Origin: Mangrovibacillus cuniculi
GTDB taxonomy: Bacteria > Bacillota > Bacilli > Bacillales > R1DC41
Direction of reading: 5' to 3'
Length of the DNA stretch: 64,000 bases
NCBI RefSeq assembly: GCF_015482585.1
Contig: NZ_CP049742.1
Location: 1,384,501-1,448,500, forward strand
Position numbers and translations under genes: made by a program. The notes beneath the pieces were generated by a model. That model did no database searches and was not told the origin of the DNA. It worked only from the letters and a program-made list of their open reading frames with translations. Every line of letters begins with the position of its first letter. The stretch's first letter is position 1. Below, in pieces: positions 1 to 64,000 of this stretch.

Positions 1-910
1 TTATTACGGAACGATAATTTATTTCATCCAGTACTTCGTTGTTTGCATTTTTCACCAAAGGTTGTATTAGTGCACCGATACGTTTTCTGGAAATTAGTCT
101 AATAATCCAATATAGGATCACTCCACCTATTAAAGAAAGAACAAACGTGTTCAGTTTCTTTGCATTTATAATAGCAGGTACCTCTATTAGTGGTTTAAAA
201 GTAGAGCCGTTCACAATGGAATATTCATTTGGACCAAAAACAGGAGGAAGAGTAAAATCCATGTCCTGCGTTTCACCCGCTTTGTCTACCCACGTCATCT
301 CTGAAGAGAAGCCACTTAAAGAAGAGACAGTAGTGATAAGAATAAATGCAACAGTAGCAACTAAGCCATATAGTACAAGCTCTAATGCAGTTGTTTTACC
401 TGACTTCTTTGATTGGTTAACATTTTTTAGTAGATACAATAATCCTGCTGCACAAGAAATAGCTAAAATAGCTTCTCCTAGTGCCGCTGTAATTACATGG
501 ATTGCTAACCAATTACTTTGTAGCGCTGGAATTAGTGGCGAAACTTCTCTTGGGAACATACTTGCATAGGCAATTACTAACACAGCAATTGGTAAGGCAG
601 CCAAACCAAGAATAGTTGTTCGATAAATAGAGAATAACAATAAGAAAGCTCCGACTAACATCATGCCAAAAAAGGTTGTAAATTCAAATAGATTACTTAC
701 AGGAGCATGCCCAGCAGCTATCCATCTAACAACGAAATATCCTAATTGCAAAATAAATCCAATGGTAGTTAATCCTATTCCCCATTTTCCAAAACGATTT
801 ACTTTACTGTCTTTCGTTCCTTTTACACTTCCAGCAATTAAGGCAATGGAAATTAAATAAAGAACAAAAGCTCCATACAACAATGTTGAACTAATTGTAT
901 ACAATCCCAT
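1..910 (-). CDS. resC: Cytochrome c biogenesis protein ResC (CcsA/CcsB family), C-terminus cut by window edge
   Basis: The reading frame starts at ATG 910-908 and stays open to position 1, so the C-terminal part lies outside the window. It encodes a polytopic membrane protein with several hydrophobic helices. The stretch WLAIHVITAALGEA around residue 115 is typical of CcsA-type heme handling proteins; the WWD motif would come later and is not visible. Its start codon overlaps the resB stop by one base (TAATG), so the two are translationally coupled. Known role: with ResB it delivers heme across the membrane and attaches it to apocytochrome c (System II). The family assignment also rests on the resA-resB-resC order. 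Confidence 0.93.
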   Translation of the reverse strand, partial: MGLYTISSTLLYGAFVLYLISIALIAGSVKGTKDSKVNRFGKWGIGLTTIGFILQLGYFVVRWIAAGHAPVSNLFEFTTFFGMMLVGAFLLLFSIYRTTILGLAALPIAVLVIAYASMFPREVSPLIPALQSNWLAIHVITAALGEAILAISCAAGLLYLLKNVNQSKKSGKTTALELVLYGLVATVAFILITTVSSLSGFSSEMTWVDKAGETQDMDFTLPPVFGPNEYSIVNGSTFKPLIEVPAIINAKKLNTFVLSLIGGVILYWIIRLISRKRIGALIQPLVKNANNEVLDEINYRSVI

Positions 911-2541
911 TACGCTGTCCCCTCCTTACGCTCGTTAAATTGTTCTCGTTGGTCATGTAGCAGAGGGAAACCTGTTCCTTCCATCACACCATCTAGCTCA
1001 CGTTTCAAGCCAAGCCAGTTTTTATTTGTTAAACCAGAAATATATGTTATTTCACCTGAACGCTTTATCCAGAGTCTTCGATGATTCCAGTATGAACCTT
1101 GCATTACCCCAATCATGAATATTAGACCTCCGAGTGCTAATACCCATAAAGTTAAATCTTTTCTGATGGTTAAACCAGATATATTTCTTGTATCTAGTCC
1201 AGCGAAAGATAATTTAAACTGATTTTCTCCTAAAGGCTCTACATTTTGTTGTATGCCAAGGAAAGCTGTTTCCCCATTTGGTGTTTCTGGAGTTATCATA
1301 GAAAAAAGAAACGCTGGATTATTCGGTACTGGAGATTTCGATTCTGGTTCTCCATTTGCATTGATACCGGCATAATCAGGATAATACCCCTTCAATTCAA
1401 CCTTTGCTCCATCATTTAATTCATAGGTTCTAGCTGGATTAAATAGATCGACAGTAAAACTTCCATAAGACTTAGAAGGATCTGCTTTGCTATCTAAAGA
1501 AAATGACATTTTCTGAAATTGATTTAAACGAAAATCAACTTGGTACACGGCAAATCCATCAAATTTCAGAGGCTCATTTACACGGATTTGGTCTTTTTTA
1601 ACTTCTGTCTGTTCACCATTTTCTCCGTTTTTATACAGCACGACATTTGATTGGAAGTTCTTAGCTATGATCCCGTTCCTCTCTAATGCTGCATCAAACA
1701 CTTCTGGGGCTTCACCTTGTTGGTATTGTTCAAAGATAAATTGTTCATTTTTAAGCGAATACTCTTTATCCGTTCCTGGTATTTCGTAGGTTTCTCCTTC
1801 TTCGATCCAGAGTAATTCATCTACATAAAACCCTGGAACAAATCGTAAAACTCCTCCGATTAAAAATATGATTAATCCAACGTGGTTTACATAAGCTCCC
1901 CACCTAGAGAATCTATTTTTTTCAGCCAGTATGTTACCATTCTCTTCTCGTATTTTGTATCGCTTTTTCTTCAACTTTTCTTTTACCAGCTCATAATCTT
2001 CCTCTTTGATCGTACTAGAAGAAACAGAGTTAACTAAACGTTGCTTTTTCATGAATTGATCATGTCGAGTTACTCGCTGATTTTTAAGAGATTTGTATAA
2101 AGGGATACCTCTATCTAAACTAGCAATAATAATAGAGGTTCCTAGCATACCAATAAGTAGTAAGTACCACCATGAACTATAGAGATTATGAAATCCTAAT
2201 GTGTAATAAAGCGTACCTAAAGATCCATATTGATCTGCATAGTGAACGGCAGGATTAATATTAGGAGGTATATACATTTCTTGTGGAAAAATAGTTCCTA
2301 TAGCTGAAGCAATTAGTGTGACAATGATAATCGTTACTCCAACTTTTACAGAAGAGAAAAAGTTCCAAATTTGATCTATAATCGTTTTGTTATACGTTTG
2401 GGAACGTCTAGCACTTCCTTCATAACGCATATCATGGATCGCTTCTTTTTTTGCTTCTTCTGTCAGTGCTTGTCCACACGCCTGACAAAGGACTGTTCCA
2501 TATGTATTTATGTGACCGCATTCACATGTAATATTTTTCAT
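910..2541 (-). CDS. resB: Cytochrome c biogenesis protein ResB (Ccs1 family)
   Basis: 543 residues, the usual family length. The N-terminus has a small zinc-ribbon-like cysteine set (C6, C8, C19, C22), followed by membrane segments near residues 66-86 and 123-141, another near 215-235 (NHVGLIIFLIGG), a long extracytoplasmic domain and a last helix near residue 465 (DLTLWVLALGGLIFMIG). This is the known Ccs1/ResB layout: three N-terminal helices, a large outside domain and one C-terminal helix. It forms the heme delivery and ligation complex with ResC, whose start it overlaps, and follows resA by 18 bases in one operon. Confident from family, length and context. Confidence 0.96.
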   Translation of the reverse strand: MKNITCECGHINTYGTVLCQACGQALTEEAKKEAIHDMRYEGSARRSQTYNKTIIDQIWNFFSSVKVGVTIIIVTLIASAIGTIFPQEMYIPPNINPAVHYADQYGSLGTLYYTLGFHNLYSSWWYLLLIGMLGTSIIIASLDRGIPLYKSLKNQRVTRHDQFMKKQRLVNSVSSSTIKEEDYELVKEKLKKKRYKIREENGNILAEKNRFSRWGAYVNHVGLIIFLIGGVLRFVPGFYVDELLWIEEGETYEIPGTDKEYSLKNEQFIFEQYQQGEAPEVFDAALERNGIIAKNFQSNVVLYKNGENGEQTEVKKDQIRVNEPLKFDGFAVYQVDFRLNQFQKMSFSLDSKADPSKSYGSFTVDLFNPARTYELNDGAKVELKGYYPDYAGINANGEPESKSPVPNNPAFLFSMITPETPNGETAFLGIQQNVEPLGENQFKLSFAGLDTRNISGLTIRKDLTLWVLALGGLIFMIGVMQGSYWNHRRLWIKRSGEITYISGLTNKNWLGLKRELDGVMEGTGFPLLHDQREQFNERKEGTA

Positions 2542-2559
2542 TCCCTCTCCCCCTTTCCC

Positions 2560-3093
2560 TTATGGCATGATACTTTGTAAATGCCGATCAATTTCTTCCT
2601 TGGTCATAGTAGATTCAATCACATCTACTACCTCCCCTTCTGGAGAAATCAAGAATGTTGTAGGGAGTGGAATCACCCCATATTGTTTCACCACATCACG
2701 GTTTCCATCAAGCACTACATCAAATGTTAAGCCATATTGCGAGATAAAGTTTTCCACTTGAAATAAAGGTTCGCCTACATTCACTGCTAAAATCTCTACA
2801 CCCTTATCACGATAAACTTCCGACAATTCTTGCATATAAGGCATCTCTTCCTTACAAGGTTTACACCAAGTTCCCCAAAAATTTAAGAAAACCCCTTTAC
2901 CCTTATAATCTTCTAAACTAATTTGACTTCCATCTACGGAAGTTAAAGTAAAATTAGGAGCCATATCTCCAGTGGAGATCATCTTCTTTTGCTCGCTGCT
3001 GTAATTAGCATATAAAGTATACGCAATGGCTAAAGCAAGGACTAATAAGATTCCTGTGCGTATCCAAAGGCGTTGCTTTTTTTTGTGGCTCAT
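2560..3093 (-). CDS. resA: Thiol-disulfide oxidoreductase ResA
   Basis: 177 residues with a signal anchor at about residues 12-29 and a thioredoxin-like domain outside the membrane. The active site is WCKPC (C77, C80) in a GTWCKPCKEEMPYM context, and VIPLPTTFLIS carries the cis-proline. The protein is the extracytoplasmic thiol reductant that keeps the heme-binding CXXCH cysteines of apocytochrome c reduced before ResBC attaches heme. It is the first gene of resA-resB-resC here. The 600-base space upstream (to rluB) holds an intergenic repeat and the rluB terminator, so resABC probably has its own promoter. A CcdA partner is not in the window. Confidence 0.95.
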   Translation of the reverse strand: MSHKKKQRLWIRTGILLVLALAIAYTLYANYSSEQKKMISTGDMAPNFTLTSVDGSQISLEDYKGKGVFLNFWGTWCKPCKEEMPYMQELSEVYRDKGVEILAVNVGEPLFQVENFISQYGLTFDVVLDGNRDVVKQYGVIPLPTTFLISPEGEVVDVIESTMTKEEIDRHLQSIMP

Positions 3094-3330
3094 AGTATTT
3101 CTCCTTTCTGGTGTTCTTTATAACAATAAAAATAGTAAAAAAGCTAATTGATATGTAAGAATTATACTCATAAAAAAACGAGAGAAGGAAATCACACCAT
3201 CACTCGCCAATATGTGTCAATATTCACTAGTATAGCATTTTTTTATGAATTCGTTTGCAACAAGTTTGACGATTATGTGAATGTCCCTACCCCAAGGAGT
3301 AAACAGAAAAGTAGCTGATACAAAACCAAG

Positions 3331-3666
3331 CATGACTGCACAAGGGTTTCCGCTGCAGGGGGACGCTTTCCACTTCGAAAAGCGAAAGGCGCGCGTTCAG
3401 CCGCGGCAGGAAAGTTCAGAAGACCGAGGAGGCAGCTTTTAAGCCACCGGAGGGCTTTTGGACTTTCCCGAGCGGTTGCGCACCTGTAGCTAGACACGGC
3501 ATCTTCACGTTAAAGCTCCTGTGGGGTCTCAGTAACCCACCTCTCCCGTAGGAGTCGCCCCCTTCCGCTCCAACCCCAAAGATGTATTTTGTAAAAGCAC
3601 TAATTTTGCATTATTAGGAAATTAAATACAACTCAAAAAGATACATCCATTTTTCAGGATGTATCT
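3331..3666 (+). repeat. GC-rich modular intergenic repeat, copy A
   Basis: This block is visibly richer in G+C than its flanks. Its left end (TGACTGCAC, then CCGCTGCAGGGGGACGC) and right end (GGAGTCGCCCCCTTCCGCTCC, about 3551-3571) recur at 32.2-32.5 kb (inverted) and 49.8-50.0 kb. The middle holds several modules: one shared with copy B (about 3380-3500) and one shared with copy C (GCTCCTGTGGGGTCTCAG, about 3521). The AT-rich right flank ends in a terminator hairpin, as in the other copies. Stretches open in translation here have no ribosome site and are not genes. The 3094-3330 interval before it shows nothing else I recognise. Confidence 0.85.
3639..3666 (-). terminator. Rho-independent terminator of rluB
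   Basis: A 10-bp perfect stem (AGATACATCC / GGATGTATCT) lies 29 bases downstream of the rluB stop and is followed on the minus strand by a T-rich run. It also forms the right edge of repeat copy A. Confidence 0.8.
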
Positions 3667-3694
3667 CTTTCATATTCTTCCAAAATTTTATAAT

Positions 3695-4435
3695 TTAATT
3701 CAAGTTACGTTTCGCTCCGCCCTCAGCCATGGCGTGTAATTGTTTCACTTCATGAGGGGATAACTCTCTAGTTTCACCTGCTTTTAAGAAACCAAGCGTT
3801 AGGAATCCAAATTGTTCACGCTTCAGTTTTTGCACCGGGTGTCCAATTGCTTCAAACATACGTCTTACTTGGCGATTACGACCTTCATGAATCGTTATTT
3901 GGATAATTGCTTTATCCTTATCTTTTTCACCAGATAAGAACTTTAGCTTGGCTGGTGCTGTTTTACCATCTTCTAGTTTAATTCCTTTTTCTAACATACG
4001 TAAACTTTCTCGTGTTGGGATTCCTTTTACACGAGCAATGTACGTCTTAGGGATCTCAAACTTTGGATGCATTAGTTTGTTTGCAAACTCTCCATCGTTC
4101 GTAAGTAATAACAGACCAGTCGTCTGATAATCTAGTCGACCAACAGGGTAGATTCTTTCTTTGATTTCAGGTAGAAGATCTACTACTGTTTTTCGCCCTT
4201 TATCGTCTGTAGCAGCCGATAAGACGCCAGCAGGTTTATACATTAAGAAATATACTTTTTCTTCTGTTTCAATTTGCACACCATTTACTTCTATACGGTC
4301 TGTATCCGTTACTTTTACTCCTAATTCACGAATTACTTTACCATTTACTTTAACTGCACCATTTTGAATCAACTCTTCAGCTTTACGACGAGAAGCGATG
4401 CCAGCATGTGCAATAACTTTTTGTAATCTTTCCAA
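3695..4435 (-). CDS. rluB: 23S rRNA pseudouridine synthase RluB
   Basis: 246 residues from a TTG start at 4435-4433. The sequence AAAGGTGA stands six bases before this TTG and the protein then begins MERLQKVIA, as in B. subtilis RluB; an in-frame ATG two codons upstream is too close to the ribosome site. An S4 RNA-binding domain covers about residues 1-60. The catalytic domain follows with the RsuA/RluB signature GRLDYQTTGLLLLTNDG, where the Asp of RLD is the catalytic residue. It isomerises a uridine in the peptidyl transferase region of 23S rRNA. Its place between spmB and the res genes matches B. subtilis. Confidence 0.94.
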   Translation of the reverse strand: MERLQKVIAHAGIASRRKAEELIQNGAVKVNGKVIRELGVKVTDTDRIEVNGVQIETEEKVYFLMYKPAGVLSAATDDKGRKTVVDLLPEIKERIYPVGRLDYQTTGLLLLTNDGEFANKLMHPKFEIPKTYIARVKGIPTRESLRMLEKGIKLEDGKTAPAKLKFLSGEKDKDKAIIQITIHEGRNRQVRRMFEAIGHPVQKLKREQFGFLTLGFLKAGETRELSPHEVKQLHAMAEGGAKRNLN

Positions 4436-4535
4436 GAACATTCACCTTTTTCTACATATTGTGTCCCTATGAATTATGTCACATTACGCTCCAAATGCAA
4501 AGCACTACTAAGAGGAATACATAACTTACTAAAAA

Positions 4536-4567
4536 AAAGATGCATCTATATAATAGAATGCACCTTT
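4536..4567 (-). terminator. Terminator of the dacB-spmA-spmB operon
   Basis: On the minus strand AAAGGTGCATT pairs with GATGCATCTTT (11 bp with two G-U pairs) and is followed by a run of eight T. It sits just past the spmB stop. Confidence 0.8.
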
Positions 4568-4583
4568 CAAAACTATTTTCCTC

Positions 4584-5114
4584 TTACGCAAATAACCAGG
4601 TAACCACTACTATGGAAGCAATGATACCTACTAAGTCTGCTAGCAGTCCCACCTTTAGGGCATCTCCCATTTTCTTTATCCCTACAGCTCCAAAGTATAC
4701 TGTTAAAACATAGAAAGTTGTGTCCGTACTACCTTGAAGTGTAGCTGCTAATCGACCAATGTAGGAATCCGGTCCAAACGTTGCTGTTAGATCACTCATC
4801 ATTCCTAAAGCAGCTGTACCAGAAATCGGTCTAATTAATGCTAATGGAATAATGTCCGATGGTACACCCAAATAAGATAGAGGAATAGCAAGTAACCCTG
4901 TGAAAAAACCTAACGCTCCAGACGCCCGGAACACAGTAATAGCAACCAACATTCCAATTAGAAAAGGAATAATTGAAACAGCAATCGAAATACCCTCTTT
5001 TCCACCTTCTACAAAACTTTCATACGTCGGGACTCTTTTATAGGTCCCATATAATAAGATAAAAGCAATAAGAAAGGGAATTAAATACATAGAAATGGTT
5101 GTCATAGCTTGCAT
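4584..5114 (-). CDS. spmB: Spore maturation protein SpmB
   Basis: 176 residues, polytopic, with the conserved N-terminal region YKRVPTYESFVEGGKEGI and a later region with RPISGTAALGMMSDL typical of nucleoside-transporter (Gate) domain proteins. Family role: together with SpmA it supports spore core dehydration and heat resistance; the transported substrate is unknown. The start overlaps the spmA stop, so translation is coupled. It is the last gene of dacB-spmA-spmB and ends before a clear terminator. Length equals that of known SpmB proteins. Confidence 0.95.
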   Translation of the reverse strand: MQAMTTISMYLIPFLIAFILLYGTYKRVPTYESFVEGGKEGISIAVSIIPFLIGMLVAITVFRASGALGFFTGLLAIPLSYLGVPSDIIPLALIRPISGTAALGMMSDLTATFGPDSYIGRLAATLQGSTDTTFYVLTVYFGAVGIKKMGDALKVGLLADLVGIIASIVVVTWLFA

Positions 5115-5707
5115 TATTCCATCCCCTTTCTTACTCTCCTAAAATAAAAATACCGATCAATAAAAATGGCTGCTATTCCAGAAATTAAAGTTGCTAATAT
5201 AGTAGGTCCTACAATATCTGTAGGGTTATCGGCTCCGTATTTCATTCTAATTGCAATAACGGTTGTCGGAATAAGGGTTATGCTAGAAGTATTTATTGCT
5301 AAGAACGTAATCATCGACCTACTAACAACCGGTTTGTTACCATTTAATTCTTTTAACTGTTCCATTGCTTTAATCCCTAAAGGAGTGGCTGCATTTCCTA
5401 GTCCAAACATGTTTGCCATCATATTGGATAATATATATCCCATCGCTGGGTGGTTCGCTGGAACCTCTGGGAATAATTTGCTAATAATTGGACGAAATAG
5501 CAGCCCTAGTTTATCTAATAGACCAGCATCTTGGGCAATTCTCATTAAACCCAACCAAAAGACCAACACGCTAATTAATCCTATACATAACGTTACCGCT
5601 TCGTTTGCTGAAGAGAAGATGGCTGCATTAACTTCATTCATTGTTCCGTTCACCAGCGCAAAGAGTAAACCCATCACTAGCATAACGACCCATATGATGT
5701 TAACCAT
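5114..5707 (-). CDS. spmA: Spore maturation protein SpmA
   Basis: 197 residues with at least five hydrophobic segments. Conserved SpmA features are NEVNAAIFSSANEAV near residue 25, the FRPIISKLFPEVPANHPAMGYILSN region, and MFGLGNAATPLGIKAM. It belongs to the Gate-domain family shared with SpmB. The two proteins are needed for full dehydration of the spore core. The start overlaps the dacB stop by eight bases and the stop overlaps the spmB start, so the three genes are tightly coupled. Expression is expected in the mother cell from the SigE-like promoter before dacB. Confidence 0.95.
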   Translation of the reverse strand: MVNIIWVVMLVMGLLFALVNGTMNEVNAAIFSSANEAVTLCIGLISVLVFWLGLMRIAQDAGLLDKLGLLFRPIISKLFPEVPANHPAMGYILSNMMANMFGLGNAATPLGIKAMEQLKELNGNKPVVSRSMITFLAINTSSITLIPTTVIAIRMKYGADNPTDIVGPTILATLISGIAAIFIDRYFYFRRVRKGME

Positions 5708-6842
5708 TGTAGTTAAGCCCTATCATAGTTGAGAAGATGCCTTTAAACCATTCAAAAAACGACTTCTTCTCTTCTGACTTTTCATAGGAAAAGATGATTG
5801 GAGCACTAGAAACAATTTGATTATTAAGTGTAAGAGAGAGATTTCCTATATGCTTAGGAACATCTTTTTCTTCATCCCATTTTGGTTTAATCACTTGGAT
5901 ATCTACTTTTACCTCTTCTTCTTTATCTTTATGGATAGGATACATAACATTGTGTTCAACAGACAAATGCCCCTGATAAAATTTGTCTTCTACTTTTACT
6001 TCTTCTCCTTCTGCAAAAAACACTTTATTATCATAATTTTGAAATCCATACTCGTATAGCTGGATATGGTCATTCCAATCATCGGGACCATTTAAGGTAA
6101 CAACAATTAAATTTTGATCTCCTTGAGATGCTGTTGTAACGAGCGTGCGTTTTGCTCTCTTTGTATAACCAGTTTTACCACCTGTACAGTATTGGTATTT
6201 TTCTGTAAGTAGCCTGTTTTTATTTTTCCATACACGATCCCAATCAGCCGAAGGATCTTTAGAACGGTACGCTTCCGTTCCAGAAATAATTGCAAACTCT
6301 TCATTTTTCATAGCGTATTGCATTAAGATAGCCATGTCATAAGCAGTGGAGACATGATTTTCATGATCATCTAATCCATGTGGGTTAGCAAAATGAGTAT
6401 TTTTCATGCCAATTAGTTCTGCTTTTTCATTCATTAAATAAACAAAACCTTCTAAACTCCCTCCAACATGTTCCGCAATCGCAACAGCTGCATCATTACC
6501 AGAGCGTAACATCAAACCGTAAACCAAGTCTTGTAATTTTTCTTTTTGTCCAGGTTTTAAATATAGGGAGCTACCTTCTGTAAATGCAGCTTTATCACTG
6601 ACTGTAACGGTGTTTTGCATCATACCGGATTCAACAGCAATAATTGCAGTCATAATTTTGGTGATCGATGCAATTCTTTCTTTGTTATGAGCATCTTTTT
6701 CAAATAAGATCCGACCAGAATCTTGATCTAACAAGACCGCATTTCTAGAGCTTACAGATACTGCTTGTACTTCTTTAATAGGAATTAAACTAATAAGGAG
6801 CGCACTTACTAACACAATGGCCCACCATTTTCTTTTAGTCAT
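5700..6842 (-). CDS. dacB: Sporulation D-alanyl-D-alanine carboxypeptidase DacB (PBP5*)
   Basis: 380 residues with a signal peptide (about 1-27). The penicillin-binding motifs are present: SITK with catalytic S59 and K62, SGN at 114-116, and KTG at 223-225. The C-terminal part has the PBP5-type beta domain and a final amphipathic helix (SFFEWFKGIFSTMIG) that would attach the protein to the membrane. In B. subtilis it trims stem peptides in cortex peptidoglycan, lowering cross-linking; coupling with spmA and spmB supports this sporulation role rather than that of vegetative DacA. A SigE-like promoter lies 36 bases upstream. Confidence 0.95.
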   Translation of the reverse strand: MTKRKWWAIVLVSALLISLIPIKEVQAVSVSSRNAVLLDQDSGRILFEKDAHNKERIASITKIMTAIIAVESGMMQNTVTVSDKAAFTEGSSLYLKPGQKEKLQDLVYGLMLRSGNDAAVAIAEHVGGSLEGFVYLMNEKAELIGMKNTHFANPHGLDDHENHVSTAYDMAILMQYAMKNEEFAIISGTEAYRSKDPSADWDRVWKNKNRLLTEKYQYCTGGKTGYTKRAKRTLVTTASQGDQNLIVVTLNGPDDWNDHIQLYEYGFQNYDNKVFFAEGEEVKVEDKFYQGHLSVEHNVMYPIHKDKEEEVKVDIQVIKPKWDEEKDVPKHIGNLSLTLNNQIVSSAPIIFSYEKSEEKKSFFEWFKGIFSTMIGLNYNG

Positions 6843-6877
6843 ACGTATCTCACCTTACCTATTCCGTCATTTGTACA

Positions 6878-6905
6878 AGTCTATGCGGTAATTAATGAGA
6901 TATGA
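6878..6905 (-). promoter_or_regulatory. SigE-like promoter for dacB-spmA-spmB
   Basis: On the minus strand TCATATC (-35) is followed after 13 bases by CATAGACT (-10), close to the SigE pattern kmATATT-N14-CATAnnnT; the spacer is one base short. The B. subtilis dacB operon is SigE-dependent. Confidence 0.5.
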
Positions 6906-6944
6906 ACAGAATGTGAGGAGTACTAGATATAACATAACCACTAC

Positions 6945-6962
6945 GTGACTGCACAGGGATTT
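6945..6962 (+). repeat. Fragment of the modular intergenic repeat (left end only)
   Basis: GTGACTGCACAGGGATTT matches the left end of the larger repeats at 3.3, 32.5 and 49.8 kb and of the short copy at 16.4 kb. No core or right end follows. Confidence 0.55.
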
Positions 6963-7021
6963 ATCTAGTTACGTCAATACTTAAAATTATCGATTTCAAA
7001 ACCTTATCTCTAGAATAACAA

Positions 7022-7050
7022 AAAGGCAGATTCACTTAGAACCTACCTTT
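7022..7050 (-). terminator. Terminator of the superoxide dismutase gene
   Basis: A 12-bp stem with two G-U pairs (AAAGGTAGGTTC / GAATCTGCCTTT on the minus strand, five-base loop) is followed by TTTTTGTT, downstream of the gene ending at 7093. Confidence 0.75.
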
Positions 7051-7092
7051 CTTCTAAATTTATCTAGGACTATAAAAATACCTATGAAAACT

Positions 7093-7950
7093 TTACTGCG
7101 TAGGAGGAATGTATGCTTTGGCTCTTTCTAATCGATCTGCTACGTTTTTCCAGTTTACTACATTCCAAAATGCTTCTACATATTCCGGTCGTCTGTTTTC
7201 ATATTGTAAATAATACGCATGCTCCCACACATCTAGGGCTAAAATTGGTATCGTATTCCACTGCGTTAATAACATATGTCTTTCCGATTGTAGTATTTCT
7301 AATCGCTTAGGTTGCGCAGCCCAAACTAGGATTGCCCACCCCACACCTTCCACTGCTTTTGCAGCCTCTGAAAAGTGGCTTTTAAACGCTTGATAAGACC
7401 CAAAATCTTTTTCTATCTGTTTTCTTAACCTGCCAGTGGGTTCACCCCCACCTTCTGGAGATAAGTTAGTCCAAAATATTGTGTGCAAATAATGTCCTGA
7501 ACCATGAAAAGCTAGTTCTCTTGATTCTGCCTTTACAGAGGTAAAGTCTCCAGTTTCTCTAGCTTGTTGTAATGCTTTTTCCGCTTTATTTAAACCCGTT
7601 ACATAAGATTGATGATGTTTAGTATGATGCAATCTCATAATTTCTTCCGCAATATACGGCTCTAAGGCATTATACGAATAGGGTAGTGGAGGTAATACAT
7701 GTTCCCCTATCGGCGTAACATTTCCGTTTGTTCTTTCGAAACTTAATTGAATTTGCGAACTTAATTGATTTGCAAGTTCCTCAAAGTGATGAAGATTACT
7801 TGATCGATTCGTCAATAATCTTTCTCCTTCTAATCGAAGAACACGATGCAAATCCAGTAATTTTTGATCTGAGATATCTTCTTGTAAAATCCATTTCGCA
7901 ATGTCTTTTTCCCACTCTAAAACCGCTTGGATGTATGATTCATTTTTCAC
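7093..7950 (-). CDS. sodF: Fe/Mn-type superoxide dismutase with N-terminal extension (SodF-like)
   Basis: 285 residues from a GTG start behind GGGGGA. Residues 1-80 form a charged, helix-rich extension not found in ordinary 200-residue enzymes; the dismutase domain follows (from about LPPLPYSYNALEPYI). The four metal ligands are visible: H108 (LHHTKHH), H156 (YLHTIFW), D238 and H242 (DVWEHAY). B. subtilis SodF has the same long form. The enzyme converts superoxide to oxygen and peroxide, but the role of the extension is not known to me. It is a single-gene unit with its own terminator, inserted between dacB and ypuI compared with B. subtilis. Metal preference cannot be fixed by eye. Confidence 0.88.
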   Translation of the reverse strand: MKNESYIQAVLEWEKDIAKWILQEDISDQKLLDLHRVLRLEGERLLTNRSSNLHHFEELANQLSSQIQLSFERTNGNVTPIGEHVLPPLPYSYNALEPYIAEEIMRLHHTKHHQSYVTGLNKAEKALQQARETGDFTSVKAESRELAFHGSGHYLHTIFWTNLSPEGGGEPTGRLRKQIEKDFGSYQAFKSHFSEAAKAVEGVGWAILVWAAQPKRLEILQSERHMLLTQWNTIPILALDVWEHAYYLQYENRRPEYVEAFWNVVNWKNVADRLERAKAYIPPTQ

Positions 7951-8062
7951 AGGATGTCCCCCTAACGTTCATTTCGGTTCCATGACAAACCTATGAGAAA
8001 ACAGAAGAAAGTATGACTAACCTTTGAATCAGTAAACTTTTCAGATTGTATCTTTAACAAAA

Positions 8063-8098
8063 AGAAAGCTATCCATTCAAGGGAATGGATAGCTTTCT
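8063..8098 (-). terminator. Terminator of the scpA-scpB-ypuI operon
   Basis: A 16-bp perfect stem (AGAAAGCTATCCATTC and its complement, four-base loop) lies directly behind the ypuI stop and is followed on the minus strand by TTTTGTTAAAG. Confidence 0.85.
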
Positions 8099-8100
8099 GA

Positions 8101-8595
8101 TTATGATTTTGTCGATTGAACCATTTTCGTGCGATAGTCCGTTTCGTAGTATTCTAATTCTTCACGTAAAGATTGGAATGGTTGTTCAATTTCTTTGATT
8201 AATTCTTGAAAATGACTCGGAACGTCTTGATGAAATTTAATTGCGTTTCTTCCTGTGTAGGCCGATCTACTGTTCTCATACCATACATCTGTTTTTGGAG
8301 AGAAGAATTCTTCCACACACTGATGATACACTTTATACAGCACTTGTTCTGCCGTTTGTTTAGAAAACGGTTCGTTTGAAGCTATCCACTGACATGCTAC
8401 AGCAGATTCATTTGTATAGACAACTAGTTTTCTAAATGCAGACCAAATTAATTTACCGTACTCTTGATCCATACTTGACTGTGCTAACCAAGAAGAAAGA
8501 CTGTGTTCATTTGCATACACTTCGACTTTTTCACCAATATCTCTTAAAGCTAAACTGACATCTTCTAATTGTTGCTTAATAAGTGAATTACTCAA
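8101..8595 (-). CDS. ypuI: YpuI family protein (DUF3907)
   Basis: 164 residues from TTG 8595-8593, six bases after GGAGGAG; another in-frame TTG at 8610 would precede that ribosome site and is less likely. The product is soluble, acidic and helix-rich, without a signal peptide or known catalytic motif. It fits the DUF3907/YpuI family of Bacillus, found directly behind scpB as here. Its function is unknown. It lies 34 bases after scpB and is probably co-transcribed with scpA-scpB. Confidence in the family comes mainly from position and length. Confidence 0.8.
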   Translation of the reverse strand: MSNSLIKQQLEDVSLALRDIGEKVEVYANEHSLSSWLAQSSMDQEYGKLIWSAFRKLVVYTNESAVACQWIASNEPFSKQTAEQVLYKVYHQCVEEFFSPKTDVWYENSRSAYTGRNAIKFHQDVPSHFQELIKEIEQPFQSLREELEYYETDYRTKMVQSTKS

Positions 8596-8629
8596 TATAT
8601 TCTCCTCCAAACTTCATGGTTACGATACC

Positions 8630-9226
8630 TTATTCATCAAAAGAATCTACAGTTTCCTGAAAACGTTCAAAGAATAAATCTGCCTCTTCTTGCACATCGT
8701 CTTCTTCTACTCGGTCTGGAAGAGGTGGCAATTCACTAATTTCTTTTAAATTAAAGTAATCTAAAAATTCCTTTGTTGTTCCATACATTATTGGACGACC
8801 TGGTGCATCCATCCTGCCTACATCCTTAATTAGTCCTTTTGCCATAAGCGTTTGAATTGGTCTTTCCGTCTTAACACCACGAATTTGTTCAATTTCAACC
8901 CTTGTAATAGGCTGCTTATAAGCAATAATTGCTAACGTTTCTAAACCTGCTTGTGACAAAGTAGATACAGATGGCGACTCTACCAATCTTCTTAAATAAA
9001 TGGAATGCGTTTTTTTTGTAACCAGTTGATACGTGCCTGCTAAAAGTACAACCGTTAGTCCACGTGTTTCATCTGCTTCAAAATCTTCTTGCATCTCTTT
9101 CACTATTGTACTCGCTTGACTTTCTTCCATTTCCATTACCGCACATATCTGCTTTAGGGTTAAACCTTCGTCTCCTGCTGCAAAAAGCAGACTTTCTAAA
9201 ATCGCCTTCCATTTAATCATTTCCAC
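8630..9226 (-). CDS. scpB: Segregation and condensation protein B
   Basis: 198 residues with tandem winged-helix domains. Conserved ScpB sequences are SQAGLETLAIIAYKQPITRVEIEQIRGVK and GRPIMYGTTKEFLDYF. It is the kleisin-associated subunit of the SMC-ScpAB condensin that organises and separates the chromosome. I chose GTG 9226-9224, nine bases after GGAGGA; a TTG two codons upstream and an ATG two codons downstream are possible. It sits 54 bases after scpA in one operon. Confidence 0.95.
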   Translation of the reverse strand: MEMIKWKAILESLLFAAGDEGLTLKQICAVMEMEESQASTIVKEMQEDFEADETRGLTVVLLAGTYQLVTKKTHSIYLRRLVESPSVSTLSQAGLETLAIIAYKQPITRVEIEQIRGVKTERPIQTLMAKGLIKDVGRMDAPGRPIMYGTTKEFLDYFNLKEISELPPLPDRVEEDDVQEEADLFFERFQETVDSFDE

Positions 9227-9280
9227 TTGCAAATATCCTCCTACACCTTCTTCTACTCCTTGTTAAGCCTACTATCTCAC

Positions 9281-10021
9281 TTAGTTAACGGAATACAAAA
9301 AGAGCTCGTCAAAATTCGTTGCTTGTTCTACTTTAATCTCCTGTTGCTTCATTAATTCTAATAATGCTAAAAAAGTAACCACAATATGATCCTTTTGTTC
9401 ATAAGGAAATAGCGAAGAAAAAGACTTTTTACCTTTCACTCTTTTTAATTCGCCTAAAATTTCTTCCATCCTTTTTTCTATAGGTATTTCTTGTTTCGTT
9501 ATAGTCGATGTCTTAGGTTTTTGGATTTTCTTTCTTCTTAACAACTTATGAAAAGCACCCAACATATCATACACAGTTACACCTTTTTCTAATGGTGCTA
9601 CTCTATTTGGGTCCACATACTCTGATAAATCTGTGGGTGGTTTCGTGTAGATTAAGCTTCTTTCTTCTTCTCTTTGTTTTAATTCTACAGCAGCCTCTTT
9701 ATATTTTCTGTACTCTATTAACCTTTCCACTAACTCATCACGTGGATCTTCTTCTATTTCAAACAATACGTCATCTTCCCACTCTTCTTCATGTTGGGGT
9801 AATAACATCTTACTCTTAATAGCAAGCAACGTTGCTGCCATTACTAAATATTCACTTGCGACATCTAGTTCCAATTCTTGCATGGTCTTAACATACTCTA
9901 CATATTGTTCGGTCAAAGTAGACATCGGTATGTCATAAATATCAATTTCTAAACGATTAATTAAATGTAATAATAAATCTAACGGTCCTTCAAAAGCGTC
10001 TAACTTCACATTATATTCCAA
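9281..10021 (-). CDS. scpA: Segregation and condensation protein A (kleisin)
   Basis: 246 residues from TTG 10021-10019, giving the conserved start [32 protein letters not shown]. The N-terminal helical domain contacts the SMC neck, and the C-terminal winged helix ([29 protein letters not shown]) contacts the other SMC head. It closes the SMC-ScpAB ring. The ribosome site (GGTGAT) is weak and the start is TTG, so expression may be modest. scpB follows. Confidence 0.95.
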
Positions 10022-10147
10022 AATATCACCATGTTCTGTGTACTAATTTATCCATAGTATAGAGGATTCACACACTTTATCCAATAACTTTTTAAAGTAT
10101 CATTGTATCATATTTTTCTAGGTTTTTTTTAGTTAGGCAAAAGCCTA

Positions 10148-10176
10148 CACACATATGTGTTTTTACACATAAGATA
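10148..10176 (+). promoter_or_regulatory. SigK-like promoter for the YjcZ-type peptide gene
   Basis: CACA, then 16 bases, then CATAAGATA fits the SigK pattern mACm-N16-CATAnnnTA exactly. The -10 ends 30 bases before the ATG at 10207, with AGGAGG between. YjcZ-type genes are late sporulation genes, so the context agrees. The -35 lies beside a perfect ACACATATGTGT palindrome (10149-10160). Confidence 0.6.
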
Positions 10177-10206
10177 CATGGACTAAAGAAATAGGAGGTA
10201 TGGAAC

Positions 10207-10299
10207 ATGGGTCACGTTGGTGGATATAACAATGGATTTGCTTTACTAGTAGTGTTATTTATCCTGTTAATCATTGTAGGTAGCGCTTATCTTTGCTAG
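10207..10299 (+). CDS. YjcZ family sporulation small membrane peptide
   Basis: A 30-residue peptide: MGHVGGYNNGFALL followed by a single hydrophobic helix ending IVGSAYLC. An AGGAGGT ribosome site lies seven bases before the ATG. The glycine-rich N-terminus followed by FALLVVLFILLIIVG is the YjcZ/YrbD-like pattern of short proteins found in sporulating Bacilli, many of them made late in the mother cell. The exact role is unknown; a spore coat or membrane peptide is likely. The SigK-like promoter upstream and the terminator at 10357 make it a single-gene unit. Confidence 0.82.
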   Translation: MGHVGGYNNGFALLVVLFILLIIVGSAYLC

Positions 10300-10356
10300 T
10301 TAGTAAAGAACAAACCGTAAATTTTATAACTATATAGATTCTAAAAGTACAATCGT

Positions 10357-10395
10357 AGCTGTTTAGGAAAAGAGTACTTACTTTCCTAAACAGCT
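10357..10395 (+). terminator. Rho-independent terminator after the YjcZ-type gene
   Basis: A 14-bp perfect stem (AGCTGTTTAGGAAA / TTTCCTAAACAGCT) with an 11-base loop, followed by TTTCT. The remaining 127 bases to ypuF show no further gene. Confidence 0.8.
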
Positions 10396-10522
10396 TTTCT
10401 ACTGTAACATGTAATTTTATTAAGAAAAAAAGCTGATTTATTACGTACTAGTAGTTTTCTTGGAAAATCCTTTAATATTCGTTACTATTATATACATACT
10501 CTTCTTTAAGGCGTGATGTGTA

Positions 10523-11044
10523 ATGACGAACTACCCTACTGAATATATTGAGTTCTTAGCAGAGTTTCATGGCTCAAGGGATTATTTTGAATGTCATGAA
10601 GTGCTTGAAGAATACTGGAAAGAGGTAGAACCAGGTAAGAAGGATTCTGTTTGGGTTTCTCTTATTCAACTGGCTGTTGCTTTGTACCATGAACGTAGAC
10701 ATAACTGGAATGGTGCAAAGAAGATGATTAACCAAGCGTACCTAATCGCTACTAGGCAGGAAGAAGAATTAAAAAGACTTTCGTTACACTCGGAAGATTT
10801 CCTCCCCTTTGCTCAGATGTTAAGAGAACGAATAAACAAAGAAGAAGGTTATTATCCTGTAAACTTACCTATTCATGATAAAAACTTGCTGAAAGCTGTA
10901 CAAGAAAAATGCTTGGAGAAAAATTACACTTGGCAAAACACTTCCCCGGTCTCTATTGATATTTTGGATCGTCATAAATTACGTGACCGCTCAGAAGTAA
11001 TTGCTGCGAGGAATGCTTCGTTACAGAATAAAACCACCCGCTAA
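10523..11044 (+). CDS. ypuF: YpuF family protein (DUF309)
   Basis: 173 residues, soluble. It contains the DUF309 signature: FHGSRDYFECHEVLEEYWK near residue 14 and a following HERRHNWNGAKKMINQAY helix. The conserved His, Glu and Trp residues suggest a helical bundle binding site, but no activity is established. In B. subtilis ypuF lies between ribT and scpA; here it also separates them but is transcribed on the plus strand, opposite to both. The ribosome site is weak (AAGGCGTGATG). The gene ends at a hairpin shared with ribT. Confidence 0.87.
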   Translation: MTNYPTEYIEFLAEFHGSRDYFECHEVLEEYWKEVEPGKKDSVWVSLIQLAVALYHERRHNWNGAKKMINQAYLIATRQEEELKRLSLHSEDFLPFAQMLRERINKEEGYYPVNLPIHDKNLLKAVQEKCLEKNYTWQNTSPVSIDILDRHKLRDRSEVIAARNASLQNKTTR

Positions 11045-11060
11045 GATGCGAGTGGTTTTA
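11032..11060. terminator. Bidirectional terminator between convergent ypuF and ribT
   Basis: AAAACCACCCGC pairs with GCGAGTGGTTTT around a short loop containing the ypuF stop codon, with T/A runs on both sides. It serves both convergent genes. Confidence 0.75.
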
Positions 11061-11062
11061 TT

Positions 11063-11649
<587 letters not shown>

Positions 11650-11739
11650 TTATGCTATGAACAACCAGTAGACAACTCCCCATATGACAGCCATTACTAA
11701 CATGGTTAAAAATAGAACGATATTACCCTTTTTCATCAT
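11650..11739 (-). CDS. Hypothetical 29-residue single-helix membrane peptide
   Basis: A short reading frame MMKKGNIVLFLTMLVMAVIW... with two N-terminal lysines and one hydrophobic helix ending YWLFIA. AGGGGAG stands three to six bases before the two adjacent ATG codons. It begins nine bases after the lysA stop, so it is probably co-transcribed with lysA. I do not recognise a family. The good ribosome site, helix design and positive-inside charge support a real small protein, but no second line of evidence is available here. Confidence 0.5.
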   Translation of the reverse strand: MMKKGNIVLFLTMLVMAVIWGVVYWLFIA

Positions 11740-11748
11740 ATGCTCCCC

Positions 11749-13065
11749 TTACACACTTTGTTTAACATAAGGAAGGTCATTTTTTACTAGGTCCTCTAAC
11801 GATTCTCTTCTTACCACTAATCTCGCTTCCCCATTTTCCACAAACACAACTGCTGGTTTTGTTAGTCGATTATAATTACTTGCCATAGAATATCCATACG
11901 CCCCTGTACAGAACACAGCAAGTATATCCCCAGGACTGGCCTCTGGTAATGGTAGATCCCAAATCAACATGTCGCCGGATTCACAACACTTCCCCGCTAT
12001 CGCATACGTTTTTGTGTTTTCTTTTGTAGCTTTATTTGCCAAGATTGCTTCATATTTTGCATCGTATAGGGCAGGTCTAATATTATCACTCATCCCTCCA
12101 TCAACTGCTAAATATGTTCTCGTGTCAGGCACATCTTTAGTAGAACCAACTTGATATAGCGTGGTACCTGCATCACCAACAAGTGAGCGGCCAGGTTCAA
12201 TCCAAATTTCAGGCATATCCAATTCATTATTTGCAGCCACATCTTGAACATGATGGACAATTTTCTCCACGTATTGATACGGTTCTAACGGCTCATCTTC
12301 TTCTGTATATCGAATTCCAAAGCCACCACCTAAATTAAGAACAGTTGGTGTAAAGCCAACGCTCTTTTTCCAATCAGCCATTTTACCTACAATCTTATCC
12401 GCTGCTAAGATAAATCCAGTAGTTTCAAAAATTTGAGAACCAATATGACAATGTACACCTAGCACCGTAATTAAGGGTTGTTCTAAACAAAGCTGTAACG
12501 CTCTGTCTGCTTGTCCATTGTTCAAATCAAATCCAAATTTTGAATCCTCTTGACCTGTTAAGATATAATCATGCGTATGAGCCTCAATACCTGGAGTGAC
12601 CCTAATTAAAATATTTACAGGCATTTGAACTTCATTCACTACTTCTTTCAATAGTTCAATTTCAAAGAAGTTATCTACTACAATACAACCAATTCCGTAG
12701 TTTAAAGCCATGGAAAGCTCTTCTTTACTCTTATTATTTCCATGCAAATGGATTCTTTCAGCTGGGAAACCAGCTTGGATTGCCGTAAATAATTCCCCTG
12801 AAGAAACTACATCTAAAGACATCCCCTCGTCGTCCATCAGTTGGTAAATTGCCACGGATGAAAAAGCCTTACTCGCATAAGCTACTTGCGCTTTAACCCC
12901 CATTTTCTCAAACGTCTGTTTAAAGCCCCTAGCTCTTTCTTTAATTAATGCTGTATCATAAACGTAAAGAGGTGTTCCAAATTCTTTGACAAGATCAACA
13001 GTATCACATCCACCAATCTCTAAGTTACCTTGCTCATTTATTTGACCAGTACCATATAAATGCAT
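11749..13065 (-). CDS. lysA: Diaminopimelate decarboxylase
   Basis: 438 residues from ATG 13065-13063, five bases after AGGGTGG, giving MHLYGTGQINEQGNLEIGG as in B. subtilis; an in-frame GTG three codons upstream lacks a ribosome site. The PLP-binding lysine is in QVAYASKAFSSVA. HGNNKS, HCHIGSQI, the phosphate-binding GGGFGIRY loop, EPGRSLVGDAG and the C-terminal CCESGD motif complete the fold type III enzyme. It makes L-lysine from meso-diaminopimelate, the last step of the pathway. It follows the spoVA operon as in B. subtilis but is separated from it by a terminator. Confidence 0.97.
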   Translation of the reverse strand: MHLYGTGQINEQGNLEIGGCDTVDLVKEFGTPLYVYDTALIKERARGFKQTFEKMGVKAQVAYASKAFSSVAIYQLMDDEGMSLDVVSSGELFTAIQAGFPAERIHLHGNNKSKEELSMALNYGIGCIVVDNFFEIELLKEVVNEVQMPVNILIRVTPGIEAHTHDYILTGQEDSKFGFDLNNGQADRALQLCLEQPLITVLGVHCHIGSQIFETTGFILAADKIVGKMADWKKSVGFTPTVLNLGGGFGIRYTEEDEPLEPYQYVEKIVHHVQDVAANNELDMPEIWIEPGRSLVGDAGTTLYQVGSTKDVPDTRTYLAVDGGMSDNIRPALYDAKYEAILANKATKENTKTYAIAGKCCESGDMLIWDLPLPEASPGDILAVFCTGAYGYSMASNYNRLTKPAVVFVENGEARLVVRRESLEDLVKNDLPYVKQSV

Positions 13066-13095
13066 GCTCTCCACCCTTTTCTTCTTCTATAGAAA

Positions 13096-13118
13096 AAGAC
13101 AGCCATATTAGCTGTCTT
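13096..13118 (-). terminator. Terminator of the spoVA operon
   Basis: An 8-bp perfect stem (AAGACAGC / GCTGTCTT, seven-base loop) followed on the minus strand by TTTTTCT lies between the spoVAF stop and lysA. Confidence 0.78.
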
Positions 13119-13195
13119 CTAATGAAAACAAACCGTTACAGTCGTTACTTCCAAATAGTTGTGGTAATAGTACCACAATTCCTATTTGTGAGCAA

Positions 13196-14680
13196 TTATG
13201 TGCTAGACTGCTTTGGCTGTTTAAATTTATTCCTTGGATGTACGATGCTAGGTCTTATTTTTGATCCTGGTACGGAACGTCTTATGATTATTTGCATAAA
13301 TGCTGCCGGATGAAATGGAAGCAATGGCCATAGGTAAGGAGTATTAAGTGACTTAATTTGAGCTAGCATGATAATAAATAATGTACAACCAATCATGAAT
13401 CCTGGTACTCCAAAAAAGGCGACAACTACTACCAAGAACAATCTGGCACTTTTATTTGCTGCACTTAACTCGTAGCTTGGTGTAGAGAATGTACCTATTG
13501 CTGCTGCTGAAACGTAAAGAATTATTTCTGGGACAAACAACCCAACATCAATGGCAATCTGACCAATCAGTACCGCGGCAACTAATCCCATAGCTGTCGA
13601 TAAAGGAGTCGGTGTATGAATGGCGGCTATCCTTAAAAACTCTATACCTATGTCAGCAATTAGAATCTGTAAAACAATCGGTATATTGGACACGTCGTTT
13701 GGCCCAATAAAAGATATCTCTTCAGGTAATAAGGATGGGTCCTGAACAAATAATAACCAAAATGGTAACAGAAATAATGATGTTATGATCCCAAGGAATC
13801 TAATCCATCTAACAAATGTTCCTACAAAGGCAGATTGACGGTATTCTTCTGCGTGTTGAACGTGATGAAAATACGTTGTAGGGGTAATAATGACACTAGG
13901 AGAAGTATCAACATATATGATGACATGTCCTTCTAGTAAATGAGTGGCCGCAACATCCGCTCGTTCCGTATACCGAACAAGTGGATAAGGATTATAGCCC
14001 TGTTTTACTAAAAATTCCTCTACTGTTTTATCTGCCATTGTAATCCCATCAATTTTAATTCCTTCGATCTCTTTTCTAATAGTTGCTACCAGTTTAGGAT
14101 CAGCTATATCCTCAATATATCCTAAAGAAACGTCGGTCTTTGAGCGTTCTCCCACTTTAAACATTTCAAAACGCAATTTCTCATCTCTAATTCTTCTTCT
14201 AGTTAAAGCTGTATTAACAATAATATTTTCTACAAACCCATCTCGCGATCCTCGTACTACTTTTTCTGTATCAGGTTCTTCTGGAGACCTACCTGGGTAA
14301 CTTCTGACATCTACAACTAACGCCTCTTGTTCCCCCTCGACTACAATTACAATAAGTCCTGAAAGTACTTGATCTACCATTTCATCAATCGATTTAATTC
14401 GCTCTACGGATTGATGTATAATACGATTTTCTACTAGCGTAAATAGTTGAGGAGTATATGGTTCATTATCATTTATTTCTACTAACTCTTCGGTGATTTT
14501 AATTAAGAAGCTCGTGTCCGTAAGACCATTTATATAATAAAATTGCACGCCCTTTTTATTTACTTGAAGTTTCCTTACACCAATGTCAAAACTCTTTTTT
14601 AAACCTACTCGTTCTTTAAAATATTCTTCAATCGCATTTAGCGACTTAGGAATAGGTTGTTTTTCCTTCGTCTCCGCCAT
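13196..14680 (-). CDS. spoVAF: Stage V sporulation protein AF (GerA family)
   Basis: 494 residues, related to the A subunits of germinant receptors. A soluble N-terminal half contains YPGRSPEEPDTEKVVRGSRDGFVENI, the GerA-family signature. The C-terminal half has about five membrane helices (for example WIRFLGIITSLFLLPFWLLF, ATAMGL-type segments and FLVVVVAFFGVPGFMIG). SpoVAF sits in the spore inner membrane and assists germination. Its start lies inside the end of spoVAEa (35-base overlap), as in other Bacilli. It is the last gene of the operon. Confidence 0.95.
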   Translation of the reverse strand: MAETKEKQPIPKSLNAIEEYFKERVGLKKSFDIGVRKLQVNKKGVQFYYINGLTDTSFLIKITEELVEINDNEPYTPQLFTLVENRIIHQSVERIKSIDEMVDQVLSGLIVIVVEGEQEALVVDVRSYPGRSPEEPDTEKVVRGSRDGFVENIIVNTALTRRRIRDEKLRFEMFKVGERSKTDVSLGYIEDIADPKLVATIRKEIEGIKIDGITMADKTVEEFLVKQGYNPYPLVRYTERADVAATHLLEGHVIIYVDTSPSVIITPTTYFHHVQHAEEYRQSAFVGTFVRWIRFLGIITSLFLLPFWLLFVQDPSLLPEEISFIGPNDVSNIPIVLQILIADIGIEFLRIAAIHTPTPLSTAMGLVAAVLIGQIAIDVGLFVPEIILYVSAAAIGTFSTPSYELSAANKSARLFLVVVVAFFGVPGFMIGCTLFIIMLAQIKSLNTPYLWPLLPFHPAAFMQIIIRRSVPGSKIRPSIVHPRNKFKQPKQSST

Positions 14681-15245
14681 TTATCATTCCACTCCTTTCC
14701 ATAATAAGCTCCACCGCTTTTCTTGTTAGCGGGGCTCCTTTTTCCGCTCTATCCCTTAAAGATATTTTCCCAATGTCTCCTATACCAACTATAAAAGGAA
14801 TATCCATAGAATCTAGAGAATAAACTGTGTCACCATTCATAATTCCAATATCAAATTCAGGAACTCCAAATTTATCTACACCATATGCCGTTAACTCTCC
14901 ATCCCTGTCTATACAAACATTGACATGTGTCCACTCTAATTTGCGTGATTTTGCCGCAACCGCAATTGCACCAATTACTTCGATTTGCTTGTTAGCAACA
15001 ATCTCTTTCATGATACTTTCTCCAGGCCCTTCCCCAATAAATCCACTATCATCAAACATAACTAGAACTGGTTCAGAAGGAGCAGATAGAATCATCGGAA
15101 TTAACTCGTGTGCCGTTATTTTAGAGGGATTGCCAGAAGATGCAGAAATACATCTACCCCCAATTTGTTTCGCCACCGATTCGACAGCTTTTCTTGCATA
15201 TTCATCTCCATCCGTTACAATAATGACACGCTTTTTTCTTTCCAT
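14646..15245 (-). CDS. spoVAEa: Stage V sporulation protein AEa
   Basis: 199 residues from ATG 15245-15243, eight bases behind GGGAG; a longer in-frame start at 15287 would run into spoVAB. It begins MERKKRVIIVTDGDEYARKAVESVA, typical of the soluble SpoVAEa subunit. GEGPGESIMKEIVAN and WTHVNVCIDRDGELTAYGVDK are further conserved parts. It is a cytoplasmic-type protein accompanying the SpoVA membrane proteins, with a role in germination reported in B. subtilis. Here it follows spoVAB directly (17 bases), whereas spoVAC, spoVAD and spoVAEb normally stand between them. Confidence 0.9.
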   Translation of the reverse strand: MERKKRVIIVTDGDEYARKAVESVAKQIGGRCISASSGNPSKITAHELIPMILSAPSEPVLVMFDDSGFIGEGPGESIMKEIVANKQIEVIGAIAVAAKSRKLEWTHVNVCIDRDGELTAYGVDKFGVPEFDIGIMNGDTVYSLDSMDIPFIVGIGDIGKISLRDRAEKGAPLTRKAVELIMERSGMINGGDEGKTTYS

Positions 15246-15262
15246 CTGGAACGCTCCCTTCT

Positions 15263-15685
15263 TCACAAACTCACATAGTAGATCCAATGAAAGAGTGAGC
15301 CCATAATTTTTCCAAATACTAGAGCCATTAGTAAATAAACAATTCTATCAGCAATACCAACTCTCTTCGCTAGTATCGGAAGCACATTAAGAGACTCCGT
15401 TAAAGCTGCCGCTAACATCCCCAAGAAAATACCATTTAATAACCCTAACGGCATAAGTAATATAGGGTATAAATGAAAACTTGGTAATTGTAATGAAAAG
15501 TAACATCCTAAAAAAACACCAAATACTACAGACCATTCGTAATAATGAATCATCTTCATTGTTTTTGTCAGTTGTGTTAGTCTCGGAATAATTCCAAGGA
15601 CTGTTAACACAGCTACAAAGCCAGAACCAACCGCTAGTCCTCCAGCAAAGGCAATTAAAATGATTAAAAGAACATTAATTGTCAT
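15263..15685 (-). CDS. spoVAB: Stage V sporulation protein AB
   Basis: 140 residues, almost entirely hydrophobic with four or five helices. MTINVLLIILIAFAGGLAVGSGFVAVLTVLGIIPRL and VPILAKR-type sequences match SpoVAB, which is about 141 residues long. I place the start at ATG 15685 rather than at the TTG just before it. The start overlaps the end of spoVAA. It is a spore inner-membrane protein of the SpoVA group involved in dipicolinic acid movement; its individual role is not well defined. Confidence 0.9.
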   Translation of the reverse strand: MTINVLLIILIAFAGGLAVGSGFVAVLTVLGIIPRLTQLTKTMKMIHYYEWSVVFGVFLGCYFSLQLPSFHLYPILLMPLGLLNGIFLGMLAAALTESLNVLPILAKRVGIADRIVYLLMALVFGKIMGSLFHWIYYVSL

Positions 15686-16295
15686 CAAGGTGTCTCATAC
15701 TCTCCTTGTTCTCATTCATTATTACGTACTGGTCTAAATCTTGTTGATAATTAAACATTTCTACTTCTAAAGGACTTGGTTCTTCGTTAATTCTTTTTCT
15801 AAAAAGATGATTAAAGAAAAGAATCATCCCTAGCCCTAACCCAAACGAGTAAGGAATTTGGAATAATAGCGGTTTAGCAACTTCTTGTCCGGTTAGTACT
15901 GTGTACAATTTTTGGTGTACTTCTGGCATACTAACATCTTCATGAAAGTTCATGATTGCTAAAGCTGCTCCTACAAACAGGAGTAACCATACAAAAACAA
16001 ACAATGGCATAGACATATGTTTTTTTTCATAGACCACTTCAATAATTGTTTGCGGAGGACCAACAGTTTGAACTTCCAAATTTGGATGTTTTGCTTGTAT
16101 GAACTGAATGACTTTCATCACATCAATAATCACAATATTTTTGTCTTCTTCTTTTACTTGGTAAACGGGAAGGTTTAATAGGTCATTTCTAATTTCTTCT
16201 GGGGCTAATACTTGCGCCATATGTCCAAGTATTACTTTTTCATTTGGTTTTACTTGAGCTCTATTTCGAAGACGAAGATAAATGATGTCAGTCAC
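15675..16295 (-). CDS. spoVAA: Stage V sporulation protein AA
   Basis: 206 residues from a GTG start behind AAAGGAGG. The N-terminal half is a soluble domain (MTDIIYLRLRNRAQVKPNEKVILG), followed by two helices at about residues 95-115 and 150-165. This matches SpoVAA. It is the first gene of the operon and follows a SigG-like promoter, which would place expression in the forespore. The protein belongs to the inner-membrane set for dipicolinate transport. Structure prediction in other species suggests that AA and AB work together. Confidence 0.92.
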   Translation of the reverse strand: MTDIIYLRLRNRAQVKPNEKVILGHMAQVLAPEEIRNDLLNLPVYQVKEEDKNIVIIDVMKVIQFIQAKHPNLEVQTVGPPQTIIEVVYEKKHMSMPLFVFVWLLLFVGAALAIMNFHEDVSMPEVHQKLYTVLTGQEVAKPLLFQIPYSFGLGLGMILFFNHLFRKRINEEPSPLEVEMFNYQQDLDQYVIMNENKESMRHLDDN

Positions 16296-16326
16296 GTAAT
16301 TTCCTCCTTTACCAAGTATTCTGTCT

Positions 16327-16356
16327 TAGTATTAGGAGACGAGGGTGGAAATATGG
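16327..16356 (-). promoter_or_regulatory. SigG-like promoter for the spoVA operon
   Basis: On the minus strand CCATA (-35) is followed after 18 bases by AATACTA (-10), matching GHATR-N18-CATnHTA at 4 of 5 and 5 of 6 fixed positions. It lies about 32 bases before the spoVAA start. The spoVA operon of B. subtilis is SigG-dependent. Confidence 0.5.
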
Positions 16357-16400
16357 AAGGGAATTTATAGAAAGAGTTAGGATGGAACTAAATCCGAAAG

Positions 16401-16503
16401 CGACTGCACAGGGATTTAGTTTTTTCAGCATTAATTCTGCATTATGATTAACTCAAATACAAAGAAAAAAAGGTACACTCGTTTTTCGAATGTACCTTTT
16501 TTT
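16401..16503 (+). repeat. Internally deleted modular repeat (copy D) with terminator for the hydroxybutyrate dehydrogenase gene
   Basis: The left end (CGACTGCACAGGGATTTA) is joined straight to the AT-rich right flank (CAGCATTAATTCTGCATTAT) found beside copies A and B; the GC-rich core is missing. It ends in a hairpin (AAAAGGTACA ... TGTACCTTTT, 16467-16500) with A/T runs on both sides, which would terminate the minus-strand gene ending at 16556. Confidence 0.7.
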
Positions 16504-16555
16504 GTCCTGCCTCATAAGAAAAATCTGCGTAACATACCACTGTAACAAAAGCAAT

Positions 16556-17335
16556 TTACTGAGCTGTATATCCCCCGTCCATTACGACTGCTTGTCCTGT
16601 TACGCCACCAGCTTGTTCACTAGCTAAGAAGCGAGCATAGTCCGCTATTTCTTTTACTTGTAGTAAACGTTTTTGTGGTACTAGAGGATAAATAACTTGT
16701 TCCAGTACCTTTTCTAATTCCACGCCACGAGTACTTGCTAAATCCTTCATTTGGTTACGTACAAGTGGAGTATCTACATAACCTGGACATAGTGCATTTA
16801 CAGTAATACCGTGCTCAGCACCTTCTAAAGCTGCCACCTTAGTTAACCCAATTACTCCATGCTTAGCACTGTTATACGCAGCTTTTCCTGCGAATCCAAT
16901 CAATCCATTAATAGAAGAAACATTTAAGATACGACCGAAGTTTTGCTTCTTCATGATTGGGAAAACATGTTTCGTCGCTATGAAAGGAGCTGTTAACATA
17001 ATCTTAATCATAAATTCAAACTTATCTGTTGGGAATTCTTCAATTGGAGAAACATGTTGAAGCCCTGCATTATTGATTAATACATCTAGTCGACCATAAG
17101 TCTCAACAGTTTTATCCACCATATTTTTGATGTCTTCTTCAGATGTTACATCTGCCTTTAAACCGATAACATCGTGACCAGCTGACTTAAGCTCGTCTGC
17201 TGCTTTTTGAACGCCTTCTTCATTAATATCTGATAACACCACTTTGGATCCAGCTTCTGCAAAAATCTTCCCGATCTCAAAGCCTATCCCTTGAGCAGAC
17301 CCTGTGATTACAACTACTTGTCCTTTATTTTCCAT
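16556..17335 (-). CDS. 3-hydroxybutyrate dehydrogenase (short-chain dehydrogenase)
   Basis: 259 residues, classical SDR. TGSAQGIGFEIG is the nucleotide-binding loop, NNAG follows near residue 90, and catalytic YNSAKHG lies near residue 154. The substrate-loop region PLVRNQMKDLASTRG and the ending AVVMDGGYTAQ closely resemble D-3-hydroxybutyrate dehydrogenases (NAD-dependent, to acetoacetate). AAGGAGG precedes the ATG. It lies 55 bases behind a GntP-type permease in an apparent operon, which suggests uptake and oxidation of 3-hydroxybutyrate. The pair is inserted between spoVA and sigF, adjacent in B. subtilis. The SDR class is certain; the exact substrate is inferred. Confidence 0.87.
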   Translation of the reverse strand: MENKGQVVVITGSAQGIGFEIGKIFAEAGSKVVLSDINEEGVQKAADELKSAGHDVIGLKADVTSEEDIKNMVDKTVETYGRLDVLINNAGLQHVSPIEEFPTDKFEFMIKIMLTAPFIATKHVFPIMKKQNFGRILNVSSINGLIGFAGKAAYNSAKHGVIGLTKVAALEGAEHGITVNALCPGYVDTPLVRNQMKDLASTRGVELEKVLEQVIYPLVPQKRLLQVKEIADYARFLASEQAGGVTGQAVVMDGGYTAQ

Positions 17336-17389
17336 CGTATATTCCTCCTTAAAATGGTATGACCAATATATTAATATGCCTTAACTCTC

Positions 17390-18676
17390 TTAATTAATCC
17401 CAAGTGATGCTAATATTACTCCGACTACTAGCGCTATAAAAGGGATAACTAACCCTACCATCGCTACATCTTTATAACTATCTTTGTGGGTTAACCCTGT
17501 TACAGCGAATAAAGTTAGCAATGCTCCATTATGAGGTAAAATGGACGCTCCAGACGCTACAGAAGCTATTCTGTGCATTGCTTCTGTACTTATTCCGGAA
17601 GCTTGAGCTAAATCATAATAGGTGGAACCTAAAGCCTCCAAAGCAATTCCCATCCCACCTGAAGCTGAACCTGTTATCATAGCTAATATCTGAACTGTTA
17701 ACCCCTCGGTTATCAAAGGGTTACTTGACACTCCTAAAATCATCTCCGTTATATTATCAAACGACGGTACTGCGGTAACTACTGCACCAAACCCTACTGC
17801 TGCACTAGTGTTAATAGTAGCCATTACAGAACCCTTTGCTCCTTCATTTATGGAAGGCACAAATGAACGGAATTTCTTGATATAAATGATTAAAATGGAC
17901 AAGATCCCTAATAGTAAAGAAGGTATTGGGTCAAGTTTGAAAACGTTTAACGTTACAACAACGACCACAAGTGGTAGTAAAGATATTATCCAATTTGGTA
18001 GACCTTTTTCTTCCTCTTCTTCTTTTGCCTCTCCATGATCAGGTTCTGTAAATACATCTCCCTTATTTGTTAATCTCTTTTGACTAAACATTAGCCAGAA
18101 ATAACCCCCAACTGCCATTATTAATCCTGTCACTATACCAATAATGGGTGCTGCCATTGCATTCGTATCAAAGTAATCTGTCGGTATTAGATTCTGGATT
18201 TGAGGTGTTCCAGGTAATGCTGTCATGGTAAACGTAAAGGCACCTAAAACCAATACGGGTGGAATTAGCTTTCTTGACACGTTTGCCTCTCTAAATAAGG
18301 AAATGGCGATAGGATAAATAGCAAAAACGACAACAAACAAACTTACGCCACCATATGTTAATAATGCAGAAGCAACTAAAACTCCTAAAACTGCTCTCTT
18401 TTTCCCAATGAATTTCGTAATTTGATGTGCAACAGCTTGAGCAGACCCTGTATCTTCCATTAGTTTTCCAAAAATTGCACCTAATAAAAATATAGGAAAC
18501 CATGTCTTAGCAAATCCAACAAAACCCTCCATATATGTATTTGTATATGTCGGTAGTAAATCTAGTCCACTTAATAAAGCTACAACCCCAGATACTATAG
18601 GTGCTATCCAGATAATGGACCATCCAAAATAAGCTAAGACCATTAAGAGTATTAAGCCGATAATGATACTAATCAA
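17390..18676 (-). CDS. GntP family permease (probable 3-hydroxybutyrate/carboxylate uptake)
   Basis: 428 residues from TTG 18676-18674, six bases behind AAAGGAGGT; an upstream ATG extension of 31 charged residues would lack this ribosome site. The protein has about twelve membrane helices and the GntP-family signatures WFPIFLLGAIFGKLMEDTGSA, TGSASGGMGIALE and LPHNGALLTLFAVTGLTHK. GntP proteins carry gluconate and related carboxylates with protons. Its operon partner oxidises 3-hydroxybutyrate, so that acid is the likely substrate. A SigB-like promoter lies upstream. Confidence 0.88.
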   Translation of the reverse strand: MISIIIGLILLMVLAYFGWSIIWIAPIVSGVVALLSGLDLLPTYTNTYMEGFVGFAKTWFPIFLLGAIFGKLMEDTGSAQAVAHQITKFIGKKRAVLGVLVASALLTYGGVSLFVVVFAIYPIAISLFREANVSRKLIPPVLVLGAFTFTMTALPGTPQIQNLIPTDYFDTNAMAAPIIGIVTGLIMAVGGYFWLMFSQKRLTNKGDVFTEPDHGEAKEEEEEKGLPNWIISLLPLVVVVVTLNVFKLDPIPSLLLGILSILIIYIKKFRSFVPSINEGAKGSVMATINTSAAVGFGAVVTAVPSFDNITEMILGVSSNPLITEGLTVQILAMITGSASGGMGIALEALGSTYYDLAQASGISTEAMHRIASVASGASILPHNGALLTLFAVTGLTHKDSYKDVAMVGLVIPFIALVVGVILASLGIN

Positions 18677-18718
18677 TGTTGTACCTCCTTTATTTTTTAA
18701 TGAACTACTACGTATACG

Positions 18719-18744
18719 TTTCCCAAAAGTCTTGTTAATCAAAC
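18719..18744 (-). promoter_or_regulatory. Possible SigB-type promoter before the GntP permease
   Basis: On the minus strand GTTTGA, 14 bases, GGGAAA resembles the SigB pattern GTTTaa-N12-15-GGGwAw. The -10 is 42 bases before the proposed TTG start. It is a pattern match only. Confidence 0.35.
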
Positions 18745-18900
18745 AAGGAAGAATGAAAAACTTACGCAAAGCTTTATTCCATACACTAGTTAATAATCAT
18801 AAGAAAATAGTAGTTATCTAATATAAGAAACGCGTTTAAGGCAAAAGTATAGTTCATACTGATCACGTAAGTACCGAAAATTTGTATGAATAAAATAAAA

Positions 18901-18942
18901 AAAGCTGTTCAAAGTAGCAGAATCCTCACTTTGAACAGCTTT
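18901..18942 (-). terminator. Terminator of the spoIIA (sigF) operon
   Basis: A 15-bp perfect stem (AAAGCTGTTCAAAGT and its complement, 12-base loop) follows the sigF stop and leads into TTTTATT on the minus strand. Confidence 0.9.
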
Positions 18943-18946
18943 ACAT

Positions 18947-19708
18947 TTATTCAATATATTCATCCATTTTTTCTTTCATTTGCGAAATAATCTTCTTTTC
19001 TAATCTGGATACTTGAACTTGCGATATACCTAATCTCTCTGCAACTTCTGATTGCGTTTGGTCTTTATAATAGCGTAAGTAAACAATTAACCGTTCTCTT
19101 TCATCCAAGTCACGGATTGCTTCTTTTAACGCAATTTTTTCGAACCATTTAGAGTCATTCTCCGCAATTTGGTCTAGTAACGTAATTGGGTCGCCATCGT
19201 TTTCATATACAGTTTCATGAATGGATGTTGGCATTCTACTAGCTTCTTGTGCTAACACCACATCTTCTGCTGTAATATCTAAAAAAGTGGCTATTTCATT
19301 TACAGTAGGAGCTTTCCCATGTAACTTCGTAAGTTCTTCTTTAGCACGTCTTATCTTGTGCCCAAGCTCTTTTAAAGAACGACTTACTTTTAACGTGCCA
19401 TCGTCTCTTATGAAACGCTGGATCTCACCGATAATCATCGGAACAGCGTACGTTGAGAATTTCACATCATAAGACAAATCAAATTTATCTACTGATTTTA
19501 ATAATCCGATACAACCAATTTGAAACAAATCATCCGGTTCATATCCCCTATTAATAAAACGCTGAACAACGGACCAAACTAGCCTCATGTTCTTTTCAAC
19601 GATTGCATCTCTTGCACTCTGGTCACCTTGCTGAGCAGAAAAAATCAACTCTTTTACTTCATTGTCTTTTAAATAGGGTTCCTTTTGTTGTTTCACCTCT
19701 ACATCCAT
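18947..19708 (-). CDS. sigF: Forespore RNA polymerase sigma factor SigF
   Basis: 253 residues. Region 2 contains NMRLVWSVVQRFINRGYEPDDLFQIGCIGLLKSVDKFDLSYDVKFSTYAVPMIIGEIQRFIRDDG, region 3 follows, and region 4 includes the helix-turn-helix TQSEVAERLGISQVQVSRLEKK. The start MDVEVKQQKEPYLKDNEVKELI agrees with B. subtilis SigF. SigF is the first forespore-specific sigma factor and is held inactive by SpoIIAB. The gene is last in spoIIAA-spoIIAB-sigF and starts 12 bases after spoIIAB. Confidence 0.98.
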   Translation of the reverse strand: MDVEVKQQKEPYLKDNEVKELIFSAQQGDQSARDAIVEKNMRLVWSVVQRFINRGYEPDDLFQIGCIGLLKSVDKFDLSYDVKFSTYAVPMIIGEIQRFIRDDGTLKVSRSLKELGHKIRRAKEELTKLHGKAPTVNEIATFLDITAEDVVLAQEASRMPTSIHETVYENDGDPITLLDQIAENDSKWFEKIALKEAIRDLDERERLIVYLRYYKDQTQSEVAERLGISQVQVSRLEKKIISQMKEKMDEYIE

Positions 19709-19720
19709 TCTAACGACCCC

Positions 19721-20161
19721 TTAATTGCACATTGCTGTACTTTTCGTTAAGTGCTTTCGTAAGCGAACAATGGTGCCGGTTCCTGGGTGTGAAATCACTT
19801 CCATCTGATCCATGAAGTTCTCCATAATAGTAAAGCCCATTCCAGATCGCTCCATATCAGGCTTAGAAGTAAATAGTGGTTGACGTGCTTCTTCTACGTC
19901 CATAATTCCTTGACCTTCATCGCGAATTTCAAGGTCTACCATGCCATCTTCCATCTTCATATCAATGTATACAATTCCTGATGGATCGTCGTTATATCCA
20001 TGAATAATGGAATTCGTTACTGCCTCGGATACAACTGTTTTAATTTCCGTTAGTTCATCCATCGTTGGATCTAACTGTGTCAAAAATGCAGCAACCGTGA
20101 CCCTTGCAAAGGATTCATTTTGACTTAGCGCTTTAAATTGTAAACTCATTTCATTTTTCAT
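19721..20161 (-). CDS. spoIIAB: Anti-sigma F factor SpoIIAB
   Basis: 146 residues, identical in length to the B. subtilis protein. The GHKL ATPase boxes are clear: [18 protein letters not shown] (N box), RDEGQGI (G1) and [10 protein letters not shown] (G2). It binds SigF as a dimer and phosphorylates SpoIIAA on a serine with ATP, so it works as both a kinase and an anti-sigma factor. It is separated from spoIIAA by only two bases. Confidence 0.98.
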
Positions 20162-20163
20162 TG

Positions 20164-20514
20164 TTATGCCACCCCCAACGTTTTTAATGCAGCTTGTTCA
20201 GATGGCTCGAATCGAATTAGTTTAAACAACCCTGCCATATCAAACAAACGCTTGACCGCTGGAGAAATGGCACATACGACCATTTCACCATGAATTTGTT
20301 TTAATTGTTTGTAGCGCCCCAAAATGACTCCTAAACCAGAGCTATCCATAAAGGATAGTTGCTCTAAATTTAGAACGATATGTTTAATACCGTATAACTC
20401 CATTGCATCCATTACTTGATTCTTGACTGTTTCGGCTGTATGGTGATCTAACTCTCCAACCAGACGTATGCACAATACTTGTTCATGAACATCTAAGTCA
20501 ACTGTAAGACTCAT
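20164..20514 (-). CDS. spoIIAA: Anti-sigma F factor antagonist SpoIIAA
   Basis: 116 residues from ATG 20514-20512, seven bases behind GAGGAGG; an in-frame start 12 codons upstream would fall inside the untranslated leader. It is a STAS-domain protein starting [18 protein letters not shown]. The phosphorylated serine S58 lies in [18 protein letters not shown]. Unphosphorylated SpoIIAA displaces SigF from SpoIIAB in the forespore. It is the first gene of the operon, behind a SigH promoter with Spo0A boxes. Confidence 0.97.
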
Positions 20515-20550
20515 TGATTGTGTCCTCCTCGTTTTTACTTGGATAGACAC

Positions 20551-20613
20551 AAATTCTCGACAATTTTGCCTAATTCCTGCTAGACGACAAAACTAGTTGA
20601 AAATCGTCAAAGT
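20551..20613 (-). promoter_or_regulatory. SigH promoter with Spo0A boxes for spoIIAA-spoIIAB-sigF
   Basis: On the minus strand GCAGGAATT (20580-20572) and CGAGAATTT (20559-20551), 12 bases apart, match the SigH pattern RnAGGAwww-N11-12-RnnGAATww at all but one fixed position. Spo0A-box-like sequences are TTTTGTCGTC (20592-20583, just upstream of the -35), AATTGTCGAG (20565-20556, overlapping the -10) and TTTGACGAT (about 20612-20604). This reproduces the known control of spoIIA by phosphorylated Spo0A and SigH. Confidence 0.75.
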
Positions 20614-20616
20614 TCG

Positions 20617-21801
20617 TTATTTTCCTGTCTTAGAAAATTGACCAAACGTATCTTTAAATAACTTCCACCAACTAGCGGCTTCAATTGATTCAGATGCGAC
20701 GATAGGTGTTTCTACAACTACTTTTCCATCACGCTTTACTGTTAACGTCCCAACTTGTTGCCCTTTTTCCACTGGAGCTTTCAGTTTGGTGTCAAATTTC
20801 ACTTCTTCTTCTACACCATCTACTTTTTCTCCTTTTTTCGTAAGAACAGAGATCGGCTCACTTGTTTCTGCATTTACATACGATTTGCTACCCTTGCTAA
20901 TTTTCGCTTCACCTAAAACATCCGCTTTTTTGTATAATGGATGTGTCATATATTGCGCAAAAGCATAATCAAGTAATTTTGTTACTTCCGCATTACGTAC
21001 TTTTGGTGTTGGTGCTCCAAATACAGATGCAATCACTCTCATGTTGCCTTTGTTTGCAGTAGCTGTTAAACAGTACTTCGCTTCGTTTGTAAAACCTGTT
21101 TTAATTCCATCTACACCTGGATAGAAACGTACCAATTTATTTGTATTTACTAACCAGAATTTCTTTTCCGTATTTTCTCTTAAGTACGACTCGTAGGAAC
21201 CTGTAAATTTAGTGATTCCTTCATATTTAAGAAGTTCTCTTCCCATCATCGCCATATCATATGCCGAACTATAGTGACCTTCAGCTGGAAGTCCTGTAGG
21301 ATTTTTAAATTGTGTATCTTTTAATCCTAACTCTTTTACTTTTTCATTCATCATTTGTACAAAGCCTTCTTCACTACCAGCCAAATGCTCAGCCATTGCA
21401 ACAGATGCATCGTTTGCAGATCCAATCGCAATTCCTTTTAACATTTCTTCTACTGTCATTTCCTCGCCTGGCTCTAAGAATATTTGAGAGCCACCCATAG
21501 ATGCAGCATATTCACTTGTACGAACTTTATCTGTAGGCAGTATTTTCTCGGTATCTAATGCTTCCATGATCAACATCATTGTCATAATTTTTGTCATACT
21601 TGCAGGTGGAAGTTTCTCATGACTATTTTTCTCGTATAAAACTTCTCCAGTATCACGTTCTAACAGGATGGCAGACTTCGCTTCATTAGCTAGTGATATT
21701 TCATTATTCGCACGATCACCAGTCTCATTTGCAAATGCAGGTGTTGCGATTATACTTGCCATTAATATTGTTACCATTAGACTACTAATCCATTTTTTCA
21801 T
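20617..21801 (-). CDS. dacF: Sporulation D-alanyl-D-alanine carboxypeptidase DacF
   Basis: 394 residues from ATG 21801-21799, eight bases behind GGAGGGG; an upstream in-frame ATG lacks a ribosome site. A signal peptide ends near ATPAFA (residue 24). Penicillin-binding motifs: SMTK (S68, K71), SAND in IGSANDASVAMAEH, and KTG in DGIKTGFTNEAKYC. A beta-rich domain follows, then a C-terminal amphipathic helix (SWWKLFKDTFGQFSK). It trims peptidoglycan stem peptides; in B. subtilis dacF is forespore-expressed and acts with DacB on the cortex. Its position just before spoIIAA matches. Confidence 0.95.
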   Translation of the reverse strand: MKKWISSLMVTILMASIIATPAFANETGDRANNEISLANEAKSAILLERDTGEVLYEKNSHEKLPPASMTKIMTMMLIMEALDTEKILPTDKVRTSEYAASMGGSQIFLEPGEEMTVEEMLKGIAIGSANDASVAMAEHLAGSEEGFVQMMNEKVKELGLKDTQFKNPTGLPAEGHYSSAYDMAMMGRELLKYEGITKFTGSYESYLRENTEKKFWLVNTNKLVRFYPGVDGIKTGFTNEAKYCLTATANKGNMRVIASVFGAPTPKVRNAEVTKLLDYAFAQYMTHPLYKKADVLGEAKISKGSKSYVNAETSEPISVLTKKGEKVDGVEEEVKFDTKLKAPVEKGQQVGTLTVKRDGKVVVETPIVASESIEAASWWKLFKDTFGQFSKTGK

Positions 21802-21892
21802 TTTTAACCCCTCCATCTTTCGCTTAAACTTACAACATGGCTCCATTGTTGACAGATTTTAGAGGGAATATACTTGATTCATATATGTACAT

Positions 21893-21930
21893 AAAAAAAC
21901 TGTCCAAATATAATTTTGGACAGTTTTTTT
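21893..21930 (-). terminator. Terminator of the deoB-punA-pdp operon
   Basis: A strong hairpin (AAAAAACTGTCCAAA paired with TTTGGACAGTTTTTT) directly follows the pdp stop and has A/T runs on both sides. Confidence 0.88.
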
Positions 21931-21935
21931 TTGAC

Positions 21936-23237
21936 TTATTTAATTATTTTATGAATTAGAGGACGCTCCTCTGGTTTTTCTGTGCCGAATGTGTAGGCAG
22001 AAAGTAATTTCTTTTCTGCATCTTCAGCAGTTTCTGTATTTGATAGAAGATACGCAAAAGTTTCGCCTTCTGCTACTTCGTCTCCTACTTTTTTCAGAAG
22101 AGTAATACCAACGCTATGGTCGATGTCGTCTTCTTTTGTCGCACGTCCTGCACCTAAGTACATTGCTGCGATACCAACAGACTCAGCATCGATCGCTGTT
22201 ACAAATCCAGCAGATGGTGCTTTTACTTCAATTGTATTGCTTGCTTGTGGCAGTTTTGTTAAATCATCTACTTGATTTACATCTCCACCTTGTGCAATTA
22301 CCATTTGACGAAGCATTTCGAACGCACTTCCATTTTCAATATTACCTTCTAGAGCTTTATATGCTTCATCAAACGTATCGTACTTACCTGCTAAGACAAT
22401 CATGTGTGCTGCAATGGTTAAAGAAATAACACGAAGATCTGTAACATCTTTTCCTTGAAGGATTTCAACTGCTTCTTTAATTTCATTAGCGTTACCAATT
22501 TCATAACCTAATGGTTGATTCATATCAGAAATAACAGCAATGGTATTTCTGCCTAAATGTTTTCCGATGTTCACCATTTCCGTTGCTAATGCTTCTGAAT
22601 CTTCTAAAGACTTCATGAAAGCACCAGATCCTGTTTTTACATCAAGAACGATACTGTTTGCTCCAGATGCAAGTTTTTTACTCATGATAGAACCTGCAAT
22701 TAAAGGAATAGAATCAACTGTAGCTGTTACATCACGCAGAGCGTAAAGCTTCTTATCGGCTGGTGCTAAGTTACCTGTTTGACCAGCAACAGCTAGTTTA
22801 GTTTTGTTTACTTGCTCAATAAACTTATCAATGCTCATCTCGATTTCAAGACCATCAATCGCTTCTAGTTTATCTAACGTTCCACCAGTATGTCCTAAAC
22901 CTCGACCAGACATTTTCGCAACTGGTACTCCTGCTGAAGCTACTAGTGGTCCCACAATAAATGTAACTTTATCACCTACTCCTCCAGTAGAGTGTTTATC
23001 TACTTTCGGTCCTTCAATACCAGATAAATCAATCGTTTCACCTGATGCGACCATTGCTTCTGTTAACGTCGCTGTTTCTTCCGCTGACATTCCTTTAAAG
23101 TATACAGCCATTAATAGAGCAGATGCTTGATAATCTGGAATCGTTCCATTTGTATAACCTTCTACAAAAAAGTTTATTTCTTCTTTTGTTAATGTTTTTC
23201 CATTACGTTTCGCTTGAATGATATCTACCATTCTCAT
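21936..23237 (-). CDS. pdp: Pyrimidine-nucleoside phosphorylase
   Basis: 433 residues. The start MRMVDIIQAKRNGKTLTKEEI is the family N-terminus, and KMSGRGLGHTGGTLDKLEAIDG is the thymidine/pyrimidine phosphorylase signature. VDKHSTGGVGDKVTF provides phosphate-binding residues. It splits uridine, thymidine and deoxyuridine with phosphate to the free base and (deoxy)ribose-1-phosphate. It is the last gene of deoB-punA-pdp, so its product feeds DeoB in the same operon. Confidence 0.96.
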   Translation of the reverse strand: MRMVDIIQAKRNGKTLTKEEINFFVEGYTNGTIPDYQASALLMAVYFKGMSAEETATLTEAMVASGETIDLSGIEGPKVDKHSTGGVGDKVTFIVGPLVASAGVPVAKMSGRGLGHTGGTLDKLEAIDGLEIEMSIDKFIEQVNKTKLAVAGQTGNLAPADKKLYALRDVTATVDSIPLIAGSIMSKKLASGANSIVLDVKTGSGAFMKSLEDSEALATEMVNIGKHLGRNTIAVISDMNQPLGYEIGNANEIKEAVEILQGKDVTDLRVISLTIAAHMIVLAGKYDTFDEAYKALEGNIENGSAFEMLRQMVIAQGGDVNQVDDLTKLPQASNTIEVKAPSAGFVTAIDAESVGIAAMYLGAGRATKEDDIDHSVGITLLKKVGDEVAEGETFAYLLSNTETAEDAEKKLLSAYTFGTEKPEERPLIHKIIK

Positions 23238-23255
23238 TTTAGAACACCATCCCTT

Positions 23256-24071
23256 TTAGATTGCTTTCACTAATGATTTTACGTATGTTAAGAAATTTTC
23301 TCGAACCATCTCAGTAGTTTCCATTACTTCATCGTGTGTTAACGGTTGATCTAAGATTCCTGCTGCCATGTTAGAGATACAAGAAATACCTAACACCTTA
23401 ATACCAGCGTGACGAGCGATTATTACTTCCGGTACTGTAGACATACCTACCGCGTCGCCACCCATCACTCTTAAATAACGAACTTCTGCAGGTGTCTCAT
23501 ATGTTGGGCCTGTATTACCAATGTAAACTCCTTCTTGAACAGAAAGGTTAATGTCACTCGCAACTTTTTTCGCTAGTGCACGAAGGTTTTTACAGTATGC
23601 TTCAGAAAGATCTGGGAAACGAGGTCCTAATTGCTCTTCATTCTTACCGATAAGCGGGTTAGTACCCATATTGTTAATGTGATCAGAGATAATCATTAGA
23701 TCACCTGGTTTAAAGTCTGTGTTGATTCCACCAGCTGCATTTGTCACAAACATTGTTTCAATTCCTAGCTCTTTCATCACGCGAACGGGGAATGTTACTT
23801 GTTGCATGGAGTATCCTTCATAGAAATGGAAACGTCCTTGCATAGCAATGACTGTTTTACCTGAAAGTTGTCCAATAACTAGTTGTCCTGCATGTCCTTG
23901 TACAGTGGAAGTTGGAAAATGTGGTACTTCACTATATGGAATTACCACTGGGTTTTCAATTTCATCTGCTAGTACACCTAGGCCTGAACCTAAGATTAGT
24001 CCAATTGTTGGAGTTGATTCTAAACGACCTTTTATAAAAGTAGCTGCTTCATTAATTGCTTGAATATTCAT
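23256..24071 (-). CDS. punA: Purine nucleoside phosphorylase PunA
   Basis: 271 residues from ATG 24071-24069 behind AAGGGAGAGG, agreeing with the usual length of 271-273. LILGSGLGVLADEI, MQGRFHFYEGYSMQQVTFPVRVM and FVTNAAGGIN are signatures of the trimeric guanosine/inosine phosphorylase family. It releases guanine or hypoxanthine and ribose-1-phosphate. It stands 13 bases after deoB and 18 bases before pdp. Confidence 0.95.
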   Translation of the reverse strand: MNIQAINEAATFIKGRLESTPTIGLILGSGLGVLADEIENPVVIPYSEVPHFPTSTVQGHAGQLVIGQLSGKTVIAMQGRFHFYEGYSMQQVTFPVRVMKELGIETMFVTNAAGGINTDFKPGDLMIISDHINNMGTNPLIGKNEEQLGPRFPDLSEAYCKNLRALAKKVASDINLSVQEGVYIGNTGPTYETPAEVRYLRVMGGDAVGMSTVPEVIIARHAGIKVLGISCISNMAAGILDQPLTHDEVMETTEMVRENFLTYVKSLVKAI

Positions 24072-24084
24072 TTTTACCTCTCCC

Positions 24085-25266
24085 TTACTTGATCTCATTC
24101 AAAAAACTAGTTCCATGCTTTGGTAGGGCAATGCCAAAGTTGTCCGCGATTGTTGCTCCTACGTCAGCAAACGTTTTGCGAAGTGGAAGCTCTTTTCCTT
24201 CTACGAACTTCTTAGAATACACCAACAGAGGAACATATTCTCTCGTGTGGTCTGTACCTGGATGAACTGGGTCATTACCATGGTCAGCTGTGATGATTAG
24301 TAAGTCATCATCTTGAAGTTTCTCAAATACTTCTGGTAATCTTGCATCAAACTCTTCCAATGCTTTTCCGTACCCTATTGGATCGCGTCGGTGTCCAAAT
24401 GTTGCGTCAAAGTCCACAAGATTTAAGAAGCTTAATCCTGTGAATTCTTTGTCTAACACGTTCACTAATTGATCCATACCATCCATATTCGACTTCGTGC
24501 GAACAGATTCTGTCACACCTTCCCCATCGTATATATCAGAAATCTTTCCAATAGCGATTACATCTTTTTGCGCATCCTTAAGATCATTCATGACTGTTCG
24601 TTCAAACGGTTTTAGTGCATAGTCATGGCGATTCGATGTTCTCTTAAAGTCCCCAGGCTGTCCTAAGAATGGACGAGCAATAATTCTACCAACCATGTAT
24701 GGTGCTTCTTTTGTCATTTCTCTCACAGTTTCACAAATTTTGTATAACTCTTCTAATGGGATAATCTCCTCGTGAGCGGCAATTTGTAGAACTGGATCTG
24801 CTGATGTATAGACAATTAGATTTCCCGTTTCCATATGTTCAGGACCTAACTCGTCTAAAATAGCTGTTCCACTTGCTGGCTTATTACCGATTACTTTTCG
24901 TCCAGTAGCCTCTTCAATCTTTTTCACTAGCTCTTCTGGGAAACCTTCTGGGTACACTTGGAAAGGTGTGTCAATATGTAAACCCATTAATTCCCAGTGA
25001 CCTGTCATTGTATCCTTGCCAACAGATGCTTCTTCCATCTTTGTATAGTAAGCCATCGGTTTTTCTGCTTTATCGATACCTTGAATTTCTTCTATATTAG
25101 ATAAGCCTAATTTCGCCATATTAGGCATCGTTAGACCATTCATCTTTTCTGCAATGTGTCCAAGTGTATGAGAACCCTTGTCGTTATATGCTTCTGCATC
25201 TGGAGCTTCTCCAATTCCTACCGAATCCATAACGATTAAATGAACGCGCTTAAAAGCCTGTGTCAT
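24085..25266 (-). CDS. deoB: Phosphopentomutase
   Basis: 393 residues of the alkaline-phosphatase superfamily. [14 protein letters not shown] carries metal ligands, the catalytic phosphothreonine lies in [10 protein letters not shown], and [24 protein letters not shown] holds the C-terminal metal site. It interconverts (deoxy)ribose-1- and -5-phosphate, linking the nucleoside phosphorylases encoded next to it to the pentose phosphate pathway. A clear AGGAGG precedes the ATG. Confidence 0.97.
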
Positions 25267-25395
25267 ATTAATCCCTCCTAAAAAAATAAAACGGTTACAA
25301 AACCTCTTACTAATCTACCCAATTCTTTGGATATCAATCGTTACATCAGATGTCTGACTTCTATATTGTAAAGTCAATAGACATAAAAAAACAAC

Positions 25396-25422
25396 AAAAA
25401 TCGACATAAAATGCCGATTTTT
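25396..25422 (-). terminator. Terminator of xerD
   Basis: On the minus strand AAAAATCGGCAT pairs with ATGTCGATTTTT (one G-U pair) and continues into a T run, 40 bases behind the xerD stop. Confidence 0.75.
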
Positions 25423-25463
25423 TTCTACTATGAATTTTCAGAATAACTATTTTTTCTTTAAGG

Positions 25464-26360
25464 TCACGCTCTTGGATGAAATTGTTTATATACATCTGTT
25501 AATCTAGTTTTAGTAACGTGTGTGTAAATCTGCGTTGTTGAAATATCTGCATGCCCCAGCATTTCTTGAACTGCTCTTAGGTCAGCACCGTTTTCCAAAA
25601 GATGTGTTGCAAACGAATGCCTTAACGTATGTGGGGTAATCTCTTTTTGTATACTTGCTTCTTTTGCTAGTTTTTTTAGCATTTTCCAAAACCCTTGTCT
25701 GGACATAGAAGAACCATACATATTCAAGAATAGTGCCTCTTCTTTTGCATGCTTTGGTTTGCGTAATTTTGGACGCCCATGCTCTAAATACTCTTTCATA
25801 ACAGATATTGCGGTTTTTCCGATTGGTATTATTCGTTCTTTGTTTCCTTTTCCAACACATCGAACAAAGCCCATAGACAAATGGACATCTTCTAATTTCA
25901 AGGATATTAGTTCACTTACTCGAATTCCAGTAGCGTACAAAGTCTCTAACATCGCTTTATCACGAAGCCCTATTGGCGTGGTACTTTTAGGGGTTGCTAA
26001 AAGTGCTTCCACTTCCTCTAAGTTTAATACTTTGGGTAACGTTCGTTCTAACTGTGGAGTCTCAATATGTAAGGTAGGGTCATTTTTCGTTACGCCATCT
26101 CGTATAAGGAATTGGTGAAAGTTTCGGATAGAAGCAAGTTGACGTGCAATGGTCCTACTAGATTTACCACTATCCTTTAGGAATCCCATATAATGAACAA
26201 GTTGAGCCCTTTGGATAGAATCAATCTCGCTTATTCCTTCTACTTGTGTTAAATAGTGAAGATAACTTTCTAAGTCACGTTTATAAGAAACTATTGTATT
26301 AGTTGCCAACTGTTTTTCCACTTTTAAGAAGTGGATAAAGTCTAGCAATTGGTCTTTCAT
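25464..26360 (-). CDS. xerD: Site-specific tyrosine recombinase XerD
   Basis: 298 residues. An N-terminal core-binding domain (about 1-105) precedes the catalytic domain with the full set of residues: R147 (ATGIRVSEL), a lysine near 171, H244 and R247 (HTLRHSF), H270 (LGHAD) and nucleophile Y279 (TTQIYTHV). With XerC it resolves chromosome dimers at dif. Position next to yqzK and fur is the conserved housekeeping one, so it is not a mobile-element integrase. Confidence 0.96.
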
Positions 26361-26363
26361 GCA

Positions 26364-26585
26364 TTATTCACCTTCCTGGTAAAAAAGAAGCAATCGTTCC
26401 ATCCAGTCATATGATGAGTCAATTTCTCCATTTACTTTAATGGCTGTTCCTTCTGGTTCATCATAACGATGTATTTCACGATACTCGTCGTTTATCCACA
26501 TCATACCATAGTAGAAAAACAACGTGCATGCTGTAAATAAAATAAATACTTTTGTCATTCTCCAAAGCATTCTCACGAAGGTCAT
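26364..26585 (-). CDS. yqzK: YqzK family membrane protein (DUF4227)
   Basis: 73 residues. One membrane helix at about residues 13-31 (VFILFTACTLFFYYGMMW) is followed by an extracytoplasmic tail with EYREIHRYDEPEGTAIKV. Its place between fur and xerD and its size match YqzK of B. subtilis. Function unknown. Its stop lies three bases before the xerD start, so the two are surely co-transcribed. Confidence 0.85.
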   Translation of the reverse strand: MTFVRMLWRMTKVFILFTACTLFFYYGMMWINDEYREIHRYDEPEGTAIKVNGEIDSSYDWMERLLLFYQEGE

Positions 26586-26682
26586 TAGATGACTCCTCCT
26601 TTTTCTTTCCTACTAAAGAATATGACAAGCTTGTTTGATTCTATACATAAAATTTTTGCTTATAAACAGTAGACAAAACAAA

Positions 26683-26706
26683 AAGCCAACTATCTCTAGT
26701 TAGCTT
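26683..26706 (-). terminator. Terminator of fur
   Basis: AAGCTAACTA pairs with TAGTTGGCTT on the minus strand (one G-U pair, four-base loop), followed by TTTTGTTTTG. Confidence 0.7.
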
Positions 26707-26713
26707 AAATGGT

Positions 26714-27178
26714 TCATTCCGCTTCGTTTTCCTTCTCATCTACATCATGACAACGATGACAAATACCATGGAAAGTTAAGCGGTGATCTTTAATTTTAAA
26801 GTTCCAGTCTCGTTCGACAATTTGTTCTACGTCACCAAGTAGATCCTCTTTTATCTCATCTACTGCTCCACATTCAATACACACTAAATGATGGTGGAAA
26901 TGCGCTACTCCCTCTTGACGTAAATCGAATCGGGATACACCGTCTCCAAAGTTAATTTTATCGACTATTTTTAGCTCCGTTAACAATTCTAATGTTCGAT
27001 AAACGGTTGCTAGTCCAATTTCTGGTGCTTTTTCTTTTACTAAAAGATATACATCTTCTGCACTCAGATGATCGTCTTCACGCTCCAACAACACACGTAC
27101 GGTTGCTTCACGCTGAGGAGTGAGCTTGTAGCTTGCTGCATGCAGCTGCTTTTTTATTCTCTCAATTCGCTCTTCCAT
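26714..27178 (-). CDS. fur: Ferric uptake regulator Fur
   Basis: 154 residues from ATG 27178-27176 behind GAGGGAGGG; a longer in-frame start reaches past that site and is unlikely. The winged helix contains TPQREATVRVLLE and GLATVYRTLELL. The metal sites are HFHHHLVCIECGAVDE and the second cysteine pair CHRCHD. Fur represses iron uptake genes when iron is plentiful. A PerR-like box lies about 100 bases upstream, consistent with the known PerR control of fur in B. subtilis. Confidence 0.96.
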   Translation of the reverse strand: MEERIERIKKQLHAASYKLTPQREATVRVLLEREDDHLSAEDVYLLVKEKAPEIGLATVYRTLELLTELKIVDKINFGDGVSRFDLRQEGVAHFHHHLVCIECGAVDEIKEDLLGDVEQIVERDWNFKIKDHRLTFHGICHRCHDVDEKENEAE

Positions 27179-27278
27179 CAAGCGTCCCTCCCTCGCTAAT
27201 ATCTTTCTCATTATATCAAATGCTACATTGTTTGCAAAATAAAATCATTATAAATAGGAGTTTGTATTTATAATCATA

Positions 27279-27293
27279 TTATAATTATTATTA
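27279..27293. promoter_or_regulatory. PerR box upstream of fur
   Basis: TTATAATTATTATTA matches the PerR consensus TTATAATnATTATAA at 13 of 14 fixed positions. It lies in the 300-base AT-rich interval between fur and spoIIM. A half-site TGATAATCA follows at about 27296. Confidence 0.6.
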
Positions 27294-27407
27294 TATGATA
27301 ATCAAATGTTTTGCTTTGTATATTTACTGTGTAATTTATAGTGTATTTCTCGTGACAGTAGAAAGGTAAACATCAAGTATACTAAGACATTCACTAGATA
27401 AAGAGAC

Positions 27408-27464
27408 TCCTCTAAGTGCTGGCTTCATCACGTGGTCTACGAGGAGTTGTTACTGGTCACGTAA
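27408..27464 (+). repeat. 57-bp dispersed intergenic repeat, copy 1
   Basis: This segment aligns without gaps to the reverse complement of 62859-62915: the first 10 and last 21 bases are identical, with scattered matches between. Both copies stand beside a strong hairpin next to the end of a gene. Confidence 0.7.
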
Positions 27465-27471
27465 TAAAAAA

Positions 27472-27506
27472 TCCTCCTCACTTCTCATTAAGGAGAAGTA
27501 AGGAGG
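27472..27506 (-). terminator. Terminator of spoIIM, overlapping its last codons
   Basis: TCCTCCTCACTTCT pairs with AGAAGTAAGGAGGA (one mismatch) with the spoIIM stop codon in the loop; a T run follows on the minus strand. Confidence 0.8.
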
Positions 27507-28132
27507 ACTATTTTCATTAGATATGGTGATACATATGCTTCAATACCTGATGAACAAGTGATTACTACAACAGCTAAAACCAAAACGCCTAGATAACGCA
27601 CTATCCATGGCCCAATCGGTTGACTCGTTCGTTGTTTAATAAATATGGTTCTAATAAGCATTAGGGAAAAACTAGTTGCCATTACCGTTACAAAGATAAA
27701 TAAAGGAATGATTAGTAAATTTTGAGGTAGAACAGAAACAAAAGATAGTAAAAAACCATTCCATTTCATTTGATTTACCAAAAACCCAACGGAAAACCCT
27801 ACTACTACTCCTTTTAGAAAAAGTAATATAAATAGAATTGGTAAGCCAATGATAGAAATACCTAAAAGCCACATAATTCCTAAGAATTTATTATTATGGA
27901 AGAAACTTTGTTGGAATAATTCTTGAGAACTAGCAATATTCCCTTCCGTCATATCTCCAAAAAATTGTGTTAGATAGGTAAATAAGTCTTCTTTTTGTAC
28001 TAAAGAAAGATTATTGACCATAAATGCTCCAAATAAAACTCCCATTAAAAATAATATAGAAACGAATACATAAATAGAAGCATATGTATGTATATGATCT
28101 TGTAAAATAGTAGACTGTTGTCGACGCTTCAT
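27488..28132 (-). CDS. spoIIM: Stage II sporulation protein M
   Basis: 214 residues with about five membrane helices (for example YVFVSILFLMGVLFGAFM and IMWLLGISIIGLPILFILLFLKGVVVGFSVGFL). It matches SpoIIM in length and in position between nudF and fur. With SpoIID and SpoIIP it drives septal peptidoglycan removal and membrane migration during engulfment; SpoIIM anchors the complex in the mother-cell membrane. The SigE-like promoter 30 bases upstream fits mother-cell expression. Confidence 0.94.
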   Translation of the reverse strand: MKRRQQSTILQDHIHTYASIYVFVSILFLMGVLFGAFMVNNLSLVQKEDLFTYLTQFFGDMTEGNIASSQELFQQSFFHNNKFLGIMWLLGISIIGLPILFILLFLKGVVVGFSVGFLVNQMKWNGFLLSFVSVLPQNLLIIPLFIFVTVMATSFSLMLIRTIFIKQRTSQPIGPWIVRYLGVLVLAVVVITCSSGIEAYVSPYLMKIVLLTSP

Positions 28133-28163
28133 CTTTCTACCTCCCCGACTTGGCTATATATCT

Positions 28164-28192
28164 ACTCTATGAGCCAATTGAGAGAAGTATTA
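28164..28192 (-). promoter_or_regulatory. SigE promoter for spoIIM
   Basis: On the minus strand TAATACT, exactly 14 bases, CATAGAGT fits kmATATT-N14-CATAnnnT with one deviation. It lies between the nudF stop and the spoIIM start; spoIIM is a known SigE gene. Confidence 0.65.
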
Positions 28193-28198
28193 CTAGAT

Positions 28199-28756
28199 TT
28201 ACTTTTGTTTTAGTTGTAATAATTCCAAGTACTGAATCGCATAAGCTGTCTTGGCATCATGAATACGTTCCTCTTCCACTAATTTCTTTGCTTCCTCGAT
28301 AGAAAGCTCTAACACTTCGACAAATTCGTCTTCATCTACCTCCAAACGTTTTTCAGGAGTTGTCAAATCTGTTGCTAAATATACGTAAACTAGTTCATCT
28401 GCAAACCCAGGGGATGTATAGAAGGAAATAATTTTAGTCATTTGGCCTGCTTGCAAACCCGTTTCTTCTTCTAATTCTCTTTTGGCTGTTTCTAATGGAT
28501 CTTCGCCTTTTTCTAATTTTCCTGCTGGGATTTCCACCAGCGCTTTTTCCATGGCCTTGCGATATTGTTCAACCATGATGATTTTCCCTTCGTTTGTTAC
28601 TGGAATTACAGCAACAGCTCCAGGGTGCTTAATAATTTCTCTAGTAGACGTTTTTCCGTTAGGTAAATTCACTTCATCAACTTGAAGAGAAATAATTCTC
28701 CCCTTGTAGATTGATTTAGACGCTATTGTGGTTTCTTCCAATTGGTGTTTTTTCAT
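28199..28756 (-). CDS. nudF: ADP-ribose pyrophosphatase (Nudix)
   Basis: 185 residues. The Nudix box GKLEKGEDPLETAKRELEEETGL fits GX5EX7REUXEEXGU. The preceding IKHPGAVAVIPVTNEGKIIMVEQYRKAMEKALVEIPAGK is typical of ADP-ribose pyrophosphatases, which hydrolyse ADP-ribose to AMP and ribose-5-phosphate. AGGTGAGG precedes the ATG. Position before spoIIM matches yqkG/nudF of B. subtilis. Confidence 0.93.
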   Translation of the reverse strand: MKKHQLEETTIASKSIYKGRIISLQVDEVNLPNGKTSTREIIKHPGAVAVIPVTNEGKIIMVEQYRKAMEKALVEIPAGKLEKGEDPLETAKRELEEETGLQAGQMTKIISFYTSPGFADELVYVYLATDLTTPEKRLEVDEDEFVEVLELSIEEAKKLVEEERIHDAKTAYAIQYLELLQLKQK

Positions 28757-28849
28757 CTTAGTCCCTCACCTTTTTTGTTTTCAGTGTATCATATTTGGAT
28801 AGTTACAGAAAAAGAGGTATTGTAATAGAAAGAGAAAGGATGATGAAAT

Positions 28850-29779
28850 ATGGAAACGAGAAAACTTGGTTCTTCTAATCTTTTTGTAACAGCTGTCGGA
28901 TTTGGCTGTATGTCTATTGGAACAGATAAAAGGCAAGCAAAAAAGATTTTAGAAACTGCTTATGACCAAGGTATCCGATATTTTGATACTGCAGATCTTT
29001 ATGATCAAGGTGTAAATGAAGAGATTGTCGGAGAATTCCTAAAATCAGTCGGAAATGACATCATTCTTGCAACAAAAGTAGGGAATCGATTTACTCCTGG
29101 CGAAGAAGGATGGACATGGGATCCTAGTAAAAAATACATAAAAGAACAAGTAAAAAGTAGTTTAGCTCGTCTAAAAGTAGATAAAATAGATCTGTATCAA
29201 TTGCACGGTGGCACCATGGATGATCCACTTGATGAAGTGATAGAGGCATTTGAAGAATTAAAACAAGAATGTTTCATACAAGAATATGGAATCTCTTCGA
29301 TCCGACCTACTGTCATTAATTACTTTACCAAACACTCTTCTATTGCTAGTGTGATGATCCAGCATAGTATGCTAGATCAACGACCAGAGGAACAAGCTTA
29401 TCCTTTGTTAGATAGTAACCGAATTTCCGTTGTTACTAGAGGTCCAGTTGCGAAAGGGATTTTAACCGAAAGTGGTTTTGCTAAAAAGAAAGAAATGATT
29501 AGAGCAAAAGGTTACAATGGAATGCCGGGAGAAGAGGTCATTAGGACCGTTGAAAAAGTTCGTGAGTGGGGTATGGAGAATGGTTATACCCTAGAGGAGT
29601 TGGCTCTCCAGTACAACTTAGCACATAATCCTGTGGCATCTGTGGTGGTTGGTGCAAGCAGCCCAGAACAAATCACCGAAACAGTGAAAGCATTTCATTC
29701 AACGCCTTTAACAAAAGAGCAACTGAAAGAATTGAAGTCGCTTTTACCTTTCTATAAATATGAGGCACACCGTATATAG
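28850..29779 (+). CDS. yqkF: Aldo/keto reductase YqkF
   Basis: 309 residues forming a TIM-barrel AKR. The catalytic Asp and Tyr are in FDTADLYDQGVNEEIVGEFL and the lysine in ILATKVG; the histidine lies in DLYQLHGG. The C-terminal VVVGASSPEQITETV region binds NADP(H). It is divergent from nudF as in B. subtilis, where yqkF lies between yqkE and nudF. The natural substrate is unknown. A 10-bp hairpin follows the stop. Confidence 0.9.
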   Translation: METRKLGSSNLFVTAVGFGCMSIGTDKRQAKKILETAYDQGIRYFDTADLYDQGVNEEIVGEFLKSVGNDIILATKVGNRFTPGEEGWTWDPSKKYIKEQVKSSLARLKVDKIDLYQLHGGTMDDPLDEVIEAFEELKQECFIQEYGISSIRPTVINYFTKHSSIASVMIQHSMLDQRPEEQAYPLLDSNRISVVTRGPVAKGILTESGFAKKKEMIRAKGYNGMPGEEVIRTVEKVREWGMENGYTLEELALQYNLAHNPVASVVVGASSPEQITETVKAFHSTPLTKEQLKELKSLLPFYKYEAHRI

Positions 29780-29794
29780 GAATAGGAAAATAAA

Positions 29795-29822
29795 TGACTG
29801 CAGCAATCACTCGCTGCAGTCA
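29795..29822. terminator. Hairpin between convergent yqkF and yqkE
   Basis: TGACTGCAGC / GCTGCAGTCA, perfect 10-bp stem with an eight-base loop. The T run is weak, so termination is likely but not certain. Confidence 0.55.
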
Positions 29823-29851
29823 CTTCTCTATGAATTTCAGCCTAAATATTG

Positions 29852-30103
29852 TTATTTAAATTCTTTCCAATTCATACTTGATTCTGATAGAAGCTCTTCA
29901 AAAGACTTGTTTTTTTCTCTTCTTTTTTGCTCCTCTATTCTTCTCTTCTCTTCCGCTTCTAATCTCTTTTGCTCATCTACTTTTAATTGTTGTTTTGTAT
30001 TGGATAACTTATCTTTTAATTCTTTCCCTAACAAATCACCTAATGTGAGTGTTTCTTTTTCTTGCTTTTTAGGTACTGGGTTTGTTCCTTTTTTCTTTGC
30101 CAT
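29852..30103 (-). CDS. yqkE: YqkE family protein (DUF3886)
   Basis: 83 residues, very rich in lysine, glutamate and glutamine. MAKKKGTNPVPKKQ is followed by LGDLLGKELKDKL and a long charged helix (residues about 35-75) likely to form a coiled coil, then SSMNWKEFK. The small charged DUF3886 proteins have this composition and lie beside yqkF, as here. Function unknown. Confidence 0.85.
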   Translation of the reverse strand: MAKKKGTNPVPKKQEKETLTLGDLLGKELKDKLSNTKQQLKVDEQKRLEAEEKRRIEEQKRREKNKSFEELLSESSMNWKEFK

Positions 30104-30226
30104 CTTACCAACTTCCTTTCTCTCACCTAGTATATCATGCCTATTTATACGTGAAAATGCTTCTACTTAGCTCTCTTTTTCCATACATATAGATTACCGT
30201 ACAAAATCGGAAAGGATGAGTGTAGG

Positions 30227-31132
30227 ATGCAGGATGATCACGTAACCATCATTGAAGTGGGCGCTCGAGACGGATTACAGAACGAACGTAATTGGGTACC
30301 GACGGATGTTAAATTAACGTTTTTACAAAAGCTTGCTGATGCCGGGTGTAATGAAATGGAAATCACTTCGTTTGTCTCTCCCAAAAGAGTTCCGCAGATG
30401 AGTGATGCTGAAGATATTGCTTGCCACCCCTTTACAAAAAGAGATTACGTATTAGTTCCGAATGAAAAAGGATTGGAGCGTGCATTGGCAGTATCTAGTC
30501 ATGTTACACCAGCTTTTTTTGTTGGAGCTTCTTCTTCCTTTCAACTAAAGAATATCGGCATGACTCACACCGATTCTCTTCATTTAATCCCAAGGTTAAT
30601 TGCACAAGTAAAAAATCAAGACCGTTTTTCCAGACTTTGTGTTTCTACTGCTTTTTATTGTCCTTTTGAAGGAAAAATGGATGAAAATCAAGTTGTCGAC
30701 TTCTGTATACCCTATATAGAGGCTGGTGTAGATGAATTATCTATTGCAGATACTATTGGAATGGCTAACCCTAAACAAGTTCAATCTTTATTTCATAAAC
30801 TTCAACAAACATTTCCAAATGTTCTCCTGACCGCTCACTTTCATGATACGAGAAAAAGAGGTCTAGCAAATGTTTTTGCTGCGTTGGAAAGTGGTGTTAG
30901 ACGTTTTGATACTTCCATTGGAGAATTAGGTGGCTGTCCATTTGCTCCAGGTGCTACTGGTAATGTTGCAACGGAAGAAGTAGTTAGTTTTTTGGATGAC
31001 TTAGGTATGAAGACTGGCATATCCTTAGAAGGTTTATCCGCTGCGTATCGAATTGTTGCACCAGTGTTAAGACGACCTAATCCAACAACTTATGCTAAAC
31101 TCGGCCCCTTTTCTATCACTGCATATGAATAG
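30227..31132 (+). CDS. Hydroxymethylglutaryl-CoA lyase
   Basis: 301 residues of the HMG-CoA lyase/DRE-TIM barrel family. EVGARDGLQNE carries the catalytic Arg-Asp pair, AHFHDTR holds metal-binding histidines, and the conserved cysteine is in GGCPFAPGATGNVATEEVV. The enzyme cleaves HMG-CoA to acetyl-CoA and acetoacetate, the last step of leucine breakdown. In B. subtilis the homolog yngG is in a degradation operon; here it stands alone between yqkE and yqkD with its own ribosome site AAAGGATG. Acetoacetate is also the product of the hydroxybutyrate dehydrogenase at 16.5 kb, though no direct link is shown. Confidence 0.92.
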   Translation: MQDDHVTIIEVGARDGLQNERNWVPTDVKLTFLQKLADAGCNEMEITSFVSPKRVPQMSDAEDIACHPFTKRDYVLVPNEKGLERALAVSSHVTPAFFVGASSSFQLKNIGMTHTDSLHLIPRLIAQVKNQDRFSRLCVSTAFYCPFEGKMDENQVVDFCIPYIEAGVDELSIADTIGMANPKQVQSLFHKLQQTFPNVLLTAHFHDTRKRGLANVFAALESGVRRFDTSIGELGGCPFAPGATGNVATEEVVSFLDDLGMKTGISLEGLSAAYRIVAPVLRRPNPTTYAKLGPFSITAYE

Positions 31133-31210
31133 TTTTCACGTGCTTTCCCCTCCCTTTTTATGGTACTATTTGGGCATAGATAGTACGTATAAGTAAAGGA
31201 GAGTGCTGAA

Positions 31211-32143
31211 ATGAAATCATGGGTAAAATGGCTTGGAGCTGCTTCTGTAGCAGCAACAACTGCTGCCACATATGGAGTAGCACATCATGTTTCAAACAGG
31301 CTATTATATTATAAAAAGAAAGAACTTTCTCTTGTTATAGATCGCGAAATTTCTGCTAAACGGCTAGACCAAGATGTCTTTTCTCAGTTACCGTTAGTAG
31401 AAAAAGACATCCCTTCTCCGTTCGGCTATTCCATTCATTCTTGGTTTATTACTCCTTATCCAGATTCAAAAAAAGTAATGATCTTTTCTCACGGAGTTTC
31501 GGAAAACAAATGGAATTCTATTAAATATATGGACATATTTCGTGAACTTGGATTTAACGCTGTTCTCTACGATCATCGTAGGCACGGTGATTCTGGTGGA
31601 GAGTCGACTAGTTATGGTGTTTATGAAAAACGTGACTTAGCGGCAGTAGTAGCGGAGACTAAAAAAACATTTGGAGAAGATGCACTAATAGGGATTCACG
31701 GTGAATCGATGGGTGCAGTGACGACACTTCTTTACGCAAGTCAGGTAGAAGATGCTGTTGATTTTTATGTCGCCGACTGCCCGTTTGCTAGTTTCGCCGA
31801 CCAAGTTGCAGAACGGATGAAAACCGAATCTAAACTTCCATTACACGTGTTAATGCCAGTCATTGACTCTGTTCTATATCGTCGAGCAGGTTATTCTATG
31901 TATGATAGTGCCCCTATCGACACAGTAGACCGTATCCAAAAACCTGTTTTATTTATTACCACAGAAAAAGATGACTACATCCCTGCTTCTGCAACAATTG
32001 CTTTATATCATAAGAAACAAGGAGCTAAGAAGTTATCGGTGTTGAAAAATGGATTGCATGCACAAGGGTTAAATGAAAATAAAGAAGCATATCAAGAAGT
32101 GGTGAAGAGTTTCTTGGATGAAATGGTTTACGACACTAAGTAA
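31211..32143 (+). CDS. yqkD: Alpha/beta hydrolase YqkD
   Basis: 310 residues with an N-terminal hydrophobic segment (about 4-26) that may be a signal anchor. The fold shows SHGVSENKWN (oxyanion region), LYDHRRHGDSGGE, and the nucleophile elbow GIHGESMG with S166; TEKDDYIPAS and the terminal HAQG give the acid and histidine. It resembles the BAAT/dienelactone hydrolase-like YqkD of B. subtilis. The substrate is unknown. The downstream hairpin belongs to repeat copy B. Confidence 0.88.
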   Translation: MKSWVKWLGAASVAATTAATYGVAHHVSNRLLYYKKKELSLVIDREISAKRLDQDVFSQLPLVEKDIPSPFGYSIHSWFITPYPDSKKVMIFSHGVSENKWNSIKYMDIFRELGFNAVLYDHRRHGDSGGESTSYGVYEKRDLAAVVAETKKTFGEDALIGIHGESMGAVTTLLYASQVEDAVDFYVADCPFASFADQVAERMKTESKLPLHVLMPVIDSVLYRRAGYSMYDSAPIDTVDRIQKPVLFITTEKDDYIPASATIALYHKKQGAKKLSVLKNGLHAQGLNENKEAYQEVVKSFLDEMVYDTK

Positions 32144-32190
32144 CTAGTTAATTACCTTTTTCGATCTAAAAAAAGCTGGGGCAAAACAAA

Positions 32191-32223
32191 AAAGGTACTT
32201 TTCGAAGAAACGAATGTACCTTT
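32191..32223. terminator. Hairpin terminator behind yqkD, part of repeat copy B
   Basis: AAAGGTAC pairs with GTACCTTT, extended by an imperfect inner stem, followed by TTTG on the plus strand and preceded by an A run that would act on the other strand. Confidence 0.75.
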
Positions 32224-32490
32224 TTTGTGTTGTATTTAATTTTATAATAATGCGGAATTAGTGCGTTTACAGAATATATCTTTGGGATTGTAGCGGGAGG
32301 GGCGACTCCTACGGGAAAGGTGTGGTGTCTAGCTTCAGGTGCGCAACCGCTCTGAAAAGTCCAAAAGCCCTCCGGTGGCTGAAGAGCTGCCTCCTCGGTC
32401 TTCCAAACTTTTCTGCCGCGGCTGAACGCGCGCCTTTCGCTTTTCGTAGTGGAAAGCGTCCCCCTGCAGCGGAAATCCCTGTGCAGTCAC
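32191..32490 (-). repeat. GC-rich modular intergenic repeat, copy B (inverted relative to A)
   Basis: The reverse complement of this block has the same left end (GTGACTGCACAGGGATTTCC), the long middle module of copy A (from CGCTTTCC through CGAGGAGGCAGCT and GCGGTTGCGCACCTG) and the right end GAGTCGCCCC...CGCTACAATCCC, then the conserved AT-rich flank and a GGTAC hairpin. It lacks the GGGGTCTCAG module present in A and C. Open frames across it are composition artefacts. Confidence 0.85.
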
Positions 32491-32517
32491 TTTTGGGTTT
32501 TGTCCAAGCCTCTTTCG

Positions 32518-32844
32518 TTACACACGAAGCGCCATTCTCGGATTTAAGATTTGGCTATCGTTCTTTAATTGGAACGTTCTTGCGCTCTCACTAAAATCAA
32601 TTACTACCTCTTCATCATAAAAAATTAATTTTGTTTTCTCTACAATAATATCTCCGTCGTTCGTTGCCAACGTGATATGGTCATCTATCTCTTTTTCTTC
32701 CGATGGGATATACCTTAACGTAGGGATTCCGCTGACTACACACCCGCATCCTTCTGTATCATAATGCAATTTCAGCAATACGTCTCCATCCGGTTTGCGC
32801 TTAGTCAGCTCTTCTTTCGCTCTCGATGTAATCGTTACTTTCAT
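32518..32844 (-). CDS. yqkB: HesB/IscA-like protein YqkB
   Basis: 108 residues. MKVTITSRAKEELTKRK and LHYDTEGCGCVVSGIPTL belong to the iron-sulfur biosynthesis (HesB/YadR/YfhF-like) fold, with the EGCGC cysteines as possible metal ligands. The C-terminal cysteine pair of true IscA is missing, so a direct cluster-carrier role is uncertain. It matches YqkB of B. subtilis, found next to yqkD. The stop lies 28 bases from the edge of repeat copy B. Confidence 0.85.
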   Translation of the reverse strand: MKVTITSRAKEELTKRKPDGDVLLKLHYDTEGCGCVVSGIPTLRYIPSEEKEIDDHITLATNDGDIIVEKTKLIFYDEEVVIDFSESARTFQLKNDSQILNPRMALRV

Positions 32845-32958
32845 CGTACTCCCTCCATTTCTATTTAGATTTTAACATATTCTGTCGAAAGTCTTGTTAT
32901 TTTTGCTCAAAGTAACTAGGATAAGATATGGGGAAGGAATTACATGAGGAGGATGATT

Positions 32959-33165
32959 ATGTCAAAAGTAACGATTAAAGTAATGGATAACGGTGGATTC
33001 CGTGTCACAGGTGATGTTGATTTAGTAGATGCAGAAGGAAATTTATACCCAGCGAAACCAGCTTTCTCTCTATGCCGCTGTGGACAATCACAAAAAATGC
33101 CTTATTGCGACGCTTCTCACAAAGGAAACTTTGAGTCATGCGTTCGTGTGGAAGCGCAAGAATAG
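32959..33165 (+). CDS. CDGSH iron-sulfur domain protein
   Basis: 68 residues from ATG 32959, behind GAGGAGG; in-frame codons further upstream precede that site. The CDGSH zinc-finger-type motif is CRCGQSQKMPYCDASHKG, with three cysteines and one histidine binding a 2Fe-2S cluster. Proteins of this size are mitoNEET-like electron-transfer or redox-sensing proteins. It stands divergent from yqkB, itself an iron-sulfur-related family. Confidence 0.92.
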   Translation: MSKVTIKVMDNGGFRVTGDVDLVDAEGNLYPAKPAFSLCRCGQSQKMPYCDASHKGNFESCVRVEAQE

Positions 33166-33171
33166 TTTACA

Positions 33172-33210
33172 AAAAGGAACTGGATTGCTTTAATAAGCGC
33201 AGTTCCTTTT
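33172..33210 (+). terminator. Terminator of the CDGSH gene
   Basis: AAAAGGAACTG / CAGTTCCTTTT, 11-bp stem with a 17-base loop, followed by CTTTTTC. Confidence 0.75.
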
Positions 33211-33283
33211 CTTTTTCCCATACTTAGATGCATAAATACCCTGCTTAAATCAAATAGTAGAATAAAAAGATAGGGTGTGCTGA

Positions 33284-33769
33284 ATGGACAAGATTTTACT
33301 TAAAGGGTTAATTCTGGCATGTTGTGCTGCTGCTCCTTTTTTGTTCAAACGTCGTAATATGTATGAATTATTTGTTGTTTTCTTTTCTAAAGGAGTTGTC
33401 TCTACTTTATTAGATGCATATGTAGTCAACTCGAAGCGCATTGCTTATCCTGTTCGTCCATTCCCTGACGTTTTTAAAACGAACATCGTTTTTGATATGT
33501 TATTTTTCCCTCTTTGTAGTGTGCTTTGGATTCGTCAGTGCTACAAAGATTCTGTCACTGGTGTCCTTTGGAAGAGTTTAACTTGGAGTATTCCAATGAG
33601 CGGTGCTCAGTGGGTTTTACAACGTTACACCAATCTATTAGAGTGGCGTAGATGGAACGTTCTTTATACTTTTGTCAGTGTGACGTTTACATTAATTATC
33701 ATTCGTATTTTAATCGAGGTGTTAAGACGACTTCAACCTTCTACATTTTCTCGAAAGACTTTTTTATAA
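33284..33769 (+). CDS. CBO0543-type membrane protein
   Basis: 161 residues with about four or five membrane helices and conserved-looking loops (VNSKRIAYPVRPFPDVFKTNIVFDMLFFP and the C-terminal VLRRLQPS). It fits the CBO0543 family of clostridial and bacillar membrane proteins, all without known function. A GGGTGTGC ribosome site precedes the ATG. Monocistronic, with a strong terminator. Confidence 0.75.
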   Translation: MDKILLKGLILACCAAAPFLFKRRNMYELFVVFFSKGVVSTLLDAYVVNSKRIAYPVRPFPDVFKTNIVFDMLFFPLCSVLWIRQCYKDSVTGVLWKSLTWSIPMSGAQWVLQRYTNLLEWRRWNVLYTFVSVTFTLIIIRILIEVLRRLQPSTFSRKTFL

Positions 33770-33800
33770 ATGGCTAGCCTAATTCTTATTAATACAGAGA

Positions 33801-33825
33801 AGTCCCGCGATGGAAGTGCGGGACT
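33801..33825 (+). terminator. Terminator after the CBO0543-type gene
   Basis: AGTCCCGC / GCGGGACT stem with a nine-base loop, followed by TTTTCTTG. Confidence 0.88.
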
Positions 33826-33939
33826 TTTTCTTGCTATTTTCTAAAGTGGCTAAGATGGATTTAAACGTTCCTTATTCTCTTCTTCACGATGATTTTGCTC
33901 CCCCAGAGGAGTTTGACGAGTCAGTATCTTCTTAAAGCC

Positions 33940-34272
33940 TCACTTATCCACCAATTCTAAATTCGTGACTTTTTCCATGGATACTTTTCTTGTTTCTGTT
34001 TTACCCTCTAACATCAATACTCTCTGTAACATATCTACCTTTCTAACAACTCCTATTACCTCTTGAAAATATCCACCTTCAAAGTAAGTGAGCGTTACAA
34101 GTTGTTGACCATCTAACGCTTCTTGCAATCGTTCGTTCAACTCTTCCCACATATGCATATCTAGTTCTGGTTGTTTTTGCTCATTTTGACGCATTTGTTG
34201 TTCACGTAATATCTTCACATGTTCCGGAAGCATCATGGATGTCCATTTAATTCGACCTCGATCTCGTATCAT
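33940..34272 (-). CDS. YolD-like family protein
   Basis: 110 residues. MIRDRGRIKWTSMMLPEHVKILRE is the standard YolD-like N-terminus, followed by a domain with QLVTLTYFEGGYFQEVIGVVRKVD. YolD-like proteins are encoded directly behind SOS-induced Y-family polymerases (yqjX behind yqjW, yolD behind uvrX in B. subtilis) and are thought to assist them in damage tolerance. It lies 13 bases after the polymerase gene at 34286, with AGGAGGT before its ATG. Confidence 0.92.
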   Translation of the reverse strand: MIRDRGRIKWTSMMLPEHVKILREQQMRQNEQKQPELDMHMWEELNERLQEALDGQQLVTLTYFEGGYFQEVIGVVRKVDMLQRVLMLEGKTETRKVSMEKVTNLELVDK

Positions 34273-34285
34273 TTATCTACACCTC

Positions 34286-35551
34286 CTACGCTTTATGACC
34301 GCCCACTAATTTCGCTCTGTAGTTAGCTGTTCCTGCTTTCGTATACGAAACAGCCCTCAACAGAGATCCAGAACCATATTTCGTTCTAATTCCATCGACT
34401 ACGTACCCTAAGGCTCGTTGTTGTTCTTTTTTCGGTTCAAATAAATTTAGCTGGATGCACGAGTCTTCCACAATAGAGGACAAGGCAATAGAAATTTTCC
34501 TCACCGTTTTGGGAACAAAATTTTCTTCAAACAGTTCTAAGCACACACGATATAACTCCATCGTGACATTTGTCGGTTCATCAATCGAACGTGATCGATA
34601 AAACCCTCCACCAAATTCTGTATGACTGTATCCAATCCCAAGACTGATGGTCCGTCCCGCTTTTCTATGCTGTCGCGCGCGCCTAGCTACTTCTTCACAC
34701 ATCTCTAAAATGACATGCTTTACTTCGGAAGGGTCGTCATAATCTCGAAGTAAGATCTGACTTTTACCGAAGCTAATTTGCCCCTCTAAAATCGGTGCAC
34801 CAAGCTCTGATAAATCTACTCCCCACGCATGATAATACAGCTGATTCCCCATAATACCAAACGTAGATTCTAACCGTTCTAAATCGTATCGTGCTAATTG
34901 GCCCACTGTATATATTCCTAGTCGTTGAAGTTTTTTCTCTACTCTTGAACCAATTCCCCACATTTTACTAAGAGGTGAAACTGGCCATAGCTTTGTTGGC
35001 ACATCTTCATACGTCCATTCCGCTACGCCATGTTTTTTGGCTTCTAAATCTAGACACAGTTTTGCCATCAACATATTTGGACCGATTCCAATAGCACATG
35101 GCAATTGGAATTCTCGCTCTATCTCATCTTTTATACGCCAAGCAATTTCCTTCGCATCACCTTTCCAAAGCTCATTCGTGCCATCTAGTTCTAGAAAACT
35201 TTCGTCAACGCTATACGTATGAATGGATTCTTTCGGTACGTATCGATGAAACAACTGAGTAATTTCTGTAGAAATACGAAGGTACGTTGCCATTTTCGGC
35301 TCAATCAATTGTATCTTTGGATCATCTGGAATATCAAAAAGTCTTGCACCCGTTTTAATCCCGAACTCTTCTTTCATCCGAGGAGAAGCAGCCAAAACGA
35401 CACTTCCTTTTCGTTCTAAGTCACCTACAATTGCGATATACGCTTCCATCGGATCTAACCCCATCATCACCGCTGTACAACTGGCATAAAAACTCTTCAT
35501 ATCTACGCACAGAATTTGTTTATTAGGTAATTTTGCGTAATCAACGGACAT
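34286..35551 (-). CDS. Y-family DNA polymerase (YqjW/UvrX type)
   Basis: 421 residues from ATG 35551-35549, seven bases after AGGAGGAG; a longer in-frame start would include the ribosome site. ILCVDMKSFYASCTAV and SVDESFLELD carry the catalytic acidic residues. The fingers, palm and little-finger parts (VKHVILEMCEEVARRARQ, KTVRKISIALSSIVEDSCIQLNLFEPKK) resemble YqjW. LNLF is a beta-clamp binding peptide. It performs error-prone bypass of damaged DNA. Two LexA boxes upstream and the YolD-like partner mark it as an SOS operon. Confidence 0.93.
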   Translation of the reverse strand: MSVDYAKLPNKQILCVDMKSFYASCTAVMMGLDPMEAYIAIVGDLERKGSVVLAASPRMKEEFGIKTGARLFDIPDDPKIQLIEPKMATYLRISTEITQLFHRYVPKESIHTYSVDESFLELDGTNELWKGDAKEIAWRIKDEIEREFQLPCAIGIGPNMLMAKLCLDLEAKKHGVAEWTYEDVPTKLWPVSPLSKMWGIGSRVEKKLQRLGIYTVGQLARYDLERLESTFGIMGNQLYYHAWGVDLSELGAPILEGQISFGKSQILLRDYDDPSEVKHVILEMCEEVARRARQHRKAGRTISLGIGYSHTEFGGGFYRSRSIDEPTNVTMELYRVCLELFEENFVPKTVRKISIALSSIVEDSCIQLNLFEPKKEQQRALGYVVDGIRTKYGSGSLLRAVSYTKAGTANYRAKLVGGHKA

Positions 35552-35572
35552 TGTCTCTCCTCCTCTTTGTAG

Positions 35573-35586
35573 CGAACGCACGTTCT
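35573..35586. promoter_or_regulatory. LexA (DinR) box 1
   Basis: CGAACGCACGTTCT fits the Bacillus SOS box CGAACRNRYGTTCG/T completely. It lies 22 bases before the polymerase start codon. Confidence 0.85.
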
Positions 35587-35606
35587 AGTATATACTTTAT
35601 CTTATG

Positions 35607-35620
35607 CGAATATACGTTCT
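35607..35620. promoter_or_regulatory. LexA (DinR) box 2
   Basis: CGAATATACGTTCT has one deviation (CGAAT for CGAAC). It is 20 bases from box 1, so two LexA dimers could bind the polymerase promoter. Confidence 0.7.
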
Positions 35621-35708
35621 ATTTCAATGGAGATTTTCACCAGCGTCCTAGTAATTGTTTAGACATAACACAAAGAAGAATTTATACTAAAGTAAAGAGG
35701 TGAACCAA

Positions 35709-35888
35709 GTGGACAGTGGTTTAGTAGAAAAAATGATAAGAGAACGAATAAAGGCCTATCATCACGTAGCTACAAAAGATGAGTTGAACCATTTACTCCA
35801 AAAAGTACAAGAAGAGATGGAGACCGATCCAACCACCTCTATTTATGACCACATCCAAAATGTGTTGTATGAATATATCACGGTGTAA
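35709..35888 (+). CDS. yqzH: YqzH-like small protein
   Basis: 59 residues from GTG 35709, six bases after AAGAGGTG; a GTG three codons upstream overlaps this site. The product is soluble and helical: LVEKMIRERIKAYHHVATKDELNHLLQKV and a C-terminal IQNVLYEYITV. Size and position next to the Y-family polymerase resemble YqzH of B. subtilis. Function unknown; family assignment is moderate. Confidence 0.65.
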   Translation: MDSGLVEKMIRERIKAYHHVATKDELNHLLQKVQEEMETDPTTSIYDHIQNVLYEYITV

Positions 35889-35973
35889 CTTATCACTTCC
35901 GTCCTAGGAATATAATACGTCTTCCTTTTCTTACATTTGTTAGGATAGAATGAAGTGCGAGGAGGCGATCTAC

Positions 35974-36273
35974 ATGAAAGAAACTGCGGTTTATGACGGT
36001 TTAGCAAACGTATTTAAAGGCAAAGAAGCTGTAGGTGGAAAACTATACTTGACGAATGATGCATTGATCCATAAAGCTCATGCAGCTAACGTTCAAAAAG
36101 AGGATGTTGTAATTCCGCTGAGTGAAATTACAGGAGTTACTCCAAAGAAATCCTTCATGGTGCTACCTAATAGATTAGTTGTACACACGAAAGATGGACA
36201 GGATTTTGTTTTTGTTGTCTATAAGCGTGATGTGTGGATGGAGAAGCTTACCAATAAATTAGTCGTATCATGA
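35974..36273 (+). CDS. GRAM/PH-like domain protein
   Basis: 99 residues from ATG 35974, eight bases behind GAGGAGG. A single small beta-rich domain: AVYDGLANVFKGKEAVGGKLYLTNDALIHKAHA, then VIPLSEITGVTPKKSFMVLPNRLVVHTKDGQDFVFVVYKRDVW. The pattern of a modified residue followed by an I-L-S-E-I turn and a beta sheet ending in F-V-V is typical of bacterial GRAM/PH-type domains. Possibly lipid or membrane associated; no function can be named. Confidence 0.75.
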   Translation: MKETAVYDGLANVFKGKEAVGGKLYLTNDALIHKAHAANVQKEDVVIPLSEITGVTPKKSFMVLPNRLVVHTKDGQDFVFVVYKRDVWMEKLTNKLVVS

Positions 36274-36285
36274 AGATACATTAAA

Positions 36286-36321
36286 AAAGAGCAACGATGA
36301 TGAGTATCAACGTTGCTCTTT
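36286..36321. terminator. Bidirectional terminator between the GRAM gene and the HTH regulator
   Basis: AAAGAGCAACG / CGTTGCTCTTT, 11-bp perfect stem; the stop codon of the convergent regulator gene lies in the loop. Confidence 0.78.
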
Positions 36322-37503
36322 CTTAATTTTTTCTAAACGTTTTAACAGTCGTTTCTTATATCGGTTGTTTGGAAATTTTTCCGATAATGATTGTATCTCC
36401 TCCACCCAATCATCTCCACAATTAAGTTCTGTTCCTAATAACAAACCCTCAAGGTACACCATCTGATCTAGTTGACTGTGCACACTCCATTTTTCTCTTT
36501 GTGTCCATAATTCATGAAAGACATTGGATCCTTCTGCGGTATTTCCTTCTAAAGCATGAAGGACTCCTTGAATAAGCAATTTCGGTACTTCATAATGACT
36601 ACTTAACTGAACAGAAGAAACGTAGGCATATTGTTCTCTAAGTGCTTTCGCATCACGATGTTCAATGGAGTTTAAACTTTCTGTAAAAACTAAACGAAGT
36701 CGAGAAGCAGCATCCTCTGTGAACTCAACAAACTGACGAGCCTTATGAATAGCCTCTTTATAAGCCTCTACATTCCCTTCATCCATCGCTAAACTTGCAA
36801 TCAACCGATAAAAATCATCTGCTCTATAATATGTGTGGATGCTCTTCATAAATTCGAGACCTTCTTCTAAATGTTTCATAGCAAGTGTACTATCGTCTTC
36901 ATAAAATAATTCTTTAAAAACCAACAGCATATAAAACTCAATCCGTGTATTCGGCTTTGTGCCTGTTACAGACAAATGTGACAATAATTCAATTTTACTC
37001 ATGGCATCTTCGTAACGATTCCACTGTAAAAAGTAATATGCTTCTAGTATTCGAGCCATAGCCAGCTCATCTTTCTCCCCTAGACGTTCAAACAGAATGA
37101 TAGCTTGTTCTAGGTATAAGATAACTTTCTCTCTATTTTTTAGCTCTGCGTAGCAAAAAGATACGATCATCATCGCTTTTGCTTTCCAGATAGAATCATG
37201 TGCATCCTCCATGTACGATAGGAGTTTATCGATCAACTTCTCTTCGTAGGCATCTCGGCTTGCATCCGCTAAAGCCTCAATTTCTTGCACAATTTTTCGC
37301 AGTTCGTCTTCTTTTGGATTTACTAATAAAGCTTGCAAAGGCACACCCAATCGCTCCGCAATTTCACGTAAACTCCGCATGGAAGCCTCTGCTTTTCCAT
37401 TTTCAATCATGCTTAACATAGACTTCGTTACAATTCCGTCTGCTAGATCTGTTTGTGTCATTTTGCGCTCTTTTCGTAGGGCTTTTATGCGTTCTCCAAT
37501 CAT
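36307..37503 (-). CDS. HTH-TPR transcriptional regulator (Rgg/PlcR-like architecture)
   Basis: 398 residues. Residues 1-60 are an Xre-type helix-turn-helix (MIGERIKALRKERKMTQTDLADGIVTKSMLSMIENGK). The remainder is all-helical with repeated 34-residue-like units (AKAMMIVSFCYAELKNREKVILYLEQAIILFERLG and similar), a TPR domain as in PlcR, Rap-like and other peptide-sensing regulators. No small peptide gene is visible beside it, so the signal could be another ligand. It is divergent from an MFS exporter, with inverted repeats between them, suggesting control of that transporter. Confidence 0.82.
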   Translation of the reverse strand: MIGERIKALRKERKMTQTDLADGIVTKSMLSMIENGKAEASMRSLREIAERLGVPLQALLVNPKEDELRKIVQEIEALADASRDAYEEKLIDKLLSYMEDAHDSIWKAKAMMIVSFCYAELKNREKVILYLEQAIILFERLGEKDELAMARILEAYYFLQWNRYEDAMSKIELLSHLSVTGTKPNTRIEFYMLLVFKELFYEDDSTLAMKHLEEGLEFMKSIHTYYRADDFYRLIASLAMDEGNVEAYKEAIHKARQFVEFTEDAASRLRLVFTESLNSIEHRDAKALREQYAYVSSVQLSSHYEVPKLLIQGVLHALEGNTAEGSNVFHELWTQREKWSVHSQLDQMVYLEGLLLGTELNCGDDWVEEIQSLSEKFPNNRYKKRLLKRLEKIKKEQR

Positions 37504-37517
37504 GGCACACCTCAGAA

Positions 37518-37589
37518 GTTAAATTTTATTGAACTTTTAGTTGTCAAATGGAATATCTTCTCATATACTAATATTAAATCATATTTAAC
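37518..37589. promoter_or_regulatory. Candidate operator of the HTH-TPR regulator
   Basis: GTTAAAT-TTT-ATTGAAC (37518-37534) is an inverted repeat with one mismatch, and a further half-site ATTTAAC lies at 37583-37589, just before the MFS ribosome site. The sites flank the divergent promoter region. Confidence 0.4.
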
Positions 37590-37613
37590 TTTTTTCGCAA
37601 AGGGGCACATGTT

Positions 37614-38876
37614 ATGAAATCAAATTTGTGGTTATTGCTTATTGGAAAGTTTGCATCGGTATTCGCTTCTAGTTTATTTACATTTGTAGCAGGATTAACC
37701 GTATTAAAGAACTCTGAGTCAGGTCTACAATTTGCTTTAGTGTTACTAGCAGGGACATTACCACGAGTATTGCTCTCACCTATCGCTGGTGTATACGCAG
37801 ACCGTTTAGACAGGCGAAAAGTAATTATATCCATGGAAAGTTCAAGTGCACTTCTTTTTTTCGTAGCAGGAATCAGCAGCATCTTCATCGAGTTCACCCT
37901 ACCAGTATTTCTTCTCATAAGTTTTACATTAACAACCCTATCTACCTTTTTATCTGTCACACTAACAAGTTCTATCCCACTTCTTATTGAAAAAGATCAA
38001 TTACAAAAAGCAAATTCACTTATGCAAAGTATTGCTTCAGGTTCCAGTATCGGCTCTCCAATCATTGCTGGAGCACTATTTTTAATCGTTCCAATACCAT
38101 TTTTCTTAATAAGTTCCAGTATTCTATTTGGTATATCTGCTATCTTAGCAGCTAAGTTATCCTTTGTGAAAAAGGTGAAAAAAGAAGAAAAGACACCAAT
38201 GAAAGAAGAACTAAAAAGTGGGTTTCGTTACTTACAAAAAAATAGACCTTTATGGGTTTTGTCCATTACTGCTGCTTTTCTAAATTTCTTCTTTATTGCT
38301 CAAGAGGTATTATTTCCGATTGTAGCTGTCAAAGAACTTAAGTTGTCTGCTTTCCAGTTTGGCTTTTTAGAAAGTACATTTGCAGTTGGCTTTTTACTAG
38401 CAGCATTACTACATGCAACACCTGCGTTAAAAATAATTTATCCATTAGCAACAACGCGATATTCTCTGTTTGTCATGAGTATCCTTTTCATCGGACCTGC
38501 CATACCATTGGTTGTACCAATGTCAAAATCTTTTATTATCCTATTTTTTGTCCTTCAGTTTTTACTAATGGGATTCTTTGTAATGAGAACAAACATGCCT
38601 ATTCAACTATATATACAAACAAAAACAGATCCAGCTTATTTAGGGAGAGTCATGGGTGTCTTAGAATCATTAGCGATGGGAATCATGCCTTTAGGGATGG
38701 TATTGTTTGGTATCTTAAGTGATATTGTACCTATTCAATGGTTGTTCGTTGGCTGTACAGCAAGTCTACTTGTCATAACGATTCTCGCTGCGTTGAATCT
38801 AACTGATGAGATTAAAGAGGAAAAAGAAGAAAATTCTACTTTGGTGAAAGATGTTTCTCTAAAAACTGCTGAATAA
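37614..38876 (+). CDS. Major facilitator superfamily transporter (probable drug/metabolite exporter)
   Basis: 420 residues with twelve hydrophobic helices. The N-half has GTLPRVLLSPIAGVYADRLDRRKVII, the typical MFS loop 2-3 motif, and the central cytoplasmic loop is KKVKKEEKTPMKEELKSGFRYLQK. This resembles the MFS_3/enterobactin-exporter-like group (MdtH/YfiS type). The substrate cannot be named. Divergent from the HTH-TPR regulator, which is probably its regulator. Confidence 0.88.
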   Translation: MKSNLWLLLIGKFASVFASSLFTFVAGLTVLKNSESGLQFALVLLAGTLPRVLLSPIAGVYADRLDRRKVIISMESSSALLFFVAGISSIFIEFTLPVFLLISFTLTTLSTFLSVTLTSSIPLLIEKDQLQKANSLMQSIASGSSIGSPIIAGALFLIVPIPFFLISSSILFGISAILAAKLSFVKKVKKEEKTPMKEELKSGFRYLQKNRPLWVLSITAAFLNFFFIAQEVLFPIVAVKELKLSAFQFGFLESTFAVGFLLAALLHATPALKIIYPLATTRYSLFVMSILFIGPAIPLVVPMSKSFIILFFVLQFLLMGFFVMRTNMPIQLYIQTKTDPAYLGRVMGVLESLAMGIMPLGMVLFGILSDIVPIQWLFVGCTASLLVITILAALNLTDEIKEEKEENSTLVKDVSLKTAE

Positions 38877-38877
38877 C

Positions 38878-38911
38878 AAAAAGAGCTTAGCGAAGTAGCT
38901 AAGCTCTTTTT
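38878..38911. terminator. Bidirectional terminator between MFS gene and yqjQ
   Basis: AAAAAGAGCTTAGC / GCTAAGCTCTTTTT, 14-bp perfect stem with a six-base loop. Confidence 0.9.
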
Positions 38912-38912
38912 G

Positions 38913-39707
38913 TTATTTTTGAGAAAACGCTTTTCCACCAAGCTTTTCTACTAGACCTGGCATGACTTGATACAATTTTCCCGCTGCATTCATCCAACGA
39001 GGACGATTAATTTCTCGAACCGATTTAAATAAAGATTCAATAACTGGGGTAGCAATATCATCTGGTTTTAACATCCAACGCTCTACATTTTTCACATAAG
39101 AACCTGATTGGTCAGCTACTTCAAAGAAATTTGTTGCAATGGGACCAGGATTTACACTAGTAACAAAAATGCCATGCGAGGAAACCTCCATACGCAAGCT
39201 ATTCGTATATCCGAGCACAGCATGCTTTGTTGCTGCATACACACTGGATTTTGGTGTAGCCATTTTGCCTGCTTGAGAAGCAATATTAATGATATGACCA
39301 GATTTCTGTCTCATCATTTGAGGAAGCACTTCACTTGTACAAGCAATTAATCCAAGGACATTTACATCAAACATCCCCTCAACATCTTCTTCCTTTGCTT
39401 CATGAGCGTAATCAAATACCCCAAAACCAGCATTGTTTACTAAAACATCCACCGGGGCGATGGATTGAATCTCTTTAAAAACAGCTTTAATTTGTTCGCG
39501 ATTTGCTATATCGCAGGAAAACACTTCACAGCGTACGTGGAACTCCTTTTCGATTTTCTCCTTAAGTTCCTTTAGTACTTCTAAACGACGAGCAACTAGG
39601 GATACATTCGCTCCTTGTTCTGCCGCCAAATACGCCATTCTGGCCCCAATACCACTAGAAGCACCTGTAATGACAATGTGTTTTCCTTTTATACGTGAAT
39701 TACCCAA
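38913..39707 (-). CDS. yqjQ: Short-chain dehydrogenase YqjQ
   Basis: 264 residues from TTG 39707-39705, six bases after AGAAGGTG; a GTG three codons upstream is too close to the site. SDR motifs: [16 protein letters not shown], and [11 protein letters not shown] (Tyr-Lys). The C-terminal region with [14 protein letters not shown] is typical of the DltE-like/YqjQ group, which often contacts membranes. It overlaps the end of yqjP by eight bases, so both are translated together. The substrate is unknown. Confidence 0.88.
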
Positions 39708-40689
39708 CCGATACACCTTCTCTACATCGATAATATACCCATCCGTTTTCTTCGATAGTAGATGAAACGAGTTGTTCCGCTTCCAAATAATCTAATTGCG
39801 CAAGCGTTTCTGATAACGTTAAACCAAATTCCCTTTTATAAGCCAACGGAAACAGCCATTTACATATGGAAAATAACGTTTGTGGTTCCTTTGTTTCTTG
39901 TAAATAAGTCAAAACAGCCATTGCTCTCTCGTGTTGTTTGGTTAGTCGTAATTTAATGAGCTCAGATGGATTGGAAACAACGTCGCCATGACCACTCCAG
40001 ACAGCTGATAAAGCTTCTTTATGCAATTTTTTTAAAGAATTATTATACTGCAGGATAGGTTTATGTCTTTGCCCTCCTATTTCAAACGGAGGTTCTACTA
40101 ACGGATTAGATGATATATGCGATAATAACACATCTCCGCCTAAAGCAACACGACTAGTGGAATGAATTAACGTAATATGACCTTCTGCATGACCAGGAGT
40201 TCCTAACACTTCCCATTCAGGCAGTCCTGGTAAGCGATCACCTTCTTCTATAGAAAGGTCAATAGCCCTTGTACAAGCAACGACTAGCGGCTGTCGAAAA
40301 CGTTCTATTGCTTTTGGTGGAATAGTAGGGAGTCCTACTTGTTTTAGAAGTTGTTCAAAAAAAGAGTCATGGTGTAAAAGGAATTCCTCTGAATGAAGAA
40401 GCCACCTCCCCCCGTCCTGATGCGCAATGACAGTAGTAGATGAAGGAAAGCGATCCAGTAACCCAGAATGGTCTGGGTGATGATGCGTTAAGACTACTTG
40501 CTCAATAGCAGAGATGCTAAGTCCAACTTTAGCTAATTCTGTTTGCACAATCTCTTCTGCCAAATCCGTATTAGGACCTACATCCACAAGCGTTGGTACA
40601 GGTGCATCTAGTAAGTAAATATGTACATCCCCTACGGCGAATGGTGTTGGGATGGTAATTTGATATAGATTGTCTTGAATTTTTTTCAT
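39700..40689 (-). CDS. yqjP: Metallo-beta-lactamase fold hydrolase YqjP
   Basis: 329 residues from ATG 40689-40687 behind TAAGGAGTG. The MBL motif THHHPDHSG binds two metals, with further ligands in [20 protein letters not shown] and VWSGHGDVV. The C-terminal winged-helix-like part resembles the LACTB2 family. Substrate unknown. It precedes yqjQ in an operon, and a FadR-like palindrome lies just before its start. Confidence 0.9.
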
Positions 40690-40705
40690 TTGCTCACTCC
40701 TTATG

Positions 40706-40725
40706 AAATGAATTACCATTCATTT
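40706..40725. promoter_or_regulatory. FadR-like palindrome upstream of yqjP
   Basis: AAATGAAT-TACC-ATTCATTT is a perfect 8-bp inverted repeat. It resembles the Bacillus FadR operator (TGAATGAnTAnTCATTCA) in its TGAATG/TCATT halves. It lies 17 bases before the yqjP start and 120 bases before divergent namA. Confidence 0.5.
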
Positions 40726-40846
40726 TTAACCTAAGTCTACTCCTTTTTCCTTGATTTGTCATGTGAATCAAGCAAATAATTGGAGTCTGATTTTGTAGAG
40801 GGTTATACTAACCCTGTTAGAAGTTAGTTTCAGAGGAGGAAATAGA

Positions 40847-41863
40847 ATGACGGCAAAATTATTTGAACCATACACAATAAAAAATGTTACGTTTAAAAAC
40901 CGTATTGCAATGGCTCCAATGTGCATGTACTCTTCTCATGACGAAGATGGTCTAGTGCAAGATTGGCATAAAGTTCATTATGCATCTCGTGCAGTAGGGC
41001 AAGTTGGTTTAATTATTTTAGAAGCAACAGCTGTTCAACCAGAAGGTCGCATCTCTTCTAAAGATTTAGGAATCTGGTCTGATGAACATGTGGAAGGTTT
41101 AGCAGAACTTGCACGCTTAATTAAATCTCATGGAACTGTACCAGGTATCCAATTAGCACATGCAGGTCGTAAAGCAACGGTTGATGGAGATATTTTTGCG
41201 CCATCTGCTATTCCGTTTAGCAATGATTACAAAACACCTAATGAAATGACAAAAGAAGATATTAAGAAAACTGTGCAGGCATTCCAAGATGCAACAGTGA
41301 GAGCAAGCAAAGCTGGATTTGAAGTAATGGAAATCCATGGTGCTCACGGATACTTAATTAACGAATTCTTATCTCCAGTTTCCAATAAACGTACAGATGA
41401 ATATGGAGGTAGCGCTGAAAATCGTTATCGCCTTCTTCGAGAAGTAATCGAAGCAGTTAAAGAAGTGTGGGACGGTGTGTTATTTGTCCGCGTGTCAGCA
41501 AAAGACTACTTACCGGAAGGATTAGACGTCGAAGATTATGTAGAGTTCAGTAAGTGGATGAAGGATCAAGGTGTAGATTTAGTCGACGTGAGCTCGGGTG
41601 CTGTGGCACCTGCTAGAATTGATGTATATCCTGGCTACCAAGTACAGTTAGCAGAAAAAATTAAGCACGAAGCAACTATTGCTACAGGAGCTGTTGGGTT
41701 AATCACTCGCGGTGAACAGGCAGAAGAAATTCTTCAAAACGACCGTGCTGACATAATTCTTTTAGCGAGAGAATTACTGCGCGATCCTTATTGGCCTCGT
41801 ACTGCTGCTAAGCAATTGGGTGTAGAATTAGAAGCACCTGTTCAATATGATCGAGGTTGGTAA
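40847..41863 (+). CDS. namA: NADPH dehydrogenase NamA (old yellow enzyme)
   Basis: 338 residues. [30 protein letters not shown] includes the cysteine that tunes flavin in YqjM-type enzymes; [35 protein letters not shown] and the ending QYDRGW are all typical. The TIM barrel binds FMN and reduces alpha,beta-unsaturated carbonyls, nitro compounds and nitrate esters with NADPH. A GAGGAGG site precedes the ATG. It is divergent from yqjP. Confidence 0.95.
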
Positions 41864-41898
41864 GCAGTAATTTCTAATAAACCGAGGATAGATGACGG

Positions 41899-41931
41899 AA
41901 AGGTACATTGGCGTAATGCGAATGTACCTTT
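41899..41931 (+). terminator. Terminator of namA (GGTACATT-type hairpin)
   Basis: AAAGGTACATT / AATGTACCTTT, 11-bp stem plus an inner GCG/CGC match, followed by TTTTCT. The stem is nearly the same as in the repeat-associated terminators at 16.5, 32.2 and 50.0 kb. Confidence 0.85.
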
Positions 41932-41973
41932 TTTCTGTATACAAAAATAAAACGTTAACTCAGAGGGTGGAAT

Positions 41974-42225
41974 GACCATAGTGGTGGTCCTCTATCATGC
42001 ACTCCCGCCAAATTGAGGACCTCCTCAATTTTCTGACGGTGCTCAATAATGCTTTCCTTCTATTTTGACAACCATCTTAGCACTGCGGTGGTCCTCAGAA
42101 ATGCACTTCTCTCCATTTGACGACCGGCACGGCTCTCCGGTGGCTCTCCAAAACGTACTCCCTCTACTTTGACGACCGGCTCAACCATTTGATGTCTCCC
42201 CAAAGTAAACTCGCCATACCATAAA
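41974..42225 (+). repeat. Degenerate 52-bp tandem repeat array
   Basis: Three units of exactly 52 bases (42018-42069, 42070-42121, 42122-42173) share the pattern gACC..., GGTGgTCcTC near the middle and ctcTaTTTGAC at the end. A shorter unit precedes (41974-42017) and a diverged unit follows (42174-42225). 52 is not a multiple of three and no long frame crosses the array, so it is noncoding. This accounts for most of the 447-base gap between namA and the next gene. Confidence 0.75.
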
Positions 42226-42310
42226 AAGTCTCACCACCTCAACATTGTGAAAATGCATGAAATAGGCCTTAAGGGGCATCATGTTACTAATTGACGAAAA
42301 GGGTGATTAC

Positions 42311-42760
42311 ATGTTCAATCAATATTTACTGTGGACGTTGCTAATAGCACCGTGGTTTTTGCTTATCCCTTTACCTAAGGAAGCCGTAAAACGTTACATG
42401 CCAGCTTCCATATTCGGTGCACTAGTCCTAAGCATCGTTTTTCAAATGGCAGATGCCTTAAATTGGTGGAAAGTTAAGGAGAATATTTTCATATTTTCTA
42501 ACACTACACCATTTGTTTATGGTTTGTTTCTTGTAGGAACACTAATCATCATGTATTTTACATACCATAAAGCAATTTTATTTTTCATAACTAATTTACT
42601 AGTAGACAGTTTTCTTGCATTTGGAGTAAGTACATGGTTTGAGTACCTAGGTATTTATGAGTTACAAGAAATCTCTTCAATACATGTTCTCCTTATTACC
42701 ACAATTGTAGCCGTATTGATTTACCTATTTCAAAAGTGGTTAGACCCTATATTAAAATAA
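42311..42760 (+). CDS. Hypothetical membrane protein
   Basis: 149 residues from ATG 42311 with a GGGTGATT ribosome site; an in-frame ATG ten codons upstream is less well supported. Five hydrophobic helices: the protein starts MFNQYLLWTLLIAPWFLLIPLPKEAVKRYMP and later has NTTPFVYGLFLVGTLIIMYFTYHKAILFFITNLLVDSFLAFG. The two positively charged inside loops are plausible. I do not recognise the family; the shape resembles the CBO0543 type at 33.3 kb but the sequences are not clearly related. The gene ends in a strong terminator. Confidence 0.7.
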   Translation: MFNQYLLWTLLIAPWFLLIPLPKEAVKRYMPASIFGALVLSIVFQMADALNWWKVKENIFIFSNTTPFVYGLFLVGTLIIMYFTYHKAILFFITNLLVDSFLAFGVSTWFEYLGIYELQEISSIHVLLITTIVAVLIYLFQKWLDPILK

Positions 42761-42793
42761 GCGGTTTTCTATTCTAAAGATAGAAAACCGCTT
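42759..42793. terminator. Bidirectional terminator between the hypothetical membrane gene and rnz
   Basis: AAGCGGTTTTCTAT / ATAGAAAACCGCTT, 14-bp perfect stem with a seven-base loop; it overlaps the upstream stop codon. Confidence 0.88.
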
Positions 42794-42796
42794 TAC

Positions 42797-43711
42797 TTAT
42801 ACCTCTTCTTCCTCAAAATCAGAAACGACAAAAGAATTGTCAAATATACTTCTCGCTTCTTTCTCTAAGTCTTTCCATTCAGATGGTAAAAATCTAGAGC
42901 TGATATGTGTTAGAAGCAGTTTCTTAACATTCATTTCTTTTGCTGCAGATGCTGCCTGAGTGGTAGTGGAATGAAAGTAATCAAATGCCATTTTGGTTTG
43001 CTCAGAGGAAAAAGTTGCTTCATGAACACAAACGTCCGCATTGATCATTAATTCCTTACTCCCCTTACACACCCGTGTATCTCCTAAGATGGTTGCGACA
43101 CGACCTTTTATCGGCTCTCCTAACACATCACTTGGATCTATGATAATTCCATCCCACTCTATAGCATTTCCAAGTTTTAAATCTTTTAAGTGTGGGCCTG
43201 GCTTAACGCCTAGAGAAGAGATTTTTTCCATGTCTAAGGTGCCAACACGGTCTTTTTCCTCTACACGAAATCCTAGAGAGGGTATAGCATGGTCAAGCCA
43301 CTTAGTTATAACCTTTATTTGCTCATCCTCAAAAATAACACCTTCTTGTTCTATTTCAACTATTTTTAAAGGGTATTTTAGATGTGTCTGACTAACCGAT
43401 AATGTTGTATCAATAAATCGCTTTATACCTACAGGACCATACACCGTTAATGGTCCTTCTCCACCTTGAAATGACCTACTTCCTAATAAACCTGGTAAGC
43501 CGTATATGTGATCACCATGTAAATGCGTAATAAAAATCTTTTCAATTCTGCGAGGACGAATAGGTGTATGTAAAATTTGGTGCTGTGTCGCTTCTCCACA
43601 ATCAAAAAGCCACACTGCTTTTCGCTCTTGCAACATTTCTAAAGCAATAGATGTCACATTACGAAGTTTTGATGGTACACCTCCACCGGTTCCTAAAAAT
43701 CGTAGCTTCAA
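42797..43711 (-). CDS. rnz: Ribonuclease Z
   Basis: 304 residues from TTG 43711-43709 behind [29 protein letters not shown] is the family start; [15 protein letters not shown] is the zinc motif, with further ligands in LGDTR and HEATFSSEQ. The C-terminal LLTHISSRF is also typical. It cuts the 3' trailer from tRNA precursors lacking an encoded CCA. Position matches yqjK of B. subtilis. Confidence 0.96.
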
Positions 43712-43785
43712 GCTTGTCCCCTCCTAACGTATTCACGCTATTTTATCACAACATTAAGAGAAAACGAACTAGTTACCACGTACCG

Positions 43786-43823
43786 AAAAACAGGTGGTCT
43801 TCCCAAAGGAGCCACCTGTTTTT
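43786..43823. terminator. Terminator of the FtsX-type ABC operon
   Basis: AAAAACAGGTGG / CCACCTGTTTTT, 12-bp perfect stem; lies 22 bases past the permease stop, with T/A tracts both sides. Confidence 0.88.
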
Positions 43824-43844
43824 CTAATATGTTGGATGAGCCTA

Positions 43845-46097
43845 TCAACGCTCTTGCCTCTTCAACACTTCTTGAAGAGAAATATGCTTCAGTCTCCTCT
43901 TGGCTAATTGAGTAGACACAACATAACTAAGAGAAATAATTGCAAATCCAATTATAATGAAGATTGGTTTTGCTGTTATTGGAAAAATCATTTGTGTTTG
44001 CTTTACTTGTGTTAACAATAAACTCTCTAAGCTAAAAACAGTCAAAGGAACAGCGACGATAAATGCCAGTAGAACAATCGGATAATAGCCAGCAAGCAAC
44101 ATAGAAGATATCGCTCTTTGTTCATAGCCCATCACTTTTAATAATGAGATACTCGTACTGTTTTCTTCTATTATCATTCGAGCAATTAGCGACATGATTA
44201 AAGCCCCGATAATAAAAGCCACCGCCGACATTACGTAGATAGAACCTTTCGTAGCTCCCATGGATTGATCCGTAGCATTTTGCATATCTGTTTTAGAAAT
44301 AACTTGAAGAACATTTTCTGATACTTTCGAGGAAGTTTCTTTGTACTCACCTAGATAACTTCCCTTTGGTAAAGCAAGCCAACTATTAACTTTATCCCTA
44401 GTAGTATATACATCCACACCATTATAAAGGTTAGCAATACCCACTACCTGTTCGGTTACCTTTTTACCATTACCTAGTACAATCGTATATTCATCACCAA
44501 TCTCTAACTCGGCTATTGCAGCTGTTACTTTATTAATCACAAGTCCTTTATCTAAGGACCGTAGCAAGTCTTCCTCTTTTTCATTTTTTAAAGTAAGAAG
44601 ACGATTATCACTTTCTACCCCGAAAAGTGAGCCATTGAAATTTTCTTCCTCTACACTAAAGGAAAAGGTAGAGAGAGAAAATGCCTCTTTATGATCAATG
44701 GATTGTTGGATAGATTGATAGAAAACCATCGCTTCAAACTTACTCTCTTTTCCGAATGAAGCATCCATCATCTCATCTACAGCATTCATACTAAATAACC
44801 CTATTAATAATAGGAATGTGGCAAAAATGACACTTAAGAATAAAAAGATTGCTCTACCTATCCCACTTTCAATAATACGAAATCGAAAGCGTAGGGAGAA
44901 TGGTAAAGAAGATAAAACATTTCTACTTTTAAATGTCTGTTTTTTAGAAGAGGATTCTCCTCGTAATAAATCAAGAACAGGCTGATGTAACAAACGGTTT
45001 CCATATATAAAGAAGACACCGCAAAGGAATAAGGTTGGCAAAATGGAAATTAGAACTAAATCAAACCAATTACTAGGTAAAACCGTTACAATTGGTATGT
45101 GAAAATAAGTTGTATATAATTGTGTCATTTGCTTCGTAAGTGTTATCCCTCCAAGTATCCCTAAAAACGAACTACTTACCCCTAAAACAAATGGAATAGA
45201 GGTATAGGCAAGTATTATGTCACGCTTTCCTACCCCTAATGCTCTCAAGGTGCCTAATTGTTTCTTTTGGGATACTAAACTCCTAGAAATCATCATTGTC
45301 ACCATTGCTATAGATAGTGCAAGAATAAGAAATGGGAAGAAATAACTGAACACTTTTGTGCCTTGTAATTCTGTTTCTATATAGCCAATTCGAGGATTGT
45401 CCTCTGCCTGTAACTCTTTTACGATTGGCGTAAATTGTTCTACTTTAGACTTAAACATAGCTAAGCCTTCTGAATCTTCTACTCTAGCAACCAGCATAGT
45501 AGCTGGTTTAGTAGGTAACAGTCTCATACTATCTTCCAAAACATATCCTAGACCGAATGCTTTAGGGTCATTAATCAAATCGTTCTCATTCCGAAGTGGG
45601 AAGATATAATCTGGTGCATACACTAGGCCTACTACAAGGAATTCATTACTACCTAGTAGAATAGTATCTCCTAGTTTGATATCGTGCTCATTCGCAAACA
45701 TATCGGATAAAGCAACTTCTTGAGGATCCTTTGGCATACGTCCTTCTTGCACAAATGGAACATTGATTCTCTCTGTGATAGTAAACAGACGGACAGTACT
45801 GTTATCCAAATTTTCAACTTCTGCATCTAGAGTAAATCTTTGTTCAACAGAAATCTCATTTGTCTGCAATGATGCAATATCCTGCTCCTCTATTGGAGTA
45901 GAAATAAATACATGTACATCTTCTTGATCAGAAGTATCTCGGAAAGTTTTAAAATTATCCTCCACTACAGTCGACGAATGAGAAAGTAATACAAACAAAA
46001 ATGCACCTAAGAACAATAAAAGCCAAGCTCCTATTAAAGAAGCTTTTTGCAGTTTCATTTGACGAAATACAGCACGACGTAATGACTTCATACCCAT
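43845..46097 (-). CDS. ABC transporter permease, FtsX family (MacB/LolE-like)
   Basis: 750 residues. A first helix near residues 20-38 is followed by an extracytoplasmic domain (about 40-245), three helices with the FtsX-domain sequence MMISRSLVSQKKQLGTLRALGVGKRDIILAY, a linker, a second extracytoplasmic domain (about 430-620) and a second FtsX set (SLIARMIIEENSTSISLLKVMGYEQRAISSMLLAGYYP). Such duplicated permeases either move lipoproteins and peptides or work as mechanotransmitters. It overlaps the ATPase gene by ten bases. The substrate is unknown; absence of a two-component system nearby argues against a BceAB-type antibiotic module. Confidence 0.88.
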   Translation of the reverse strand: MGMKSLRRAVFRQMKLQKASLIGAWLLLFLGAFLFVLLSHSSTVVEDNFKTFRDTSDQEDVHVFISTPIEEQDIASLQTNEISVEQRFTLDAEVENLDNSTVRLFTITERINVPFVQEGRMPKDPQEVALSDMFANEHDIKLGDTILLGSNEFLVVGLVYAPDYIFPLRNENDLINDPKAFGLGYVLEDSMRLLPTKPATMLVARVEDSEGLAMFKSKVEQFTPIVKELQAEDNPRIGYIETELQGTKVFSYFFPFLILALSIAMVTMMISRSLVSQKKQLGTLRALGVGKRDIILAYTSIPFVLGVSSSFLGILGGITLTKQMTQLYTTYFHIPIVTVLPSNWFDLVLISILPTLFLCGVFFIYGNRLLHQPVLDLLRGESSSKKQTFKSRNVLSSLPFSLRFRFRIIESGIGRAIFLFLSVIFATFLLLIGLFSMNAVDEMMDASFGKESKFEAMVFYQSIQQSIDHKEAFSLSTFSFSVEEENFNGSLFGVESDNRLLTLKNEKEEDLLRSLDKGLVINKVTAAIAELEIGDEYTIVLGNGKKVTEQVVGIANLYNGVDVYTTRDKVNSWLALPKGSYLGEYKETSSKVSENVLQVISKTDMQNATDQSMGATKGSIYVMSAVAFIIGALIMSLIARMIIEENSTSISLLKVMGYEQRAISSMLLAGYYPIVLLAFIVAVPLTVFSLESLLLTQVKQTQMIFPITAKPIFIIIGFAIISLSYVVSTQLAKRRLKHISLQEVLKRQER

Positions 46098-46789
46098 TTA
46101 ACCTCTTTGGCAGGGATTGGGTTTGCATTTTCTTCAAAAGAAGCTAACTTCCCACTCTTCATTTTTATGACAACTTCTGCCATTGCCGCGATTCCTGGAT
46201 TATGAGTGATGAGAATGACGGTAGTTCCCTCCTGCTGCTGAATATCTTGCAGTAGCTCTAACACCGCTTTCCCCGTTTCCTCATCTAATGCTCCAGTTGG
46301 CTCATCACATAACAATAAAGTAGGGTTTTTCACTAGTGCCCGTGCAATCGCCACTCTTTGCTGTTCCCCTCCACTTAACTCATGCGGAAATTTATCTGCT
46401 TTGTCTTTCATTCCTACTTTTTCCAGCACGTAATCCAGCTGTAAAGGTGATGAACTTAACTCTTTTCCAATTTCTATGTTTTCTTTAACTGTTAACATAG
46501 AAAGCAAATTATACGATTGAAAGATAAACCCTACATAATCTTTGCGATATTTTGTAAGTTTCTTTTCATCTAAATGAGTAATATTTTGCTGAAAAACAGA
46601 CAATTCCCCATTGCTAATCGTGTCTAGTCCACCAATTACGTTTAATAATGTACTTTTACCCGATCCAGAAGGTCCTAATATCACGGTAATTTTCCCTTTT
46701 GGAATATCAACACTAACATCATGTAGCGCATTGACGGTTAGTTCTCCTTCACCGTATCGTTTGGAGACGTTTTTTAAATGAATAGTCAC
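46088..46789 (-). CDS. ABC transporter ATP-binding protein (MacB/LolD-like)
   Basis: 233 residues from GTG 46789-46787, nine bases behind GGGGG; ATG codons ten residues upstream precede this site. Walker [11 protein letters not shown]-loop FIFQSYNLL, signature [15 protein letters not shown] and Walker [16 protein letters not shown] are complete. This is the LolD/MacB subgroup that pairs with FtsX-type permeases. It is translationally coupled to the permease gene. A 13-bp perfect inverted repeat stands about 60 bases upstream. Confidence 0.92.
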
Positions 46790-46847
46790 TATCTCATTCC
46801 CCCATTCTATATCCATCATACGACCAACCTAAATAAACCGCAATACT

Positions 46848-46879
46848 TTTTGAAATATAAATATTATTATATTTCAAAA
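46848..46879. promoter_or_regulatory. Perfect 13-bp inverted repeat between the ABC operon and zwf
   Basis: TTTTGAAATATAA, six bases, then TTATATTTCAAAA. There is no T tract, so an operator is more likely than a terminator. It is 59 bases before the ABC ATPase start and about 130 bases before divergent zwf. Confidence 0.5.
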
Positions 46880-47010
46880 CTAGAAGTTCTTTAAGCAATA
46901 CATTTGCGTATAGGACTCGAAAACGCTAGAATGATGTAGAAATGTTAAACCCAATAAAATAATTAGTATGTAACAATTACATAGACGAAGAGAAAAGCGA
47001 GGTCTTACAC

Positions 47011-48510
47011 GTGAGTCAACAAGAAACACAAGTATCATTAATTATGATCTTCGGAGCTACCGGAGACTTAGCCAAGAGAAAGCTTTTCCCTTCTCTCTAT
47101 CATTTATATCGAAAAGGGAAACTTACAGACCAATTTGCTGTCGTTGGTGTGGCACGTCGTCCATGGACTAACGAAGAATTTGTTCAACATGTGAAAAATT
47201 CTATTGAAAATGCGGTTGGCTGTCATGAAGATATTGATGATTTTGCTTCACACTTTTATTACCAACCACACGACGTGTCAGACACTGCTTCCTATCAACA
47301 ATTAAAAGAATTAGCGAGTGAACTAGACACAAAATATCGTTTAGAAGGAAACCGCATTTTCTATCTAGCGATGGCTCCAGAATTCTTTGGAACAATTGCA
47401 CACCACTTAAAAGGTGAAGGATTAACAGATACAGCTGGATTTAAGCGCTTAGTAATCGAGAAGCCATTTGGACATGATTTACCATCCGCGCAAGAGTTAA
47501 ATGAAAGTTTAAGAAAAGCATTTAAAGAAGATGAAATTTATCGTATTGACCATTATTTAGGAAAACAAATGGTGCAAAATATTGAGGTAATTCGTTTCGC
47601 TAACGCTCTATTTGAACCACTTTGGAACAATCGTTTCATTTCAAATATTCAAGTTACTTCAAGTGAAGTACTTGGTGTCGAAGAACGTGGGCGTTACTAT
47701 GAAAAAAGTGGTGCTCTTCGCGATATGGTGCAAAATCATATGTTACAGATGGTTGCCCTACTTGCAATGGAGCCACCTATTAAGCTAACGACGGACGAAA
47801 TTCGTTCCGAGAAGGTTAAAGCTTTACGTGCAATGCGACAAATGGAAGCAAACGAGGTACCAACATACTTTGTTAGAGGTCAGTACGGAAGTGGCGTAAA
47901 TGGCGAGACAAAGGTTGTTGGATACCGAGAAGAACCAAACGTCGATGAGCAATCTAATACAGAAACATATGTTGGTGGAAAAATTTTAATCGATAATTTC
48001 CGTTGGGCTGGAGTTCCATTTTACATTCGTACAGGTAAAAGGATGGCTGCAAAGTCAACAAAAATCGTGGTACAGTTTAAAGACATTCCAATGAACCTGT
48101 ATTACGGTGCAACAAAACCATTATCGCCGAATCTATTGGTTATTCATATTCAACCAGATGAAGGAATTACCCTTCATTTGAATGCGCAACGAGATGGTTC
48201 TAGTACCGAAACCAAACCAGTGAAGTTAAGTTTTGCAAACAACTCTGTCGATAGCATGAATACTCCAGAAGCATATGAAAAGCTTCTATATGATTGCATG
48301 CGTGGAGATGCAACAAACTTTACACACTGGGACGAAGTTGCGCTATCTTGGGCATTTGTGGACAAGATCTCTGAATACTGGTCCTCTACACCTGCATCCT
48401 TCCCAAATTATGAAGCAGGGTCTATGGGTCCAAAACAAGCAGATGAACTTCTTTCTAATGATGGATTCCACTGGTGGCCAATCGATCATTTAGATGTAGA
48501 CAAGTGTTAA
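47011..48510 (+). CDS. zwf: Glucose-6-phosphate 1-dehydrogenase
   Basis: 499 residues from a GTG start behind AGCGAGGTC. GATGDLAKRKLFPSLYHLYR binds NADP; RIDHYLGKQMVQN is the active site with the catalytic histidine nearby (EKPFGHDL). It oxidises glucose-6-phosphate to 6-phosphogluconolactone in the pentose phosphate pathway; gnd for a later step lies 2.4 kb away on the other strand. The C-terminus (LDVDKC) is typical in length. It is followed after 12 bases by a cyclase gene. Confidence 0.97.
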   Translation: MSQQETQVSLIMIFGATGDLAKRKLFPSLYHLYRKGKLTDQFAVVGVARRPWTNEEFVQHVKNSIENAVGCHEDIDDFASHFYYQPHDVSDTASYQQLKELASELDTKYRLEGNRIFYLAMAPEFFGTIAHHLKGEGLTDTAGFKRLVIEKPFGHDLPSAQELNESLRKAFKEDEIYRIDHYLGKQMVQNIEVIRFANALFEPLWNNRFISNIQVTSSEVLGVEERGRYYEKSGALRDMVQNHMLQMVALLAMEPPIKLTTDEIRSEKVKALRAMRQMEANEVPTYFVRGQYGSGVNGETKVVGYREEPNVDEQSNTETYVGGKILIDNFRWAGVPFYIRTGKRMAAKSTKIVVQFKDIPMNLYYGATKPLSPNLLVIHIQPDEGITLHLNAQRDGSSTETKPVKLSFANNSVDSMNTPEAYEKLLYDCMRGDATNFTHWDEVALSWAFVDKISEYWSSTPASFPNYEAGSMGPKQADELLSNDGFHWWPIDHLDVDKC

Positions 48511-48522
48511 GGAGGAAATAGG

Positions 48523-49146
48523 ATGAAATTTTTTGATGTAACGGCACCCATCTACACGGGAATGCCAGTGTATAAAAATAAACCTGAGAAACAACCTAGC
48601 TTAGATACAGTTACAAATGGCTATGTAACGGAAACTCGCCTGTCTTTAGACGTGCATACTGGGACGCATGTAGATGCACCATTGCACATGATTACTGACG
48701 GAGATACGATTGAAACAGTGAAAATTGAACAATTAGTTCGACCTGTAAAAGTAATTGATGTTACTTCAGTTGAAGAAGCAATTTCCGCTGAAGATTTAAA
48801 AGATGAGTCTTTCAACGAAGGAGATTTTGTTTTATTCAAGACAAAAAATTCTTGGGATGAAGACTTTAACTTCGACTTTATCTATGTAAATGAAACTGCA
48901 GCAAAGCTGTTAGCTGATGCAGGTGTAGTTGGGGTAGGAATTGATGCTCTTGGTATTGAACGTGCGCAAGAAGGACATCCTACACATAAAACGCTAATGT
49001 CAAAAGAAATTATTATTATGGAGGGACTACGTTTAAAAGATGTCCCTGCAGGTAATTATTTTATGGTAGCAGCGCCACTTCGACTTCAAGGTGTAGATGC
49101 ATCTCCAGCACGCGTACTTTTATTTACAGAAACTCCGGGAGCGTAA
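48523..49146 (+). CDS. Cyclase/kynurenine formamidase family protein
   Basis: 207 residues. MKFFDVTAPIYTGMPVYKNKPEKQ and HTGTHVDAPLHMITDG form the metal-binding motif (HxGTHxDxPxH) of the arylformamidase/putative cyclase family; IDALGIERAQEGHPTHKTLMSKEIIIMEGLRL is also conserved. Members hydrolyse N-formylkynurenine or related amides, or act on isatin; a kynurenine pathway is not visible here. It lies 12 bases behind zwf with a good AAGGAGG, so it shares the zwf transcript, but no functional link is evident. Confidence 0.88.
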   Translation: MKFFDVTAPIYTGMPVYKNKPEKQPSLDTVTNGYVTETRLSLDVHTGTHVDAPLHMITDGDTIETVKIEQLVRPVKVIDVTSVEEAISAEDLKDESFNEGDFVLFKTKNSWDEDFNFDFIYVNETAAKLLADAGVVGVGIDALGIERAQEGHPTHKTLMSKEIIIMEGLRLKDVPAGNYFMVAAPLRLQGVDASPARVLLFTETPGA

Positions 49147-49171
49147 CATTCGTGGAGAATAGTGCATAAAC

Positions 49172-49206
49172 AAAAGAGCAGGAGCCCTATTAGGTCCTGC
49201 TCTTTT
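49172..49206 (+). terminator. Terminator of zwf-cyclase operon
   Basis: AAAAGAGCAGGA / TCCTGCTCTTTT, 12-bp stem, followed by ACTTT. The inner AGCCC/TAGG region extends it slightly. Confidence 0.82.
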
Positions 49207-49237
49207 ACTTTAAAGAAATCCAATGAAAGGAGTTAAG

Positions 49238-49708
49238 ATGAAGGTGAAAAAGCCAACTGTAGATGACTACGTACAGAATGGAATATACGGGGAAAAACAA
49301 ACAAAACCAGATGAGCGCAGAAGGTTTTTGGGAACTATTCGAGAAAGAATCGTTATCGCCCTAACTACTTCTCAAGTCCGTAAAGAAAAGATTTATATGG
49401 AAGTGAAGGATGCTTTAAAGACAAACAAGAAAGCAACTCTTTTCCTAAATGGCGACTTGGATTATCGTCATTTAAGTGATTACATTAAGCTGGCGAATGA
49501 TGCTGGAGTTACTTATTCCATGGTAACAAACTTAGAGCAAACAACGGATATTGGTTTGGTTTTAGCGTATGATTACGCGATAGATAAGGAAGAGATTTTT
49601 GTAAAAGAGCAGAGTTCCGATGATGGGAACGACGAAGAAAATGATGATGGTGGTTTTTCTTTGATGAATACATTTAAGCAACTCTTTACGCCGAAGGATA
49701 AGGTGTGA
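49238..49708 (+). CDS. yueI: YueI family protein (DUF1694)
   Basis: 156 residues from ATG 49238 behind AAAGGAGTTAAG; an ATG five codons upstream overlaps that site. The region VDDYVQNGIYGEKQTKPDERRRFLGTIRERIVIALTTSQV is the YueI signature, followed by a domain AELKNL-like LFLNGDLDYRHLSDYIKLANDAGVTYSMV. The C-terminus is acidic (DDGNDEENDDGG). Function unknown; in other genomes the gene sits near chorismate or pyrimidine genes, here it lies behind zwf. Confidence 0.85.
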   Translation: MKVKKPTVDDYVQNGIYGEKQTKPDERRRFLGTIRERIVIALTTSQVRKEKIYMEVKDALKTNKKATLFLNGDLDYRHLSDYIKLANDAGVTYSMVTNLEQTTDIGLVLAYDYAIDKEEIFVKEQSSDDGNDEENDDGGFSLMNTFKQLFTPKDKV

Positions 49709-49764
49709 AGAGTTGTTGAGATAAACTTAATTCCCTTTAATAAGAGGATTCGGCAAAACTAAAA

Positions 49765-50008
49765 GTGACTGCACCGGGATTTCCGCTGCAGGGGGACGCT
49801 TTCCACGGGGCGGGCAGCTGAGCCTCCTCGTCGCTAAAGTACGCGCTCCTGTGGGGTCTCAGCTACCCACCTATCCCGTAGGAGTCGCCCCCTTCCGCTC
49901 CAATCCCGAAGATTAATTCAGTAAAATCTCTAATTGTGCAGGGCTATAAAGTCATCTAATCCTTATAGATTAACAGCAAGAGGTACATTTGTTTTTTTGA
50001 ATGTACCT
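49765..50008 (+). repeat. GC-rich modular intergenic repeat, copy C, with hairpin
   Basis: The left end (GTGACTGCACCGGGATTTCC, CTGCAGGGGGACGCTTTCCAC) and right end (CCCGTAGGAGTCGCCCCCTT, CGCTCCAATCCC) match copies A and B. The middle is short: GGGCGGGCAGCTGAGCCTCC, then GCTCCTGTGGGGTCTCAG, the latter shared with copy A only. An AT-rich flank follows and ends in a GGTACATT hairpin (49981-50008) with a T run. No gene spans this block. Confidence 0.85.
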
Positions 50009-50013
50009 TTTTT

Positions 50014-50432
50014 CATTTCATGACAGCCTCTTTTTGTATTATTGGGAAACTGAACAGTACCCGCGCCCAGCTCATTACTTGCTACATATAAACAACTGGA
50101 ATTGAATCGATACTTGCACCTAAGTATAAATAATTGGTTCGCTATTGTGTAGCCCCCTTATCCCAATCGTAGAGCTCTTAAGTTTTAAAGCATAAAAAAG
50201 ACTACAAAAACAATAAAAGATAAATGAACTTGTCCCTTCGTCTCAACGGGTTAAGTCGACTGAGTACTTACACCGTTTTTATAACCTATAATGCTTCTAT
50301 TTGAATAATAGGTATTGTATGTGACGACTCATAGGAAGTATCCTTTCCTCAATAAAAACCTTTTGTAACTTTGGAAGTATTTTACACGTCTTTAACAGAA
50401 GATAGGTAAATTTTGTAGAGGAGGAAATACAT
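50014..50432. other. AT-rich intergenic region without recognised features
   Basis: About 420 bases between repeat copy C and the small broken ORF. I see no supported gene, RNA or terminator; the only minus-strand open frame (about 62 codons) lacks a ribosome site and has low-complexity composition. Confidence 0.5.
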
Positions 50433-50566
50433 ATGAAAAAGGTGCTATTGTAAAGTTGTATCTTCAAGTTGATGAAAACGGACAACGAAGCATCTTTATG
50501 AAACCAGAAGTTACAAGTACTATTTACACGGTTGCGGAAGAAATTACGAAAAGTATTTCAAGATAA
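50433..50566 (+). pseudogene. Frameshifted small ORF (about 44 residues), no family recognised
   Basis: A strong site (TAGAGGAGGAAATACAT) precedes ATG 50433. In the start frame translation ends after MKKVLL. One extra A in the AAAAA tract after ATG would instead give MKKGAIVKLYLQVDENGQ and continue to the stop at 50566, with normal-looking protein composition (TSTIYTVAEEITKSISR). The quality of the ribosome site argues that the longer frame is, or was, used. It has a faint resemblance to DUF1659/DUF2922-type small proteins, which I cannot confirm. Confidence 0.45.
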
Positions 50567-50659
50567 ATACTTATATCAGGTAAATTATTTGGAAGATAAT
50601 AATCCATATCAATTTAAATATTCTGGGTTAAATCTTATTAACTATTTGCATTTTCTGTT

Positions 50660-50799
50660 GACCGCAGTGGAAGGTACGAAGACTCCTCGGGGATCAGCGT
50701 ACTGTCGAGACCCTGGACTGAACGAAGTGAGGGAAGCGGCTCGACAGTGCGCCCCCAGGAAAGCGAAGTACCTGGAACGAAGGGCAACGGATTCTCCAC
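50660..50799 (+). repeat. Second type of structured GC-rich intergenic repeat
   Basis: This block is unlike copies A-C. ACTGTCGAG (50700-50712) pairs with CTCGACAGT (50733-50745), and the outer GGTAC (50672) with GTACC (50768). It has runs CGAAGACTCCTCGGGG and GCGCCCCCAGGAAAGCGAAG typical of structured repeats seen in many Bacillaceae genomes. No ribosome site supports the open frame across it. Confidence 0.65.
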
Positions 50800-50819
50800 T
50801 TCTCTTTTCTAACTATATA

Positions 50820-50859
50820 AAAAAGGTGAATTTGAGAAAAAACTCAAATTCACCTTTTT
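50820..50859. terminator. Terminator of gnd
   Basis: AAAAAGGTGAATTTGAG / CTCAAATTCACCTTTTT, 17-bp perfect stem with a six-base loop and T/A tracts on both sides. Confidence 0.92.
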
Positions 50860-50876
50860 ATTTAAACTAATTTAAA

Positions 50877-52286
50877 TTACTTCATCCACTCCGTATGGAA
50901 AATACCTTCTTTATCCGTACGCTCATAAGTGTGAGCACCGAAGTAGTCACGTTGCGCTTGGATTAAGTTTGCAGGTAGAACCGCAGAACGGTAGCTATCG
51001 TAGTAAGATAACGCCGCAGCAAAACCTGGAGCAGGTACTCCTTTTTGTACTGCAAGGCTGATTACATCACGTAGCGCGTACTGATAGTTCTCCACGATTT
51101 CCTTGAAGTACTCATCTAATAACAAGTTTGCAAGTTCCGGATTGCGGTCGTACGCATCTTTAATCTTTTGTAAGAATTGCGCACGAATGATACACCCACC
51201 ACGGAAGATCATTGCGATATCTCCATACTGAAGATCCCAACCATTTTCTTCAGACGCTGCACGCATCTGTGCAAAACCTTGCGCGTAAGAACAAATTTTA
51301 CTCATATATAACGCCTTACGGATTTTTTCAATCATGTCAGCACGGTCACCTTCAAATCCAGATGCTTCTGGACCTGACAGAATTTCCGCTGCTTTCACAC
51401 GCTCATCTTTTAAAGCAGAGATGAAACGAGCAAATACGGATTCCGTAATGATTGGAAGAGGCACACCTAGATCAAGTGCAGATTGACTTGTCCATTTACC
51501 AGTTCCTTTTTGTCCAGCTTTGTCTAAGATAACATCTACTAGTGGTTGTCCAGTTTCGTCATCTTTCTTCGTGAATATATCCGCAGTGATCTCGATTAGG
51601 TAGCTATCTAACTCACCTTTATTCCACTCTGCAAAAATCTCATGAAGTTCTTCTGCTGATGCACCAAGTACATGCTTTAATAATGCATAAGATTCAGCAA
51701 TTAATTGCATATCTCCGTACTCAATACCATTATGAACCATTTTCACATAGTGACCAGCACCATCTGGACCAATATACGTACAACAAGCATCTCCGTCCAC
51801 TTTAGCACAGATTTCTTTTAGAATTGGCGCTACTAATTCATATGCTTCTTTTTGCCCACCAGGCATAATAGAAGGACCTGTTAACGCTCCCTCTTCTCCA
51901 CCTGATACACCTGTACCAATGAAGTGGAAGCCTAATTCAGCAAGCTCTTTATTACGACGAATGGTATCTTCATAGAACGTATTACCACCATCAATGATAA
52001 TATCACCTTTGTCTAGTAAAGGTTTTAATTGATCAATCGTTGCATCCGTTGCAGCTCCTGCTTTAACCATTAACAGAATACGACGAGGAGTTTCTAATGA
52101 TTGAACAAACTCTTCCATTGTGTATGTAGGTACAATTTGTTTACCTTCTGATTCACGGACCATTTCGTCTGTTTTTTCACGAGAACGATTATAAACCGAA
52201 ACAGAAAATCCACGGCTTTCAATATTCCACGCTAGGTTTTTACCCATTACAGCTAGTCCAATGACACCAATTTGTTGTTTTGACAT
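50877..52286 (-). CDS. gndA: 6-phosphogluconate dehydrogenase (decarboxylating)
   Basis: 469 residues from ATG 52286-52284 behind AGAAGGGATG; an upstream in-frame ATG is not near a ribosome site. [16 protein letters not shown] binds the cofactor, and [16 protein letters not shown] and [17 protein letters not shown] hold the catalytic lysine. The C-terminal [12 protein letters not shown] region is also standard. It converts 6-phosphogluconate to ribulose-5-phosphate and CO2. Together with zwf nearby it supplies NADPH and pentoses. Confidence 0.97.
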
Positions 52287-52408
52287 AGTACGACATCCCT
52301 TCTTTTCGTGTCGAATGGTTCTCATTCTAAATATCCACTAGTTAGAGTAACAAATTTTCATAGAATAAAGCAAGGAAAAGAGCTTATACATAGCAGTATA
52401 TCAATGAT

Positions 52409-53665
52409 TTATTCTTTTTTACGTTCTTGTAAAAAATCCTTTGTGAAACTTGTATCCTCTTTAAAAGTAGGCATTTTATTTTGTGAAACACCTCTAACAA
52501 TACTATGTTTCCCAAATTTCTCTTGAATTTTCGTCAATGTAGAAAGAATTGGTTCATCCTTTGCATCTATCTCATAGGAAAACAAATCTAGTTGTTTATG
52601 AGCATCTTCTTTTGCTACTACTTCTTGAGCTATTACCCCCAATAGCCGAACAGGGTCTTGCTTCCAATTAGATAAAAAAAGTTGCCTAGCTATTGCAAAG
52701 ATTTCTTTCCCTACATCTGTAGGATTCGTCAGTTGTTTTGATCTCGTCATCATTTTCCAATTACTGTTCTTGATTTGAATAGTAATACTCTTTGCTACAA
52801 CCTGCTTACCTTTCAGACGCAGGGCAACTTTGTCTGATAATCTAGCCAGAACATCTAGTAATACCCCTTCTTCCTGTGTGTCTTCTGGAAGGGTAGAAGA
52901 ATTTCCGACTGTTTTCACATCGTAGATTGCAAGCGGGTCTACTTCTCTTTCATCCATTCCATTCGCACGTTCATGTAACTTCTGTCCATTTATCCCTAAG
53001 AGTTCTTTCACAATCCCAATGGAAGACATTGCTAAATCTCCAATCGTATGGATGCCTATCTCATTTAATTTTTCAGCTGTTTTGTTCCCTATGCCATGCA
53101 TTTCTACCACTTTTTTTGGCCATAGGACAGATTGGACATCTCTCTTCCGTAAGATTGTGATTCCTAAAGGTTTTTTAAAATCCGATGCTGTTTTTGCTAA
53201 AAACTTGTTAGGTGCAATTCCTATGCTACATGGTAATCCTAGCTCTTTTAACAACCGCTTTTGAATTAACTCAGCAATTTCAAGAGGTGTCCCCTGCTCA
53301 TAGCACTGAGTAATGTCTACATATCCTTCATCAATGGATACGGGTTCTACAAGTTCCGTAATCGATCGTAGAATCTCAAACATTTCTTTTGATGCAGCTC
53401 GATATCGATCAAAGTTTGGGGGAAGAATAATTAACCCTGGACAAAGGCGCTTTGCTTCCCAAAGAGGCATAGTAGTCTTCACACCATAAGCTCTTGCTTC
53501 ATAACTACAAGTGATGATAATACCTTTTCGCTCTTCCACATTTCCAGCAACTGCAATGGGCTTACCTCTTAAAGAAGGGTCGAAAGTCGCTTCAACAGAC
53601 GCATAAAAGCTATTCATATCAACGTGAAAGATTACTCTCCCTTGTTTTGGATATAATGCCTTCAT
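52409..53665 (-). CDS. dinB: DNA polymerase IV (DinB family)
   Basis: 418 residues. IFHVDMNSFYASVEA and SIDEGYVDIT carry the catalytic acids, and the helix-hairpin-helix GIGNKTAEKLNEIGIHTIGDLA follows. The little finger domain extends to about residue 355, and QLDLFSYE is the beta-clamp binding motif. It performs lesion bypass and, unlike the polymerase at 34.3 kb, has no LexA box before it. Equivalent to yqjH (polY1) of B. subtilis. Confidence 0.95.
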   Translation of the reverse strand: MKALYPKQGRVIFHVDMNSFYASVEATFDPSLRGKPIAVAGNVEERKGIIITCSYEARAYGVKTTMPLWEAKRLCPGLIILPPNFDRYRAASKEMFEILRSITELVEPVSIDEGYVDITQCYEQGTPLEIAELIQKRLLKELGLPCSIGIAPNKFLAKTASDFKKPLGITILRKRDVQSVLWPKKVVEMHGIGNKTAEKLNEIGIHTIGDLAMSSIGIVKELLGINGQKLHERANGMDEREVDPLAIYDVKTVGNSSTLPEDTQEEGVLLDVLARLSDKVALRLKGKQVVAKSITIQIKNSNWKMMTRSKQLTNPTDVGKEIFAIARQLFLSNWKQDPVRLLGVIAQEVVAKEDAHKQLDLFSYEIDAKDEPILSTLTKIQEKFGKHSIVRGVSQNKMPTFKEDTSFTKDFLQERKKE

Positions 53666-53680
53666 GCTCTCTAACTCCCT

Positions 53681-54163
53681 TTATTTAACTTGTTCTTGTG
53701 TGTAGTCTTCCATATAATGAATGATTTCTTTCATTCCATTTAAATTTGCAAACCAAGATGATGTATCTAAAATCGTTACTAGTCGTTGATCTAGACGAAT
53801 GACACCTTTCATATAGCTTGTTTGGTGATAACCGGTTAAACCAACTTGATTAATTTGATCTTCTTGGATAGACAAGATTTCTTTTGCACTATCTGCTAAA
53901 AGACCAATTGTCATAGCTGGGTGAGACACTAAAATCAACTGACTTTCGGTTGTTGATGCTACTATTTCTCCATATAATAAATTTCTTAAATCTAGTACTG
54001 GAATGATATCTTCTCTAATTGTACAAATGCCTACCATATAAGATGGTAGCTGTGGGATGTGAGTGGTTGTTGGTACTTTTTCGATTGATTGAACATCCGA
54101 GATTGCTATGGCATATTCTTCACTTTTTACATTTACTACTATGTATTGTTTCATTTCTGACAT
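53681..54163 (-). CDS. CheW-like chemotaxis coupling protein
   Basis: 160 residues consisting of a single CheW domain: MKQYIVVNVKSEEYAIAISDVQSIEKV, MVGICTIREDIIPVLDLRNLL and SYMKGVIRLDQRLVTILD match the SH3-like double barrel of CheW/CheV. CheW links receptors to CheA. No cheA, receptor or flagellar gene is in the window, and there is no response-regulator domain, so it is not CheV. AGGGGTTC-type ribosome site GGAGGGG precedes the ATG. It lies 15 bases before dinB and may be co-transcribed with it. Confidence 0.88.
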   Translation of the reverse strand: MSEMKQYIVVNVKSEEYAIAISDVQSIEKVPTTTHIPQLPSYMVGICTIREDIIPVLDLRNLLYGEIVASTTESQLILVSHPAMTIGLLADSAKEILSIQEDQINQVGLTGYHQTSYMKGVIRLDQRLVTILDTSSWFANLNGMKEIIHYMEDYTQEQVK

Positions 54164-54374
54164 GATGAACCCCTCCGATAAATAGTAACAATTTCCTGTT
54201 TCTACTTTACCATATTTTTGTTGTTTATTGTCGTTTCTTACCTACATGCTATTTATCGGTTTAGGTTTATGATTTTTGAAGATTGATGAGAGTAATATAA
54301 CGAATGAAATTTATTACATTTTACCTGTACTCTACTCTATGAATATCCATCTTTGAGCACTCGTAAATAAGAAA

Positions 54375-54399
54375 AGATGCATTCATAAAAAATGCATCT
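54375..54399 (-). terminator. Terminator of yqjE
   Basis: AGATGCATT / AATGCATCT stem with a seven-base loop followed on the minus strand by TTTTCTT. Confidence 0.7.
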
Positions 54400-54410
54400 C
54401 TCTTCTTAGC

Positions 54411-55529
54411 TTATTTCGCTACTTCTTTAACAATCGCCACAGTTAGCTCAGCTAATTTATATAATTCTTCGATTGGCATGCGCTCATTTTTCGTATGGAT
54501 TTCTTCATAACCTACCGCCAAGTTTACAGTAGGAATTCCGAAACCAGCGATTACGTTTGCATCTGATCCTCCGCCCGAAGTCAGTAGTTCAGACTCACGA
54601 CCGATTGCTTTAGCAGCCGCACGAGCAACTTCCACTACTTGGTCACCTGCTCCGTATTTGAAACCTGGATACATCACTTGCACGTCTACTTCTGCTTGTC
54701 CACCCATTTCTTCTGCAGCAGATTGGAAAGCTTCTTTCATTTTCTCTACTTGTGCTTCCATCTTTTCAGGAACTAACGAACGAGCTTCTGCTAGTATATC
54801 TACTTGATCACAAACGATATTCGTTGCTTGTCCACCTTCAAAACGACCAATGTTTGCAGTAGTTTCTTCATCGATACGGCCTAATGGCATACGAGAAATC
54901 GCTTTCGAAGCAATAGTGATGGCAGAAACACCTTTTTCTGGTGCCACACCAGCGTGAGCTGTTTTGCCTAAGATGGTTGCTTTTACTTTTGCTTGCGTAG
55001 GAGCTGCAACAATAATGTTTCCAACGGCTCCATCGCTATCTAATGCATAGCCGTATTTTGCTGTTACTAACTTAGAGTCTAGTGCTTTTGCACCTACTAA
55101 ACCAGACTCTTCTCCGACAGTGATAATGAACTCGATCTTGCCGTGTGGAATTTCTTGCTCTTTTAATACACGGACAAGTTCCAACATAGCAGCTAGTCCT
55201 GCTTTGTCATCTGCTCCAAGAATAGTAGTACCATCTGTTACTACGTAACCATCTTGGATACTAGGTTTCACGCCGCGTGCAGGAACTACCGTATCCATGT
55301 GAGAAGTAAAGTAGATTGTTTCTACTCCTTCCTTTGTTCCTTCTAGTGTACAAACTAGATTACCCGCTCCATGACCTGTTTCTTCTGTTGTATCGTCTTC
55401 AAAAACATTCACACCTAAATCAGTGAATTTCTTTGTAAGAACTGCAGCGATTTCTGCTTCGAATTTTGTTTCAGAGTCAATTTGAACTAACTCTAAGAAT
55501 TCTTCTAATAATCTTTCTTGATTAATCAT
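54411..55529 (-). CDS. yqjE: M20 family peptidase YqjE (peptidase T-like)
   Basis: 372 residues from ATG 55529-55527 behind GGAGGGTCC; an in-frame start ten codons upstream precedes the site. FTSHMDTVVPARGVKP, ILGADDKAGLAAMLE and TVGEESGLVGAKAL hold the di-zinc ligands and catalytic Glu; the lid domain (THAGVAPEKGVSAI) and the C-terminal HTKNERMPIEEL complete the M20 enzyme. It is probably an aminotripeptidase or deacylase. Position between the CheW gene and yqjD matches B. subtilis except for the added cheW. Confidence 0.92.
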   Translation of the reverse strand: MINQERLLEEFLELVQIDSETKFEAEIAAVLTKKFTDLGVNVFEDDTTEETGHGAGNLVCTLEGTKEGVETIYFTSHMDTVVPARGVKPSIQDGYVVTDGTTILGADDKAGLAAMLELVRVLKEQEIPHGKIEFIITVGEESGLVGAKALDSKLVTAKYGYALDSDGAVGNIIVAAPTQAKVKATILGKTAHAGVAPEKGVSAITIASKAISRMPLGRIDEETTANIGRFEGGQATNIVCDQVDILAEARSLVPEKMEAQVEKMKEAFQSAAEEMGGQAEVDVQVMYPGFKYGAGDQVVEVARAAAKAIGRESELLTSGGGSDANVIAGFGIPTVNLAVGYEEIHTKNERMPIEELYKLAELTVAIVKEVAK

Positions 55530-55601
55530 TAAGGACCCTCCAACATGTATGTATTCCAAATTAGTATACCGTTAATTGCCATCTTGAACAAACCATTACG
55601 C

Positions 55602-57139
55602 TTAAAGTGGAATGTTTCCGTGCTTTCTTTTGGGTCTAATTACTTCTTTGTTCTTTAACATATCTATTGCCTGGATTAGTTTTAATCTTGAATCTCGCGG
55701 ATCGATGACATCGTCTACCATTCCTCTTGCAGCAGCAACATATGGATTAGCAAATTTCTCTCTATATTCTGCTAACTTTTCTTGCCTTGTTAGATTAGGG
55801 TCTTTACTATCTGCAATTTCACGTGCATAAATAATAGAAGCAGCCCCTTCTGCACCCATTACGGCTATTTCTGCATTTGGCCAGGCGAAGACTAAATCTG
55901 CCCCAATTGCTTTTGAATTCAATGCTACGTAGGCACCTCCATATGCTTTTCGTAAAATCATCGTAATTTTTGGCACCGTCGCTTCACTGTATGCAAAAAG
56001 TAATTTGGCACCATGACGTATAATTCCACCGTGCTCTTGCTTTACTCCTGGAAAGAAACCTGTCACATCTTCAAATGTAATTAATGGAATACCAAAACTA
56101 TCACAGAAGCGAATGAATCTTGCCCCTTTATCGGAAGAGTCGATATCTAATCCACCTGCCATCCACTTTGGTTGGTTAGCAATAATACCAACTGGTTTGC
56201 CATCCAATTTAGCAAAACCAACAACTAGATTTCTCGCAAATTCAGGCTGAATTTCATAGAAAGAATCCTGATCAAAAATGTCCTCAATTACTAAGCGAAC
56301 ATCGTAAGGCTTTGATCCTTCAATTGGCACCATGTCACAAACATGAGGTCTATCATGTGATCCTTTAGAGGCATCAGAGACAGGTAATTCTTGATCAAAA
56401 GAGGAAGGTAAGTAAGATAGTAACTCTCTAACCTTCTGAAGAATCTCTTGTTCCGTTGCTGCTCGGACGTGTACATTCCCGCTCTTTGCAGCATGAACAG
56501 CTGACCCACCTAATGATTCTGCCGAAATTTTCTCCCCGGTTACCTGTTCAATTACTTTAGGTCCGGTAATAAACATCTGACTTGTTTTATCTACCATAAA
56601 AACGAAATCCGTGATTGCAGGGGAATAAACAGCTCCACCTGCACAAGGTCCCATAATGACTGAGATTTGTGGTATGACACCTGAGTAAATGGTATTACGA
56701 TAAAACACATGCCCATATCCGTCTAAACTGACTACGCCCTCTTGAATCCTTGCCCCTCCTGAATCATTTAAACCGATTATTGGCGCTTTATTTTGAGCAG
56801 CCAAATCCATTACGTGTGCAATCTTTTGTGCATGTCGCTCCCCTAATGCACCTCCGTAAACGGTAAAATCTTGCGCAAATACATATATTGGTCTTCCATT
56901 TACTTTTCCAAATCCGGTTACAACACCATCGCCAGGTGCATGATCAATTTCCCCATATGAGGGACTTGCAAATGTTTGGAATTCTACAAACGTACCTTCG
57001 TCTAGCAATAGATCGATTCTCTCTCTAGCTGTCAATTTCCCTTTTTCATGCTGTTTTTTAATTTTGTCTGTCCCCCCCCTTCTTCTACTTTTCTTTTTCT
57101 TTCATGTAAATCGTGTAAATAATCTATATATGTTCTCAT
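55602..57139 (-). CDS. yqjD: Acyl-CoA carboxylase carboxyltransferase subunit YqjD, frame interrupted near the N-terminus
   Basis: The body of the protein (from TTG-like codon 57035 to 55602, 477 residues) is a complete carboxyltransferase: GFGKVNGRPIYVFAQDFTVYGGALGERHAQKI, GARIQEGV, MGPCAGGAVYSPAITDF, GVKQEHGGIIRHGAKLLFAYSEATVPKITMI. It transfers CO2 from biotin to an acyl-CoA such as propionyl-CoA. The natural start is ATG 57139-57137 (GGGGGAG four bases before), giving MRTYIDYLHDLHERKRKVEEGG; the frames meet only if the eight-G tract at 57072-57079 has a ninth G, which yields EEGGGTDKIKKQHEKGKL as in homologs. So either one base is lost in the DNA or the tract slips. Confidence 0.85.
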
Positions 57140-57140
57140 G

Positions 57141-57539
57141 TTACTCCCCCTTTGGTTGACACCATTCTAGTAAGATTCCATCTGTAGACTTTGGATGCAT
57201 AAAAGCGATTTTGTTTTGATCTGCTCCAATTCGTGGTGACTCGTCTATTAGTTGAAATCCATCTTCTTTTAATTTTTTAAGTCGACTCTCAATGTCTCCC
57301 TCTGTAACTGCTAAATGGTGAATACCTTGTCCTCTTTTCTCAATAAATTTTGCAATAGGACTGTGCTCATGTAAGGGTTCTAAAAGCTCTATTTTCACAT
57401 TTCCTGCATCAAGAAATGCCACCTTTACTCCTTGGGATTCTACATTCTCTATTTTAATTAATGGAAACTTCAACACGTCTTGATAAAAAGAAAGGGAATT
57501 ATGGATGGAAGATACCGCAATTCCAATATGATGTATCAT
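57141..57539 (-). CDS. yqjC: Methylmalonyl-CoA epimerase (VOC family)
   Basis: 132 residues, two VOC repeats. IHHIGIAVSSIHNSLSFYQDVL, GIHHLAVTEGDIESRL and GILLEWCQ provide the metal ligands (two histidines and glutamate) of methylmalonyl-CoA epimerase. Directly behind it stands yqjD; the pair fits propionyl-CoA carboxylation and epimerisation of methylmalonyl-CoA. The usual mutase genes are not in the window. A clear AGGAGGAG precedes the ATG. Confidence 0.9.
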   Translation of the reverse strand: MIHHIGIAVSSIHNSLSFYQDVLKFPLIKIENVESQGVKVAFLDAGNVKIELLEPLHEHSPIAKFIEKRGQGIHHLAVTEGDIESRLKKLKEDGFQLIDESPRIGADQNKIAFMHPKSTDGILLEWCQPKGE

Positions 57540-57719
57540 TCATTTTCTCCTCCTATGATTCTTTCTACTATTTGCTTTCCACAAGTCCTTCTTAAATTCC
57601 TGCAACATTCGACGATTTTTGATACCGCTTTCAAAATGAGTTATTCTATTTCTAGTTGATATTTTTTGCGTCTCCTACTACACTACTAAGTATATGACTG
57701 CGATCGGGGGTTTTGACCT

Positions 57720-57815
57720 ATGAGAAATAAAGGGATTCAAAGAGTAGTTGTTTTTGTTATGTTGTTTATAATGTTAGCTTCTACGTTATTTGCTGGAGCT
57801 GCTATGTGGTTTTAA
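57720..57815 (+). CDS. Prli42-like stressosome-associated membrane peptide
   Basis: 31 residues: MRNKGIQRVVVFVMLFIMLASTLFAGAAMWF. The basic N-terminus followed by one helix, the spacing RVVVFVMLFIML and the ending STLFAG are typical of Prli42, a peptide that anchors the stressosome in Listeria and Bacilli. Ribosome site GGGGG is about ten bases before the ATG, somewhat far. The gene ends in a strong terminator. The family is recalled from pattern and length only. Confidence 0.7.
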   Translation: MRNKGIQRVVVFVMLFIMLASTLFAGAAMWF

Positions 57816-57827
57816 TTATCCAAATAA

Positions 57828-57860
57828 AAAAGCTAGGACAAATGTGATGTCCTAGCTTTT
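57828..57860. terminator. Bidirectional terminator between the Prli42-like gene and csaA
   Basis: AAAAGCTAGGACA / TGTCCTAGCTTTT, 13-bp perfect stem with a seven-base loop. Confidence 0.9.
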
Positions 57861-57867
57861 TTTGTGC

Positions 57868-58197
57868 TCATAAAACTTTAGTGCCGTTTTCCACAAACTC
57901 ATCTGGTTTCAATAGTACTACATCCCCATCTTCAGGTACGCCACCAATCACTAAAACCTCTGACTTAAACCCCGCTACACGCATTGGAGGAAAATTCACC
58001 ACTGCAACTACCTGCTGTCCAATCAATGTTTTCGGATCGTAACGCTTAGTAATTTGAGCAGATGATTGCTTTTGACCCAATGGACCAAAATCGATAAATA
58101 ACTTTATAGCTGGTTTTCTCGCCTCTTTAAATTCTAGTGCATCAACAACCGTTCCTATTCGAATATCAAGTTGATGAAAGTCTTGTAATTCTGCCAA
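57868..58197 (-). CDS. csaA: Molecular chaperone/tRNA-binding protein CsaA
   Basis: 109 residues from TTG 58197-58195, six bases behind AAAGGTAGGTG, giving MAELQDFHQLDIRIGTVVDA as in B. subtilis CsaA; a GTG three codons earlier overlaps the ribosome site. The single domain is the tRNA-binding OB fold of MetRS C-terminus and Arc1p (KQSSAQITKRYDPKTLIGQQVVAVVNFPPMRVAGFKSEVL). It is reported as a secretion-related chaperone. Dimer-forming and cytoplasmic. Confidence 0.93.
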   Translation of the reverse strand: MAELQDFHQLDIRIGTVVDALEFKEARKPAIKLFIDFGPLGQKQSSAQITKRYDPKTLIGQQVVAVVNFPPMRVAGFKSEVLVIGGVPEDGDVVLLKPDEFVENGTKVL

Positions 58198-58284
58198 TTG
58201 TTTCACCTACCTTTCTATTAATATCTATACAAACTCAGTATACAAAAAATTCAGATAATAGCTAGACATCCATTCTAATAAAAA

Positions 58285-58310
58285 AACGAAGACAACTTCC
58301 TGTCCTCGTT
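58285..58310 (-). terminator. Terminator of the aldehyde dehydrogenase gene
   Basis: AACGAAGACA / TGTCCTCGTT (one G-U pair on the minus strand) with a six-base loop, followed by TTTTTTTATT. Confidence 0.8.
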
Positions 58311-58329
58311 TAGGATGTACTGACATGTA

Positions 58330-59726
58330 TCACTTCATCAATTTCTTCATTACAGCTAAACCATTCTTCGCACTTGGATACCTCATGCTAAAATCAAATG
58401 CTGTAGTTTGTTTTAGAATGCTTTTAAAATGAGAAAACGTATCAAAACTCGCCTGACCATGATAGTTCCCCATTCCACTTTCTCCTACACCCCCAAATGG
58501 CAAATGAGGAGTTGCAATATGAAGAAGTGTATCATTTATACAACCACCACCAAAAGACAGCCTCTCTGTGACACTTTTTGCACGGACTCTACCTTCGAGA
58601 ACACGTAAAGTGCTAAAGGCTTTGGTCTTGCTTGAATAAACTTTATTACTTCTTCTAAATCGGAGTATTCTAAAATAGGTAATATCGGACCGAATATTTC
58701 TTCCTGCATTAACGGTGTTTCCATACCAGAAGGAATAACTAATGTCGGTTCAATTTTACATTTTGCTCTATTCGTGCTTCCTCCAAAAATAATTTCTCCA
58801 TCCTGTAAATAAGCTGCTAAACGATCAAAGTGACGCACATTTACAATCTTTCCATATCGCTCTTCTTCAATTGGATGCTCACCATAAAATGTTTGAACTA
58901 CTTTTTTGTACTCATTTATAAACTGTTCTTTTACAGAATGGTGGACAAATAAATAATCTGGTGCCACACATGTCTGCCCAGCATTTGTTAGTTTCCCAAA
59001 AGCTACGCGTTTAGCAGCTAGGGGAATATCCGCTGATCCATCTATGATACAGGGACTTTTCCCTCCTAATTCAAGTGTTAGAGGAATCAACTGCTTTGCA
59101 GCAGCCTCCATGACAATCTTCCCTACTTGCACACTACCAGTAAAAAATAAATAATCAAAAGGCTGCTTTAACAACTCTTGTGTTTCTTCTACCCCACCCT
59201 CTACTAGTGCAATAAAACTAGCAGGGAAATAGTGCTGAATTAGTTCTGCTAATAATTCAGATGTAGCAGGCGTTAACTCAGAAGGCTTTAGTATAGCCGT
59301 ATTCCCAGCTGCAATAGCACCTATCAAAGGTGAGATTTGCAAATGAAAAGGATAATTCCAAGGTGCAATTATTAGTGTGACACCATATGGTTCCGGAATA
59401 ACATAACCTTTAGAACCAATATGTGTTCTAGCTGTTTTCGCCTTCTTCGGTTTCATCCATTTTTCTAACTTTTTCATCGTAAAGGTGATTTCTTCTAGTA
59501 AGATTCCAACTTCAGATACATATGCTTCCGCATCAGTTTTATTTAAATCTGCTTTAAGAGCATCTAAGATTCTTGTTTCATTATCTCTAATCATGTTACT
59601 TAGTTGCGTTAATTGTTCTAATCTAAAGTCTAAAGGTCGAGTATTCCCTTCATAGAAAAACGCTTTCTGCTGATTTACAAGTGATGTAATTGACTCACGA
59701 TCATGCTTTTTTATTGAAAAATCCAT
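58330..59726 (-). pseudogene. Aldehyde dehydrogenase (class 3, YwdH-like), frameshifted near the C-terminus
   Basis: From ATG 59726 the frame runs 396 codons to a stop at 58536. Its catalytic parts are intact: LIIAPWNYPFHLQISPL, FTGSVQVGKIVMEAAAKQLIPLTLELGGKSPCI and the catalytic cysteine in NAGQTCVAPD. The normal ending is missing but lies downstream in another frame: [41 protein letters not shown], to a stop at 58330. One extra A in the five-base tract at 58575-58579 would join them into 465 residues, close to the family length. Substrate probably a fatty or aromatic aldehyde. Confidence 0.8.
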
Positions 59727-59813
59727 TATTTATCCCATCCCATCTTAGGGCTTCTTCTAGCTCTTTTATCAGAAATATTCTACATTTATTATACCACTAT
59801 ATGGTATTCTTCA

Positions 59814-60323
59814 CTATTGGTAATATGTAATTATCATTTCATATATGTCAATAAATGAAAGATTCTCTTCCGTTACATATACTTTTGTTCCAACTTCAAC
59901 GTAGTCATACAGTGTCTCTAATGTCTCTTTTGGTAACCTTATGCAACCATTAGAAACAGCATATCCTATAGAAGAAGGCTTATTTGTACCATGTAACCCA
60001 TAAATTCTTCCGTCGGTATCTAACGCATCAAAGCCTATCCACCTAGAGCCTAGTGGATTTTTAGGGTCTCCCCCTGGAATATCTAATTTTCGATAGTACG
60101 GTTGATTTGCTTTAACTGTTACAGTAAACATTCCTACAGGGGTTTTCGTCTCTTTTTTTCCTACTGCAACCGGGCTTTTTAACAGTAATTCCCCATTCTC
60201 AAAATAAGCAAACTCTTTCGCTGTAATGTTTACAATAATGACAGGATCTCCATGCACTGGATTTGGTTCAAGAGGCCATAAAGGGGAACCAAGAACGATT
60301 AAAATACTAAAAAAAAGCGCCAT
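59814..60323 (-). CDS. L,D-transpeptidase (YkuD domain)
   Basis: 169 residues from ATG 60323-60321, eight bases behind AAGGAG; a GTG three codons earlier is less likely. A hydrophobic N-terminus (ALFFSILIVLGSPLWPL) is a signal peptide or anchor. The YkuD domain follows with PVAVGKKETKTPVGMFTV, and the active site IYGLHGTNKPSSIGYAVSNGCIRL contains the conserved His, Ser and catalytic Cys. It would cross-link or modify peptidoglycan. In B. subtilis the neighbour of yqjA is a different gene. Confidence 0.92.
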   Translation of the reverse strand: MALFFSILIVLGSPLWPLEPNPVHGDPVIIVNITAKEFAYFENGELLLKSPVAVGKKETKTPVGMFTVTVKANQPYYRKLDIPGGDPKNPLGSRWIGFDALDTDGRIYGLHGTNKPSSIGYAVSNGCIRLPKETLETLYDYVEVGTKVYVTEENLSFIDIYEMIITYYQ

Positions 60324-60343
60324 CCACGCCACTCCTTTTTGTT

Positions 60344-61324
60344 TTAGTGTGCATGGTTGACGCTATTCTCATTCGTTTTAATCCCTTTAAAAGAACTTTT
60401 AATCTGAAGATATTGCTCCATTTCTCTTACAAGTTGAAAAAGTGCAGCTCTAACTTCAAACTCTTCTCTAGTAGAAGGTAAGTCCATTTCTTTAAACTCT
60501 TCTTGAATATCATACAGTTTTTTCAGGTATAGAAATGCTGTATTTCCAGGATGAATATGTGTACTTAAATCATCTAGAAAATCCGCAATAATTCCGCATT
60601 GGGCGGTAGTAGATGGTAACGAAGTAATTAATGGGAGTATTCTCTCAATGATCTCAAATTGCTTTTCTCTCATTTTAAAGTAATGATAATATAGATTTTC
60701 GTGTCGTAAAAAATGATTTTCTACATCAATAAAAGCTAGCGATTTTGCTTCCCGAAGAAGCTTCTCTGCTCTTACGATTTCTTTCCCATCCCAATTACTT
60801 TCACCACTTCTAAGGTAAGTAACCATCTCTTCAAATATTCGTTGAAATGATGCTTCAATCGCTTCTTGATAACGGTGCAATTTATTTTCCACACTTGGCA
60901 TATACAAATTCATTAAAAGGGCAATCCCAATCCCAATAACGATAAGTCCTATCTCATTAATTATTAATCCCCACGTCACTTGCCCCGCAGAATAAATATG
61001 CAAAATAATGACGCTACTAGTTACAATTCCTTCTGAAGCTCTTAAAGAAACAACTGTAGGAATAAATACTACTAACATAAGGCCAATAATGATGGGATGG
61101 TATGCAATCCATTCAAAGAATGCGGCTGAATATAACATAGACACCATACATGCTAAAAATCTACTCCAAGATGCAATAATAGATTTCTTCTTTGTTGCTT
61201 GAATGCAGAGAATCGTTATAATTCCAGCAGATGCAAAATTGTCTAATTGAAACCACTGTGCAATCATAATCGCCACAGCAGTACCAATAGCTGTTTTAAT
61301 GGTTCGATACCCTATTTTAAACAT
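60344..61324 (-). CDS. yqjA: Aromatic acid exporter family membrane protein YqjA
   Basis: 326 residues. The N-terminal half has five or six helices (MFKIGYRTIKTAIGTAVAIMIAQWFQL..., SIIASWSRFLACMVSMLYSAAFF). The C-terminal half is a cytoplasmic helical domain (NKLHRYQEAIEASFQRIFEEMVTYLRSG). This matches the ArAE_1/DUF939 family represented by YqjA, which in B. subtilis is next to the arginine transporter genes. Export of aromatic acids is only inferred for the family. Confidence 0.87.
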   Translation of the reverse strand: MFKIGYRTIKTAIGTAVAIMIAQWFQLDNFASAGIITILCIQATKKKSIIASWSRFLACMVSMLYSAAFFEWIAYHPIIIGLMLVVFIPTVVSLRASEGIVTSSVIILHIYSAGQVTWGLIINEIGLIVIGIGIALLMNLYMPSVENKLHRYQEAIEASFQRIFEEMVTYLRSGESNWDGKEIVRAEKLLREAKSLAFIDVENHFLRHENLYYHYFKMREKQFEIIERILPLITSLPSTTAQCGIIADFLDDLSTHIHPGNTAFLYLKKLYDIQEEFKEMDLPSTREEFEVRAALFQLVREMEQYLQIKSSFKGIKTNENSVNHAH

Positions 61325-61373
61325 TCGATAGTAAGACCGTCCTTTTCCATAACATATTACTTAGGTTAGCGGT

Positions 61374-62096
61374 CTAGAGAACTTTTTGCAAGAATTCCTT
61401 TGCTCTTTCTGATTGAGGACTAGTAAAGAAATTGTCTGGATGACTATCTTCCACCACACAACCATCAACTAAAAATAACACGCGATCAGCTACTTCTTTA
61501 GCAAATCCCATTTCATGCGTTACGATGAGCATCGTCATTCCTGTTTTTGCTAAGTTTTTCATTACTTCTAATACCTCTTTTACCATTTCTGGATCAAGGG
61601 CTGAAGTCGGCTCATCAAATAGCATGACTTTTGGGTTCATAGCTAGAGCTCGAGCTATCGCTACACGTTGTTTCTGTCCACCAGATAATTTTCCGGGGTA
61701 TGTGTCTGCTTTTTCTGAAAGTCCTACTTTCTTTAGCAGATCCTGCCCTAACTCTATTGCTTCCTTTTTTGACAAACCCTTTACGTTCATTGGTGCATAC
61801 GTAACATTCTCCAATGCAGTAAGGTGAGGGAAAAGATGAAAATGCTGAAACACCATTCCAATATCCTTTCTAATTTCTTGCACAGGAGCCTTTGGCGCAG
61901 TGATTTCCTTATCCATTAATGTTACTTTCCCTTGCGTAGGAACTTCTAACAAATTTAAACACCTAAGTAATGTAGACTTACCAGATCCTGATGGCCCAAC
62001 AATCGCCACCACTTCTCCTTCTTTAAAGTCTACAGAAATATCTTTTAAGACTTCTAACGATCCAAATGATTTTGAAAGTTGTTCTACTTTAATCAT
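61374..62096 (-). CDS. artR: Arginine ABC transporter ATP-binding protein ArtR
   Basis: 240 residues from ATG 62096-62094 behind AAAGGAAG (a GTG two codons upstream is an alternative). Walker [11 protein letters not shown]-loop [12 protein letters not shown], signature [19 protein letters not shown], Walker [15 protein letters not shown]. Polar amino acid importer subgroup. The start overlaps the permease end by eight bases. Equivalent to yqiZ. Confidence 0.95.
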
Positions 62097-62748
62097 GCGC
62101 ACTCAACTTCCTTTCCACTGCTTTTCCTGCAAACGTTAAAATCATAACGAGAACATAATAAATTAGACCAGCAAACAACATTGGTTCAAAGAAGGAATAT
62201 AAATCACTTCCGACAATATAGGTTCTTCGCATAATGTCCGTTACACCTATTACCGTAACAATGGCAGATTCTTTTGTTAGTGTAATAAACTCATTCATTA
62301 GCGCAGGCAAGATATTTTTCATTGCTTGCGGAATAATTAAGTCTTTCATTGTTTTTTTATACGGAATACCTAATGCTGTCGCAGCCTCCATTTGCCCTTT
62401 ATCCACTGCTTGAATCCCTGCACGAATGATTTCAGAAATATAAGCTGCTGAATTTAACCCGAAACTTAAGACCGCTGCGGTATATCCATCGATTTGATAG
62501 CCAATTAACTGCGGTGATCCATAAAATATTATCATTAACTGAAGAACCAATGGTGTTCCTCTAAAAATAGATGTATAAAAATCCGCTAACCACATTAATG
62601 GCTTCACTTTGCTAACTTTGAATAATGCCAAAAACACTCCAAGTATAAATCCTAGAATTGCTGCTAATGCAACGATCTGAAGGGTAACCTGAATTCCCTT
62701 TAAAATAAAAGGAATAGACGGTACTATCCGCATGAAATCTAGTTCCAT
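62089..62748 (-). CDS. artQ: Arginine ABC transporter permease ArtQ
   Basis: 219 residues with five helices and the EAA-type loop ([47 protein letters not shown]) of polar amino acid permeases of the HisMQ family. A CTTAGGAGG site precedes the ATG. It follows artP after 175 bases of noncoding sequence with a hairpin, and is coupled to artR. Equivalent to yqiY. Confidence 0.94.
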
Positions 62749-62769
62749 TGTTTAAAACCTCCTAAGAAA

Positions 62770-62805
62770 AGCGGAAGGTGAGCGGTTGCGCACCTAAAGC
62801 TTGAC
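62770..62805 (+). repeat. Fragment of modular intergenic repeat (core module only)
   Basis: AGCGGTTGCGCACCTAAAGC followed by TTGACA matches the GAGCGGTTGCGCACCTGTAGCTAGACA part of copy A (about 3470-3496) and its inverse in copy B. No ends are present. Confidence 0.55.
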
Positions 62806-62816
62806 ATTATAATAAT

Positions 62817-62848
62817 AGAGAGCGCAGGGCGTTTGCCTTACGCTCTCT
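62817..62848 (-). terminator. Hairpin between artP and artQ
   Basis: AGAGAGCG paired with CGCTCTCT, with an imperfect inner GGGC/GCC part; on the minus strand it is followed by ATTATTATAAT rather than a solid T run, so termination may be partial. Confidence 0.5.
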
Positions 62849-62858
62849 TATTCTTTTG

Positions 62859-62915
62859 TTACGTGACCAGTAACAACTCATCGTTGAACACGTTGTGTGG
62901 GTTGAACTTAGAGGA
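62859..62915 (-). repeat. 57-bp dispersed intergenic repeat, copy 2
   Basis: The reverse complement aligns without gaps to 27408-27464; the outer 10 and 21 bases are identical. It lies just behind the artP stop. Confidence 0.7.
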
Positions 62916-62923
62916 ATATCCTT

Positions 62924-63706
62924 TTATTTTTCGTTTGCATCCCCAAACCATTTGTTTACTAACTCGTCTAACTCTCCACTATCCTTCATCTCTTGAAGAG
63001 CTTCATTAAACTTCGCTGTTAACTCTGAATCTTTTGGAAAAGCGATTGCTGATCCAGCTTCTTCTTCATCCACTTCCATTGTATAACCTTTTAGATCTTT
63101 GTTATTTTCCATAAAGCCTTTTGCAACTGTATTCTCAATAATTGCAGCATCAAAACGGCCATTTACTACTTCTTGAACTAATTCAGGAATACGATTACGG
63201 GATTCTACTGTAAAACCATATTGTTCCGCTAGCTCTTTCGCAGAATCTTCTTGAATTGAACCTAATTGAACACCTACAGTTAATCCTGCTAAGTCTTCTT
63301 CTGAACTAATTGGTGTTCCATCTTTATATACAATCATATCTTTTGCAACATAATAAATTTCTGTAAAATCTACTGATTCTTTTCGCTCTTCTGTTGGTGT
63401 CATTCCAGCTAATACAAGATCTACTTGACCACCTTTAACCGCTTCAATCAAGCCGCTAAATTCCATATCTTTGACTTCAATTTCATAGCCTATTTTTTCT
63501 GCCAAAGCGTTAGCCAAATCAACGTCAAAACCAATAATTTCTTCTCCTTTTGCCGTATCGATGTACTCAAATGGAGGATAATCCGCTGACGTTCCCATGA
63601 TTAACTTCTTCTCATCATCTCCACCGCTACCCGTTACAGAAGAAGTACCGCATCCTGCAACTAGTAAACTAGTTCCTAGTAAAATTGATAAAAGTGCTTT
63701 TTTCAT
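62924..63706 (-). CDS. artP: Arginine ABC transporter substrate-binding lipoprotein ArtP
   Basis: 260 residues from ATG 63706-63704 behind GAGGGGG; an in-frame start 11 codons upstream precedes the ribosome site. Lipobox LLVAGC with the lipid-modified cysteine near residue 19, then an SBP_bac_3 domain: LIMGTSADYPPFEYID, FDVDLANALAEKIGYE and GLTVGVQLGSIQEDSAKEL. It binds an amino acid, most likely arginine, and passes it to ArtQ. Two ArgR-type sites lie upstream. Equivalent to yqiX. Confidence 0.93.
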   Translation of the reverse strand: MKKALLSILLGTSLLVAGCGTSSVTGSGGDDEKKLIMGTSADYPPFEYIDTAKGEEIIGFDVDLANALAEKIGYEIEVKDMEFSGLIEAVKGGQVDLVLAGMTPTEERKESVDFTEIYYVAKDMIVYKDGTPISSEEDLAGLTVGVQLGSIQEDSAKELAEQYGFTVESRNRIPELVQEVVNGRFDAAIIENTVAKGFMENNKDLKGYTMEVDEEEAGSAIAFPKDSELTAKFNEALQEMKDSGELDELVNKWFGDANEK

Positions 63707-63734
63707 AAATAATTCCCCCTCAGATAAATAATTA

Positions 63735-63793
63735 TGCATAAAAATTAATAAATATTTAATAACTGCATTTTATCACGAATAAATTTTTATGCA
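63735..63793. promoter_or_regulatory. Pair of ARG-box-like sites upstream of artP
   Basis: TGCATAAAAATT (63735-63746) and its exact inverse AATTTTTATGCA (63782-63793) face each other. Each resembles the AhrC/ArgR half-structure TGnATwwwwATnCA, with the last CA replaced. The artPQR operon of B. subtilis is arginine-regulated. Confidence 0.5.
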
Positions 63794-63921
63794 ATACTTT
63801 TTATAAAAATTTATTCTAGATAATCCCTACCCAAAACAAGAAACCGCTTACAATATTTATTATTCTAGTACTCTTTAAAAAATTCAATTCGTGTCGTAAA
63901 AATCCTTCAAAAAGAATAAAA

Positions 63922-63945
63922 AAAAACGCCTAATAGGCGCTTTTA
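63922..63945 (-). terminator. Terminator of the gene cut by the right edge
   Basis: GCGCC / GGCG short GC stem with loop TATTA followed on the minus strand by a nine-base T run. Confidence 0.65.
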
Positions 63946-63948
63946 TTA

Positions 63949-64000
63949 TCAAACTTCTTCACAAAACTCTTCAAAGTATGATTGTAATTTTTCAACTACT
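63949..64000 (-). CDS. C-terminal end of a protein, probably bacilliredoxin YqiW/BrxB
   Basis: The last 17 codons are visible on the minus strand, ending VVEKLQSYFEEFCEEV before TGA 63951-63949. The rest lies beyond the window. In B. subtilis yqiW (bacilliredoxin) stands next to artP, and bacilliredoxins end with a helix containing FxxxC. The assignment rests mainly on gene order, so it is tentative. Confidence 0.5.
   Translation of the reverse strand, partial: VVEKLQSYFEEFCEEV

Follow-up and report, generated by a model that had tools for sequence, protein, structure and literature searches.

A missing channel core in the spoVA operon of Mangrovibacillus cuniculi

The spoVA operon of Mangrovibacillus cuniculi lacks spoVAC, spoVAD and spoVAEb, which raises the questions of which genes supply the dipicolinic acid (DPA) channel of this organism and what the remaining spoVA genes are kept for. 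Within the window, the stretch of 64,000 nucleotides that was analysed, a sequence-only reading had described an operon running spoVAA-spoVAB-spoVAEa-spoVAF, with a clean junction of 17 bases between AB and AEa and without the three core genes, and each part of this description held. All four genes lie on the minus strand and their order was confirmed by Pfam: spoVAA (15675..16295; PF12164, SporV_AA, E 2.8e-25) overlaps spoVAB (15263..15685; PF13782, SpoVAB, E 1.9e-35), and spoVAEa (14646..15245; PF14097, SpoVAE, E 3.5e-75; NCBIfam NF052647 at 299 bits against a cut-off of 200) overlaps spoVAF (13196..14680). The product of the last gene, a GerA-family A subunit and FigP partner, was assigned from PF03323 (E 3e-156), its operon position and a spoVAF model; NCBIfam gave a weak GerXA match below cut-off. 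Next downstream is lysA (11749..13074, minus strand), the conserved neighbour of the spoVA operon on that side. Small corrections to the first reading put the spoVAB ATG at 15685, the end of its stop codon at 15263 and the spoVAEa ATG at 15245, leaving a junction of 17 nt (15246..15262, minus strand) in the place that spoVAC-AD-AEb take in the seven-gene operon. The genes on both sides are intact, and the junction holds the spoVAEa ribosome site, with AAGAAGGGAG preceding the ATG. No open reading frame or remnant of AC, AD or AEb was found at the AB-AEa junction, where 17 nt leave no room for one.

The order of AA, AB, AEa and AF upstream of lysA is that of a spoVA1 operon, AC-AD-AEb are not between AB and AEa, and sigF is not directly upstream. 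Because the gap is only 17 nt and there is no second core in the genome, the operon is a core-less derivative of spoVA1 and not a complete spoVA1 operon. Two genes intervene between sigF and spoVAA at 16556-18769, named from the reading of their open reading frames as a short-chain dehydrogenase (3-hydroxybutyrate dehydrogenase-like) and a GntP-like permease; neither of the two was found in about 100 other spoVA loci, in which sigF is nearly always close.

A putative sigma-G promoter upstream of spoVAA

In 86 of 91 loci spoVAA is preceded by the pattern GHATR-N16-18-CATNHTA, with at most one mismatch and mostly with CATACTA as its second half, compared to 11% of shuffles. The strict pattern had no match upstream of M. 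cuniculi spoVAA or of NJ, the lipoprotein gene described below. The same place as in the relatives is occupied by a degenerate copy, CCATA-18-AATACTA (16327-16356), which has one mismatch per half, is outscored elsewhere in the upstream sequence and emerges as a candidate only through comparison with relatives. On the basis of position and the motif conserved in relatives, CCATA (16352..16356, minus strand) is the probable -35 element, 18 nt from the probable -10 element AATACTA (16327..16333, minus strand; CATACTA in relatives). Before the NJ genes no sigma-G-like motif stood out, observed matches being close to those in shuffles, and the NJ promoter may lie further upstream.

The only channel core in the genome is of the spoVA2 type

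The sequence-only reading had proposed searching the complete genome (3.15 Mb, two contigs, 98% complete) for homologs of the missing proteins, and this search returned exactly one set. One SpoVAD and two SpoVAC/SpoVAEb matches were found, all at C1:694.7-696.5 kb, in a cluster of the order lipoprotein(NJ)-AC-AD-AEb (C1:694113-696477) that lies 0.69 Mb from the operon. NJ, directly before AC, encodes a lipoprotein of 164 aa with an LVGC lipobox, which scored 160 bits with a model of the relatives' NJ and matched Pfam PF09580 weakly (E 0.0012, below cut-off); position, lipobox and the relatives' model together identify it as a predicted YhcN/YlaJ-type lipoprotein. The cluster stands between genes for CotZ, CotO and DUF1360 proteins and, at its other end, the gene for SpoVIF, and no DUF1657 or DUF421 (2Duf) open reading frame is present at the locus.

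The origin of this core was examined with quick trees of the three proteins, in which the weight rests on the agreement of the three genes. The SpoVAD tree covers 147 loci and is divided by a single branch (support 100, length 0.76) into operon-linked copies and NJ-linked or similar free-standing copies; the M. cuniculi protein is on the NJ side, in a group of 15 from 14 core-less genomes plus one that lacks AEa. The SpoVAC and SpoVAEb trees, on few columns, gave the same split with support of 99 and 97, respectively, and again placed the M. cuniculi copies on the NJ side. In each tree a single branch sets the operon-linked proteins apart from the rest, without exception for AC and AEb and, for AD, with the exception of two rows that lack AEa. 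Judged by the sequence type of AC, AD and AEb in all three trees and by the NJ gene directly before AC, the cluster at 694 kb is spoVA2, the paralogue that the B. cereus group is known to carry. Because the three trees agree in this placement, we infer that the native spoVA1 core was lost, not moved, and that the paralogue is the only core left. The earlier suggestion that the core had moved to another locus, or that a second spoVA cluster existed, was therefore right in that the single core is elsewhere, in a second cluster, and wrong as to a move, since that cluster is the anciently diverged spoVA2.

The core-less operon recurs in many families of Bacillales

In a sample of 150 Bacillales genomes, gene order was read around SpoVAEa, which was present in 107. 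The operon contained spoVAD in 71 of these, most of them with all seven genes, and consisted of AA-AB-AEa-AF in 35 and of AEa-AF only in one (G034). The 35 core-less genomes belong to 15 families, none of which also has a core-bearing operon, so that the separation of core and accessory subunits that had been proposed for this organism is real but not peculiar to it. Three further core-less loci, including those of Robertmurraya siralis and Bacillus methanolicus, came from a separate single-protein scan, their small number reflecting a scan that reaches close relatives only. Comparison of the AB-AEa junction with related genomes, another check proposed at the outset, showed the same junction in 37 other genomes, with a length of 13-87 nt, or 215-217 nt in family f24; because of this recurrence, neither assembly collapse nor chance accounts for it. 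In a tree of the four shared proteins M. cuniculi falls in a core-less clade of 31 (support 99), and the state switches 6 times on the tree, where well supported branches force at least 5 of the switches.

A spoVA2-type core is present in all 35 core-less genomes of the sample, as expected if the first channel is dispensable only when a second is owned, and among the 71 genomes with the core in the operon a second set is present in 43 and absent from 28. The association of core-less operon and second set (Fisher 2.5e-6) is to be read only as no exception having been seen, since relatedness makes the genomes non-independent. Intact seven-gene operons were also met in other orders of the class, together with some core-less ones, and for this reason the polarity rests on parsimony, under which loss is the simpler direction although not proven. 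No description of a core-less spoVA operon was found in the literature searched, which excluded subscription papers.

Reduced and hybrid forms in other genomes

Other arrangements were observed among the genomes surveyed. In family f10 the operon is AA-AB-AD-AF with a spoVA1-type SpoVAD (L187 with L271 in G009, where the type was assigned by tree, and L279 with L273 in G054), and the only SpoVAC/SpoVAEb pair in the same two genomes is of the spoVA2 type and encoded in an NJ-AC-AEb cluster from which AD is missing; the channel there seems to combine a plug of type 1 with a membrane part of type 2. G011 and G056 likewise have an NJ-AC-AEb cluster that lacks AD. In these two and in G039 (L180 with L272, L274 and L181, respectively) a lone SpoVAD gene, away from SpoVAC/SpoVAEb, is flanked by small DUF1657-like genes and by a DUF421-like gene, names taken from the reading of open reading frames and not from a scan. 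In family f29 (L275 in G071, L276 in G103) only a spoVAD fragment follows AC in the NJ cluster, and the complete gene stands at another place, close to a DUF421-like gene.

The operon is reduced to AA-AB-AF, with core and AEa both gone, in 16 genomes (L231-L237, L239, L240, L243-L249). Other orders of the class show AA-AB-AEa, and also AA-AB-AEb-AEa without AC, AD and AF (L255 in G203, L258 in G187, L263 in G231). One operon (L124, G015) has AEa with no spoVAF detected, and its genome has no FigP, so that both ion-channel partners are absent. Genome G139, in which spoVAB is truncated, carries three spoVA2-type cores with identical scores (C1:1910197, 2068769 and 3878088) besides the operon copy, and these resemble the three transposon-borne spoVA2mob copies of B. 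amyloliquefaciens DSM7 (PMC5133452).

Retained genes and a proposed explanation

The M. cuniculi genome encodes FigP (YqhR; PF11085, E 3.0e-60, at C1:1491246), DpaA and five further GerA-family A subunits, and no core-less genome of the sample lacks FigP. The germinant signal is amplified by an ion channel of SpoVAF and FigP (PMC11841064), which is known to speed germination in B. subtilis and B. anthracis (PMC11841064, PMC13059800). AEa has an effect on the release of DPA but none on its uptake, and mutants lacking AA or AB germinate prematurely, which deletion of gerA suppresses (PMC11841064). In B. anthracis, DPA is imported by the spoVA2 core, spoVA1-core mutants germinate like the wild type, spoVAF and figP matter most, and the NJ2 lipoprotein is predicted to cap the C2/D2/Eb2 complex (PMC13059800). 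By analogy, the core-less operon may be a natural end point of the division of labour seen in B. anthracis.

We give a probability of roughly 85% to the reading that the spoVA1 core was lost, that spoVA2 took over DPA transport and that AA-AB-AEa-AF were kept as a germination module. A clean deletion would have removed the channel core from a spoVA1-type operon, and a single spoVA2-type complex (NJ, SpoVAC2, SpoVAD2 and SpoVAEb2) would both import DPA into the forespore and export it at germination. With functions carried over from the experiments in B. subtilis and B. anthracis, SpoVAF and the separately encoded FigP would act as the ion channel boosting the signal from the germinant receptors. 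AEa, AA and AB would modulate signalling to, or gating of, what is now a spoVA2 channel, AA and AB thereby acting with a non-cognate core. Genomes carrying both loci, the intermediates of such a loss, are common (43/71 core-bearing genomes); the weak match of NJ to PF09580, the lack of DUF421/DUF1657 genes beside NJ-AC-AD-AEb and the core-less operons of other orders count against this reading.

The four genes could instead be a leftover heading for loss, with little function. The degenerate promoter in M. cuniculi and the further erosion to AA-AB-AF, or in other orders to AA-AB-AEa or AA-AB-AEb-AEa, point in this direction, but 15 families with 35 genomes keep the four genes side by side, all of them intact in M. 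cuniculi and in almost all others, the clade of 31 is old and still keeps them, the promoter motif upstream of spoVAA is conserved and FigP is kept, so that we consider ongoing decay unlikely. It is also improbable that the four-gene operon is primitive, with the core gained afterwards by insertion in other lineages. Core-less operons in several other orders of the class would fit such an ancestral state, but seven-gene operons of the same order occur in several orders and in most families of the sample, and the operon-linked AC, AEb and AD, with the exception of the two rows noted above, form one-branch sets, as expected of an old resident core. A shift of the operon's own AC-AD-AEb block to another place in the genome would agree with the order kept at 694 kb, but three separate trees reject it by placing all three proteins with spoVA2, and the block is headed by an NJ gene like other spoVA2 loci, making relocation very improbable. 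An assembly that collapsed or omitted a core between AB and AEa, which the sequence-only reading had named as its own possible refutation and for which the clean junction and nothing more speaks, is excluded for practical purposes by the 37 other genomes with the junction, isolates of R. siralis and B. methanolicus among them, by junction sequences that differ between families and by a genome of two contigs at 98% completeness.

Loss of the native core with retention of the germination genes, the preferred reading, can be extended further, if tentatively and at somewhat less than even odds. AA and AB would then not be subunits of the DPA channel and, with AEa and SpoVAF/FigP, would form a germinant-signal module acting on an anciently diverged channel, having stayed with AEa and AF while their own channel was lost independently several times. 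SpoVA would consist of two exchangeable modules that share only an operon, with parts that can be swapped between paralogous channels, as for SpoVAD1 with SpoVAC2/SpoVAEb2 in family f10.

Until now, mutants of a few species have supplied the arguments for separating the DPA channel from the other SpoVA proteins. Natural losses of the channel genes that recur while the other genes stay test this division independently. Core-less, non-pathogenic species such as B. methanolicus allow AA, AB, AEa and AF to be studied without a channel of their own, and a spoVA annotation made by operon position tells nothing about the presence of a DPA channel. The core-less operon is a useful natural experiment and not a new system; the probable loss, shared by many Bacillales, is backed by a known second locus.

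Comparison with known spoVA systems

The M. cuniculi operon resembles the spoVA1 operon of B. subtilis and the B. cereus group (AA-AB-AC-AD-AEb-AEa-AF, between sigF and lysA) in the order of the four retained genes, the lysA neighbour and the place of the sigma-G-type promoter, and differs from it in having a 17-nt junction instead of AC-AD-AEb and the dehydrogenase and permease genes between sigF and spoVAA. With the spoVA2mob sets on Tn1546-type transposons (PMC5133452) the M. cuniculi genome shares an extra AC-AD-AEb set, but spoVA2mob is mobile and additional to an intact spoVA1, and no such element was seen at the M. cuniculi locus. The core cluster resembles the spoVA2 locus of the B. 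cereus group (PMC13059800), in which NJ is likewise followed by AC, AD and AEb with spoVA2-type sequences, although the DUF1657/DUF421 gene of that locus does not adjoin the M. cuniculi cluster. In B. anthracis, spoVA2 comprises seven genes and stands beside a full spoVA1 (PMC13059800), whereas in M. cuniculi the cluster comprises four genes and contains the only core.
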